The position numbers and the translations under genes are program-made. The notes below the pieces were generated by a model. It was given only the letters and a program-made list of their open reading frames with translations, was not told where the DNA came from and made no database searches. Below, one piece after another: positions 1 through 45,231 of a DNA stretch of 45,231 nucleotides. Source of the DNA: Planktomarina sp. (lineage in GTDB: Bacteria > Pseudomonadota > Alphaproteobacteria > Rhodobacterales > Rhodobacteraceae). The stretch lies in contig JAHDCF010000021.1 in NCBI GenBank assembly GCA_020630015.1, positions 1 to 45,231 of the forward strand. The letters are read 5' to 3'. How positions within the stretch are numbered: position 1 is the stretch's first letter; every line of letters starts with the position of its first letter.

Positions 1-175
1 CCAAGCGAAAGATCAATGTGCGCACCGTCGGGTAGGGGAAGGCGCGAAACATCCCGCTGGGAATGTTTCGCGCGCGAAACAAAATCGTCTAAACTATTGA
101 TAATAAACAATAAAAAATTTACATTTTCACTGCGAAACAGGGTGATATGGTGCACTTGTTTCGCTGATCTGAAGC
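1..175. promoter_or_regulatory. Upstream region with repeated GCGAAAC/GTTTCGC boxes
   Basis: This gap precedes the first glycosyltransferase gene. GCGCGAAACAT at 42-52 is an exact inverted match to ATGTTTCGCGC at 63-73, and a further GCGCGAAAC follows at 72-80. Nearer the gene, GCGAAACA at 132-139 pairs with TGTTTCGC at 157-164. Five copies of the same 7-base word in both orientations within 130 bases suggest protein-binding sites or paired hairpins. No regulator is identified. The middle (about 85-130) is AT-rich and could hold the promoter. Regulatory function is inference. Confidence 0.4.
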
Positions 176-2659
176 ATGAAAGGGACACTGGTGCTGGGGC
201 GAATATTTAGAGTTTTTTTACGTTACCGGGATTTGCATGTTGATCTGTCGCGTGAAGGACGTGTTTTCGAAAATGCGGATGGTCAGTTTTTTGGACGGAT
301 TTCTAAATTAAGTTTGAGCGCAAATCGTTTGGGAATAAATGCTTCGGTCAAGGGTGACTCTTTGTCTTTGAAAGTGAAGGATGGAAGTGTCGAAGTGGCA
401 ATTTCCCCGCCACAGAACGGTGCTGAATTCAGCGACATTTCCATTGATTTGCCTTATTCCCCTTCTGATTTAAAGATGACTTTAAGGGGGAAAGGGCAGT
501 CTTTAAACCTTTCCCAACCTACCTTTTCCACAGTGCGCATAAAGTGGCATTATTTTATTCTTGCCGGGCGATTTTGTGGTACCCTCTTTCTTCTTTTACC
601 TACCATTTTTCAGTGGAAGTGGCATGGCGATTTGTCTGCACGGGAAGTTGTGAAAAAACGACTTGGCTTCTCTCGCCCAAGGGTTGGTATTCCGTTGTCG
701 GATTCTATTTTGCGTCCTGTGGAGGGAAGATCTTTGCAGCCCCCCTTTGAAGGGGTGCGGATAATAATGCCGGTATATAATGCATTTGATGTTCTGTGTG
801 AGGCCTTGGATCGGGTTGCGGTCAACACCGAGATACCTTGGGAGCTGATTGTTGTAGAGGATGCATCAACCGATCCAAGAGTGCGACCATGGCTTGAAGC
901 ATGGGCAGATCGTTCTGACTTGAGATCTCATGTTCGGTTGTTGACCAATGAAGAGAATTTGGGGTTTGTCGGTTCTGTAAATCGTTGTTTTTCGGAGTTG
1001 GATTTTCGAGATTCCCGACCTATCGTCTTGCTAAATTCGGATGCTTTGGTGCCCAAAGATTGGGCATCGCGTTTGTTGGCACCATTATCTGATCCTAAAA
1101 TTGCGTCTGTGACCCCTATGTCGAATGATGGGGAGATACTCAGCGTTCCAGTAATTTGCAAAAGTGCGTCGCTTCCAGATGGTGTTGCGAATGCTTTAGA
1201 TGAAATTGCTGCCGCTTTGCCGGGGGGGCATTTGGGGATTCCTATTCCGACGGGTGTTGGATTTTGTATGGCTCTTTCGCCAAAATTTATGGCTCAAGTC
1301 CCAGAGTTTGACACTGTTTTTGACCGGGGATACGGCGAAGAAGTGGACTGGTGTCAAAAGGTTAGGGCACTTGGTGGTGTTCACGTTGGGTTACCTAACT
1401 TGTTTGTAGAACATCGCGGTGGAACGTCTTTTGGATCCGTAGAAAAACGGAAACTTATCGAAAAGAATGCAGTAAAACTAGAAAAGCGATATCCATCATA
1501 TGCCAGCGAAGTACAAAGGTTTTGGTTGGATGATCCCCTTGCAACAGCCCGTTTGGCGCTGGCTTTGGCTTTATTAGACATCACGACGACTGTTTCTCAG
1601 GTCCCGGTCTATTTGGCGCACTCCTTGGGAGGAGGGGCAGATATGTGGTTGGAGGAACAGCTTGCACTAGACATAAAAAGTGGAGGTGGTGTTGTCTTGC
1701 GCGTTGGACAAGATTTTAGATGGCAAATAGAAGCGCACACTCCGTGGGGGATCACAGCGGGCCTTACGGATGACACCCAGATGGTTCAAGATCTTTTGAG
1801 CAGATTACCTCGCCGCCGTATTGTGTACTCCTGCGGGGTGGGGGATCGTCATGCGATATCATTGCCTGATATTTTGTGTGACCTCGTTCCTTTTAATGGT
1901 GATATGGAGGTTCTCTTCCATGATTATTTTCCGATTAGCCCGTCTTACGTATTGCTTGATCATGACGGGATTTTTAGGGGGGTTCCAACACTGGAAACCT
2001 CTAGGGATTTAGCACATCACCCTGTTTCTGCAGACGTTGGTGATGTGGATTTAAAAGAGTGGCAACGCGCGTGGGGGCGGTTGATTGACCGATCCAATAG
2101 GATCGTTGTTTTCTCACAGAATAGCCGCGATATTGTCACACAGGCTTTTCCGGAAGCCATAGATAAAATCATCGTTCAGCCGCATCAAATTAATGCGCAG
2201 GTCATGCCAATCCAACGGCCCAAAGTCGGTGCAAGTGGTCCAACAATTGGGGTTTTAGGAAATATAGGATTTCATAAAGGCGCGGACGTTGTGTGTGAAT
2301 TGGCAAAGAAGCTAAAGTCTTCTGGTTTTGGCCGTGTGGTAATCTTGGGAAATTTGGATCCAATGTATTCATTGGGGTCTGCAGGCCATGTGCATGGATC
2401 ATACAATATCCAGGATTTGGCTATGCTTGTCGCGCGATACAACATCCAGGGGTGGTTTATACCGTCCATTTGGCCTGAGACTTTTTCATTTACAACGCAT
2501 GAGGCTTTGGCAACGAAATTACCAGTTGTTACCTTCGATCTTGGGGCCCAAGGGGAGGCTGCGCGCGCTGCAACTAATGGATATGTCTTGCCGATCTCTA
2601 CAATTTCAGAGATGGATCCAAAGAATATATTAGATGTCATAGGGGTTCGGGATGCCTGA
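176..2659 (+). CDS. Two-module glycosyltransferase (GT2 plus GT4-like)
   Basis: This 827-residue protein probably builds the repeat unit or a modification of the surface polysaccharide. Residues 1-120 are unrecognised and beta-rich, followed by a hydrophobic stretch near 125-148 that may be a membrane segment or re-entrant helix. A GT2 (GT-A fold) domain begins at about 194 (RIIMPVYNAFD). It has VVEDASTD near 227, the LLNSDA metal/nucleotide region near 285 and GYGEEVDW near 386, typical of rhamnosyl- or galactofuranosyl-type GT2 enzymes. From about 470 to the end is a second, GT-B-like region. It holds GVLGNIGFHKG near 697 and a PETFSFTTHEA segment near 770 that matches the E-x7-E element of GT4 enzymes. 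The ATG at 176 is taken because the frame is open from there, although the ribosome site is weak (GAAG). Sugar specificities cannot be read from sequence. Confidence 0.85.
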   Translation: MKGTLVLGRIFRVFLRYRDLHVDLSREGRVFENADGQFFGRISKLSLSANRLGINASVKGDSLSLKVKDGSVEVAISPPQNGAEFSDISIDLPYSPSDLKMTLRGKGQSLNLSQPTFSTVRIKWHYFILAGRFCGTLFLLLPTIFQWKWHGDLSAREVVKKRLGFSRPRVGIPLSDSILRPVEGRSLQPPFEGVRIIMPVYNAFDVLCEALDRVAVNTEIPWELIVVEDASTDPRVRPWLEAWADRSDLRSHVRLLTNEENLGFVGSVNRCFSELDFRDSRPIVLLNSDALVPKDWASRLLAPLSDPKIASVTPMSNDGEILSVPVICKSASLPDGVANALDEIAAALPGGHLGIPIPTGVGFCMALSPKFMAQVPEFDTVFDRGYGEEVDWCQKVRALGGVHVGLPNLFVEHRGGTSFGSVEKRKLIEKNAVKLEKRYPSYASEVQRFWLDDPLATARLALALALLDITTTVSQVPVYLAHSLGGGADMWLEEQLALDIKSGGGVVLRVGQDFRWQIEAHTPWGITAGLTDDTQMVQDLLSRLPRRRIVYSCGVGDRHAISLPDILCDLVPFNGDMEVLFHDYFPISPSYVLLDHDGIFRGVPTLETSRDLAHHPVSADVGDVDLKEWQRAWGRLIDRSNRIVVFSQNSRDIVTQAFPEAIDKIIVQPHQINAQVMPIQRPKVGASGPTIGVLGNIGFHKGADVVCELAKKLKSSGFGRVVILGNLDPMYSLGSAGHVHGSYNIQDLAMLVARYNIQGWFIPSIWPETFSFTTHEALATKLPVVTFDLGAQGEAARAATNGYVLPISTISEMDPKNILDVIGVRDA

Positions 2660-2705
2660 ACGCATTCATGGGTTAAATTTTCCATTGGGACATGTCTGAA
2701 TTTCC

Positions 2706-3899
2706 ATGTGTTCTTCTCTTATCTTACATGTCGGTGCTGGGAAATGTGGCAGTTCGGCGTTTCAAACGGCCCTCAGCCATAATCCCACGTTACGCACACG
2801 CCAAGGGCACCGCATAAAATACTATGCTACTGCAGAACTGGGTCGGGAAAGATTGCTTCCCGTCACGGGGCATCTCTTATCACGGCGGGCAAAATTTTCA
2901 CCCTATGGGTATGCCTCGTATCCAAATTTTGTGGGCGATCATATACCACACAGTTTGGGGCAAGCATTGCAAAGCGTAATAAAGAAAACAAGACGGCGTG
3001 GTCATAGTGCACTTTTGTCCAGTGAAGGATGGATCAAAAACGGACGCGCATTTGGCGCATTTTTTGATGCACAATCCCCCAGAGTTAAATTGGATGTTTT
3101 GGCTTATTTGCGCCCTCCTGTTGATTGGTTGAATGCGTCTTTTTGGCAGTGGGGTGTTTGGAATTTTGATTTGATGCAGAACTGGATGATGAATGGTTTG
3201 CAATATTCATTTGCCACGGATTTGCAGCGATGGTCAGATATTCGAAATGTGACACTGCATGTATATCCAGCGCGTCCAGATGTCGTGGCGCGGTTTTGTA
3301 AGCTGTATGATACAGAGCTTCCTAATCAAGGCCTGCGCAATCAATCGTCCCCGCCGAGTTTGATTGGGTTCTTATTGCGAAACCGCCAATTTCGATTGAC
3401 AGGGAATGACGCCGCCTCCGAATTTGTGTTTCAAAGATGGTGCCCACCGACCGGAGAAAGGCGACCATGGATGATCGCCGCGCATCACGTACACCATATG
3501 CGCCCGGTTGCAGATAAAACTTTGAAATGGCTTGAAACCACTTTGCCAGAGACGGTTTTTGCAGAGTTTTATGAGGACAAACGATGGCGAATGGAAAAAC
3601 CATATCATGAAGAGATATTAAAAGGGCCAACACCGTTGCATAGGTTGGCAGATTTGCCAGGTCTTTATGATGTGATGGTTCGTGGCATATCTCAGGTTGC
3701 CCAATCTATTCACCAAGACCTGCCACCTCTTCCTGATAAACCGGGGGGGGGTGCGGACCTGAAGGATTGGGATAAAGTTTTAAGAACGGTGTTTGAAACT
3801 TTGCTAGACCTAGACAGTCAATGGCGCCTTAAGGGCACGGTTGGATTAAGGATTTCTGACAAAATGAGAGGTCTTATGGAGCGAGCGAACCTTATATAA
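2706..3899 (+). CDS. Sulfotransferase-like protein
   Basis: The 397-residue product opens with LILHVGAGKCGSSAFQTAL at about 6-24. This has the shape of the 5'-phosphosulfate-binding loop (GxxKxGSS) of PAPS-dependent sulfotransferases, preceded by a beta strand. A segment near residues 132-150 (LAYLRPPVDWLNASF) fits the 3'-phosphate-binding region with its conserved Arg and Ser. The protein would transfer sulfate from PAPS to a sugar hydroxyl of the polysaccharide. It lies 46 bases after the large glycosyltransferase on the same strand and ends 5 bases before the stop of the opposing permease gene. No signal peptide is visible, so cytoplasmic action is expected. A P-loop protein of related fold with another acceptor is possible. 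Confidence 0.7.
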   Translation: MCSSLILHVGAGKCGSSAFQTALSHNPTLRTRQGHRIKYYATAELGRERLLPVTGHLLSRRAKFSPYGYASYPNFVGDHIPHSLGQALQSVIKKTRRRGHSALLSSEGWIKNGRAFGAFFDAQSPRVKLDVLAYLRPPVDWLNASFWQWGVWNFDLMQNWMMNGLQYSFATDLQRWSDIRNVTLHVYPARPDVVARFCKLYDTELPNQGLRNQSSPPSLIGFLLRNRQFRLTGNDAASEFVFQRWCPPTGERRPWMIAAHHVHHMRPVADKTLKWLETTLPETVFAEFYEDKRWRMEKPYHEEILKGPTPLHRLADLPGLYDVMVRGISQVAQSIHQDLPPLPDKPGGGADLKDWDKVLRTVFETLLDLDSQWRLKGTVGLRISDKMRGLMERANLI

Positions 3900-3904
3900 C
3901 GAGG

Positions 3905-4723
3905 TTAATTGTTAATGAGTTCCCGATGGTTACGCTTTAGAAAGACAAGTCCCAAAGCGCAGCAAATGCCACAAATCCCCAAGACATAGCTGAGAGATAT
4001 ATATGTTGGATTGTAGACGTCGTAGAACCCGGCCCGCATCAAGCCAATAGTGTGAATGAGCGGGTTCCACCAAAGCCATCCATCATAGGGGGTGGGCACC
4101 ATTTCCAAGAGCATAAAAATACCAGACAGGATAAACATCGGCCGCATGATGATGGACCACCCTCGGTGGATAACAGGAAATCGTGTAAACAGGTATGCGT
4201 TTAATATTCCAAGGGATAATGCCAAACAGGCTGTTACGGAAAATGCTAAAATGATGATTGGCATATTCGGTGCGATGCGCGTTTCCATGAACAGCATGAT
4301 CCCCCCCAAAACAAGGTAAGAGACCAAAAGTTGCGTGATCAAATTTAAAAAGAAGCGTGCAAGAATGGCATCAATATACGTGACCGTTGGGTAGGTGAGC
4401 AATTGTTTGGAATATAAAAGGGATGTTGCAATTTTATTGTGCAAATCGTTGAACATCATGAATGGCATCATCCCAGTTGCATAAAACATGGCAAAACTTA
4501 CGCCCAAAGGGGGGCTGTTGAAGGCTGCTGCAAACACCAGTGTTAATAGGGCAATCCCCGCAACAGGCTCTAGGACGGCCCATAAATATCCTCCCGGGGA
4601 GCGGCCATAAGTGGTACTCATTTCACGTAACATGAGCGCCATAACGGCCCGACCCATTGCGAAAGATCGTTTTGGGAAAGGTTTAGATGCCGGAAGAGTA
4701 CTGCTGCTGAACATGGGCGACAT
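3905..4723 (-). CDS. kpsM: ABC polysaccharide exporter permease (KpsM/Wzm type)
   Basis: This is the inner-membrane permease of an ABC-2 polysaccharide exporter. About 273 residues with six hydrophobic segments follow an amphipathic N-terminus; AVMALMLREMSTTYGRSPGG just before the first membrane segment is typical of KpsM/BexB/CtrC proteins. The reading frame extends to a TTG at 4744. I prefer the ATG at 4723, which leaves a normal short cytoplasmic N-terminus; the ATG at 4714 is also possible. The gene is divergent from the co-polymerase gene at 4775 and separate from its ATPase partner at 6114. That is unusual, because permease and ATPase genes normally sit side by side on one strand. It should pair with the 6114-6773 ATPase to export a lipid-linked or nascent glycan. 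Confidence 0.87.
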   Translation of the reverse strand: MSPMFSSSTLPASKPFPKRSFAMGRAVMALMLREMSTTYGRSPGGYLWAVLEPVAGIALLTLVFAAAFNSPPLGVSFAMFYATGMMPFMMFNDLHNKIATSLLYSKQLLTYPTVTYIDAILARFFLNLITQLLVSYLVLGGIMLFMETRIAPNMPIIILAFSVTACLALSLGILNAYLFTRFPVIHRGWSIIMRPMFILSGIFMLLEMVPTPYDGWLWWNPLIHTIGLMRAGFYDVYNPTYISLSYVLGICGICCALGLVFLKRNHRELINN

Positions 4724-4774
4724 GCCTACCAGACTTCTGGTCAAAAGCCAGACAATAATATAGACTTAGAAGAC
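4724..4774. promoter_or_regulatory. Short divergent region between permease and co-polymerase genes
   Basis: About 50 bases separate the divergent starts. The region holds the near-palindrome ACCAGA-CT-TCTGGT (4728-4741) and an AT-rich stretch suitable for a promoter core. If the permease starts at TTG 4744 the palindrome would be coding, so an operator role is only a suggestion. Confidence 0.3.
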
Positions 4775-6100
4775 TTGAAATTTCATAAGATAACGGTTGT
4801 GGCAAAAAATAAAAAATCACAAAAGGAACAAGGTTTCTCTGTTCCAGTGTCACCACCGGCGCCAGGAAGACCAGATTTCCCAGACCCACCTAAGGTGAAG
4901 CCATTGTCCGTCGTCCCGCCTGTTAAAACCGTTGCTCCTGTCCTTGGGGATGGCGCACCTTCGCTTGGCGGGGTCCGACCACCTGTGGCGGCTGCCTATC
5001 GTCGTACTCGGCATGTTTTGGTGGTGCTAAGCTTTCTGGTCATGGTTTTGGTTCCTATGATCATTTCAGGCATCTATCTTTGGCGGTTTGCGGCAGATCA
5101 ATATGTTTCTAAAGTTGGATTTTCAGTTAGTCGCGAAGACACCACCTCAGCCTTAGATATTTTAGGGGGGCTTACAAGCCTTGGCGGGAACAGTTCGTCG
5201 GACACTGATATATTGTTTGAATTTTTGCAAAGCCAAAAGCTGGTGAATGATTTGGACCAATCCCTTGGATTACGCAAGATTTGGTCCAAGCCAGAGAATG
5301 ATCCTGTCTTTGCTGTTTCAGAAGATGCTTCCATTGAAGAATTAGTGAATTATTGGAACAGGATGGTGCGTATCAGTTATGGGGCAGGGGCCGGTTTGAT
5401 CGAAGTGCAAGTGCGCGCTTTCACGGCGTCAGATGCGACCCTTATTTCAGAAGCTTTGCTTAATCGCAGTTCTCAAATGATAAATGATTTGAATGCCATC
5501 GCGCGCGAGGATTCAATTCAATATGCCAAAGAAGAGCTGGATGCCGCGGTTGAAAGATTAAAATCGGCGCGGGCTACGGTGACAGAGTTTCGAAACACCT
5601 ATCAATTGGTTGATCCTAAGATTGATCTGCAATCACAGGCCGGAATTTTGGGGACATTACAAAGTCAACGCGTTGCCGTCCAAATTGAGCTTGATTTGTT
5701 GAGTGAGACACTGCGAAATGGTGACCCGCGCATGGTACAAGCTCGGCGGCGTTTGGCGGTTATTGAACAAAGAATTGTCGAAGAACGTCAGAAGCTGGGC
5801 CTGGCCGCTGGTACCGGGGATGATACGGCGTTTGCAAATATTGTGGGGGAATACGAACGCCTTATTGTGGACCGTGAATTTGCAGAGCGAACCTATGTCG
5901 CGGCTTTGGCGACGTTTGATTCTGCTCAGGCTGAATTGCGCCGCAAAAGCCGATATTTGGCCGCTTATATGCAGCCTACCCGGGCTGAAACAGCGATACA
6001 CCCCAAACGCTTTACGTTATTGGCTTTGATCAGCCTTTTCTTGTTTTTGATTTGGTCGATCTTGGTGTTGGTGTCATATTCGTTGAAAGACCGTAGATAG
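4775..6100 (+). CDS. kpsE: Capsule export inner-membrane protein (KpsE/Wzz-type co-polymerase)
   Basis: This 441-residue protein matches the polysaccharide co-polymerase/export family (KpsE, CtrB, BexC, WcbD). It has a proline-rich cytoplasmic N-terminus (about 20-70) and a membrane segment at about 81-103. A large periplasmic region of mostly helical, coiled-coil character follows (RLKSARATVTEFRNTYQLVD near 265), and a second membrane segment lies at about 413-435. Its usual role is to bridge the inner-membrane ABC transporter and the outer-membrane Wza/KpsD channel. It is followed 13 bases later by the ATPase gene, so the two are very likely co-transcribed. The proline-rich head is longer than in most relatives. 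No tyrosine-kinase domain is attached, which agrees with an ABC-dependent rather than Wzy-dependent system. Confidence 0.88.
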   Translation: MKFHKITVVAKNKKSQKEQGFSVPVSPPAPGRPDFPDPPKVKPLSVVPPVKTVAPVLGDGAPSLGGVRPPVAAAYRRTRHVLVVLSFLVMVLVPMIISGIYLWRFAADQYVSKVGFSVSREDTTSALDILGGLTSLGGNSSSDTDILFEFLQSQKLVNDLDQSLGLRKIWSKPENDPVFAVSEDASIEELVNYWNRMVRISYGAGAGLIEVQVRAFTASDATLISEALLNRSSQMINDLNAIAREDSIQYAKEELDAAVERLKSARATVTEFRNTYQLVDPKIDLQSQAGILGTLQSQRVAVQIELDLLSETLRNGDPRMVQARRRLAVIEQRIVEERQKLGLAAGTGDDTAFANIVGEYERLIVDREFAERTYVAALATFDSAQAELRRKSRYLAAYMQPTRAETAIHPKRFTLLALISLFLFLIWSILVLVSYSLKDRR

Positions 6101-6113
6101 ACAGTCAGGGGCG

Positions 6114-6773
6114 ATGATCCGTTTCGAAAATCTTTTGAAAGTTTTTGCATTGGATGGGAAGCGCAAGGTTGTGGCAAACCATATTAATGCGGTGTTTCCC
6201 ACTGGGAAATCTGTGGCTCTTTTGGGGCGCAATGGCGCGGGTAAGTCAACCATGTTGGGCATGATTGCTGGATCGATCGATCCGACATCCGGTCAGGTTA
6301 CATCAACGGGTACAATGTCATGGCCTGTTGGGTTTGCTGGATCTTTTCACCCAGAATTATCCGGTGCGCAGAATGTCCGGTTTTTGGCGCGGATCTATGG
6401 TGTGGATACAGATGAGCTTTGTGATTTTGTAGAGGATTTTGCGGGGCTAGGGGTCCATTTTAGGCTGCCGTTTAGAACCTATTCTTCTGGGATGAGATCG
6501 CGTTTGGCGTTTGGGGCATCGATGGGGATTTCTTTCGACACATATTTGGTGGACGAAATCACAGCTGTCGGTGATGCCGCATTTAGAAGTAAAAGTAGCA
6601 CCGTTTTTTTGGAGCGCTTAGAAAATGCCGGGGCTGTGGTTGTGACCCATTCTATGGGGCAAGTGCGTGAACTTTGTGATGCCGCTGCGATACTCGAAAA
6701 TGGCCAGCTACACTATTATGATGATGTCGAAGAAGCTATTTCTCAACACAATAGAAACATGGGGCAGGGTTAA
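6114..6773 (+). CDS. kpsT: ABC polysaccharide exporter ATPase (KpsT/Wzt type)
   Basis: The 219-residue protein is the nucleotide-binding subunit of the exporter. The Walker A loop GRNGAGKST is at 38-46, the signature YSSGMRSR at about 123-130, Walker B with catalytic Glu (LVDEITAVGD) at about 145-154 and the switch His (VVTHSMGQ) near 177. Its length matches KpsT/CtrD/BexA. The C-terminal carbohydrate-binding domain of long Wzt proteins is absent. That argues against O-antigen type chain-end recognition and for a capsule-type exporter. It follows the co-polymerase gene closely and ends 7 bases from the opposing glycosyltransferase stop at 6781. Partner permease: the minus-strand gene at 3905-4723. 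Confidence 0.92.
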   Translation: MIRFENLLKVFALDGKRKVVANHINAVFPTGKSVALLGRNGAGKSTMLGMIAGSIDPTSGQVTSTGTMSWPVGFAGSFHPELSGAQNVRFLARIYGVDTDELCDFVEDFAGLGVHFRLPFRTYSSGMRSRLAFGASMGISFDTYLVDEITAVGDAAFRSKSSTVFLERLENAGAVVVTHSMGQVRELCDAAAILENGQLHYYDDVEEAISQHNRNMGQG

Positions 6774-6780
6774 ATTGCTT

Positions 6781-7686
6781 TTAGAGGCGTCCCAAAAAAA
6801 CTGCGACTAACAATAGGGCGGTGTGCGCACGACTTTGACGGATAAGGCCCGTGAATGCAGAAAGTCGTCGCAAGCCGATCCTGCGGGGGTGTGCCAAAAG
6901 CAAGGTAATTCTTGTCACAGCGGATGGTTCCAAAAGTACGGAAACAGCTTTTAATGCTGTCAGGTTTAAAGACATCCAATCATAAAAAGTGCCGTTCAGA
7001 AGTTGCCATAGTCTGAGTATTTTGGTGTTTAGCCTTGTTGCTGCTCCGATCGCATTAGAGTCATGCTGGCGGTAAATAACCGTCGTTTTGGGATCAATGA
7101 TCACATGCCCACCAGCGCCGGTGATGAGCTGATATATCCACCAATCGTGAAATGGGATTGGCTGGGCTGGTGGGCCTGCTTTTTGGATCAGGTGTAAAGC
7201 ATCAGCGTTAAATGCGGCTGTATGACCGCTGACAATATTTTGGACGAGCGCATTTTCAAAAGATGGAGGGCGTTTGGGGACAGAGGACGCACCTGTGATG
7301 TGCCCATTGGCACCACAATACAGGCTTTGGGCACCATAAAGGGTGGCCCCGTTTTGGCCACTCAGGGCAGCTCGGGCGCGGGCCAACCTGTCGGGTTGCC
7401 AGATGTCATCTTGATCTGACAGGGCCGTAAGGCCCGTGGGAATGTCAGGATGTGTCATCAAAAAAAGATAATTTGCAGCTGCGCCTTTTCGCGGACCGGC
7501 AAGGAGGTGAACTTTGTGTTTATCCGCCACCTTTTGTTGAAATGCCAAGATGATATCGCGGGTCTCATCTGTTGATCCATCATCGGATACCCAAAGATCC
7601 CAAGCCGTATCGGTTTGGGTTAAATAGCTGTTGAGCTGTTCTTGCAGAAAGCGGGCTCCATTGTAGGTGCACAACAAGATCGCCAT
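6781..7686 (-). CDS. Family 2 glycosyltransferase, rhamnosyltransferase-like
   Basis: This is a cytoplasmic GT2 enzyme of about 301 residues. It opens with AILLCTYNGARFLQEQLNS, followed by WVSDDGSTDET and then LSDQDDIW, which holds the DxD-type metal site. This combination is characteristic of the WsaF/RgpB-like rhamnosyl- and galactosyl-transferase group. The frame stays open upstream to 7869 and would overlap the preceding gene by 160 bases. The ATG at 7686 puts the start directly before the first strand of the fold and 22 bases after the mutase stop, so it is chosen even though no good ribosome site is seen. With a complete rhamnose pathway in the window, a rhamnosyltransferase is plausible but not shown. 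Confidence 0.87.
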   Translation of the reverse strand: MAILLCTYNGARFLQEQLNSYLTQTDTAWDLWVSDDGSTDETRDIILAFQQKVADKHKVHLLAGPRKGAAANYLFLMTHPDIPTGLTALSDQDDIWQPDRLARARAALSGQNGATLYGAQSLYCGANGHITGASSVPKRPPSFENALVQNIVSGHTAAFNADALHLIQKAGPPAQPIPFHDWWIYQLITGAGGHVIIDPKTTVIYRQHDSNAIGAATRLNTKILRLWQLLNGTFYDWMSLNLTALKAVSVLLEPSAVTRITLLLAHPRRIGLRRLSAFTGLIRQSRAHTALLLVAVFLGRL

Positions 7687-7708
7687 ACGTGGCGTATCTG
7701 TGGGGGAA

Positions 7709-9094
7709 TTAGGCGATAACTTTTGCAAGGTGGGTTCTGACCAATTCGTGGGCGCGCTCTGCGGTGTTTGCTTCGGCGTAACATCTAAATTCTGGTGCAT
7801 TTCCAGAGGGGCGTAAATGCACAACATCCCCAGATGTAAACTGCACGCGAAGACCATCTGTGGTATCAAGGCTGTCTTCTGATCCTAGCCCGTCAAAGAA
7901 GGTGCGGCGATCTTGGGAAGAATGTGTCAGGTTTTGCAAAAGCTGTGCGGTTGCGTCCATATCAACCCCTTGCAGTCGGTCTGCAGCGGCAAACCGTTGG
8001 GGAAGGGTTGTTACAAGGGCTTGCAAGGAGGGTTGGTTTTTGTGGGCGTCGACCAAGGGGGCCACCATGGGCAAGATGCTGTCACGCGTCATGAGGGCGG
8101 GAAGAGGGCCGTTGGGGCCTTGGGCAGTAAACCCAACGAGGAACCCGCCATTGGCTTCATAACCTGCGATGGGGGTGATTGGATTTTGTGCAATGGCTTG
8201 TTCCATTGCTGCAATCACAAAAGGGGATCCAATTTTAGTTCGATGAACCGTCGATATCCAATCCACATGATCCACCAATGTGTTTGAAGACACGGGTGTG
8301 GCCACATGATGTGCACCAATCACCCGCGCAGTCAGAGGCCCTAAAACATCACCTGGTACAATTTGACCTGTTGCATCTGCCACCATTGGCCTATCCCCAT
8401 CCCCATCTGTGGATACAATGGCGTCCAAGTTATGCGCGCTCGCCCAGTTGGCTAATTGTTGGCGTGTCTGTGGGTCGACAGCCTCTGTATCAACGGGGAT
8501 AAATATATCAGAGCGGGCCAACGCCACGGTTTTGGCGCCTAATCCAGAAAGAACATCCCCCATAATATCACGGGCAACAGAACTGTGTTCATAGATCCCT
8601 ACGGTCATCCCCCTAAGGGCATTGGGACCAAAGGCTTTTATATACCGCTGAACAAAGCTTTCCGTGGCTGTGGTATCTTGCGTTGTTGTTCCTGTGCAAA
8701 CAGATTGGATAGGTCTGCCAAGGGCCGCTGTGATGGCCTGTTCATGGGGTTTGGAAATTTCACCCTGTGGGACATAAAACTTTAGCCCATTGCGATCGGC
8801 AGGGATATGGCTGCCGGTTATCATGACAGCGCTTGCCTGTGCATTTTGGGCCGCCATGGCCAAGGCGGGGGTGGGCAGGGCACCGCAGCAGACCACGTTC
8901 TTGCCGCAGTGGGTTAAAGCTGTGATGACATCCTCTGCAATTGTTGGGGACGAGGGTCGCAAATCCCATCCAACGTACACGGTATCCCCAATGTCGCAGG
9001 CCGTGGCGAAGGCCTGAATATAATCTTTTATCAGATCAGAGGTCAGATCGCTGACCAATCCACGCAATCCAGATGTCCCAAATTTTGGTGGCAT
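7709..9094 (-). CDS. manB: Phosphomannomutase/phosphoglucomutase
   Basis: This enzyme interconverts mannose-6-P and mannose-1-P (some relatives also act on glucose). The 461 residues cover the four alpha-D-phosphohexomutase domains. The N-terminal KFGTSGLRG is at 4-12, the phosphoserine loop TGSHIPADRNG at 93-103 (Ser95) and the metal loop DGDGDRP at 230-236. The C-terminal phosphate-binding loop RPSGNAPEFR is near 430. The usual loop text is TASHNP; here it is TGSHIP, seen in several alphaproteobacterial and Wcx-type mutases. It supplies substrate for manC (10559-11971), hence for gmd and fcl. It probably shares a transcript with the downstream glycosyltransferase (22-base gap). The start ATG at 9094 sits directly before the conserved N-terminus. 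Confidence 0.9.
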   Translation of the reverse strand: MPPKFGTSGLRGLVSDLTSDLIKDYIQAFATACDIGDTVYVGWDLRPSSPTIAEDVITALTHCGKNVVCCGALPTPALAMAAQNAQASAVMITGSHIPADRNGLKFYVPQGEISKPHEQAITAALGRPIQSVCTGTTTQDTTATESFVQRYIKAFGPNALRGMTVGIYEHSSVARDIMGDVLSGLGAKTVALARSDIFIPVDTEAVDPQTRQQLANWASAHNLDAIVSTDGDGDRPMVADATGQIVPGDVLGPLTARVIGAHHVATPVSSNTLVDHVDWISTVHRTKIGSPFVIAAMEQAIAQNPITPIAGYEANGGFLVGFTAQGPNGPLPALMTRDSILPMVAPLVDAHKNQPSLQALVTTLPQRFAAADRLQGVDMDATAQLLQNLTHSSQDRRTFFDGLGSEDSLDTTDGLRVQFTSGDVVHLRPSGNAPEFRCYAEANTAERAHELVRTHLAKVIA

Positions 9095-9229
9095 AAAATC
9101 ACCCTATTTTACCGCTGTCTTCATATGCAGGCTTCCACAGGGGGTTGCAACGCACGGTCGTAAAAGATGTTGTTTACGTTTGGTTTCTAACTTTTGGAGG
9201 ATTTTCACAAAACGGGGCTCGGTTTTCAA
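9095..9229. promoter_or_regulatory. Divergent intergenic region, manB versus DUF2793 gene
   Basis: About 135 bases lie between divergent starts. No clear operator or repeat is seen. A GGAGG at 9196-9200 would fit as a ribosome site only for a start near 9208, and no good one exists there. Promoters for both neighbours are expected here but no convincing core element stands out. Confidence 0.35.
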
Positions 9230-10486
9230 ATGTCATCTACCTCATCTGTTTTGGGGCTGCCTTATATTCAGCAAAACCAAGCGCAAAAACATATCACCCA
9301 TAATGAAGCTTTGCGGGTCTTGGATAAGATTACGCAATTGGTTGTGCAGGATCGGTTTGCATCTGCGCCGCCGGCAAACCCTGTTCAGGGGGAAACATAT
9401 ATTGTTGGCCCAACACCCACGGGCGATTGGGTTGGCCATGAGGATGCCATTGCCACATTTGAAGATGCGGCTTGGGTCTTTGTTGTGCCTAAGCCTGGAT
9501 GGCGGGCGCATGTTTTGGCGCATAACGCCCAAGTTGTTTTTGAAGATGGGGCCGGGTGGCAAACCCCTGATTTGGGACAGTTTGATAAGGTTGGGGTGAA
9601 TACGTCGGCCGATACCACAAATAGACTGGCCGTGGCGTCAGACGCCAGTTTGTTCACCCATGTGGGCGAAGACCATCAATTGAAGGTTAATAAAGCCGCT
9701 TCCGCAGATACAGCCAGTTTGATGTTTCAAACGGGGTTTTCGGGCCGTGCGGAAATGGGCACAATCGGGTCGGATGATTTTGGGATAAAGGTCAGCGCAG
9801 ATGGGGCTGATTGGGCTTCTGTTTTGCAAGCGAATGCAACCACCGGCCATGTAACTTTTCCATCTGATGTGACACTTGATGGGGCTGTTGCGGGGCAATC
9901 CGTGCAAAATGGCTTTCATGATACGACTGTGGGAAAGCTTCTTAAGGTTGGGGCTTTTGGTTGGGGGGTGCTTAACAATAATTTACCGACGACACCTTTG
10001 AACCAAGCATTGTCATCCGGTGTTCATAAATTTTCGGCGGTAGATTCTGATAAACCGATAGCATCGGGAGGCGCAGTTCTTGTTATTCGATATGCGCATC
10101 TTTGGGTGAATCAAATTGCCTTTGCCCCCACAGCAAATGAAATGTGGTTACGGTATACAAAGAACAATGGTGCCGTTTGGAGCGATTGGGTCCCATTAAC
10201 ACCTTTTGGTCGTACAAATGCGAATGGACGCTATACCCGTTTCACGGATGGTTCCATGACCTGTCAAACGCAAAGACAATCTTCAAACGCGGGGCCTGCA
10301 ACATGGGTGTTCCCATCAGGTTTTGGATCCACCAATACATCGGTTCATGTGAGCGCCGTCCACAGCGCCCCTGCCATCGCCGTTGTTGATACCATTGGTC
10401 TGACATCTTGCGATTTTTCTGTCTATGATTTGAACGGAGCGCGGATCACTGCGGATGTTACAATCACTGCAACAGGGGAATGGTGA
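9230..10486 (+). CDS. DUF2793 protein with pyocin-knob-like C-terminus
   Basis: The predicted 418 residues open with GLPYIQQNQAQKHITHNEAL. This is the hallmark of DUF2793, a module common in Rhodobacterales phage- and GTA-related or surface proteins. The DUF2793 part, about residues 5-115, is rich in Trp and Gly (GDWVGHEDAIATFEDAAW, PKPGWRA). The C-terminal half resembles phage tail-fibre and pyocin tips. In particular, NEMWLRYTKNNGAVWSDWVPL at about 305-325 fits the pyocin-knob pattern. An upstream TTG start at 9194 is possible, but ATG 9230 puts the start 9 codons before the conserved motif. There is no signal peptide, so how it reaches its target is unclear. The gene stands alone between manB and manC on the opposite strand. 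Function unknown; glycan binding is inference. Confidence 0.8.
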   Translation: MSSTSSVLGLPYIQQNQAQKHITHNEALRVLDKITQLVVQDRFASAPPANPVQGETYIVGPTPTGDWVGHEDAIATFEDAAWVFVVPKPGWRAHVLAHNAQVVFEDGAGWQTPDLGQFDKVGVNTSADTTNRLAVASDASLFTHVGEDHQLKVNKAASADTASLMFQTGFSGRAEMGTIGSDDFGIKVSADGADWASVLQANATTGHVTFPSDVTLDGAVAGQSVQNGFHDTTVGKLLKVGAFGWGVLNNNLPTTPLNQALSSGVHKFSAVDSDKPIASGGAVLVIRYAHLWVNQIAFAPTANEMWLRYTKNNGAVWSDWVPLTPFGRTNANGRYTRFTDGSMTCQTQRQSSNAGPATWVFPSGFGSTNTSVHVSAVHSAPAIAVVDTIGLTSCDFSVYDLNGARITADVTITATGEW

Positions 10487-10508
10487 TCCCCTGCGCGTAA
10501 GAAAAATG

Positions 10509-10536
10509 GCTCACACCATCATGTGGTGATGTGAGC
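10509..10536. terminator. Bidirectional terminator-like hairpin
   Basis: GCTCACA (10509-10515) pairs with TGTGAGC (10530-10536), with an inner CCA/TGG pair and a small bulge. On the minus strand it is followed by CATTTTTCTT, a T-rich tract expected for intrinsic termination of the manC transcript. On the plus strand the tail is weaker (TATTTAC). It sits between the convergent stops at 10486 and 10559. Confidence 0.6.
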
Positions 10537-10558
10537 TATTTACGGAAAGTCGGTGGTT

Positions 10559-11971
10559 TTAAGTTCGCGCGTAAACGTCCTCATACCGGATGATGTCATC
10601 TTCACCCAGGTATGCGCCCGTTTGTACTTCGATTAAAACCATGGGGACTTTGCCCGGGTTTTCCATGCGGTGCACTGCCCCCAAGGGAATATAGACTGAT
10701 TGGTTTTCGCCCAACAGCTTGATTTCATCGTCCACCGTTACCCGGGCAGTTCCGGCCACCACAATCCAATGCTCTGATCTATGCACATGGCTTTGCAAAC
10801 TCAGGGCTGCACCGGGATGTACATGAATGCGTTTCACCTGAAACCGATCGGACAGGATCAAAGTTTCAAACCAGCCCCAAGGGCGGTGATCGACGGGGAA
10901 TTGCACGGCCTGTTTGGCCCCGCGCGATTTCAGGGTCTGCACCGCTGTTTTTACGTTTTGGCTGTCAGACATATCTGCCACCATCACCGCATCACGCATG
11001 GCCACCGCCACCACATTTTTCAGGCCGATGCCCACCAATTCGATCTCATCACTTTCAGATCGCAACAGCGTATTTTCACAATCAAAGGCGGTGGTGTGAT
11101 CGGTCAAGGCATTGCCTTGATCATCTTGGCCAGATTCCTGCCAAACCGCTTCCCAACTGCCCAGATCGGACCATTGCCCGTCAAAGCGCACAACGCTGAC
11201 GTTGTCTGCCTTTTCCATCACGGCATAATCGATAGAAATATCTGGCACCTTGGCCCATGCATCTGGGTCGATGCGGGTAAAATTCAGATCGTCTTTGGCT
11301 TGGGTCATGGCAGTTTTAACGGCGGCCAAAACCTCTGGTGCGTGCGCTTTGAACGCAGCAACCATCACATCTGCGCGGGCCAAGAACACACCTGCATTCC
11401 ACAGATACCGCTTGTCAGCCAACAGATCCTTGGCGGTGGCTGTATCCGGCTTTTCGATGAAACGTTCCAATTTCATCACATGGGGATGGGTTTCCATCCC
11501 ACTTTCCAGCCAACCAAACCCGGTTTCTGGGCGGGTAGGTGCGATCCCAAAGGTCACGATCTGCCCATCATTGGCAGCAGCAGCCCCAGCTGTGACAGCG
11601 CTGCGAAACGCCTCTGGATCAGTGATTGCATGGTCCGAGGGAACCAACAGCATCAAAGCATCTGGATTACTTTTTGCCAGCATCAGGGCCGCGGCTGCGG
11701 CTGCGGGGGCCGTGTTGCGCCCCTCTGGTTCGATGAGGATGCCTTGGGGATTTATCCCACAGGTCTCAAGCTGTTCGCCGACGATAAATCTGAATGCATC
11801 CCCTGTGACCAACAAAGGATCTTCAAACCCGTCTCCTGAAAACCGTTTGGCTGAGGCTTGAAACAGGCTTTCATCCCCTAAAATAGACGCAAATTGCTTT
11901 GGAAAGCTTTTGCGAGACAGAGGCCAAAGGCGCGTGCCAGAGCCGCCACAGAGAAGAACGGGGGTGATCAT
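10559..11971 (-). CDS. manC: Mannose-1-phosphate guanylyltransferase / mannose-6-phosphate isomerase
   Basis: This bifunctional type II enzyme forms GDP-mannose and can isomerise fructose-6-P to mannose-6-P. The 470-residue length matches AlgA/ManC/WbpW. The N-terminal nucleotidyltransferase has PVLLCGGSGTRLWPLSRKSF at 4-23, and FIEKPDTATA near 170 is the sugar-binding motif. The isomerase half is a cupin at about 365-465 with RPWGWFETL and HVHPGAALSLQSHVHRSEHW, which carries the metal-binding His residues. The product feeds gmd and fcl (16432-18475). It lies 15 bases downstream of the sulfotransferase gene 11987-12892 on the same strand and ends at the hairpin at 10509-10536. Confidence 0.95.
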   Translation of the reverse strand: MITPVLLCGGSGTRLWPLSRKSFPKQFASILGDESLFQASAKRFSGDGFEDPLLVTGDAFRFIVGEQLETCGINPQGILIEPEGRNTAPAAAAAALMLAKSNPDALMLLVPSDHAITDPEAFRSAVTAGAAAANDGQIVTFGIAPTRPETGFGWLESGMETHPHVMKLERFIEKPDTATAKDLLADKRYLWNAGVFLARADVMVAAFKAHAPEVLAAVKTAMTQAKDDLNFTRIDPDAWAKVPDISIDYAVMEKADNVSVVRFDGQWSDLGSWEAVWQESGQDDQGNALTDHTTAFDCENTLLRSESDEIELVGIGLKNVVAVAMRDAVMVADMSDSQNVKTAVQTLKSRGAKQAVQFPVDHRPWGWFETLILSDRFQVKRIHVHPGAALSLQSHVHRSEHWIVVAGTARVTVDDEIKLLGENQSVYIPLGAVHRMENPGKVPMVLIEVQTGAYLGEDDIIRYEDVYART

Positions 11972-11986
11972 GAAACCATAATCCTT

Positions 11987-12892
11987 TTATGTAGTAGAGT
12001 GATATAGACCATGACAGATATCGTACAGATATCCATCCCAACTCGTAAACGCGTTATAAAGATCTGTTTGACTGTCGCTTAGGTGTTCAAGGGCGTTTTG
12101 TAGCGTTAAACCATCGCTTGCTGCATTTTCTCGGACATCATGTTTTTCTGAGATGAATCCCTTTTTCAATAAACGATCTTGAAAATCTTCAAATTCTTCA
12201 GTGAAGCCGTATGTGAAATTTTCACGTAAGATATTTGATAAGGCAGCTCTCAAAAGAGTGGGTTCATGTGATAGGCTTGGTACACCTGTTTTTCCGGCCA
12301 ATTGTCTGATTTGCCCGTTGTCTATTGCAGGTCGCAACGTCGTCTCATCACGGGCAAATTCCAGAAACTCTCCGAAAGATGGGTTTTTGGCGACCAATGT
12401 TTTGTGAATTGGGTTGCTTACATCGCGTAGCAAGTAGCGGTAAAAGCTGTAAATGCGTTCCCCGGGTTTGCGTAAAACGCATACGTATTGTGGGGATTGA
12501 GGGATCCGTTCGTGGGTTCCATATGGTAAATGACCAAAGATGAGTTTTAGTTGCTTTATCTGTGGGGCTGTCAATGTTTTGAGCTGATCTACGGACCCTT
12601 CATTGACTGTGACATATTCTTTCTTTTCATACTGTGCGGTCAGTAATTTGGTCAGACTTGTCCCTGCTGTTTTGGGAATGTGAAGGTGGATCAGAACCTG
12701 ATCTTTTGTAGCCGTTTTTTGCCGCGGAACCAAATTTGCTTTTCTGTGAAATTCCGGGGAAGCCAGAAACGTGTCACGCATTGCGTCCACAGTTTCAATG
12801 TTGCGGATCATGCGCTCTACTTCCTCGGAATTTGGGAAGCGCTGTAAAAACATCCGATAGCCAAAAGAGACTTCCTCTGCAGTAAGTGTCAT
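11987..12892 (-). CDS. Sulfotransferase with N-terminal DUF4214-like segment
   Basis: This 301-residue protein has two parts. Residues 1-50 (FGYRMFLQRFPNSEEVE then FLASPEFH) look like one half-unit of a DUF4214 repeat. From about 67, VLIHLHIPKTAGTSLTKLL is the PAPS-binding loop of the sulfotransferase-2/heparan-sulfate 2-O type family (HIPKTAGTS). VLRKPGERIYSFYRYLLR near 160 is the 3'-phosphate-binding part. It would sulfate a sugar of the polysaccharide in the cytoplasm. A good ribosome site (AAAGGA) precedes the ATG at 12892. It sits in the same minus-strand run as manC and the FkbM methyltransferase. The acceptor sugar is unknown. Confidence is high for the fold and lower for true sulfate transfer. 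Confidence 0.85.
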   Translation of the reverse strand: MTLTAEEVSFGYRMFLQRFPNSEEVERMIRNIETVDAMRDTFLASPEFHRKANLVPRQKTATKDQVLIHLHIPKTAGTSLTKLLTAQYEKKEYVTVNEGSVDQLKTLTAPQIKQLKLIFGHLPYGTHERIPQSPQYVCVLRKPGERIYSFYRYLLRDVSNPIHKTLVAKNPSFGEFLEFARDETTLRPAIDNGQIRQLAGKTGVPSLSHEPTLLRAALSNILRENFTYGFTEEFEDFQDRLLKKGFISEKHDVRENAASDGLTLQNALEHLSDSQTDLYNAFTSWDGYLYDICHGLYHSTT

Positions 12893-12959
12893 TACCGCTG
12901 TCCTTTATCGTATTGGGTAAAAGCAATTACCCTACGTAATATATGTGGTTTCAAAAAAA

Positions 12960-13856
12960 TCATGTTAGGTCTGGATTGCCCCATAATTGTACACCGTCAA
13001 TTCCTGTGACAGGGCGCCCATTTGTTAAAGGGGCAATCACAGGTCTGTCCATTTCAAGGCGCCATCCCAACCCTAAAAACAGCTCTTGAAGTGCCCCTTC
13101 GATGACGCGGCTGTGGGTGCCAATAAGGACCCGACGTACATATTTTGACATTTGGTCTTGATTTCCCTTGGCGTAGTCAAGTTCTGCGCCTTGAATATCG
13201 ATATGCAGCAAATCGATAATGTTTTTAGACCCAAGGGTTTCAAGTGTATAACAATCTAACACTTGCTTGCTGGGGTCTTTGCGGGCAGATTTTAATGTCT
13301 CATTGTCGGGAAAGAAGATAGCTTCGCCCCCCCAAGCGGCACTGCCTGCCTCTGGATTTGGGAAAATGGCATGCCCAGGTTGCGCGGCTGCAATGCCGTG
13401 CGTAAGGGTATATTGTGATGGATCGAACCCATTGAGTGCCAATGTGCTGGCAGCATTTTGTAGATGATTTGGATCACCTTCCACACCGATTAATTCGACT
13501 CTAAGACCTAAAGCGCGGGCTGCGACACCCATATTGACCAGCCAACACCCCCAGCCACATCCCAGTTCTACAATCCGGTATGTTTCCTTCGCTAAAGCGA
13601 CCGTTCGAAGGGCGGCCGCCCATTCAGCAATATCAGCATGCCAGTTGCCAGGAATGGGCAACCCTTCAACCTGTCCGGTCATGGGCCCCAAGATGGGGGG
13701 GAATATTTTGGGCTCCACTTGGGCGCCTAAAAAGTTGGTGACGGCTGTTGGGTTTGGCGGTGGATTTTGAACGTGAAACTGATGAAGTAATGCGAGTGCA
13801 TCGAACTCACAATAGTAATGGAAAAGTGCGTCCATTGGGGGGCGAGTCTCACTCAT
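12960..13856 (-). CDS. FkbM-type SAM-dependent methyltransferase
   Basis: The 298-residue protein carries the SAM-binding motif I YRIVELGCGWGCWLVNMG near residue 93. Motif II follows as ELIGVEGDPNHLQNAASTLALNG, and LLHIDIQGAELDYAKG near 215 is the post-motif Asp characteristic of FkbM proteins (usually IDVEGAE). These enzymes methylate sugar hydroxyls in glycans. Here it could put O-methyl caps or decorations on the polysaccharide. The start overlaps the stop of the upstream 849-residue glycosyltransferase by 4 bases (ATGA, 13853-13856), indicating translational coupling. The N-terminal 90 residues are not recognised. Confidence 0.85.
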   Translation of the reverse strand: MSETRPPMDALFHYYCEFDALALLHQFHVQNPPPNPTAVTNFLGAQVEPKIFPPILGPMTGQVEGLPIPGNWHADIAEWAAALRTVALAKETYRIVELGCGWGCWLVNMGVAARALGLRVELIGVEGDPNHLQNAASTLALNGFDPSQYTLTHGIAAAQPGHAIFPNPEAGSAAWGGEAIFFPDNETLKSARKDPSKQVLDCYTLETLGSKNIIDLLHIDIQGAELDYAKGNQDQMSKYVRRVLIGTHSRVIEGALQELFLGLGWRLEMDRPVIAPLTNGRPVTGIDGVQLWGNPDLT

Positions 13857-16402
13857 AACGTTCTCAATATTTCTTTAATGCGAGTACCATATCGCTTTGA
13901 GATTGCTTTTGCAGAGAAGTTTTTGCGGATGTAATTTTGGGCCGCTTTTGCTTTTTGTAACCGTTTTTTCGGATTGTCATAGGCCGCCCGCAATTGTTGG
14001 GCTGCATGGTCAACAGAGGGTTCAACCCACATCGATCCATTGCGTACAAAAATATATTCCCCAAGTTGCAAACGTGATGGGGTACTTTCTACCAACCATG
14101 CGGTTTTGTCAGAGCAGAAGTCCATATTTCCGGAATAGGCGGTGCAGACAACGGGGACCCCAAGATTCATGGCTTCGATCATGCCAAAGCCCCAACCTTC
14201 GGATTTGTGCAAAGAAATATAACAATCACACCCGGCCTTAAGGCGTAACAGATCATTATATGTTAAGGTTTCGTTCAATACGACAATGCGGGAATCTTTG
14301 GATGTAATGGCATCGACTTGATCCCATAAACGCATTTGTACGGTGTCAAAAACGCTGTCACGGTTTTGCGTTTTTACAATCAAACGAGCCTCTGGAACGC
14401 CCTCAAAGGCCTTTTGAAAGGCTTGAAGAACGGCCACAGGGTTTTTGCGTTGAACAAATGAAAAACTATCGAAGGCTACCAGGCAGACATAGTTTTGCGT
14501 GTTGAACAGGAATTTTCCATTTACGAAATCTCGAGCGTCTTTTTTTGAAATGTCTGGGATGTCTTCGTAACACATGCCCACATTGATGACAGGTTTGCCA
14601 TTTGAATCTGGGGTATAAATTTCAACACCATACTCTGTTGAAACCCAAATTTCATCCAGCATATCCATGCCAAGGTAGTGGCAATAGGCAGGGCGATCGA
14701 GCTCCCAAAAGAAATATCCGATGTTGTATCGGTCTGAGAATACATCGGGCTGATAGGCAAATGCGAGTGGTATGGATTCTGCATTCAAATGAATGATGTT
14801 AATTTTTGAAGGCCCATACTCTTCTATCATTGTGTCAGAGCTAAACCCTTCTGGAGCAGGGTTATCTAAATCAAAATCAACGCCTCGGACACTGAGATCT
14901 GTTTCTCGCAGAATACTTGCAGACAAACGTGTGGCTTGCCCTAAGCCAGAGGCTTTGGCCAAGGGACCTATAAGTTGGACATCTACCTCTGTTCCTGTCT
15001 CTGGTCTGGGCATTGCCGCTGCCTCAAAACGATGCCCTTCTTGGCTGCGTGTCAAAAATTTAAGACTTGTGAGATCAAATTCTTTTTGACGTAAAACATG
15101 TGCAAATTGTGCTTTGGTTATTCGATCATACGGGGGGTCTATCTTATCTTTCATGGTTTCAACCGCACACATGGCTGAGATGAATTTAGATAAGTCAGAT
15201 CCGCCTTCTTGAGTATCATCCAGTAGTTTTTCCAAGATTTGATGTGGGATATATCTTAGAAGATCTGGGCGATTCACAGCTTTGATAAGCATGGTTAAGG
15301 CCAGGTTTTTGCGGCCTTCATCTGTCCCGGGATTCAAAAAATGCAAGGCGGGTGTTTGATTGAAAAACCGTTCAGTAAAATAACTGAGTGGATATGCATC
15401 CAAGCGCCGTGAAGGGTGCACACCACGTAACATATCCGCAAAACGATCTGGGACGAGGCAATCTTCGAAATAGAGATGCGGACAATCCTGATGGGCCCAC
15501 CAAAACAATGTGTTAAGGTAGCTATCCCGATCATTCAGATTTGTGTTGGCCAATAAATCTGGACGGCCCGCAAGGCGCCACCACATGATCCGACTGATGG
15601 CATTTTTCTGCCCCCCCATAACCAAAGGGGAATTCAGGTATTCCAATGTGTCCGCCGACAAAGGTATGCGGCGTTTTTCTTGCGAACGATAAGCGGTAAG
15701 GTACCAAAACAAGAAACGGTCCGCTACTTCCAAGCCGGGTGCGACATCATAGTTTTCATCCATTCTGTAGCGGTAGCGAACATAATCCATATAAGCAGGT
15801 TGCCCACTTTGGGGAACGTCCGGCAGGATGGGTGCGGTGCTGAACATTTTCTCGTGAATTTTCAGCGGGGCGGGTTCAAAAGGTTTTGGCGCTTGGACAT
15901 CTTGAGGGAGGGCCTGCAAAAGATTAAGCAAATCAATCAAGTCGCCGTTTATGGCATGCCGTAGTAGGGTATTATCACTTTTTCCGAGGGTCGTTTGGCT
16001 TGTCGTTTCGACATGGGCTGATCCCAAAACAACGTCTTTGGCTCCCAGCACCTTTACCGTAATGTCTTTGCCGTGTTCAGCCAGCTTATTTTTAATTTCT
16101 CCGGTGACTAAGAATTCATATCCACAAATAGCATCATAACCTAAGGCCGCTCTTACATCGTCTCGGCGCTGGTTGGCTTCTGCTGTCCCCACCAACAGAT
16201 CACCGGCAAAGAAACCAACTTGTATGCGCCCTTCTTGACTGCGTCTGTCAATGACCCAGCCCCGTAAAACCCCATCAGTGGCGATCCCCTCTACATATCC
16301 TTGATATGGGCCTTTTCGGTTCCCAACGTTGAGCCGTTGTGCCAAAGGCCTCAAGCGCGTTTTAAGAGCTTGAGGCAATGGAATATTGCTGGGCTTCATC
16401 AT
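13853..16402 (-). CDS. Large GT4-type glycosyltransferase with N-terminal beta module
   Basis: The 849-residue protein has three parts. Residues about 35-115 (GYVEGIATDGVLRGWVIDRR, then GTAEANQRRDDVRAALGYD) form a small beta-rich module of the kind found on many polysaccharide-locus enzymes. Its GW.D and A..R.DV positions are conserved. A middle part, 150-470, is unassigned and helical. The C-terminal GT-B domain, about 475-849, contains IGYFFWELDRPAY, then VVLNETLTYNDLLRLKAGCDCYISLHKSEGWGFGMIEAM, where EGWGFGMIE is the GT4 E-x7-E donor-binding motif. It is the first gene of a minus-strand run that continues with the coupled methyltransferase. Two ATG codons lie in tandem at 16402 and 16399; either could be used. 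Donor and acceptor are unknown. Confidence 0.87.
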   Translation of the reverse strand: MMKPSNIPLPQALKTRLRPLAQRLNVGNRKGPYQGYVEGIATDGVLRGWVIDRRSQEGRIQVGFFAGDLLVGTAEANQRRDDVRAALGYDAICGYEFLVTGEIKNKLAEHGKDITVKVLGAKDVVLGSAHVETTSQTTLGKSDNTLLRHAINGDLIDLLNLLQALPQDVQAPKPFEPAPLKIHEKMFSTAPILPDVPQSGQPAYMDYVRYRYRMDENYDVAPGLEVADRFLFWYLTAYRSQEKRRIPLSADTLEYLNSPLVMGGQKNAISRIMWWRLAGRPDLLANTNLNDRDSYLNTLFWWAHQDCPHLYFEDCLVPDRFADMLRGVHPSRRLDAYPLSYFTERFFNQTPALHFLNPGTDEGRKNLALTMLIKAVNRPDLLRYIPHQILEKLLDDTQEGGSDLSKFISAMCAVETMKDKIDPPYDRITKAQFAHVLRQKEFDLTSLKFLTRSQEGHRFEAAAMPRPETGTEVDVQLIGPLAKASGLGQATRLSASILRETDLSVRGVDFDLDNPAPEGFSSDTMIEEYGPSKINIIHLNAESIPLAFAYQPDVFSDRYNIGYFFWELDRPAYCHYLGMDMLDEIWVSTEYGVEIYTPDSNGKPVINVGMCYEDIPDISKKDARDFVNGKFLFNTQNYVCLVAFDSFSFVQRKNPVAVLQAFQKAFEGVPEARLIVKTQNRDSVFDTVQMRLWDQVDAITSKDSRIVVLNETLTYNDLLRLKAGCDCYISLHKSEGWGFGMIEAMNLGVPVVCTAYSGNMDFCSDKTAWLVESTPSRLQLGEYIFVRNGSMWVEPSVDHAAQQLRAAYDNPKKRLQKAKAAQNYIRKNFSAKAISKRYGTRIKEILRTL

Positions 16403-16431
16403 GCCTGGCTTTCTGTTTGTATTATCCTGTC

Positions 16432-17445
16432 TTAGGAAAGGTTGTCGTAATCTGCCTTTGCCATCATGCTTGCCAGTTCACGAACGTCGACGGAGGCTGT
16501 CCACCCTAAGGCTTTTTGTGCCTTCGACGGATCCCCGATTAACAGATCAACTTCTGCAGGCCGGAAGAATTTTTCACTGATTTCAATGATGCGCTTACCT
16601 GTATTCGCGTCCACGGCAACTTCATTAATGCCTTCGCCATCCCACTCAGGCTTCATGTCCAAGGCTTCGGCGGCGAAGGTGACAAAATCACGAATTGTAG
16701 TGGTTTCACCGGTTGCCAAAACATAGTCATCAGCTTGGTCCTGCTGCAACATTGCCCACATGCCTTTGACATAATCGCCGGCAAAACCCCAATCCCGTTT
16801 GGCGTTGAGATTACCTAATACAACGGGGTCATCACTGCCATGTGCGATTTTTGCCAATGCCATTGTAATCTTGCGGGTTACAAATTCTTTGCCACGCAGA
16901 GGACTTTCATGATTGAACAGAATGCCGCACGAAGCGTGCATGTCAAAACTTTCACGGTAGTTAGTTGTAATATAGTGGCCATACACCTTTGCCACCCCAT
17001 AGGGAGAGCGGGGATAGAAGCGCGTTGTTTCAGACTGAGGCACTTCCTGTACCAACCCGTACATTTCAGATGTAGACGCCTGGTAGAAGCGAGTATGTGG
17101 TGAAATTGTGCGCAATGTGTCCAAGATTCGCGCAACACCCACACCATTTACATCCGCAGCATAAATTGGCTGGTCCCATGAAGATCCCACAAAACTTTGC
17201 GCCGCAAGGTTGTAGAATTCATCATATTCACCATCGCGTATGATCCGAAAAATGTTATTGCCTTCTGACAAATCAAACTCATGAAGATGAACATCTTTTT
17301 CAACACCTAACTGTTCCAAACGTACGGTTTCAGGTTGAGATATTCTACGAACACCGCCGTGCACTTCATAGCCTTTTTCAAGAAGGAATTGGCTGAGATA
17401 GGCGCCATCTTGCCCTGTGATCCCTGTGATGAATGCTTTTTTCAT
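16432..17445 (-). CDS. gmd: GDP-mannose 4,6-dehydratase
   Basis: This enzyme converts GDP-D-mannose to GDP-4-keto-6-deoxymannose, the first step to GDP-L-fucose. About 337 residues of extended SDR fold: ITGITGQDGAYLSQFLLEKG at the N-terminus (NADP loop), STSEMYG near 125 and the catalytic YGVAK near 150. RFYPRSPYG just before it is a strong GMD marker. The frame is open to 17481, but ATG 17445 has an AAGG ribosome site and places the start directly before the Rossmann strand, so it is chosen. It lies upstream of the 849-residue glycosyltransferase gene (29-base gap) and downstream of fcl on the same strand. Confidence 0.95.
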   Translation of the reverse strand: MKKAFITGITGQDGAYLSQFLLEKGYEVHGGVRRISQPETVRLEQLGVEKDVHLHEFDLSEGNNIFRIIRDGEYDEFYNLAAQSFVGSSWDQPIYAADVNGVGVARILDTLRTISPHTRFYQASTSEMYGLVQEVPQSETTRFYPRSPYGVAKVYGHYITTNYRESFDMHASCGILFNHESPLRGKEFVTRKITMALAKIAHGSDDPVVLGNLNAKRDWGFAGDYVKGMWAMLQQDQADDYVLATGETTTIRDFVTFAAEALDMKPEWDGEGINEVAVDANTGKRIIEISEKFFRPAEVDLLIGDPSKAQKALGWTASVDVRELASMMAKADYDNLS

Positions 17446-17548
17446 TTGCGTTAACCTTCGTTTTCGCCTGCCTGATGACAAGTGAGATTTAAGTTTACAA
17501 TGTGATAGAGATGCGCGGGCACGTCTTTAACATTGCGATTGTATGAAT

Positions 17549-18475
17549 TTAATTTTCGACGTGTTCAAGAAACCATTCGTATGTTTGCATAAGGCCATCA
17601 CGTAATTCGATGGAGGGGGTCCATCCAATTGCGCGCAGCTTAGATGCAGACATCAATTTTCTGGGCGTCCCATCCGGTTTATCAAGATCATGACGCAAGT
17701 CTCCCTCAAGGCCCACTACCTCCATGACGAGTTTAGCAACATCTGAAATGGATAAGTCGGTGCCACTGCCAATGTTGATATGTTCCATATCTTCATAGTT
17801 GTTAAGAACATAAACAGCAGCATCGGCAAGATCGTCTACGTGCAAAAATTCACGTAATGGGGTGCCGGTTCCCCAAATTTCCATACCATTTTCGCCGGCC
17901 TTCTTGGCGCGATGGGCTTTGCGCATCAGCGCGGGGATGACGTGGCTGGTCTCAAGGTTGAAGTTATCATGTGGTCCATACAGATTTGTTGGCATGGCTG
18001 AGACAAAACGTGCGCCATATTGCTTCATGTAGGCTTGGCACAACTTTATCCCTGCGATTTTCGCAATGGCATACCATTCGTTGGTCGGCTCAAGAGGACC
18101 CGTTAAAAGCGCATCTTCCGTGATTGGCTGATCTGCAAGTTTTGGATAAATACAAGACGATCCCAGAAACAGTAGTTTTTCGACACCGTGGTCATAACTG
18201 TTGCGAATAACATTGTTCTGAATGGCCAGATTTTCGTAAAGGAAGTCAACAGGGTATGTGTCATTGGCCAAAATACCGCCAACCTTGGCGGCGGCCAAGA
18301 CAACCATATCGGGTTTGTTATCACCCACCCATTCTGCAACGGCGGCGTTATCGGTCAAGTCGCAGTCCTGGCGGGACACGGTTAGAATATCACAATCATC
18401 TTGTTGAAGGCGTCGAACAATGGCTGATCCCACCATTCCACGATGACCCGCAACCCATATCTTTTTATTATTCAA
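17549..18475 (-). CDS. fcl: GDP-L-fucose synthase
   Basis: This bifunctional epimerase/reductase turns the Gmd product into GDP-L-fucose. The 308 residues begin with KIWVAGHRGMVGSAIVRRL (NADP loop). They include LFLGSSCIYPKLADQPI near 103 and YAIAKIAGIKL near 135 with the catalytic Tyr and Lys; the length matches WcaG/Fcl. The only reasonable start is a TTG at 18475, preceded by GAGGG at a normal distance; no in-frame ATG exists nearby. It is followed by gmd after a 103-base gap, so the two may share a transcript although a second promoter is possible. With manB and manC it completes a GDP-L-fucose route inside the window. Confidence 0.94.
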   Translation of the reverse strand: MNNKKIWVAGHRGMVGSAIVRRLQQDDCDILTVSRQDCDLTDNAAVAEWVGDNKPDMVVLAAAKVGGILANDTYPVDFLYENLAIQNNVIRNSYDHGVEKLLFLGSSCIYPKLADQPITEDALLTGPLEPTNEWYAIAKIAGIKLCQAYMKQYGARFVSAMPTNLYGPHDNFNLETSHVIPALMRKAHRAKKAGENGMEIWGTGTPLREFLHVDDLADAAVYVLNNYEDMEHINIGSGTDLSISDVAKLVMEVVGLEGDLRHDLDKPDGTPRKLMSASKLRAIGWTPSIELRDGLMQTYEWFLEHVEN

Positions 18476-18566
18476 CGAATGACCCTCATCAAATTAACTT
18501 TGCGCGCTTCCTATCGAAAGTGTTTCAAAGTTACAAAGCGATTTTGTGGGGGAGCTCAGACTAAAC

Positions 18567-19268
18567 TTATGCACTTTGTTTTTGCACATGTTCATATAAA
18601 GTCATGTCTTCTGAATTTGTATTTTCAATATAGCGAATAAGTTCGGGTGTTATTTCAACATTCAATTTTGGGGTGGAAGTATTTAATTTTTGAACTTTCA
18701 AACTGTTTCTGTTGCACATTTTTGCAATCGTATTGATTGCTTTTTGTTGTGCGCTCAAAGGCAAACAAACGGCGTAAAAATCTTCTATGTTCTGGATTGC
18801 TTTTTGTGCAGTATATGGTCCGTGTTCGCACAAAAGACGACATTGCAGATTGTCGACTTCGTTGTTGCCTAAATCTGAAAGTGCTTTGAAAAAGCTAAGC
18901 GCATCCATTTCCAGAAGATCGGGGTTTTGTACGGGAAGATGGTGCCCTGGGCGGGCAATAACATGTTTGTAAAATGAAACCAGGCGGTCGACAGGATGGC
19001 GCACCAGGGTGGTATAGATGCGGTCCTTTTCAGAGTGGTTAATGCTGGGGGATTCGAAATTAAAATGTCCCCCTATTCCCGAGAGAGCATCAATATCAGG
19101 AGGATTGTTGTGCCCCGGGATGAGATGTAAATAATTAAGATTTAGAATTGCGTTAAGTGCCGCATGGAAAGACGTTCCGCCAGACTTGGGAATATGAGTG
19201 AAAACAATCAACTGTTTTTTGTGGTCTATCTTATCCACGGTGCTGATTTTAATGGGCTTTCCTGCCAT
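18567..19268 (-). CDS. Small sulfotransferase
   Basis: This 233-residue protein has the PAPS-binding loop IVFTHIPKSGGTSFHAAL at about 21-38 and a 3'-phosphate motif TTLVRHPVDRLVSFYKH near 95-111. Both are typical of the sulfotransferase-2 family. It has no DUF4214-like head, in contrast to the other two HIPK-type proteins here. It is divergent from another sulfotransferase gene at 19377 and sits upstream of fcl (91-base gap). A role in O-sulfation of fucose or rhamnose residues fits the context but the acceptor cannot be read. Short length is within the range of bacterial members. Confidence 0.83.
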   Translation of the reverse strand: MAGKPIKISTVDKIDHKKQLIVFTHIPKSGGTSFHAALNAILNLNYLHLIPGHNNPPDIDALSGIGGHFNFESPSINHSEKDRIYTTLVRHPVDRLVSFYKHVIARPGHHLPVQNPDLLEMDALSFFKALSDLGNNEVDNLQCRLLCEHGPYTAQKAIQNIEDFYAVCLPLSAQQKAINTIAKMCNRNSLKVQKLNTSTPKLNVEITPELIRYIENTNSEDMTLYEHVQKQSA

Positions 19269-19376
19269 GCCTGTATAACTCTATCTTGAAAAGTTTCCTG
19301 AAAAGCAGATGACACATGGTTTTTATACCTCAAAGGATTTTTTGGGGATCCGCAAAAAAAAGTTTTTGGATTTTGT
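19269..19376. promoter_or_regulatory. Divergent region between two sulfotransferase genes
   Basis: The 108-base gap is AT-rich with poly-T and poly-A runs (around 19337-19373) and must hold promoters for both directions. No operator-like repeat is clear. Confidence 0.35.
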
Positions 19377-20381
19377 ATGATTGACGACAGCGAAATTATT
19401 GCAGCTTTCCGCTATTTATTAGGTTACAAAGATGTCCCCCAAAAGATGGTCGTTGCGCACCGTGGTTTTAAATCTCCGTCTCATCTGCGTCAGCATATAA
19501 TGAACTTACCTCGGTTTCGTGATGAGGTCGCGAAACAGCGTGTTTGGGCAGATATGGCATCCATCCAGCTTGATCGGCAGGTAATTGTATTCCAGCATGT
19601 TCCCAAATGTGGTGGGTCCAGTTTACATAAGGTTTTAGAGGCCAATTTTGGCAAGGCCTTTCTTGAACGCCACAATGGGTTGGCGAATTGGGCTGTTGGT
19701 GACTTGGCTCAAGGAACTTTGTTTTCAGGCCATTATGATACCCCATCATTGGCACTTATTCCTGCTACAGGCTTAAAGGTTGTGACTGTATTACGGGATC
19801 CTAAATCACGATTGATGTCATTGTATCGATATTTACGCTCTATTTCCCCTAAGGCTGCTGAGGTGCAAGGCCGCAATATGAAATTGGTTGAAATGGCGCG
19901 GCGTCTCTCAGCGGAAGATTTTTTTGAACACCCAACTCTTGTAAGCCATCCAAGCATAAATAATGCGATAACACGCCAATTTTCCGGTCCTGTCGGGCAA
20001 AAATATTGGGAAAGTGTTTTGCCGAGGCGGGTTGCCCCCAGCTTAGTGGAGACAGATCCAAAGCGGGCTCTTGCCTGTGCATCTAAGCATTTGGAGAGTA
20101 TGGTTGCGATCGGATTATTAGAAGCCCAAGATGAAACGTTTCCGTTCCTTTTCGAAAGTTTGGGCTTGCCAAAGGATACTATATTCCCCCACGCAAACAC
20201 GTTGAAAGAGAACTTGCAGACAGGTAAATGGTTTGAACCTGTTGCCCATGTTCCATTGACTTATGAGCTTGACATGGCGCTCGCCCCACATATTGAGCTT
20301 GACCAAAAACTCTACTATGCCGCCGTCAAAATACTGTATCAGCGTGGTATTTTACCTGACGCGGAGATATACAAAGTTTAA
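19377..20381 (+). CDS. Sulfotransferase with N-terminal DUF4214-like segment
   Basis: The 334-residue protein starts with a 50-residue segment (IAAFRYLLGYKDVPQ, then MNLPRFRDEV) resembling the head of the 11987-12892 protein and DUF4214 half-units. The sulfotransferase core follows: VIVFQHVPKCGGSSLHKVLE at about 69-88 is the PAPS loop, and VVTVLRDPKSRLMSLYRYLR near 135-155 is the 3'-phosphate site. It begins a plus-strand run with two glycosyltransferases (22-base and minus-1-base spacing). This suggests a module that adds sugars and sulfates them. The ribosome site is weak (GGA). Acceptor unknown. Confidence 0.85.
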   Translation: MIDDSEIIAAFRYLLGYKDVPQKMVVAHRGFKSPSHLRQHIMNLPRFRDEVAKQRVWADMASIQLDRQVIVFQHVPKCGGSSLHKVLEANFGKAFLERHNGLANWAVGDLAQGTLFSGHYDTPSLALIPATGLKVVTVLRDPKSRLMSLYRYLRSISPKAAEVQGRNMKLVEMARRLSAEDFFEHPTLVSHPSINNAITRQFSGPVGQKYWESVLPRRVAPSLVETDPKRALACASKHLESMVAIGLLEAQDETFPFLFESLGLPKDTIFPHANTLKENLQTGKWFEPVAHVPLTYELDMALAPHIELDQKLYYAAVKILYQRGILPDAEIYKV

Positions 20382-20402
20382 TTTCTGCTAAAGGAAAACA
20401 GA

Positions 20403-21599
20403 GTGCCAAAGTCTCGACTTTTCGTGATTGATCCCGTTTGTGCCATGGAATATGGGCACAGCCTGAATGCGTTGAAATATTTCAAAGATATGGCGGCCCC
20501 ATCGTTTGATGAAGCAATTATGGTCGCGTCTCAGCACCTACCGGGTGAAATGTCTCAAGACGCCATCGTTCGGCATTTTGAATTTCAATACGATCAGTTT
20601 TTGAAAATTGATAGACGACCAGCGCCTAAACCGTTGCTGCCCTTTGCGCGCAAAGTCGGAAGTCCACGGGCGGTATCGGCCGCTGATTTTAATCAGTTAC
20701 TTTTGGAACATGACATCACGGCGCATGATACATTGCTTTTCCCGAGTATCGATTATTACAGCGCAGTTGGTATTCTGGCAGTCTTGGAAGGAATTGCACC
20801 CGATCAAGCACCACATTTGCTTATTCGGTTAATTGGTGTGATGGAAACTGCCTGTTTGGATTTACCTGCGCCACAGGCCTTTAACGACTTGATCAATCGA
20901 TTAAAGGGATATCATCGGCAAGGGGGAAGGATGACCCTTTGTGGCGAAACCCCGAAATATAGCCGCCGATTGTCAAATGAGTTGGGTTTCGAAGTTCTAA
21001 CTGTTCCATATTTCTCACCAGATGTGGATGCCACTGCCATGCCTGTCGCAGGTCCCGTTACGTTTTTATCTGGGGGAAGTGCCCGTCCTGACAAAGGATT
21101 TTTTCGCCTAAATTCAATTATTACAAAGGTGAATCAACAAATAGGCGCACATAAAGCGCGTTTTATTGTGCAAGGATTGCCAGATGAACAATGGCATCAA
21201 AACATATCCTATATTCGGTCGCTTTATGCCCAACCCAACGTAGAGCTTCTTTCGGGCCAAATTCCTTATTCTGAAATTCAAAGAACTTTTAATGCCAGTC
21301 ACGTCGGCTTAATGCCCTATGATCCTGCGGTGTATGAGTGGCGGGGCTCCGCTATGTTGATGGAATCAATGTTATTTGAGCGTTTGACGATCTGCCAATC
21401 CAACACAGGGTTTTCCGAGCAAGCGCGTTTGTACAATGCCGGCCAAGTTTGCAATACCGATGACGATTTCGTTGAGGCCATTTGCGCTTATGCGATGATG
21501 AAGCCCGCAGAGCTTAACATATATGCCAAAATGGCACGGGACAGATATTTGCAAGACGTCAAAAGCGCCTGCGATACTTGGATTTCGGGGGCGTTATAA
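20403..21599 (+). CDS. GT4-like glycosyltransferase
   Basis: The 398-residue protein looks like a GT-B glycosyltransferase. VTFLSGGSARPDKGFFRLNSI near 218 is the domain-2 entry strand and loop, followed by a Rossmann-like half. VGLMPYDPAVYEWRGSAMLMESMLFERL near 302-330 corresponds to the donor-binding segment, with Glu at the second position of the E-x7-E element. The start is GTG at 20403 with an AAAGGA ribosome site; there is no competing ATG. The stop TAA (21597-21599) shares one base with the ATG of the next glycosyltransferase, which implies translational coupling. Sugar specificity unknown. Confidence 0.82.
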   Translation: MPKSRLFVIDPVCAMEYGHSLNALKYFKDMAAPSFDEAIMVASQHLPGEMSQDAIVRHFEFQYDQFLKIDRRPAPKPLLPFARKVGSPRAVSAADFNQLLLEHDITAHDTLLFPSIDYYSAVGILAVLEGIAPDQAPHLLIRLIGVMETACLDLPAPQAFNDLINRLKGYHRQGGRMTLCGETPKYSRRLSNELGFEVLTVPYFSPDVDATAMPVAGPVTFLSGGSARPDKGFFRLNSIITKVNQQIGAHKARFIVQGLPDEQWHQNISYIRSLYAQPNVELLSGQIPYSEIQRTFNASHVGLMPYDPAVYEWRGSAMLMESMLFERLTICQSNTGFSEQARLYNAGQVCNTDDDFVEAICAYAMMKPAELNIYAKMARDRYLQDVKSACDTWISGAL

Positions 21600-23131
21600 T
21601 GAAGAATTTTCTGAAATCTAAAACACAGAAACCACGTTTGTTGTTCGTGGATCATATCTTTCATACAAAGACACGTTCCTTTGATTTTTTGGTCAAAATT
21701 CTTGAAGATGTTTTTGATGTCATCGTTGTTTATATCGACCCTGCTGAGCCCGTTGATACAAAGCAGCTAGAAGACCGAGCAGATTATGTTGTGATCGCCC
21801 AAATGGATTTTCTGACACCTCTATTTGTGGTGTGGGGGAAACGTGTGACTGTTGTGCAGATGTATGATGGGTCGGCTGGGTTACCTGATGATCATTTTGA
21901 ACTGAACCGTCAGGTCCAGTATTTGAACTTTTCGGTTTCGTTGCATGCGCGGGCAATTGCCCTTGGGGCCAAAAGCCATTTGGTGCGCTATTTCCCAGAG
22001 CCAATTTCAGATGCTGGTGAACAAGATTTTTCCACATTGCGAGGTTTTTTCTGGCAGCGATTGCCGAATGCAAACCTAAATTTGCCTAAGGTGCGCAAGT
22101 TGTTGGAAAATGATCTCGACAGTTTGCATGTGCATACGCCTACAGATGATGGGACCCCTTTTGATCCCGAAATTCTTGAAGGGATGGGGTGTGATGTCAC
22201 GACATCTGATTGGTTTGAACACCATTCAGATTTCACAAAAATCATGGATGGGTGTAATGTGTTTGTGGCGCCTCGTATTGCTGAAGGCATTGGGCATGCT
22301 TTTTTAGAAGCAATGGCAAGAGGTATGGTGGTTATTGCGCATGATCTCCCAACCCATAATGAATATATATCAAACTGGACGAATGGTATTTTGTTTTCGG
22401 ATCAAGTGTCTAACATCCCCTTGAAAGAAAACCATAATCGGCTTGCCGAGATTTCAAAAAATGCAAAATTGTCCGTGGCTGTAGGACATCAAGCGTGGAA
22501 AGATAGTCATGGTGGTATTTGTGACTTTGTGAAAAATGCAGATCAGGCCGTTGTCCCCGATCTTCCTGAATTGGTGCCCGCTGTCCAAGAATTGTTGGCT
22601 GCCTATCAAATGGGAATTGCCAACTATACCGCCGCTTTGCAGAACAATAAACATCTGTGTCACATGTTAGGGCATTGGTCCGAACTACAGGCGCAGTTGA
22701 GTGATAAAAACGGCGTTGCGAAAGACATAAAGGCCCCGAAAGAGGATCATATCTTTTTTGGTTTTGGGGCGGGGGACAGTATTCTTGAAAACGGGTGGGC
22801 CACCCCCGAAAAGTCACATGTCTGGGCGATTGAGCGGCAGGCGAGTTTGAATATCCCACTTCCGAAAGACAATATTCCTAAGTCTATTGGTTTGAATTGT
22901 CGAGGAATTGTGGAAGGTGATTTGTTCGTCTTTGCCAATGGCACTAAGATTGGAAAACTAAACATGGGTGGCACTTTCCGAGCCGAGAACATTAAGGTGC
23001 CCAAAAAAGTTTTTAACGATAATCTTAATATTCTGAATATTGAACTCAAAGTTCCTGAAAAAACCAAAATACCATCGTTAGAGGATCGAACTTTGACGTT
23101 TGCCTGTAAGGCTATCTCGCTATATTTCTAG
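21599..23131 (+). CDS. Glycosyltransferase with C-terminal beta-sandwich module
   Basis: About 510 residues. The first 330 look like a GT-B enzyme: VRYFPEPISD mid-domain, CDVTTSDWFEHHSDFTKIMD, then VFVAPRIAEGIGHAFLEAMARGMVVIAHDLPTHNEY. In the last segment EGIGHAFLE is the E-x7-E motif. Residues about 390-510 (FGFGAGDSILENGWATPEKSHVW, then ASLNIPLP) form a beta-rich domain of the type often attached to polysaccharide-locus transferases. It probably binds glycan or supports oligomerisation. The open frame begins at 21578, but ATG 21599 overlaps the previous stop by one base and is preferred. A strong terminator follows at 23141-23162, ending this plus-strand operon. Confidence 0.82.
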   Translation: MKNFLKSKTQKPRLLFVDHIFHTKTRSFDFLVKILEDVFDVIVVYIDPAEPVDTKQLEDRADYVVIAQMDFLTPLFVVWGKRVTVVQMYDGSAGLPDDHFELNRQVQYLNFSVSLHARAIALGAKSHLVRYFPEPISDAGEQDFSTLRGFFWQRLPNANLNLPKVRKLLENDLDSLHVHTPTDDGTPFDPEILEGMGCDVTTSDWFEHHSDFTKIMDGCNVFVAPRIAEGIGHAFLEAMARGMVVIAHDLPTHNEYISNWTNGILFSDQVSNIPLKENHNRLAEISKNAKLSVAVGHQAWKDSHGGICDFVKNADQAVVPDLPELVPAVQELLAAYQMGIANYTAALQNNKHLCHMLGHWSELQAQLSDKNGVAKDIKAPKEDHIFFGFGAGDSILENGWATPEKSHVWAIERQASLNIPLPKDNIPKSIGLNCRGIVEGDLFVFANGTKIGKLNMGGTFRAENIKVPKKVFNDNLNILNIELKVPEKTKIPSLEDRTLTFACKAISLYF

Positions 23132-23140
23132 GGTCGGTTT

Positions 23141-23162
23141 CGCCCCCATTATTTTGGGGGCG
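23141..23162 (+). terminator. Rho-independent terminator of the glycosyltransferase operon
   Basis: CGCCCCC (23141-23147) and GGGGGCG (23156-23162) form a perfect 7-base GC stem with an 8-base loop, followed by ATTTTATTTT on the plus strand. It lies 10 bases after the stop at 23131. On the minus strand, for the protease gene ending at 23171, the hairpin is not followed by a T-run, so it serves the plus strand best. Confidence 0.85.
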
Positions 23163-23164
23163 AT

Positions 23165-24234
23165 TTTATTTTACACGAAGACGAACATGTCGTCAGTGAG
23201 GGCTGAGACTTGAGTGTTTGTGATTGTGACTGTGACACCTTGGTCTGAGAAGACTGCATCAGCACCAGATTGGGTAAAGTTTGCCAAGACTTCGGCAGAG
23301 GATGTATATCCGAACCCGTCAAACATCAGATCATCCCAGGCTTCCATGTCGTAGATAACGTTTGTGCTTGGAGAGGATGTGGTGAATGCAAATGTATCTG
23401 ACAAGATGCCACCCATCATATGGTTTTCGCCACCGTCGCCGCCAAGGAAATCATGTGGGCCATGGCTTGTGATCCAAGCATTCAAGTCATCCGTTGTATT
23501 GGTGATGAATTCTTGACTGTTAGAGAAGCCCAAAACCACATCGGCGCGTGACATGCCGCCATCCAAAAGGTTTGTCCAAGCGGCCAATCCCCCTGCGTCT
23601 GGGGTCCGGTCCAGCACGTTATTATAGAGCAGTGTGACAAAGTCACTGTTGGACAGGGCGCCATAGACGTTTTGGAATTCGATCGAATCTACAAACCGCC
23701 CCGCAGCGGTTTCCAATGTCATTCCAGTGCTGAGGTTTTCGCACCACGCGGTGAACCCTGCCAAATCGGGCGCACGATCCAAGGTCGCTTGATAAAGCCG
23801 ATAGACTTCATCGCTCCAAACGGATGCGGTGCGTGCCTCAGAATATGCGGTTGAATCGTCGATGGTATTATTGATAAATTCTTGGCTGTTTGAGAACCGC
23901 AAGACGGCTTCAACCCGGGTCATGCCACTATCTAAGCGGTCGTTCCAGACTGCAAAGCCCCCCGCATCGGGCGCGCGATCCAAAACGTTGTTATAAAGCA
24001 GTGTGACAAAGTCACTGTTGGACAGGGCGCCATAGACACTTTGGAACTCTGCCGAGTTTACAAACCCAGCCGCCGCTTGATCCAAGGTGAGTTCACCTTC
24101 GAAAATAGCACGGGTCCAGCCCGCATGACCTGCTGTATCGGGGGTGCGGTCCAGCGTCGCCTGATACAAACGATACACCGCATCAGCAATATCACCAGTC
24201 AGCGCAACACCTAAACCATCCCCGTAAAGATAGT
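23165..24234. repeat. 1,070-bp direct repeat, copy 1
   Basis: This block recurs at 25843-26912, offset 2,678 bases, same orientation. Every stretch compared by eye is identical, and the encoded residues match throughout. It encodes the last ~354 codons of the metalloprotease plus the stop and six following bases. Identity stops abruptly at both ends (T versus C at 23164/25842; T versus C at 24235/26913). Inside, a 41-base exact repeat (23628-23668 and 23997-24037, 369 bases apart) marks tandem 123-residue DUF4214 units. Confidence 0.93.
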
Positions 24235-25717
24235 TTGTTCCAGAACCACCCACTAGCGCGTCTGCACCAGCTTCGCCATCCAGAACGTCATTGCCGCCGC
24301 GGCCAAATATTTCATCATCGCCGTCACCAGCGGACAATGTGTTATCTGCACTGTTACCATAGATCTCATCAGCACCCGAACCGGTGACGGCATTCTCAAT
24401 CACAGATCCTTGGGCGATCGTGACGTTGTTTGTCAGCCCGCCAACAGAAGAAAAGGCAAGTTGGTTTAGATCGATGACAAGATCGCCATCTTGGTTCGCA
24501 AAGTTCACCAGATCTTCACCACCTGTATCCACAAGGGTAAAGGCAATTGGGCCGCCGTCATAAATACTCGCGTTGGTTTCTCCATCAAACAGAACGCCTT
24601 GGATGTCACCCAAGAAACCGGTGACATTACTGCCTTCGCCCCAGATGGTGTTGCCTCCGTTGATGGTGAAATTAGACGCACCATACAGGTCTTGGATGGC
24701 CACGATATCAGCCAGCATTGGGGTGATAGGCAGGGCAAAATCCGCATCAACACTCGTGTTTGTTGTTTGATCAAAATACGACATGATGGTCATCAGATAG
24801 CTGTCGTTCAAATAGAGGTTATCTGCTCCAAAAGTCGCCGACCCATCATAGGGTCCAGCATGCCCTAAACCCAAGGCATGGCCAATTTCATGCATGTAGG
24901 TCAGGAAAGAATAGCTGTCGATCGTACTGCCATACGTTGTGATCCAAGAGCTTGAAATATTAACGTCAGAATAGATGATTTCGCCAGTGGCAGGGTTGAA
25001 ACTGCTTGGGCCCCCGAAGGCCCCTGATTGGTTATCATTCAAACGTAAATCAGCGGCGCTGAAGCTGGAAATTTCTTGGAAGTTAATTCCAGTAATCATA
25101 CCCCAGATTTCAAAGGCCCAATCTGCCAATTGCGCGCCTTCACTGGTGAGGAAGCTGGTATTGTAGGTCAGTATCGATCCCGGGGATGCATCAAAGGCCA
25201 AAGGAGTTGGTACACCCCAATCCATTTCAGTCATATAATCGGCGATTTGTTCGACATTATAAACGTTATCGGCGAATTGGATGGTATAATTCCCGGTGGA
25301 GGGACCAGTGATTGATGAATTATACCCCTGTACACTGATGTAATAGGTGCCGGAAGATATGGCTGTATATTCAATGGCAGAGAAGCGATTTCCACCAGAG
25401 AGATTAACATCATCATTGCTGGTGATGAGGCCGCCGGTGGGATTGTAAAGGGCAAGAATACTGTCGCTGAGGCCACTATTACTCCCGCCACGCCCCCATG
25501 CGGTGAAAACATAGGTTTCACCAGCCGTCAAATTGACAGCCACAACATCCACGTCAGAGCCCGAGGAAATCCTTCCATCAAATTGCGTGTCCAAACTCAT
25601 CGAGTAAGGGGTCCATGTTCCGGCAGGGGCGTCTGTAAATTCCGTTTGAACCGGGACGTTTTGTTTAAAAACCCCAGATGTCGAAAAGTCGAATTGGTCA
25701 GATTTTGTCGCTAGCAT
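23171..25717 (-). CDS. Secreted M10 serralysin-type metalloprotease with PPC, RTX and DUF4214 domains
   Basis: Predicted 848-residue secreted zinc protease. Domains in order: a PPC-like beta domain (about 30-148, ending GTYYISVQGYNSS, then GNYTIQF), then a metalloprotease domain with HEIGHALGLGH at about 276-286 (three zinc His and catalytic Glu). Met-turn LMTIMSYF follows about 30 residues later. Next are the M10 C-terminal beta-roll with RTX nonapeptides (GDGDDEIFGRGGNDVLDGEA near 465-485) and four DUF4214 half-units (about 510-745). The tail ends in Asp-Met-Phe-Val-Phe-Val, typical of type I secretion substrates. No N-terminal signal peptide is present, as expected. The frame begins at GTG 25732, but ATG 25717 follows a GGGGGG ribosome site at proper distance. 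No exporter genes are in the window. The C-terminal 42% duplicates the neighbouring gene. Confidence 0.92.
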   Translation of the reverse strand: MLATKSDQFDFSTSGVFKQNVPVQTEFTDAPAGTWTPYSMSLDTQFDGRISSGSDVDVVAVNLTAGETYVFTAWGRGGSNSGLSDSILALYNPTGGLITSNDDVNLSGGNRFSAIEYTAISSGTYYISVQGYNSSITGPSTGNYTIQFADNVYNVEQIADYMTEMDWGVPTPLAFDASPGSILTYNTSFLTSEGAQLADWAFEIWGMITGINFQEISSFSAADLRLNDNQSGAFGGPSSFNPATGEIIYSDVNISSSWITTYGSTIDSYSFLTYMHEIGHALGLGHAGPYDGSATFGADNLYLNDSYLMTIMSYFDQTTNTSVDADFALPITPMLADIVAIQDLYGASNFTINGGNTIWGEGSNVTGFLGDIQGVLFDGETNASIYDGGPIAFTLVDTGGEDLVNFANQDGDLVIDLNQLAFSSVGGLTNNVTIAQGSVIENAVTGSGADEIYGNSADNTLSAGDGDDEIFGRGGNDVLDGEAGADALVGGSGTNYLYGDGLGVALTGDIADAVYRLYQATLDRTPDTAGHAGWTRAIFEGELTLDQAAAGFVNSAEFQSVYGALSNSDFVTLLYNNVLDRAPDAGGFAVWNDRLDSGMTRVEAVLRFSNSQEFINNTIDDSTAYSEARTASVWSDEVYRLYQATLDRAPDLAGFTAWCENLSTGMTLETAAGRFVDSIEFQNVYGALSNSDFVTLLYNNVLDRTPDAGGLAAWTNLLDGGMSRADVVLGFSNSQEFITNTTDDLNAWITSHGPHDFLGGDGGENHMMGGILSDTFAFTTSSPSTNVIYDMEAWDDLMFDGFGYTSSAEVLANFTQSGADAVFSDQGVTVTITNTQVSALTDDMFVFV

Positions 25718-25776
25718 GTTGCCCCCCAGCACATTGAATATTTGGCCAAAACTATCGTGGATAGTTTATAAAGCCC

Positions 25777-25808
25777 GACTTTACCTTTGATTGTGCAAAG
25801 GTAAAGTC
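25777..25808. promoter_or_regulatory. Perfect 13-base inverted repeat between the two RTX genes
   Basis: GACTTTACCTTTG (25777-25789) and CAAAGGTAAAGTC (25796-25808) are perfect reverse complements around a 6-base loop. A second, shorter perfect repeat AAACTATC/GATAGTTT (25749-25756/25760-25767) lies between it and the protease start. The region is downstream of the RTX gene and upstream of the protease gene, both on the minus strand. The long stem could terminate or attenuate the upstream transcript, though on the minus strand it is followed only by GGGCTTTAT, a poor T-run. An operator is equally possible. Confidence 0.5.
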
Positions 25809-25842
25809 AGTTTATGCCAAAATGGGGGCGTGTCCCTAGTAC

Positions 25843-26912
25843 TTTATTTTACACGAAGACGAACATGTCGTCAGTGAGGGCTGAGACTTGAGTGTTTGTG
25901 ATTGTGACTGTGACACCTTGGTCTGAGAAGACTGCATCAGCACCAGATTGGGTAAAGTTTGCCAAGACTTCGGCAGAGGATGTATATCCGAACCCGTCAA
26001 ACATCAGATCATCCCAGGCTTCCATGTCGTAGATAACGTTTGTGCTTGGAGAGGATGTGGTGAATGCAAATGTATCTGACAAGATGCCACCCATCATATG
26101 GTTTTCGCCACCGTCGCCGCCAAGGAAATCATGTGGGCCATGGCTTGTGATCCAAGCATTCAAGTCATCCGTTGTATTGGTGATGAATTCTTGACTGTTA
26201 GAGAAGCCCAAAACCACATCGGCGCGTGACATGCCGCCATCCAAAAGGTTTGTCCAAGCGGCCAATCCCCCTGCGTCTGGGGTCCGGTCCAGCACGTTAT
26301 TATAGAGCAGTGTGACAAAGTCACTGTTGGACAGGGCGCCATAGACGTTTTGGAATTCGATCGAATCTACAAACCGCCCCGCAGCGGTTTCCAATGTCAT
26401 TCCAGTGCTGAGGTTTTCGCACCACGCGGTGAACCCTGCCAAATCGGGCGCACGATCCAAGGTCGCTTGATAAAGCCGATAGACTTCATCGCTCCAAACG
26501 GATGCGGTGCGTGCCTCAGAATATGCGGTTGAATCGTCGATGGTATTATTGATAAATTCTTGGCTGTTTGAGAACCGCAAGACGGCTTCAACCCGGGTCA
26601 TGCCACTATCTAAGCGGTCGTTCCAGACTGCAAAGCCCCCCGCATCGGGCGCGCGATCCAAAACGTTGTTATAAAGCAGTGTGACAAAGTCACTGTTGGA
26701 CAGGGCGCCATAGACACTTTGGAACTCTGCCGAGTTTACAAACCCAGCCGCCGCTTGATCCAAGGTGAGTTCACCTTCGAAAATAGCACGGGTCCAGCCC
26801 GCATGACCTGCTGTATCGGGGGTGCGGTCCAGCGTCGCCTGATACAAACGATACACCGCATCAGCAATATCACCAGTCAGCGCAACACCTAAACCATCCC
26901 CGTAAAGATAGT
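25843..26912. repeat. 1,070-bp direct repeat, copy 2
   Basis: Second copy of the block at 23165-24234. It encodes the last ~354 codons and stop of the second RTX gene and runs six bases past that stop. The flanking sequences are unrelated on the gene side and only loosely similar on the stop side. The near-perfect DNA identity, including third codon positions, indicates very recent duplication or ongoing gene conversion. Confidence 0.93.
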
Positions 26913-28035
26913 CATCGCCACTTTCCCCGAACAATTCGTCGGCCCCACGCGCGCCATCAAGCGTGTCATTTCCAGTGTCGCCGATCAACTCATTGTCTAG
27001 GGAATTACCAGTCCCATTTAAGTTCACTCCTTGAACACCGATAAGGCCTTCGATGTTATCCCCAAGGGTATATTCTTCAAGAGTCGTCACGACAAAATCA
27101 AAGCCCTCGTCGGCGGCCTCTACGACGGTATCATTTGCCGTATCCACTACAAAAACATCATCGCCACTATTGCCGACCATACTGTCAGCGGTTCCTTTGA
27201 GCCCTCCAAAGAGAATATCATCGCCCGCCCCACCAATTAGGGTATCTTGCCCGTCTGCGGCAAATTCACCTGTTGGATCTTGACTGCTGTCACCCCACAG
27301 GGTGTCATCCCCATCGCCCCCCTGAAGGGTGTCGTTTGCAGCGCCGCCTTCAATACTATCATCCCCGGCGCCACCATAAATAGCATCAGCATCAGCCCCA
27401 CCAAAAAGGCTGTCGACTCCATCCGCCCCAAAAATAAAATCGGCATCAGCCCCACCAAAAATACTGTCGTCGCCGAGACCTCCGTCCAATGTATCGATCC
27501 CACCCTCACCCGTAATGGTGTCATTCCCGGCTTCGCCAAGGAAAACATTGGTGGTGTTTGTCCCTTCGATATTGTCGTCTTCGGTAAAGGTAAGGCCTTG
27601 AACGGAATTGACGGGAATATCTGTGTTGGGGGTAAAGGGCCCACTGATGACTGCGCTTGCACTTTGGATTGTATTGAAAAAATCTGACACAAAATTTGCT
27701 GTTGATGGCAAAGGATCGCCATCCAATACAAACAGATATTCTTGCCAGTTGAGGGAAGAGTTGCCAAGCACAAGCACCGTTGTGCTGTATTGCCCGCTTG
27801 CGCCCCAAGTAAATGTACCAATCCAAGAATCCATGCCAGAAAGGTCACGACCTGTCTGATCTGTCACCATGTATGTTATGCCGAGATCAAGGTCGACGAG
27901 AGGAATTGTTCCAGGTTCGGACGTAATGGCAAAATAGCTGAAGCTGGTATTGTCGCTGGTGGTAACGATGCGAAGGGTGGCTTCTTCAACTGTCGATCCA
28001 AATATATCGTACCCGGGCAACGTGTATGTGGTCAT
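25849..28035 (-). CDS. Secreted RTX/DUF4214 protein of unknown activity
   Basis: The 728-residue protein has an N-terminal domain (about 1-150) that I do not recognise. It is beta-rich, has no cysteine and contains a WIGTFTWGASGQYSTTVLV segment. A run of RTX calcium-binding nonapeptides follows at about 165-280 (GEAGNDTITGEGGIDTLDGG, GGAGDDSIEGG and similar). A second RTX patch at about 345-375 precedes four DUF4214 half-units (YRLYQATLDR, TLLYNNVLDR and repeats). The tail is the same as that of the metalloprotease, including the presumed type I secretion signal. ATG 28035 has a good AAAGGA ribosome site. It is first of two tandem minus-strand RTX genes. It is probably exported and calcium-folded outside the cell; an adhesin or matrix protein is a reasonable guess but not shown. 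Confidence 0.88.
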   Translation of the reverse strand: MTTYTLPGYDIFGSTVEEATLRIVTTSDNTSFSYFAITSEPGTIPLVDLDLGITYMVTDQTGRDLSGMDSWIGTFTWGASGQYSTTVLVLGNSSLNWQEYLFVLDGDPLPSTANFVSDFFNTIQSASAVISGPFTPNTDIPVNSVQGLTFTEDDNIEGTNTTNVFLGEAGNDTITGEGGIDTLDGGLGDDSIFGGADADFIFGADGVDSLFGGADADAIYGGAGDDSIEGGAANDTLQGGDGDDTLWGDSSQDPTGEFAADGQDTLIGGAGDDILFGGLKGTADSMVGNSGDDVFVVDTANDTVVEAADEGFDFVVTTLEEYTLGDNIEGLIGVQGVNLNGTGNSLDNELIGDTGNDTLDGARGADELFGESGDDYLYGDGLGVALTGDIADAVYRLYQATLDRTPDTAGHAGWTRAIFEGELTLDQAAAGFVNSAEFQSVYGALSNSDFVTLLYNNVLDRAPDAGGFAVWNDRLDSGMTRVEAVLRFSNSQEFINNTIDDSTAYSEARTASVWSDEVYRLYQATLDRAPDLAGFTAWCENLSTGMTLETAAGRFVDSIEFQNVYGALSNSDFVTLLYNNVLDRTPDAGGLAAWTNLLDGGMSRADVVLGFSNSQEFITNTTDDLNAWITSHGPHDFLGGDGGENHMMGGILSDTFAFTTSSPSTNVIYDMEAWDDLMFDGFGYTSSAEVLANFTQSGADAVFSDQGVTVTITNTQVSALTDDMFVFV

Positions 28036-28047
28036 TTCTGCAATCCT

Positions 28048-29976
28048 TTAATCACTAATTTGCACCTGTATCTCTGAGGCGATACTTTTTGAATCTATTG
28101 TACTTTTCCGTGCATATCCTTCGACGGAGATGGACAAAACGTTAACAAGGTTTGAAGGTTGACGTTGATCCACGATTTTGCGCAATTTTTTCAACGTGCT
28201 TGCTGTTTCTAGTTCGGAGGGATGTGCCTCCCGTGCGATAAATATTTTTTGATGCAGGGTGGACGCTTGGCGCCCATCAATGGTCAGTTCTTCATAGAGT
28301 TTCTCACCAGATCTTTTCCCAATGATGACGATTTCGATGTCCCCGTCCAAGTTGTGTTCATCACGTACGGTAAACCCAGCACTTTCAATCACTTGCTGTG
28401 CCAGTTGAATGATCGACACGGGCTGTCCCATATCCAACACAAAGATTTCTCCACCTTCCGTAAAGGTGCTTGCCAGAAGGACAAGGCAAGCGGCTTCTTG
28501 GACAGTCATAAAATACCGGGTCATACGTGGATCGGTGATGGTGACTGGGCCGCCACGTGCCACTTGTTCCTGAAACAATGGAATAACAGATCCTGACGAT
28601 CCCAAGACATTCCCAAAGCGGACAATTGAAAACAAAGTGCCGGTGGATCGGGAGGCCATATCTTGGATCACTTGTTCAGCCAGCCGTTTTGACGCCCCCA
28701 TAATATTTGTTGGGCGCACAGCCTTGTCGCTGGAAATCAACGTAAAGCGTTCGACACCCGCATCTTGGGCCGCTTTTGCCAATACCTGTGTTCCAAACAC
28801 ATTATTGTCGATACCCGTCAATGGATTGGTTTCCACAAGGGGTACATGTTTATAGGCTGCAGCGTGCAAAACGATATTTGGGCGGTGGGCATCCATGACA
28901 TCTTTTACTTGATGCTCATTGCCAACAGATCCCAGTATGACGGTCAACTCGGATTGCGTTTCAGCTGCCAGTGGCTCCAATTCTTGGTGAATGGTGTAAA
29001 GGGCCAGTTCCGACAGTTCGTATAAGATCAGCTTTGCCGGTTTCATACTTAAGACCTGGCGGCACAATTCTGATCCGATGGATCCCCCAGCCCCGGATAT
29101 CAGCACTGTTTTGCCTGTAAAATCAGACAGACCGGTCAAAAGATTATTTCCCAAATTGTCGCGCCCTAGAAACGACTGTGGGGAAACCGATGTCAGCTTA
29201 TCGACCAGGGCCTCTTCTCCAACAAGTTGGGCAAAAGAAGGGAGGGTTTGCACCTCAAGGCCCATCCCTTCAAGCTTTCGGGCAATTTGTGTCAGTTTGG
29301 GGGATGACAGAGACGGCATGGTCAACAAAACCCGGTCGATATTCTTGCTGGCCACCACATTTGGAATATCCAAAGCCGGATAAACCGGCAGGCCTGCCAC
29401 AGTCACCCCATGCAATGATGTGTTATCATCCACAAAGGCCACGGGTAAAATTTCATCATGAACTTTAAGGGCTTGCACCAGCTGCACCCCTGTGGTGCCG
29501 GCCCCATAGATCAAAACGTTGCGGTGATCTTTGCCCAGTGAATACAATGTATTGACCACCTGCAAAAGCGTCATGCGCAGGGTGACAGACGCAATAAAGT
29601 AAATCAGCCCAAAAACCACAACACCCCGCAAATCCCCCTGCAGAGGGTTAATGAGCGTCAGCCCCCAAAGGGCCGCCATCAAAGCCAGGGTCAATTTAGC
29701 AGTTTGCCCCACAGCTCGAGTTTCATAGGCGGCCAAGCGCACTTGTGGCAGGCCCAAAGCCCATGACAATGTTCCTGCCAGTAATATCAAATAAGGAAGT
29801 GTGGGCAGAATAAGGGTGACAAGGGCCGCCAGATCAAGCTGGGGCTGCAAAAGAAAGAGCATGCCCCACAAAGACACAGGCACCAATAGGGTATCCACCC
29901 CCAAGAGGACCGCATGTTTTTGCTGTCGGGTCATCGACTTTATGAAAGCATATAGTTTTTGCACGTGAGCAGCCAT
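28048..29976 (-). CDS. CapD/WbpM-type nucleoside-diphosphate-sugar 4,6-dehydratase
   Basis: This membrane-anchored 642-residue enzyme has four hydrophobic helices in the first ~140 residues. A first Rossmann domain follows (NVLIYGAGTTGVQLVQAL, about 153-170), then a second, catalytic SDR domain (VLISGAGGSIGSELCRQV, about 291-308). The active-site text SSDKAVRPTNIMGASKR (about 415-431) has Met replacing the usual SDR Tyr, a normal feature of the long PglF/WbpM/CapD dehydratases. Likely substrate is UDP-GlcNAc (4,6-dehydration, with retention or 5-inversion), giving a precursor for amino-deoxy sugars. No aminotransferase for the next step is in the window. The stop is 12 bases from the RTX start downstream; the start lacks an obvious ribosome site. 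It probably acts with the phosphoglycosyl transferase at 30121-30717. Confidence 0.92.
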   Translation of the reverse strand: MAAHVQKLYAFIKSMTRQQKHAVLLGVDTLLVPVSLWGMLFLLQPQLDLAALVTLILPTLPYLILLAGTLSWALGLPQVRLAAYETRAVGQTAKLTLALMAALWGLTLINPLQGDLRGVVVFGLIYFIASVTLRMTLLQVVNTLYSLGKDHRNVLIYGAGTTGVQLVQALKVHDEILPVAFVDDNTSLHGVTVAGLPVYPALDIPNVVASKNIDRVLLTMPSLSSPKLTQIARKLEGMGLEVQTLPSFAQLVGEEALVDKLTSVSPQSFLGRDNLGNNLLTGLSDFTGKTVLISGAGGSIGSELCRQVLSMKPAKLILYELSELALYTIHQELEPLAAETQSELTVILGSVGNEHQVKDVMDAHRPNIVLHAAAYKHVPLVETNPLTGIDNNVFGTQVLAKAAQDAGVERFTLISSDKAVRPTNIMGASKRLAEQVIQDMASRSTGTLFSIVRFGNVLGSSGSVIPLFQEQVARGGPVTITDPRMTRYFMTVQEAACLVLLASTFTEGGEIFVLDMGQPVSIIQLAQQVIESAGFTVRDEHNLDGDIEIVIIGKRSGEKLYEELTIDGRQASTLHQKIFIAREAHPSELETASTLKKLRKIVDQRQPSNLVNVLSISVEGYARKSTIDSKSIASEIQVQISD

Positions 29977-30120
29977 TTTGATGCAGTATGCTGGTTCATA
30001 TCAGTCAATGTTTTGAAGGGCTACTCTACTTTTGGATTAGGTGATAAGAAGAACACACTTCGTGAACCAACCTTGCCTCTTAAAAAACGTCCCAAAAGCG
30101 TGCCGTCAGTTATGGCCTTG
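29977..30120. promoter_or_regulatory. Intergenic region upstream of the CapD-type gene
   Basis: The 144-base gap is AT-richer than its flanks. It contains TACTCTACTT at 30022-30031, the reverse complement of AAGTAGAGTA at 36216-36225 upstream of rfbA. No hairpin terminator was recognised for the upstream sugar-transferase gene. A promoter for the CapD-type gene is likely here but not pinpointed. Confidence 0.3.
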
Positions 30121-30717
30121 TCACTTTATCACAGTACGCACCATCAGCCACATATCCATGCATAAGGTCCTGCGACGTTGATAGATCAGATCAAGTTTGG
30201 CTTTGCGTGGCACACAAGCACGGGCATAGATTGCATCCGTTTCGCCCGCCGTTTTGGCCCGCGCAAGCAGCTGTTCTTCATGGGCGTGATAAACCACCGT
30301 GGCCAGGCCGGTGATGCCCGGGCGTGATTTTAAGACTTGGGCATAAAGATCGGGAAACTGATCCACATATTGGCGCAAAGGGGGGCGGGGGCCAACAAAA
30401 CTGATGTCACCTCTGATAACATTCCAAAGCTGTGGCAGTTCATCCAATCGGGTGCGACGCATCATGGCCCCCATGGGGGTGATCCGCGCAGTTTTGTCCC
30501 CGCCAGACACACCGCTGTCATGATCCACCACCGTCATGGTGCGAAATTTGATGAGGGCAAACCCTTTCGTTGGGGTCCGCATTCGTTCCGCCGCATAAAA
30601 GATCGGGCGGCCCTGACGGATTAATAAAACCCCGCACAAAAGAGCAATCACCGGCGCCAATATCACTGTCAAAAGCAGGGCCACCGCCACATCAAACAAA
30701 CGCTTTGAAAAGCTCAT
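30121..30717 (-). CDS. Phosphoglycosyl transferase initiating glycan synthesis (bacterial sugar transferase)
   Basis: This small monotopic phosphoglycosyl transferase has about 198 residues, like PglC. It has one N-terminal re-entrant helix (KRLFDVAVALLLTVILAPVI), then ERMRTPTKGFALIKFRTM near 60-75. RLDELPQLWNVIRGDISFVG near 105-125 carries the Asp-Glu catalytic dyad, followed by GPRPPL and PGITGLA. It would move a sugar-1-phosphate from a UDP-sugar to undecaprenyl phosphate. The frame is open to 30753, but ATG 30717 overlaps the preceding stop by 4 bases (ATGA), so I take that start. The preferred UDP-sugar may be the product line of the CapD-type dehydratase next to it. Confidence 0.92.
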   Translation of the reverse strand: MSFSKRLFDVAVALLLTVILAPVIALLCGVLLIRQGRPIFYAAERMRTPTKGFALIKFRTMTVVDHDSGVSGGDKTARITPMGAMMRRTRLDELPQLWNVIRGDISFVGPRPPLRQYVDQFPDLYAQVLKSRPGITGLATVVYHAHEEQLLARAKTAGETDAIYARACVPRKAKLDLIYQRRRTLCMDMWLMVRTVIK

Positions 30718-31553
30718 GACGCCCCCCCTGTGTCTGTCTGCCATTCCTGCCACTGGCTTACAATGTCAGGCGCTGTGGTGGCGATGGCCTGAATATCAAC
30801 CAACTTGGCCAAGCGGGTGGTGTCAAACGCAACCGTTTTGGGCAGGGTGTCTGGGGCCGGGGCCGGGGTCCATTTTTGACCGGCGGCTTGTAAAAGATCC
30901 CCCATGGCCACCGGCAGGGGGGCTGAAATATTCATGATATCGGGCCACGCCTCTGCCTTGTGGCACAGGCGGGCAATCACATCCCCAAATCCACGAGGGC
31001 TGATGTAAGACCGCACAGGTGTGCTGCCGTCGGGGAATTGATGTAAAACCGGGGTCCGATCGGGTTCCAACCCGCCCAGCAGTTGATCTGCCCCCGCGAT
31101 ATTTCCAATCCGCCCCATCAAGGCGCACCCGGAAAATTCCTGTTCCATGGTCAGTTTTGCCTGCCCATAAGGATGCAACGGATTTGTTGATCCCTCTTCA
31201 CGGCACAGCCCTTTTTGCGCGCCATAAACCGCCGCCGATGAGGCCAGCATCACAGGGGCCTTGACCCCCATCTCAAAGGGTGCGGCGGCCAAATCCACGT
31301 TCAAGCTCATGTCCCGGTCAGGGCCGGGGGTGACGCCCAAAAGGTTGATCACCACATCTGCCGCTTGGCAGGCCTGCTTGATATCTGATTGCGGGGTCAG
31401 GGGATCCCCCACAACCCAACGGCGGGATGTGGCTTGTGGTCCACGGGGCACGCTTCGGGTTTGCCACAGGGGCTGCAGGTCTGATTGCCCTTGCCACGCC
31501 CATTGCAACATTTGCCCCAATCGGCCTGTTGCCCCCAAAATTAAAACCTGCAC
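30714..31553 (-). CDS. NAD(P)-dependent sugar epimerase/reductase (SDR family)
   Basis: About 279 residues of extended SDR fold. The Rossmann loop VLILGATGRLGQML lies at the N-terminus, followed by AADVVINLLGVTPG, MLASSAAVYGAQ and the active-site YGQAK. No close subfamily is recognised; it may be a 4-ketosugar reductase acting after the CapD-type dehydratase. The open frame reaches 31661, but the upstream residues do not look like protein of this family. GTG 31553 begins exactly at the Rossmann strand with GTGGGGAAC upstream, so it is chosen. It is translationally coupled to the phosphoglycosyl transferase (4-base overlap). It is divergent from the Wza-type gene at 31689. Confidence 0.8.
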   Translation of the reverse strand: MQVLILGATGRLGQMLQWAWQGQSDLQPLWQTRSVPRGPQATSRRWVVGDPLTPQSDIKQACQAADVVINLLGVTPGPDRDMSLNVDLAAAPFEMGVKAPVMLASSAAVYGAQKGLCREEGSTNPLHPYGQAKLTMEQEFSGCALMGRIGNIAGADQLLGGLEPDRTPVLHQFPDGSTPVRSYISPRGFGDVIARLCHKAEAWPDIMNISAPLPVAMGDLLQAAGQKWTPAPAPDTLPKTVAFDTTRLAKLVDIQAIATTAPDIVSQWQEWQTDTGGAS

Positions 31554-31688
31554 GCCTGCGTTCCCCACCTTTGTCGGATGTGTTTCGATTGACCCAGCTT
31601 CCAACTGTAGTATCTTGGCCCGGGGGCAAGATGGAATCCTTTTTGGGCATTCATTTTGCAAATATGATGTCTGTGAAGGGTTTATACG

Positions 31689-32786
31689 ATGCAGTTTAGA
31701 TTTTGGTGTGGCCTTTTGGCCCTGCTGGTGCTGTCGGCCTGTGCCGTTTTACCCCGTGGTGCTGCCCTGCAAAAAGAAGTTTTGGCCGCTGACGAAGATG
31801 GCACAGCCAATTTCGCGGTTTACCCCATCACAAGTGAAACCCTTCCACAGATCAATGGATGGCCACGGGCCATGGGCAAATATTACCCGTGGTTGAAACA
31901 TTCCCATGGATCAAGTGTGCCCAAAATTTCTGCCGGGGATAAAATTTCCATCAGTATTTGGGACAGTAACGAAAACACCTTGATTGCAGGCCCTGGCCAA
32001 AAGGTGGTGGATTTGCGCGACGTCACAGTGGGGGCGGATGGGCGTATTTTTGTGCCTTATATTGATCGTGTCAAAGTGTCTGGTCTGACCCCGGAACGCG
32101 CGCGATCCAAAATCCAAGGTTTGGTACGCAATCTGATCCCATCGGCCCAAGTGCAGCTGAACGTTACATCAGGCACTGGCAGTGTATTCAATTTGGTGAG
32201 TGGTGTGGCCAAACCGGGACGGTATCCGTTGGAAACTTCTAACATCACCGTTTTGGATGCCATTTCTGTTGGTGGTGGCGTATCAGCCGGATTGCGCAAT
32301 CCCCAAGTGCGCCTGCAGCGTGGGCATACACTTTATGGCGCCTCTGTCGCCAAATTGTTTGAAAATCCAAAGATGAATGTGCCTGTCCGGGGTGGCGATA
32401 AAATCATCATCGAAGCTGATGACAGATATTTTTTATCTTTGGGCGCAGCTGGCAGTGAAAGCTTGCATAATTTCACCAAAGATAAGGTCAGCGCCTTGGA
32501 CGCCATTTCCATTATGGGGGGGGTGGAAAATAGCCGAGGCTCCCCCAAGGGCTTGTTAATTTTGCGCCATTATCCGCAATCTGCAGTCGGCAAAGGCCCG
32601 GCCCATCATCACGTGGTATTTGCCCTAGATCTGACAAATGCAGAAGGCTTGTTTGCAGCACGATCCTTCAATATCGAATCTAAAGACCTGATTTATGTCT
32701 CAGAAAGCCCGATCACAGCCGCCAGAACCATCTTTGGATTGATCGGATCTGTCTTTGGGCTTGCAGGACAAGCAAACAAGCTGTGA
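31689..32786 (+). CDS. Outer-membrane polysaccharide export lipoprotein (Wza/KpsD type)
   Basis: The 365-residue protein has a lipoprotein signal peptide, with lipobox LSAC and Cys18. The Poly_export domain starts near 75 (KISAGDKISISIWDSNENT), and two SLBB-like beta-grasp domains follow (GKVASPGRYPLETS-type text near 175: GVAKPGRYPLET; then GGDKIIIEADDR near 235). It should form the outer-membrane channel through which the polysaccharide leaves the cell, docking with the 4775-6100 periplasmic protein. A GAAGGG ribosome site precedes the ATG. It stands apart from the ABC transporter genes by 25 kb, which is common in Rhodobacterales. Wza or KpsD are both possible names, so no symbol is given. 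Confidence 0.92.
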   Translation: MQFRFWCGLLALLVLSACAVLPRGAALQKEVLAADEDGTANFAVYPITSETLPQINGWPRAMGKYYPWLKHSHGSSVPKISAGDKISISIWDSNENTLIAGPGQKVVDLRDVTVGADGRIFVPYIDRVKVSGLTPERARSKIQGLVRNLIPSAQVQLNVTSGTGSVFNLVSGVAKPGRYPLETSNITVLDAISVGGGVSAGLRNPQVRLQRGHTLYGASVAKLFENPKMNVPVRGGDKIIIEADDRYFLSLGAAGSESLHNFTKDKVSALDAISIMGGVENSRGSPKGLLILRHYPQSAVGKGPAHHHVVFALDLTNAEGLFAARSFNIESKDLIYVSESPITAARTIFGLIGSVFGLAGQANKL

Positions 32787-32917
32787 TTTTAGTGTTTGCG
32801 CCATCAGACATTGGTCTAAAAAGGGTGTTTTTCCCCGTAAATAGACAATTTGGTGCTTTTTATTCCTAAATCCACCCTATAAGGTGCATTCAGCTCGGCT
32901 GTACACCGGGCGTTAAT

Positions 32918-32929
32918 ATGCAATTGCAT
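32918..32929. promoter_or_regulatory. 12-base perfect palindrome upstream of small secreted protein gene
   Basis: ATGCAATTGCAT is a perfect palindrome centred about 26 bases before the ATG at 32950, within a 163-base gap that has no other gene. Its place between presumed promoter and ribosome site fits an operator. No factor is known. Confidence 0.35.
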
Positions 32930-32949
32930 CTCTAGTACTGGAGAAGACT

Positions 32950-33165
32950 ATGAAAAATATCCTTGGTACAGCGGTTATCGTTGCCGCACTTGCCGCTCCT
33001 GCTTTCGCGGGTCAGCCTGAGAACATCGTCGTAGACGAAGCAATCATGGCACCTGTAGAAGAAGTAGCAGGCTCTTCAGCTGGTTCAGTTGGCTCTTCAG
33101 GTGGTGGCGTTCTGCCAGCATTGTTGCTGCTGGGTCTGTTGGCAGCCGCCTCTTCAGGCAGCTAA
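32950..33165 (+). CDS. Small secreted Gly/Ser-rich protein, possibly YjbE/GfcA-like
   Basis: This 71-residue protein starts with a clear signal peptide (KNILGTAVIVAALAAPAFAG, cut after AFA). A short acidic linker is followed by Gly/Ser-rich text (VAGSSAGSVGSSGGG) and a C-terminal hydrophobic segment (VLPALLLLGLLAAASSGS). In size and composition it resembles YjbE/GfcA, the small first proteins of the E. coli yjbEFGH and gfcABCD operons. The YjbF and YjbH relatives lie next door on the other strand. It has a strong GGAGAAG ribosome site, a palindrome upstream and an excellent terminator after it, so it looks like a well-expressed single gene. Homology to YjbE is inference from features and context. 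Confidence 0.8.
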   Translation: MKNILGTAVIVAALAAPAFAGQPENIVVDEAIMAPVEEVAGSSAGSVGSSGGGVLPALLLLGLLAAASSGS

Positions 33166-33189
33166 GACTTACCTTCCTTCGGGAAGAAG

Positions 33190-33219
33190 AAAGCCGATCC
33201 TTTTGGATCGGCTTTTTTT
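33190..33219 (+). terminator. Rho-independent terminator
   Basis: AAAGCCGATCC (33190-33200) pairs perfectly with GGATCGGCTTT (33205-33215) around a TTTT loop, followed by T residues to 33219. It lies 25 bases after the stop of the small secreted protein gene. The A-run on the left arm would let it also act on minus-strand transcripts from the YjbF gene. Confidence 0.93.
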
Positions 33220-33268
33220 ATGTTTGGATGAAACCTGTTGGTCAGGAAACGCGGTTTACGTCCAGACT

Positions 33269-33931
33269 TTATTTTACCTTTTGTAAAATCATTCTTCCAA
33301 CGGTCCGGCTGATCCATTGATGGGATTGCCAAATAACGCCCCCACCAACCCAATAGGTATTTGTGAATTGCCCCCCAGTTCCCGAACAGACCTCGGCAAA
33401 TTTTCGGGTGGCATGTGTGCGTCCCAAAATTGTGATATCGCCTGATCCTGCGGCCGTTACCTTACAGGTAAAGGTATAGGTATCGATACGGTCTTCCCCA
33501 TTCAGGAATTGAACGGTGCGGGTCACCGTACCACCCCCCGATGTCAACGCACCCATCAACCCAGGGACAGAAGCCGCCATAACATCATCGCCAAACCCGC
33601 GGGTCCCTACGACAATTCCCCCATCCCGGATCATCACCGCAATATTATCGGCCGACAAATAGGTTCCAACCCCTTGGTTCATGCGGGCTTGGATCAACGT
33701 TCCACGGGATTGCCTCACCGGCACTTGGGCGATCAAAACAGGGCTGGTGACCGACGCCAAAGAGGCGCGCGTAATTTCAACCGGGGCAGGGGCCGCCCCT
33801 TTGCCTTGCGTAACACGCGAAGTGATGCCCCCCAACACAGCTGCCCCAACACTGGGCCCTGTATCGGTGTTTCCACAGGCGGTTATCGCCCCAAGGGCCA
33901 AACCCGCAATCACATGTTTAAAATAACGCAT
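33269..33931 (-). CDS. YjbF/GfcB-family lipoprotein
   Basis: The 220-residue protein has a lipoprotein signal peptide (AGLALGAITACGN, lipobox ITAC, Cys19). Its body matches the YjbF family of group 4 capsule/exopolysaccharide loci: VLIAQVPVRQSRGTLIQAR, then MIRDGGIVVGTRGFGDDVMA. It is an outer-membrane-attached periplasmic lipoprotein thought to assist polysaccharide secretion. ATG 33931 has a GGAAG ribosome site and lies 3 bases after the YjbH stop, so the two are co-translated from one transcript. In E. coli the order is E-F-G-H. Here H precedes F and no YjbG is present. Confidence 0.88.
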   Translation of the reverse strand: MRYFKHVIAGLALGAITACGNTDTGPSVGAAVLGGITSRVTQGKGAAPAPVEITRASLASVTSPVLIAQVPVRQSRGTLIQARMNQGVGTYLSADNIAVMIRDGGIVVGTRGFGDDVMAASVPGLMGALTSGGGTVTRTVQFLNGEDRIDTYTFTCKVTAAGSGDITILGRTHATRKFAEVCSGTGGQFTNTYWVGGGVIWQSHQWISRTVGRMILQKVK

Positions 33932-33934
33932 CGC

Positions 33935-36127
33935 TTACTTCCAGAACCGGCCCCAGCGGGCCTCTAGCTGTGGTTGGTGGGCATCGCGGGTCAGCTCATA
34001 CAAGCGATCTTGTACATTCAGCCGCGCGCCCCCATCCCGGGTCAACGGCTGTAACACCGTGGTTGATTTCTTGCGAGTTGGGGTCCCCAATTGCCAATCC
34101 ACCGGAATAACCACGCGGATACCTTTGTCAAAAGACCCTTCCCCAAATTCATCGGCAGATACATCGGTGATCGTGGCATAAGCCCCCACAACCCATCCGT
34201 TGTTAAATTCGCGATCCAAGGTGACGGTTGCTCCCCAATCCCCAGCCAAATATCGGCCCACATCCAACTGCCCATGAAACCCATTGCCAAATTGGTAATA
34301 GGCCGACAGATGCCCTGTGACCGTGCTGTATTCGCGATCGGCATAGGTGCTGAGCGGTTGCAGAATTGGGTTGGCGTTGCCATCGATGGTTTTCGGCACA
34401 AAGCCAAACATGTCATCATAACTGCGCTGTTTAACAGCGTTGATTTCGGCGCCAAAGGCCAAACGGCTGCCCACGGGTTTCCACAAAACCTCGGCCGAGA
34501 CGCCCCCATACATCCGTTCCAAATACCCTGCGGTCACCCGCCCATACAGGTCTTTTCCGGGCCGGAAAAAATAGGCCGCCGTCAGATATTCAAGGCTTGG
34601 GTCCCCTTCTGCATCATAAACATTGGCGTCAGAGCGCACATGCGGCAGCACAGAATTTGACGCCCGTGTCGACGTATCGAGGTTGCCCAAAACTCGCTTG
34701 CGCATCGCACCAGAGACATAAAGCCCCGGCGTGGGGTTCCATTCCGCGGCCAATTCAAGACCCGCATCCACACGCACAGGGTTGTCAGGGTCAAACAAGC
34801 TGGCCTTGGCATAAGGCCCAAGGCGCCAATTAAATTTGGGATACAGATCTGTGTTTAATCCCGCGCGGCGGTCCACTTGGGCGGCATCTTCAAACCGTGT
34901 GGCCGCCAGCATTTGATCCGATCCATTCAGATCATTTTCAAATCGCTCCAAACCACTGCGAGGTAAAATTACCTGTGATGTGGGGATACCCTTTTTCATT
35001 AAGATGATGCGGATTTCTTCCACAGAAGGGGGCAAAACATTTGACACAATGCGCGCTGTACGACCCACGGCTTGGGCATTTGCGCTGTATCTGGTGTTGC
35101 GCACCCGGATGGTGGCAGTGCGGCCAGACAGTTCCATCCCTTCCAGAACCAAACCTTCTTTGGCCATCAAAGGGGCCAAGCCTTTGACCAGCACATCCCG
35201 GGTTTGATCGGCCCCTTGGGCCCAGCCCAAATCATTTGCCGCCCCCGCCGGACGGGTCAAAACGGGGATCGGTGCCCCTTCGTGTGTGCCCCCTGTGGGG
35301 CTGGATTTGGGATCGGTGGTAAACGTCAGGCCCAACCCAAAATCAGATCCATAAAGGTAGTAGGCCGACAAATGGGACCGTTTGCCCATTTTGTAATCAA
35401 GGCCATAGTTAAAGGGCGAAGATCGCAATGTGTTTCCGCTGTCTGTTTGATAGCGCACATTATCAGATGAATATTCCACCTTGGCGGTCAACCGGTCGGT
35501 GGCTTTCCAGCTCAGGCCACCAAAGGCTGCGGCAGGCCCCCGAAACCATTTTGCACTTTCCACCTGACCACCAGTGCCAGTGAAACCGGTGTTGCGGGTA
35601 TCAAATTTATCGCTGATCACGCCAAATGGATTGGAAAAACTGTTATGGGCGCCCAATCGGCCCCAGCCAATTCCAGCACTGGCTTGCACTTTGCCCTCAG
35701 CAAAGGTTTTGGTGGCCACGATATATTCGCCCGAATAAAGCCCAGTTCCGATGAAATCTTGCAAGCCAATCGCGATGGCTGGGCGAATGCGCCCCTCATC
35801 CACCAAGCGATACCGCAGATCAAAAGACCGATCATAATAGGCATTATAATACCGCGATGTGGGATCTGCGGTCCAATCGGTAACTTGGGTGTATCTGAAT
35901 GTCGTGGACAGGCGCGGCGTCAACTGAAACGTCATGGTCGACCGCAGGCTTTTGGCCCCATAGCTGAATGTAAATGCCAATTCCCCATCTGGCGCGGACT
36001 GGGCCGTGGGCATTTCGATCAAACCCGGGGTTCCGTACAGGCCATAGGTTAATGTTTCTTTGGCCACAACAGGGGTTGTAATTCCAAACAAAGCCGCCCC
36101 GGCCAAAGACATACGCCAAATTTTCAT
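33935..36127 (-). CDS. YjbH/GfcD-family outer-membrane protein
   Basis: The ~730-residue protein has a signal peptide (MSLAGAALFGITTPVVAKE). It then has the conserved YjbH start (LTYGLYGTPGLIEMPTAQSAPDGELAFTFS is the recognisable region, about 25-55). Alternating beta strands follow, as expected for a twin beta-barrel protein; length is close to E. coli YjbH (698). These proteins are proposed exopolysaccharide secretin-like or modification pores. The open frame begins at 36151, but ATG 36127 directly precedes the signal peptide and has GGGGGAA upstream. It is coupled to the YjbF gene and divergent from rfbA. The relationship to the Wza-type channel (alternative or cooperating exit) is unknown. 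Confidence 0.9.
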   Translation of the reverse strand: MKIWRMSLAGAALFGITTPVVAKETLTYGLYGTPGLIEMPTAQSAPDGELAFTFSYGAKSLRSTMTFQLTPRLSTTFRYTQVTDWTADPTSRYYNAYYDRSFDLRYRLVDEGRIRPAIAIGLQDFIGTGLYSGEYIVATKTFAEGKVQASAGIGWGRLGAHNSFSNPFGVISDKFDTRNTGFTGTGGQVESAKWFRGPAAAFGGLSWKATDRLTAKVEYSSDNVRYQTDSGNTLRSSPFNYGLDYKMGKRSHLSAYYLYGSDFGLGLTFTTDPKSSPTGGTHEGAPIPVLTRPAGAANDLGWAQGADQTRDVLVKGLAPLMAKEGLVLEGMELSGRTATIRVRNTRYSANAQAVGRTARIVSNVLPPSVEEIRIILMKKGIPTSQVILPRSGLERFENDLNGSDQMLAATRFEDAAQVDRRAGLNTDLYPKFNWRLGPYAKASLFDPDNPVRVDAGLELAAEWNPTPGLYVSGAMRKRVLGNLDTSTRASNSVLPHVRSDANVYDAEGDPSLEYLTAAYFFRPGKDLYGRVTAGYLERMYGGVSAEVLWKPVGSRLAFGAEINAVKQRSYDDMFGFVPKTIDGNANPILQPLSTYADREYSTVTGHLSAYYQFGNGFHGQLDVGRYLAGDWGATVTLDREFNNGWVVGAYATITDVSADEFGEGSFDKGIRVVIPVDWQLGTPTRKKSTTVLQPLTRDGGARLNVQDRLYELTRDAHQPQLEARWGRFWK

Positions 36128-36280
36128 AGCGTTCCCCCAAACACAATACATAAGAGGACCTTAGGCCAAACAGACGGGGACGAAAAGCGCAGAAAAGCCC
36201 TGATGTTTGAGACTTAAGTAGAGTATCATAAGAAACAGGATATAAGACAGGGTCGAGCTTGACCAAAGGCAGGGGAAAAG
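36128..36280. promoter_or_regulatory. Divergent region between yjbH-like gene and rfbA
   Basis: The 153-base gap must carry promoters for both directions. It contains AAGTAGAGTA at 36216-36225, also found inverted upstream of the CapD-type gene. A purine-rich ribosome site (GGGGAAAAG) precedes the rfbA ATG. No palindromic operator was found. Confidence 0.4.
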
Positions 36281-37147
36281 ATGCAGCGCAAAGGGATTAT
36301 TTTAGCAGGGGGCAGCGGCACGCGACTTTATCCAATCACCATTGGTGTTTCAAAACAACTCATGCCGATTTATGATAAACCGATGATCTATTACCCGCTG
36401 TCAACTTTGATGTTGGCGGGTATCCGTGAGATTGCGATTATCACCACACCTCAAGATCAAGATCAATTCCAAAGAGCTTTGGGAGATGGATCCCAATACG
36501 GGATTGATCTGACATGGATCATACAACCCAGCCCTGATGGTTTGGCGCAAGCCTATATTCTGGCCGAGGACTTTTTGAATGGGGCCCCATCGGCCATGGT
36601 TTTGGGGGATAACATTTTCTTTGGAAATGATTTGCCAGATTTACTGGCCGCCGCAGACCAAAGTTCAGGCGGGACGGTTTTTGGGTACCATGTGGTGGAT
36701 CCAGAAAGATACGGCGTTTTATCCTTTGATGAGGAAGGCGCTGTTAATGGCATCGTCGAAAAACCGCCGGTCCCGCCCTCAAACCTAGCCGTTACGGGGC
36801 TCTACTTCCTAGATGGTGATGCCCCCAAACGGGCGCGCGCAGTGCAACCTTCGCCCCGGGGTGAATTGGAAATCACGGATCTCTTACAATCCTACCTCGA
36901 TGAGGGGGGATTAAATGTGCAACGGATGGGCCGGGGATATGCTTGGCTGGACACCGGAACCCATGCCAGCCTGTTGGATGCTGGAAATTTTGTACGCACA
37001 CTTCAATCGCGCCAAGGGCTTCAAACCGGGTGCTTGGAAGAAATTGCCTTTGAAGCAGGGTGGATCAGCAAAGAGCAACTCCGGGCAGAGGCTGTACGGT
37101 ATGCCAAAAATGAATATGGGCAGTATCTGGCGCGCCTGATTGATTAA
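36281..37147 (+). CDS. rfbA: Glucose-1-phosphate thymidylyltransferase
   Basis: This is the first enzyme of dTDP-L-rhamnose synthesis (dTTP + glucose-1-P to dTDP-glucose). The 288 residues match RmlA length and show ILAGGSGTRLYPITIGVSKQ at 6-25 and MPIYDKPMIYYPLSTLM next to it. LGDNIFFG near 107, VEKPPVPPSN near 165 and GRGYAWLDTGTH near 216 complete the pattern. Its stop overlaps the opposing rfbD stop: the TTAA at 37144-37147 serves both genes. It is therefore transcribed apart from rfbD and rfbB, unlike the usual rfbBDAC operon. Confidence 0.97.
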   Translation: MQRKGIILAGGSGTRLYPITIGVSKQLMPIYDKPMIYYPLSTLMLAGIREIAIITTPQDQDQFQRALGDGSQYGIDLTWIIQPSPDGLAQAYILAEDFLNGAPSAMVLGDNIFFGNDLPDLLAAADQSSGGTVFGYHVVDPERYGVLSFDEEGAVNGIVEKPPVPPSNLAVTGLYFLDGDAPKRARAVQPSPRGELEITDLLQSYLDEGGLNVQRMGRGYAWLDTGTHASLLDAGNFVRTLQSRQGLQTGCLEEIAFEAGWISKEQLRAEAVRYAKNEYGQYLARLID

Positions 37148-37980
37148 AGCTGAGCTAAAATCCTTTTCAAACTCACGCGCCAATCGGGGCGACCAATGCC
37201 AAATGTGGTGGCGGTTGTGGTGCAATCCATACGCGAATTTAAGGGACGTGTTGCGGGGGTCGGATAGTCTGATGTGGGGATATCGGTGACAGCACAGCTG
37301 ATCCCACTTTGGACAAAAATTTCCCGTGCGAAATCCGCCCAGCTGACATCGGGGTGCCCGGAAAAATGATAGGTTCCCGTTTTATCCGGATCTACAATGA
37401 GCTGATGCGCAATGGTATGGCAGGCGGCGGCGATTTCGGCCGCACCGGTTGGGCCGCCGATCTGATCGGCCACAATCGTTAGGGCATCACGTTCAGCGCC
37501 CAGACGCAGCATCGTTTTGACGAAGTTATTGCCATGGGCGGACACCACCCAAGATGTGCGCAAAATGGCATGGGTTGCCCCACTGGCGCGCAAGGCGGTT
37601 TCGCCGGCCAATTTGGTGCGCCCGTATGCCCCCAAGGGGCCGGTGGGTGCATCTGGTGTCCAGGATTTTGTGCCCCCCCCTTCGAACACGTAATCGGTGG
37701 AAATATGCACCAGTGGGATGCCCAGTGCCGCACAGGCCTTTGCCATTTCCGCCACGGCATCACCGTTCAGACGTTGTGCATTTTCTTCATCGTCTTCGGC
37801 CTTGTCCACGGCGGTATAGGCCGCGGCATTGATCACCGCTTTGGGTTTATGTGTTGCAATGGCATCGGCCGCACGGCCCGGTATCATCAGATCACAGGCC
37901 GCACTGCCCAGACAGGTTGTACCCTCAAGGGCCGCAAGTTCAGTGGCCACCTGGCCGGATTTTCCGAAAACAAGGATCAT
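37144..37980 (-). CDS. rfbD: dTDP-4-dehydrorhamnose reductase
   Basis: This enzyme carries out the last step to dTDP-L-rhamnose. The 278-residue SDR protein has the N-terminal [14 protein letters not shown] (NADPH loop), [18 protein letters not shown] near 50-65, STDYVFEGG near 96 and active-site YGRTK near 120. [15 protein letters not shown] near 222 is also characteristic. Its ATG overlaps the rfbB stop by 4 bases (37977-37980), so rfbB and rfbD are translationally coupled. Confidence 0.96.
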
Positions 37981-39026
37981 CCCGTGCCCAAGCGCTGTCC
38001 AACACCGTCACGGTTTTGCAAAGCCTTCCACCAGGCCTCGTTGTCCAGATACCAATCCACAGTTTTTTCTAGACCTTCCTCAACCGTCACCGATGGGCGC
38101 CAGCCCAGTTCCTGGGCGATGCGGGTGGGATCAATGGCATACCGGGCGTCATGGCCGGGGCGATCGGTCACAAAGGTGATTTGGTCTTCGTACTTTGACC
38201 CGTCTGCCTTAGGGCGTTTGGTGTCTAAAATGGCGCAGAGGGTTTTCACCAGATCCAGGTTTGACATCTCGTTTTCGCCGCCGATGTTATAGCTGCGGCC
38301 CACTTCGCCCTTTTGCACCACCAATAGCAAAGCATCGGCGTGGTCTTCCACATAAAGCCAATCACGCACGTTGGATCCATCCCCATAGATCGGCAGGGGC
38401 TTGCCCGCCAGAGCATTCAGGATGATCACCGGCACCAGCTTTTCGGGGAAATGGAACGGGCCATAGTTGTTCGAACAGTTCGTCATCACCACCGGCAGGC
38501 CGTAAGTTTCGGCCCAGGCCCGTACCAGATGGTCGGACGCGGCCTTCGACGCCGAATAGGGGCTGCGCGGATCGTAAGGCGTGGTTTCCGTGAACTGGAC
38601 CGATGGGTCATGGGGCAGGGAGCCAAAAACCTCGTCCGTGGAAATATGGTGGAAGCGGAAGTCTTCCGGGCTGCCCTGGCCCACCCAATAGGCGCGGGCG
38701 GCCTCAAGCATCTGGAAGGTGCCCATGACGTTGGTTTCGATAAACGTGCCGGGCCCGTCGATGGACCGATCCACATGGCTTTCGGCGGCCAGATGCATCA
38801 CCGCATCGGGTTTATGTTTTTCAAAGATGGCATCAAGGGCCGCACGATCGCGGATGTCGGCCTGTTCAAAGACATACCCGGGCGCGTTTGAAACACTTGC
38901 GACGTTATCCAAACAGGCCGCATAGGTCAGGGCATCCAAATTGATCACGCTGTGCCCATCGCGAATGGCCTGTCGCACCACGGCTGAGCCAATAAACCCG
39001 GCCCCCCCTGTCACAAGTAGTTTCAA
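37977..39026 (-). CDS. rfbB: dTDP-glucose 4,6-dehydratase
   Basis: This enzyme makes dTDP-4-keto-6-deoxyglucose. The 349 residues begin [18 protein letters not shown]. They show [15 protein letters not shown] near 78-92, STDEVFGSL near 130 and active-site [12 protein letters not shown] near 157. The start is a TTG at 39026, placed exactly before the first strand with AAGGATTAGG upstream; no ATG is close by. Base composition appears GC-richer than that of the glycosyltransferase block. It is coupled to rfbD downstream; rfbC is not adjacent but lies at 44478-45029. Confidence 0.96.
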
Positions 39027-39152
39027 AATACCTAATCCTTATGTCTGCCGTCCATGGTATAGGGCGGCTGTCACCTAGGGGATATTCGGTATCAAGGGGA
39101 CAATGAAGGGCTAAAACAAATTTCCTTTAAACCTTTGTGGCAAAGCCCCTGA

Positions 39153-39686
39153 TCAATCGATTTTCAAAGCCCGATCCAAAGACAACATACCCGCCCCTTT
39201 GACCACAAGCACCAGTAAGACAAACACCCAGAACGCCCGTTGATCCACGATCAAGGCGGATGGGTTTCCATCAAACCAGGTGCCGATATCTTTGCCACCC
39301 AATCCATGGCCAGTGATGTCAACAATGGATTGCACCGCCACAAAACCAATCATGCCAAGGGCCGCCAGACGGGTGAAAAGGCCCAGCACAATCAGCACTG
39401 GCAAGATGAATTCAGCCCAAGTGCCCGCCAAGGCCACGACCCAATGGAACACACCCAATTGAGAGCTGTCATATCCTGCGGCTTCCATCGCTTTGGGAAA
39501 AATTTGGATATAGGCGCCATCTGAGGGTCGGAAGAGGCCCAACACCCCATCGCCCAGTTTGGTCATTCCCGATTTCAGATAATAGACCAGCAACGTACCA
39601 GCAAAAATCAAACGTGCCAGAAGGGGCAGGTGGGGCCCCGCGACATCTGTTACGGCATCAGCAAAGCGGGAATAGATCTGGATCAT
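39153..39686 (-). CDS. DoxX-family membrane protein of the bufferin operon
   Basis: About 177 residues with four hydrophobic helices and the DoxX pattern. It shows LLARLIFAGTLLVYYLKSGMTKLGD near the start, then a HWVVALAGTWAEFILPVLIVLGLFTR segment in the middle. DoxX proteins are the usual last gene of DUF2282-DUF692-DUF2063 operons (gigPABT in Cupriavidus, buf operons in Caulobacter), where they are suspected redox or transport partners. ATG 39686 follows an AAGGA site; the frame extends six codons further to 39704. It lies 19 bases after the DUF2063 gene. The precise role is unknown. Confidence 0.88.
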   Translation of the reverse strand: MIQIYSRFADAVTDVAGPHLPLLARLIFAGTLLVYYLKSGMTKLGDGVLGLFRPSDGAYIQIFPKAMEAAGYDSSQLGVFHWVVALAGTWAEFILPVLIVLGLFTRLAALGMIGFVAVQSIVDITGHGLGGKDIGTWFDGNPSALIVDQRAFWVFVLLVLVVKGAGMLSLDRALKID

Positions 39687-39705
39687 GGGAGAGGGGTCCT
39701 TCAAA

Positions 39706-40434
39706 CTAGGGGATCAGCACCTGCCGGGTCACCAAAAGGCTTAGGCAGGTGGGAAAATCAAATCCTTCTGGGGCGGCTTCAAGGGCCTGCCCCAACGGGG
39801 TTGCGCCATCTAAGGCGTCCAAAACATCTGCGGCCCCTGCGGGCAACACATCCACAAAGGGATCAAACTCAGGGCGGCTGATCAATACATCCTCTGGCCC
39901 GGTCAAGGGGGCGGGATCCGCGTTGGGTTGGTTGTTTTGCCACAAAGTTCCAACCGGGAAAGAAGATCGGATGACCGTTACTGAGGGGGCCAAGGTAAAA
40001 GGCATTGTGGCAAAAAGATCAGGATCAAGGCCTGCCAGATCATCCCCTGTCATGCCAGTTGCATCCGCCGCGTGATAGGCCCGGCGCAACGCATTTTCCA
40101 CCCGCGCCACATCCGCCAGATACGGCAGATGGGCCACAGGGGGGAAACTGTCCAAAAAGGTGGGCATGTCTTGACCAAACGCGGCCATCAATGGGGATTG
40201 CGGCGGATATCGGCGCAAGGCCACACCCGCCATGGCGCGAAAGAAATCTTCCCCCACCAAGCGACGGATCACAGGGAAGGCCACCTCAAGCGCATCGCTC
40301 AGCGAAACCGCCACATTATTGCGGTAGACATCAAATCGTTTGCCGGCAGGCCGGCCCTGTCCGTCGCTTAATCTTGGGGGGGTGGGATGATCGGCATCCA
40401 ACAGGGCCGCGCCAAAATCTTGGTGGTTTGTCAT
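39706..40434 (-). CDS. bufC: DUF2063 protein, BufC-like partner of the MNIO enzyme
   Basis: The ~242-residue protein has the DUF2063 N-terminal helical domain: KRFDVYRNNVAVSLSDALEV, then FPVIRRLVGEDFFRAMAG, then YLADVARVENALRRAYHAAD. In bufferin and other MNIO systems this protein binds the precursor peptide and presents it to the DUF692 enzyme. The open frame runs to 40491, but ATG 40434 overlaps the DUF692 stop by 4 bases (40431-40434) and is chosen. The coupling implies equal amounts of the two partners. It acts in the cytoplasm. Confidence 0.9.
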   Translation of the reverse strand: MTNHQDFGAALLDADHPTPPRLSDGQGRPAGKRFDVYRNNVAVSLSDALEVAFPVIRRLVGEDFFRAMAGVALRRYPPQSPLMAAFGQDMPTFLDSFPPVAHLPYLADVARVENALRRAYHAADATGMTGDDLAGLDPDLFATMPFTLAPSVTVIRSSFPVGTLWQNNQPNADPAPLTGPEDVLISRPEFDPFVDVLPAGAADVLDALDGATPLGQALEAAPEGFDFPTCLSLLVTRQVLIP

Positions 40435-41279
40435 GACGCGGGTGTCAGCGCAGCTGCCGCCCGGTCTGCCTCGGCCCGTAAGACGTTCCAATCGGGCACA
40501 TCATTGTCCCATTCAATCAAGGTGGGCGTGGGGCCGGTTTTGGCCAAGGTATAGGTATAAAGATCCCACACGGGATCGGCCACTTCACGGCTGTGACTGT
40601 CGATTAACAGGGGGGCGCCGGTATCATCTGTGTCCTCATCATGCCCGCCCAAATGTAATTCGCCGACATATTCTGTGGGATAGGCATCAATATATTCCCG
40701 CGCACCCATCTTAAGATTGGTCGCAGAGACAAAGACGTTATTCACATCAAGCAAAAGGCCACAGCCCGTGCGCGCCACGATGGTGGCCAAAAAATCCACC
40801 TCTGAATAGGTGCTGTCATCAAACCAAAGATAACTGGATGGATTTTCCAAAAGCATTTGACGGCCCAGTGTCTGTTGCACGTCATTGATGTGATCGGCGA
40901 CCCGCGTCAGGGTCGCGTCTGTATAGGGCAGGGGTAGAAGATCATTGAAAAAGATCCCATGGGATGACCAGGCAAGATGTTCAGAAAAACTGGCTGGGTT
41001 CAGCCAATCCATCAAATGCCGCAGTCGTTTCAAATGGTCTGGATCAAGCGGGCCTTCGCCCCCGATCGACAGGCCAACCCCATGGGCGGATATTGCAAAT
41101 TTTTGAGACAACTCTTTCATCTGTGCGATGGGGCGGCCGCCTTGGCCCATATAATTTTCGGCATGAACCTCAAGCCATTGAACAGGGCCTGGGTCGCGAA
41201 TGACATCTTCAAAATGCTGTGGTTTGTAACCAACACCCACTGAGGTGGGCAGCGAATTTGGGGTATAATCAAACATCAT
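40431..41279 (-). CDS. bufB: DUF692 multinuclear non-heme iron oxidase (MNIO), BufB-like
   Basis: The 282-residue TIM-barrel enzyme of the DUF692/MbnB-BufB family is expected to modify cysteines of the adjacent DUF2282 peptide. Metal-ligand regions are all visible: EVHAENYMGQGG, ISAHGVGLSIGGEG, FSEHLAWSS, LLENPSSYLWF, LLLDVNNVFVSATN, GELHLGGHDEDT and LLIDSHSREVADPVWDLY. These provide the His, Glu, Asp and Asn residues that hold the iron cluster. ATG 41279 is one of two tandem ATGs, with AAGG upstream. It follows the precursor gene after 65 bases containing a hairpin. The product chemistry (thiooxazole in known bufferins) is inferred from the family. Confidence 0.93.
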   Translation of the reverse strand: MMFDYTPNSLPTSVGVGYKPQHFEDVIRDPGPVQWLEVHAENYMGQGGRPIAQMKELSQKFAISAHGVGLSIGGEGPLDPDHLKRLRHLMDWLNPASFSEHLAWSSHGIFFNDLLPLPYTDATLTRVADHINDVQQTLGRQMLLENPSSYLWFDDSTYSEVDFLATIVARTGCGLLLDVNNVFVSATNLKMGAREYIDAYPTEYVGELHLGGHDEDTDDTGAPLLIDSHSREVADPVWDLYTYTLAKTGPTPTLIEWDNDVPDWNVLRAEADRAAAALTPAS

Positions 41280-41305
41280 ATCGCCTTGTTATCATGGGAA
41301 GCTGC

Positions 41306-41326
41306 GGGCGACACCCTGTGCCGCCC
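41306..41326 (-). other. Intercistronic hairpin between bufA and bufB
   Basis: On the minus strand GGGCGGCA pairs with TGTCGCCC (one G-U pair) around a 5-base loop. No T-run follows. Stems like this between a precursor gene and its modifying enzyme often stabilise the upstream message or attenuate read-through, giving more peptide than enzyme. That role is inference. Confidence 0.5.
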
Positions 41327-41344
41327 CCATACCATAAGATGGGC

Positions 41345-41650
41345 TTATGCCGGCAGGTCACGCTCCAGCGCTTCCAAAGATCCCATACGCTCTGTGCCAT
41401 CGGCCATTGCTGGAACTTCGATATCGGCGCAGGTGCCAGCGGGCACCAATGTCCACGCGTTGCCTTGGTAATCAACGGTTGATGTACCGGCACAGGTTGT
41501 GCCTGGGCCAGCGGCACAGTCGTTTTTACCTGCCAATGACACGCCATAGCATTTTTCTTTGCCAGCAGCATGGGCCGCAGGGGCAACAGCAGCAGTCATG
41601 GCAGCAGCCATTGCAGAGGCGATAACGATGTTTTTTGCAGTCGTGGACAT
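41345..41650 (-). CDS. bufA: DUF2282 bufferin-type RiPP precursor
   Basis: This 101-residue peptide precursor has a Sec signal peptide ([21 protein letters not shown], cut near 28). Its mature part carries four cysteines at 34, 45, 53 and 74: [17 protein letters not shown], then [10 protein letters not shown] and VPAGTC. This spacing is the DUF2282/BufA1 signature. In described bufferins the two central cysteines (here 45 and 53) become 5-thiooxazoles and the product binds copper in the periplasm. Downstream are the MNIO enzyme, its partner and DoxX. The ATG has an AAAGGA site and a leader sharing 14 bases with that of the MAPEG gene. The acidic C-terminal tail after Cys74 (about 27 residues) is longer than the minimal core. 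Confidence 0.93.
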
Positions 41651-41660
41651 GTGAATTTTC

Positions 41661-41691
41661 CTTTGTGTTTTGATCGTACAAACAAGGTACG
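41661..41691 (-). promoter_or_regulatory. Bufferin operon leader: shared 14-mer and interrupted palindrome
   Basis: ATCAAAACACAAAG (minus strand, 41661-41674) lies 10 bases before the bufA ATG and recurs exactly at 43893-43906, before the MAPEG gene. Directly upstream, CGTAC (41675-41679) and GTACG (41687-41691) form an interrupted palindrome. No TGTCGA box is found in the 188-base gap between bufA and the sigma gene, though CGTC/CGTA words are present. Function is inferred from position. Confidence 0.45.
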
Positions 41692-41838
41692 CCCAAGGTG
41701 TAGGAAATCAGACGCCGTCCCTTCCACTCACAAGCCCGTGCATCACAGGAGCGTTAGAATGGGGCAGGATTTTTCGGCGAATTTCAGGGGAAATTGTTAG
41801 ATTTCCCGCCTTTTGGGGCCGCGGGTTGGCCCGTTTTG

Positions 41839-43080
41839 TTACAAACCCTTGGTGATTTGAATTTGGGCCAACCTATTTTGTAAGAAAATCCTAGCCGCAT
41901 CATTGGGAGCCATCTCAATGGCGGTGGCATAGGCGCTTGCGGCCTCTGCCCCCCGGTCCAATTTGCGCAAAACATCGGCGCGGGCGGCATGAAAGGGCTG
42001 GAACTGAGACAAGGCCCCCGACAGGGAGTCGATCTTTGTGAGGGCCGTCTCGGTATGGCCCAACTCCGACAGAACCACCGCCCAGTTCAACGCCACCACG
42101 GGCGTCGGCTCAAACGCCCAAAGACTTTGATAGAGAAGAGAGATTTGCGCCCAGTCGGGGCCACCCTCGCCCATATGGCAATCGGCAATGGCGGCTTTGA
42201 TTTGAAAGGGGCCCGGTGCGCGCTGATCCACAGCCCCCATCAAAACCCTTTGCCCCTCTGCGATCAATTCGCCCTGCCACAGGCTGCGGTCTTGATCTTC
42301 AATGGCAACGCTGGCGCCATCTGCCCCGATACGGGCGGGACGGCGTGCATCTGTCAGCAGCATCAGGGCCAAAGCCCCTTGGATTTCAGGGTCGCCTGCG
42401 CGCAGTCGGTCCAAAAGGCGTACCAAAAACAGGCCTTCGGCACATAAATCCCGTTCGCCCACCTCTTGCGTGACATATCCCGTGGTGAAAATCAGATAGA
42501 GGGTGGCCAGAACCGTCTCCAACCGCTCTGCCCAATCTTCCGGATCTGGCACCTTAAAGCCAATGCCCGCTGATTTGATCTTGGCTTTGGACCGCGACAA
42601 CCGCTGACCCATGGTGGCTTCTGTGTCCAAGAATGCATTGGCAATTTCAGATGTGGTCAGCTGACACACAGTGCGCAAAGTCAGGGCGATGCGGGACTTT
42701 TCTTCCAAAGCAGGGTGACAGCAGGTGAAGATCAAACGCAAACGTTCGTCGGGGATATCTTCCGCGGTGTCGATTGCATCATGTTCGGCCATGAGATGGG
42801 ATACCTCTTGTGCTTTGTGATCCTCCCTTTGGGATTGTCTGATCCGATCAATGCCTTTGTTTAAGGCCACTTTCATCAACCACCCAATGGGAGAGGCGGG
42901 AATGCCAGACCGCCCCCAATGTTTGAGGGCGGCGATAGAAGCCTCTTGCAGGGCGTCTTCTGCACGCCCAAAATCCCCAAGACGGGAAATCAATCCCGCC
43001 ATCAGCCGCCCCCGATCGTCGCGCAACACCTGTGTTAAGGCGTTTTGTACGGCGATGGCTTTGGAGGCGGCTGAGGTCAT
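41839..43080 (-). CDS. ECF42-type RNA polymerase sigma factor with C-terminal TPR-like domain
   Basis: The 413-residue protein is far longer than a simple ECF sigma factor. Sigma-2 is at about 20-85 (FGRAEDALQEASIAALKHW and GWLMKVALNKGIDRIRQSQ), and sigma-4 at about 110-165 (RLRLIFTCCHPALEEKSRIALTLR, then TTSEIANAFLDTEATMGQRLSRSK). A DUF6596/TPR-like helical tail covers 190-413. This architecture and the adjacent DGPF protein define group ECF42, which has no anti-sigma factor and is thought to be controlled through its C-terminal extension. The start lies 4 bases after the DGPF gene stop. It likely drives its own operon through the promoter at 43915-43941. Whether it also controls the bufferin operon downstream is open. 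Confidence 0.93.
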   Translation of the reverse strand: MTSAASKAIAVQNALTQVLRDDRGRLMAGLISRLGDFGRAEDALQEASIAALKHWGRSGIPASPIGWLMKVALNKGIDRIRQSQREDHKAQEVSHLMAEHDAIDTAEDIPDERLRLIFTCCHPALEEKSRIALTLRTVCQLTTSEIANAFLDTEATMGQRLSRSKAKIKSAGIGFKVPDPEDWAERLETVLATLYLIFTTGYVTQEVGERDLCAEGLFLVRLLDRLRAGDPEIQGALALMLLTDARRPARIGADGASVAIEDQDRSLWQGELIAEGQRVLMGAVDQRAPGPFQIKAAIADCHMGEGGPDWAQISLLYQSLWAFEPTPVVALNWAVVLSELGHTETALTKIDSLSGALSQFQPFHAARADVLRKLDRGAEAASAYATAIEMAPNDAARIFLQNRLAQIQITKGL

Positions 43081-43084
43081 GGGT

Positions 43085-43444
43085 TTAACCTGCGGGATTA
43101 TAATCCATCAAAGGGCGAACCTCGATGGTGCCAAATGCGGCAGATGGGATCAAAGCGGCATATTTCAGGGCGGCATCCAGATCGGGCACATCCACCACAT
43201 AGTAACCGCCCAAGTATTCGCGGGTTTCGGCAAAGGGGCCATCCATGGTTTCCACCTTGCCCGATTTGATGCGCAGGGATGTGGCCGTGTCTGTGCCTTT
43301 TAGGCCTTCACCGCTGACCATGGCGCCATCGGCTTTGATCTTCTCGTTGACGTCAAAATAGCCCTTCATCAGATCTTCGAATTCTGGGGTGCCATATTTT
43401 GGTTCACGGGCAGGGTCGCTGTAAATGAGAAGCATATATTGCAT
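43085..43444 (-). CDS. DGPF/YCII-domain protein, ECF42 partner
   Basis: About 119 residues: MQYMLLIYSDPA start, then KVETMDGPFAETREYLGGYYVV with the DGPF motif near 79-82. The C-terminal part reads IEVRPLMDYNPA. These YCII-fold proteins are the standard neighbours and targets of ECF42 sigma factors; their biochemical function is unknown. The frame is open to 43501, but ATG 43444 has an AAGGAC site and starts at the conserved N-terminus. It is in one operon with the MAPEG gene (43-base gap) and the sigma gene (4-base gap). Confidence 0.92.
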   Translation of the reverse strand: MQYMLLIYSDPAREPKYGTPEFEDLMKGYFDVNEKIKADGAMVSGEGLKGTDTATSLRIKSGKVETMDGPFAETREYLGGYYVVDVPDLDAALKYAALIPSAAFGTIEVRPLMDYNPAG

Positions 43445-43487
43445 GGGTTTTGTCCTTATATTGAGAGAGTAGGGAAGAGAGGGGCCT

Positions 43488-43877
43488 TTACAGCCCCACA
43501 ATGTTCACAGCCAAGCAGATCATGATGTTCAAAGCTGCCAAGATGTTGGTGCCGTTGCCGACATACCGCAGGGGATGTCCTGCATTGTCGATTTTCAGAC
43601 CAAAGGGATGGGCCACACGGCCAATCACCAACAAAACGCCAGAGATATGAATATAAAGGCCAGGGGCTCCCATGCCTTCGGCCAAGATCATCATGATCAA
43701 CAGAAAGGATGACCATTCCCAAAAATTGCCATGTTGGCGGATACGCTGCAACAACACCGGATCGCCATTGTCACCAATCGAAATGCCATTGGCGCCACGA
43801 TAAGATGTTACCCGGAACCACAGCACAAGATAGATTGCTGCGATGGCAAGGGCGTATATTGGGGTTACCGTAAACAT
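43488..43877 (-). CDS. MAPEG-family membrane protein
   Basis: The 129-residue protein has four hydrophobic helices and the MAPEG pattern. It includes NGISIGDNGDPVLLQRIRQHGNFWEWSSF (about 35-63; the Arg-x-x-x-HgNf core binds glutathione in relatives), then a late HPFGL. Bacterial MAPEG proteins are glutathione-dependent detoxification or peroxidase-like enzymes of the inner membrane. It heads the operon MAPEG-DGPF-sigma and directly follows the ECF42-type promoter, which suggests a link with oxidative or electrophile stress. ATG 43877 has an AAGGAA site. Confidence 0.88.
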   Translation of the reverse strand: MFTVTPIYALAIAAIYLVLWFRVTSYRGANGISIGDNGDPVLLQRIRQHGNFWEWSSFLLIMMILAEGMGAPGLYIHISGVLLVIGRVAHPFGLKIDNAGHPLRYVGNGTNILAALNIMICLAVNIVGL

Positions 43878-43914
43878 TCTTGAATTCCTTCTCTTTGTGT
43901 TTTGATACCCCTAG

Positions 43915-43941
43915 GACGTCTGCCGATGTGAAATTTCGACA
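43915..43941 (-). promoter_or_regulatory. Predicted ECF42 promoter
   Basis: On the minus strand TGTCGA (43941-43936) is followed after exactly 17 bases by CGTC (43918-43915), 37 bases upstream of the MAPEG ATG. The described ECF42 consensus has TGTCGA at -35 and CG(A/T)C at -10 with similar spacing. The match places this sigma factor's own operon under its control. Confidence 0.75.
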
Positions 43942-44031
43942 TGAGACAGTAATTTTTTTGAAGAAATTTTGCGGAAAAATTCTAAGGCATTGAAAAGAAT
44001 AGGAAATTAAATTCATGCAAGGAGGTGAAAT

Positions 44032-44457
44032 TTGGATGAAATACAGTTCGTCAATCTGATTGATTGCAATTTCCCATACAATGACCGGAAAACCGCAGTT
44101 GGACTAATTGATCAGGCAAATGAAATTTCTGAAAATGCGATGTTTGCAGTTCTCGATGAACTCTGTCGATGTCCACATGGGACGGAGGTATCGCGTAACA
44201 CTCTCTTGGAGCTGGTCGATATCTGGGCGGACCGAATTAAGCACCCTTTAGGATCAGATTTTGTTTTTGTCGCAAAGCTAATGATAGAAAATAACCTTTG
44301 GTCGGTCGAAGATGGGCTATCTTTGCTAGACAAAGTAACCCCATTTAAAGGTCTATATGCCGCGCTCAGCATCGTTTTGGAGTCAGCAGAAGATATAGAA
44401 AATGCACTCGAGGTCCGGGCAGAAAAGATACGTTCTGATTGGGATGTAGGTTTATAA
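44032..44457 (+). CDS. Hypothetical all-helical protein
   Basis: I do not recognise this 141-residue protein. It is acidic and predicted nearly all helical (TAVGLIDQANEISENAMFAVLDELCRC, LLELVDIWADRI and similar), in the style of small HEAT-like or immunity proteins. There is no signal peptide or membrane segment. The start is a TTG at 44032. It is supported by an almost perfect Shine-Dalgarno AAGGAGGTG (44019-44027) at correct distance; the nearby ATG at 44036 is out of frame and runs into a stop. It stands alone between the stress operon and rfbC and is AT-richer than its neighbours. An immunity or adaptor role would be speculation. Confidence 0.72.
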   Translation: MDEIQFVNLIDCNFPYNDRKTAVGLIDQANEISENAMFAVLDELCRCPHGTEVSRNTLLELVDIWADRIKHPLGSDFVFVAKLMIENNLWSVEDGLSLLDKVTPFKGLYAALSIVLESAEDIENALEVRAEKIRSDWDVGL

Positions 44458-44477
44458 TGCGTTTCTAGGAAAAATTT

Positions 44478-45029
44478 CTAAAAAGGACTGTTAAAATCCG
44501 CCAACTTCGGTGCCGCCTCGTCTTTTGTGGACAGGATGGGGGTCACGTCCAGGGGCCATTCAATGCCAATATCAGGATCATTCCAAACCACGGCTCCGTC
44601 ACACTCTGGCGCGTAATAATCTGTGCATTTGTAACAGATTTCGCAATCATCGGTCAGGGTCATGAACCCATGCAAGAACCCTGCGGGCACCAGCAATTGA
44701 TGACCATTTTCAAAGCTCAGCTCATATCCCACCCATTTCCCAAAGGTTGGGCTGTCTTTGCGGATATCCACCGCCACATCAAAAAGCGCGCCCCGACCAC
44801 AGCGCACCAATTTATCTTGGGCGTGGGGGGGGGACTGAAAATGCAGGCCCCGAACGGTGCCTTTCTGGGCTGAAAATGAATGGTTGTCTTGCACAAAGTC
44901 CAAATCAATTCCCGCCTCTGCCATGCGGGCCTTATTCCAACTTTCGCAAAAAAAGCCTCGATCATCGCCAAAGCGGCGCGGGGTCAGCAAAAGAACACCA
45001 GAAAGGGCGGTGGTTTGAACATCAAGCAT
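44478..45029 (-). CDS. rfbC: dTDP-4-dehydrorhamnose 3,5-epimerase
   Basis: About 183 residues of the RmlC cupin family. Motifs include GVLLLTPRRFGDDRGFFCE, then FVQDNHSFSAQKGTVRGLHFQ with the catalytic His region, GRGALFDVAVDIRKDSPTFG, and PAGFLHGFMTL. It inverts C3 and C5 of the keto-sugar before RfbD reduction. The frame is open to 45077; ATG 45029 fits the family N-terminus (ATG 45038 is also possible) and no ribosome site decides. It lies 5.4 kb from rfbB, separated by the bufferin and ECF42 operons. It may be cotranscribed with the partial gene upstream at 45089. Confidence 0.94.
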   Translation of the reverse strand: MLDVQTTALSGVLLLTPRRFGDDRGFFCESWNKARMAEAGIDLDFVQDNHSFSAQKGTVRGLHFQSPPHAQDKLVRCGRGALFDVAVDIRKDSPTFGKWVGYELSFENGHQLLVPAGFLHGFMTLTDDCEICYKCTDYYAPECDGAVVWNDPDIGIEWPLDVTPILSTKDEAAPKLADFNSPF

Positions 45030-45088
45030 AGGCAACATGTAATGGAAACGACGGGGTTTTGGCCAGTGCGTCCTCACAAGACATATTT

Positions 45089-45231
45089 TTATATAAACGC
45101 TGCCGTCCGCTTGGCTTGCTTTTGCGCTTTGTGACGAATGTTTTTAAACGTCAGGTAAGACGCGGCCACATCATTCACTGCAATTGGGTTTATGACACAC
45201 CCATCTCGCACAGGAAGGCGCACTTGCATAT
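45089..45231 (-). CDS. Partial gene, C-terminal end only
   Basis: An open minus-strand frame enters from the window edge and ends at TAA 45089-45091. It gives at least 46 residues ending KAQKQAKRTAAFI. The text is protein-like: basic, helical tail after an INPIAVNDVAASYLTF segment. It lies 59 bases upstream of the rfbC start on the same strand. Too short to identify; a glycosyltransferase or sulfotransferase tail is possible from context only. Confidence 0.5.
   Translation of the reverse strand, partial: MQVRLPVRDGCVINPIAVNDVAASYLTFKNIRHKAQKQAKRTAAFI

Follow-up and report, generated by a model that had tools for sequence, protein, structure and literature searches.

In Caulobacter, the operon CC3254-CC3257 described in PMC3511200 resembles the locus studied here in its gene order and in its four families, a DUF2282 precursor, a DUF692/MNIO enzyme, a DUF2063 protein and a DoxX protein. 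The same source gives the Caulobacter SigF promoter as GTAACC-N16-CGAA. As outlined in PMC12452194, gold-induced (gig) operons are bufferin clusters, Buf1 peptides carry their modification on the middle cysteines and a disulphide between the outer ones, and Caulobacter Buf1 chelates copper. More distant are the captophorins/oxazolin (Hvf, Fon), which share with our locus the MNIO enzyme, a DUF2063-type partner and the iron site-3 ligands, whereas their precursors are of the EGKCG type and belong to a family other than DUF2282. According to PMC13419390, HvfB needs N175, D242 and H244, which are these iron site-3 ligands. Compared with CC3254-CC3257, the Planktomarina locus differs in three respects: its genome lacks NrsF, it carries a tandem DNA element instead, and its precursor has an RDLP-ending tail. 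Judged by its sequence, the operon is an ordinary member of the copper-buffering peptide type of marine Rhodobacteraceae and the DNA element upstream of it is the new part.

The window, meaning the whole stretch of DNA analysed (45,231 nucleotides), is the entire contig C22 of a Planktomarina sp. draft genome (2.88 Mb, 70 contigs). It contains the following operon.

39153-39704, minus strand: bufD, DoxX family membrane protein (PF07681, 31.1 bits versus a cut-off of 23.6)
39706-40434, minus strand: bufC, DUF2063 partner protein (PF09836, 80.2 bits versus a cut-off of 27.2)
40431-41279, minus strand: bufB, MNIO maturase (MbnB_TglH_ChrH, 339 bits versus a cut-off of 25)
41345-41650, minus strand: bufA, bufferin precursor of 101 aa (DUF2282, Pfam 89.2 bits versus a cut-off of 22.4)

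An earlier note on this DNA had proposed a buf operon of the order DUF2282-MNIO-DUF2063-DoxX, and all four genes were found where it had placed them, on the minus strand and above the family cut-offs. BufB also exceeded the equivalog cut-off of NCBIfam NF050167 (MNIO_BufB; 363.5 versus 310 bits), and the HvfB, HvfC and HvfX models matched the window proteins below their cut-offs. A family search of the Planktomarina genome returned one DUF2282 and one MNIO match. BufC (DUF2063, PME type 1), above the Pfam cut-off, is the Buf1 partner type; it gave no convincing match against the PDB sequences. The stop of bufB and the bufC ATG (40434) overlap, and the longest bufC frame begins with a TTG at 40491; bufD starts with the TTG at 39704 or with an ATG further in. 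The DoxX gene, present in the window cluster, is frequent in Buf1 and not required. Residues N180/N181, D227 and H229 of BufB correspond by position to N175, D242 and H244 of HvfB, via 3bww and assuming a one-residue offset, and are invariant in the sequences of eight out of eight aligned BufB proteins. For comparison, a scan of genome contigs pointed to 583 related places, of which the best 80 make up the named loci; their records belong to Rhodobacterales, with the exception of a few bins lacking classification and a single record with Maritalea in its title. The order bufA-bufB-bufC-bufD on a single strand was identical in 80 out of 80 named loci (best 80 of 583) and is therefore far from chance; the reversed starts listed for L082 result from an overlap between two of its called frames. 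The families, the gene order, the conserved iron ligands and the presence of four cysteines support a bufferin operon, and the locus is, as predicted from these features, a complete, standard Buf1 bufferin cluster. Variant arrangements were also observed among the relatives. In six loci (L036, L102, L105, L123, L052 and L189) one bufB is preceded by two bufA, L128 has two bufD-like frames, and a possible BufB-BufC fusion is seen in L046, where a frame of 568 aa (8499-10205) resembles BufB, runs on the strand opposite to bufA and is accompanied by no separate bufC match.

The cysteines of BufA lie at positions 34, 45, 53 and 74, as the earlier note had read them, and their spacing of 11, 8 and 21 is common to the 80 named loci (best 80 of 583) and most relatives. 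By eye, the N-terminus shows a basic start, a hydrophobic stretch and AHA ahead of the mature part, which makes a Sec signal peptide likely. BufA would be synthesised with this signal peptide, the BufB-BufC pair would most likely convert the middle Cys45 and Cys53 to thiooxazoles, a Cys34-Cys74 disulphide would be formed after export and the mature peptide would sequester copper in the periplasm. We infer these steps, including the thiooxazoles and the copper binding of the window BufA, by analogy with the family. The loss of 4 Da per cysteine ring expected in the earlier note is in line with what PMC13097082 presents. The end of the precursor constitutes a further feature.

41345-41428 (stop codon included), minus strand: 27-residue acidic C-terminal tail of BufA, containing RDLP and typical of the clade

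Counted by eye, seven of the 27 residues after the last cysteine are acidic and two are basic. This tail had been regarded as a peculiarity of the window copy, a view that did not hold, because exactly 27 residues is the modal length among the precursors of the named loci (47 out of 83; best 80 of 583). The motifs R[DN][LIV]P and G[SAT]L were present in 80 and 76 of these 83 precursors, respectively (best 80 of 583 loci), and G90, R97 and D98 were invariant in 58 out of 58 aligned BufA sequences (the window plus 57 of 79 usable references). Among further relatives, R[DN][LIV]P was found in 15 out of 16 precursors within the same family and in one out of ten outside it. Among the plasmid copies read, the motif was carried by two Rhodobacterales precursors and missing from five others, four of them belonging to Shinella, Rhizobium and Roseateles and the fifth to E. 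coli. With 600 random pairs and no correction, pN/pS amounted to 0.11 in the core and 0.46 in the signal peptide; the tail gave 0.42 overall and 0.34 over its final 14 residues. Conservation and pN/pS values together mark the tail as a moderately constrained feature of the clade. The three invariant residues and the values of 0.42 and 0.34 would also be compatible with an acidic tail that gives the window peptide a different function; nevertheless, the tail is the norm of the clade rather than special to the window copy, the window BufA core closely matches that of the relatives, and we consider such a function very unlikely. Longer tails of 41-53 residues, with RDLP inside and an extension beyond it, were observed in the bufA of L040, L084, L098, L108 and L114.

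Next to bufA and on the same strand, the window carries a module of the kind known from ECF42 modules with YCII-domain genes.

41839-43080, minus strand: ECF42-type sigma factor (sigma-70 regions 2 and 4, DUF6596; family match)
43085-43501, minus strand: YCII-domain protein of the ECF42 module (family match)
43488-43877, minus strand: MAPEG protein of the ECF42 module (family match)
43915-43941, minus strand: ECF42-type promoter-like site before MAPEG-YCII-ECF42, with the ECF42-type promoter motif TGTCGA...CGTC

The earlier note had linked the operon to ECF42 control, which would mean that the neighbouring sigma factor drives buf and that the window copy answers another stress. The position of the genes is consistent with this proposal: the ECF42 gene ends 188 bp from bufA on the same strand and a simple scan of that strand showed nothing terminator-like in the interval; read-through would be possible. 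However, the pairing was not found elsewhere. Nine of the 61 genomes carry both DUF2282 and DUF6596 and only the window genome has them adjacent; separate contigs or a distance of at least 23 kb were seen in the remaining eight, a hidden neighbour being conceivable in G037 because its buf genes are about 2.5 kb from a contig end. Likewise, none of the 80 named loci (best 80 of 583) had ECF42, YCII or MAPEG in flanks of up to 5 kb, some of them shorter. The ECF42-type site is located 64 bp before MAPEG, and the window scan with this type of motif revealed none before bufA; the motif matched four times in the window, when 1.14 matches were expected by chance and four out of 100 shuffles had as many. 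The module also recurs away from buf. Among five further ECF42 places, G013, G019, G011 and G025 presented MAPEG-YCII-ECF42 in the same order (in G011 with ECF42 cut by the contig end) and TGTCGAAA...CGTC starting 67-72 bp before MAPEG, and the fifth, G034, lacked MAPEG and combined YCII with a distant ECF42 of 34% identity. Given that adjacency failed in all eight other genomes, that the module has a separate site and that bufA has a conserved element of its own, the claim of ECF42 control was abandoned, and the scenario of a neighbouring sigma factor driving buf is highly improbable. MAPEG-YCII-ECF42 appears as an independent unit, also independent of buf in the relatives, and ECF42 is probably not the buf regulator.

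Short-word counts upstream of bufA exposed the consensus ACR-N4-YGTG-N4-ACR-N4-YGTGA, mostly with TG, TC or TA before it and NT after it.

41723-41758, minus strand: tandem element upstream of bufA, core 41728-41754 ACGCTCCTGTGATGCACGGGCTTGTGA (supported by its held-out score)

The element was scored with a weight matrix in held-out mode: the site under test, along with its near copies, was excluded from the training. The window element reached 37.4 bits; across the 9.2 kb covered by the scan, the runner-up scored 0.2 bits. When both strands were considered, the best site of the locus preceded bufA in 71 out of 80 cases (best 80 of 583). The nine misses comprised the SigF/NrsF loci L056, L062 and L080, together with L102, L103, L113, L116 and L117, which by eye were apparent spacing variants, and L087, which had no clear assignment. 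The strict element was found in 59 out of 81 upstream regions (best 80 of 583 loci plus the window), the 81 including L095, which has no upstream sequence to search, and a looser hand-made pattern in 63 out of 81, versus a mean of 0.05 in mononucleotide shuffles. Among 15 same-family relatives with DUF2282, five had the strict element (G021, G022, G024, G028 and G030). By eye, three others presented a near form (G011, G026 and G032) and two a degenerate one (G034 and G036), no element was seen in G027 and G033, and the three remaining relatives had SigF. The near-form site of G011 was missed by the pattern search even when two mismatches were allowed.

At the genome scale, a search of 20 genus genomes with up to two mismatches returned two sites, that of the window and one in G004. 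The strict pattern occurred in 12 of the 61 genomes, and was at buf only in G000, G021, G022, G024, G028 and G030; the other six had eight strict matches away from buf, versus four in the backward control. Regarding the genomes of 34 chosen named loci, 27 had a strict match. By coordinates, it fell at buf in 25, 18 of which had no other match, and ten places in nine genomes were away from buf, versus two in the backward control. Thirteen of the 18 places away from buf were examined, and most of these matches are probably coding chance because 11 lay in open frames of at least 278 codons (the other two in frames of 135 and 138); further targets may exist. Among the titles and openings of abstracts listed in the literature searches, none described the tandem element. 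Its conservation in most compared copies makes the question of what bacteria sense when making bufferin directly testable, since a DNA bait for the regulator is now defined.

Within the 61 genomes (own and relatives), DUF2282 was present in 25, and in the genus it was restricted to two out of 20, the window genome and G011, several of the others being incomplete. According to tblastn, thrS was located upstream on the same strand in 78 out of 80 named loci (best 80 of 583; not in L062, and L095 is cut), with 22 to 3,023 bp separating it from the bufA frame as called, and in eight out of 24 fetched regions of relatives. In the window thrS gave no tblastn match, which indicates that the operon sits at another place and has retained the element. 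On the tree, the window operon pairs with G022 (SH-aLRT 88), and G011, from the same genus, falls elsewhere; its position may reflect transfer or differential loss.

A second conserved feature follows the element.

41697-41702, minus strand: -10-like box TACACC, at the fixed distance of the clade and keeping two of the four conserved TANNTT letters

In 43 non-redundant sequences out of the 59, a TANNTT-like box follows the element, its first letter being the 26th base past the last GTGA and its conserved places being T in 25, A in 31, T in 27 and T in 31 of the 43, with A also common at the first one, and columns 6 to 25 between GTGA and the box did not exceed 0.41 bits. A simple sigma-70 consensus scan flagged no promoter at the window's box, and no recognisable -35 box was found at the right spacing from it. 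With the box taken as the -10, bufA would be transcribed from its own promoter, starting about 40 bp before bufA, and the dyads would be centred near -58 and -43. The conserved spacing suggests that a transcription factor, most likely an activator, would bind the tandem dyads beside a -10-like box that lacks a recognisable -35, and this lack itself suggests that an activator is needed.

Two other interpretations of the element were considered. Spanning about -68 to -33, the two dyads could block RNA polymerase, as would be expected if the element were a repressor site overlapping the promoter; we find this unlikely, as the unrecognisable -35 box points to an activator. The element might also act at the RNA level, as a signal within an extended leader, or belong to the end of thrS, given its dyad symmetry and its position, which in most relatives is between thrS and bufA. 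This option is quite improbable, because the window keeps the element where thrS is absent, the -10-like box follows at a fixed distance and the commonest arms, TGACG and YGTGA, pair incompletely. The interpretation that we regard as probable is that of a complete Buf1 cluster with its own promoter and a predicted activator acting at the tandem element, the ECF42 module being independent.

The earlier note had also suggested that the operon may respond to a different signal, its control not being of the SigF type. In the Buf1 family as a whole, SigF/NrsF control occurs in some members and is not obligatory. NrsF had no match in the Planktomarina genome, so the part of the proposal excluding SigF control stood; as a peculiarity of this copy it did not, most relatives being alike. 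NrsF was linked to buf in five of the 25 genomes with DUF2282 (G025, G029, G035, G040 and G055), and SigF and NrsF lay beside bufA in three out of 80 named loci (L056, L062 and L080; best 80 of 583), all three of them without the tandem element. A SigF-type site, GTAAC-N17-CGAA, was located 77-108 nt before bufA in seven of the eight SigF-linked loci, the pattern being unmatched in G055. In G046, NrsF was on another contig and the SigF-type site 63 nt before bufA. The SigF pattern also occurred in five loci that bear the element, there at a distance of 25 or 226 nt. The two controls were then traced on a tree of BufB+BufC with 105 rows; six rows were scored as SigF and 85 as element, the latter including three relatives whose near form was judged by eye as well as the six odd loci, the non-SigF misses. 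At least four changes between the two controls were required, and also four when the six odd loci were removed; this is a rough figure because many forks are weak, 29 out of 102 being drawn open. The tandem element would replace the SigF/NrsF switch of other alphaproteobacterial copies. We tentatively propose, at somewhat less than even confidence, that the buf operons of marine Rhodobacteraceae are run by a dedicated activator instead of SigF/NrsF, whose full tandem site is confined to buf in most of the genomes that have it, and that at least four such replacements occurred with the same peptide. The signal to which the buf regulator responds may differ from that releasing SigF. These operons constitute a natural series in which the control is swapped and the product unchanged.

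The form of the dyads, compared with the E. coli CusR box, made the CusR/CopR type the first candidate regulator. TIGR01387 (CusR/CopR type) was above its cut-off in none of the 61 genomes. Among the matches listed, the strongest below the cut-off exceeded 220 bits (e.g., in G000 and G022), but G021, G024 and G030, which carry the element, had none above 176 bits. A binder of this type is not supported, as strong sub-threshold matches do not track the element among the matches listed. A buf-adjacent regulator was also searched for by clustering the neighbours of the named loci; within the 24 largest groups, ten of them judged by sequence without a family search, only an ArsR-like gene was noticed by eye. 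It was present in 12 out of 80 named loci (best 80 of 583), mostly three to four genes from buf.

With respect to the surroundings of the window operon, the neighbouring polysaccharide island claimed before was confirmed: a scan of ten proteins gave matches to YjbH, YjbF, Poly_export, Bac_transf and ABC transporter families. On the plus strand, 44032-44457 holds a frame of 141 aa with no Pfam match, between the ECF42 module and an rmlC-like gene. Outside this group of bacteria, the plasmid records matching BufB included 73 from Escherichia, 18 from Klebsiella and eight from Salmonella. In one of the loci, L193, on the E. coli IncF plasmid NZ_CP021938.1, a TetR-type regulator precedes a complete DUF2282-DUF692-DUF2063-DoxX set, and this TetR-linked set may represent a third kind of control.
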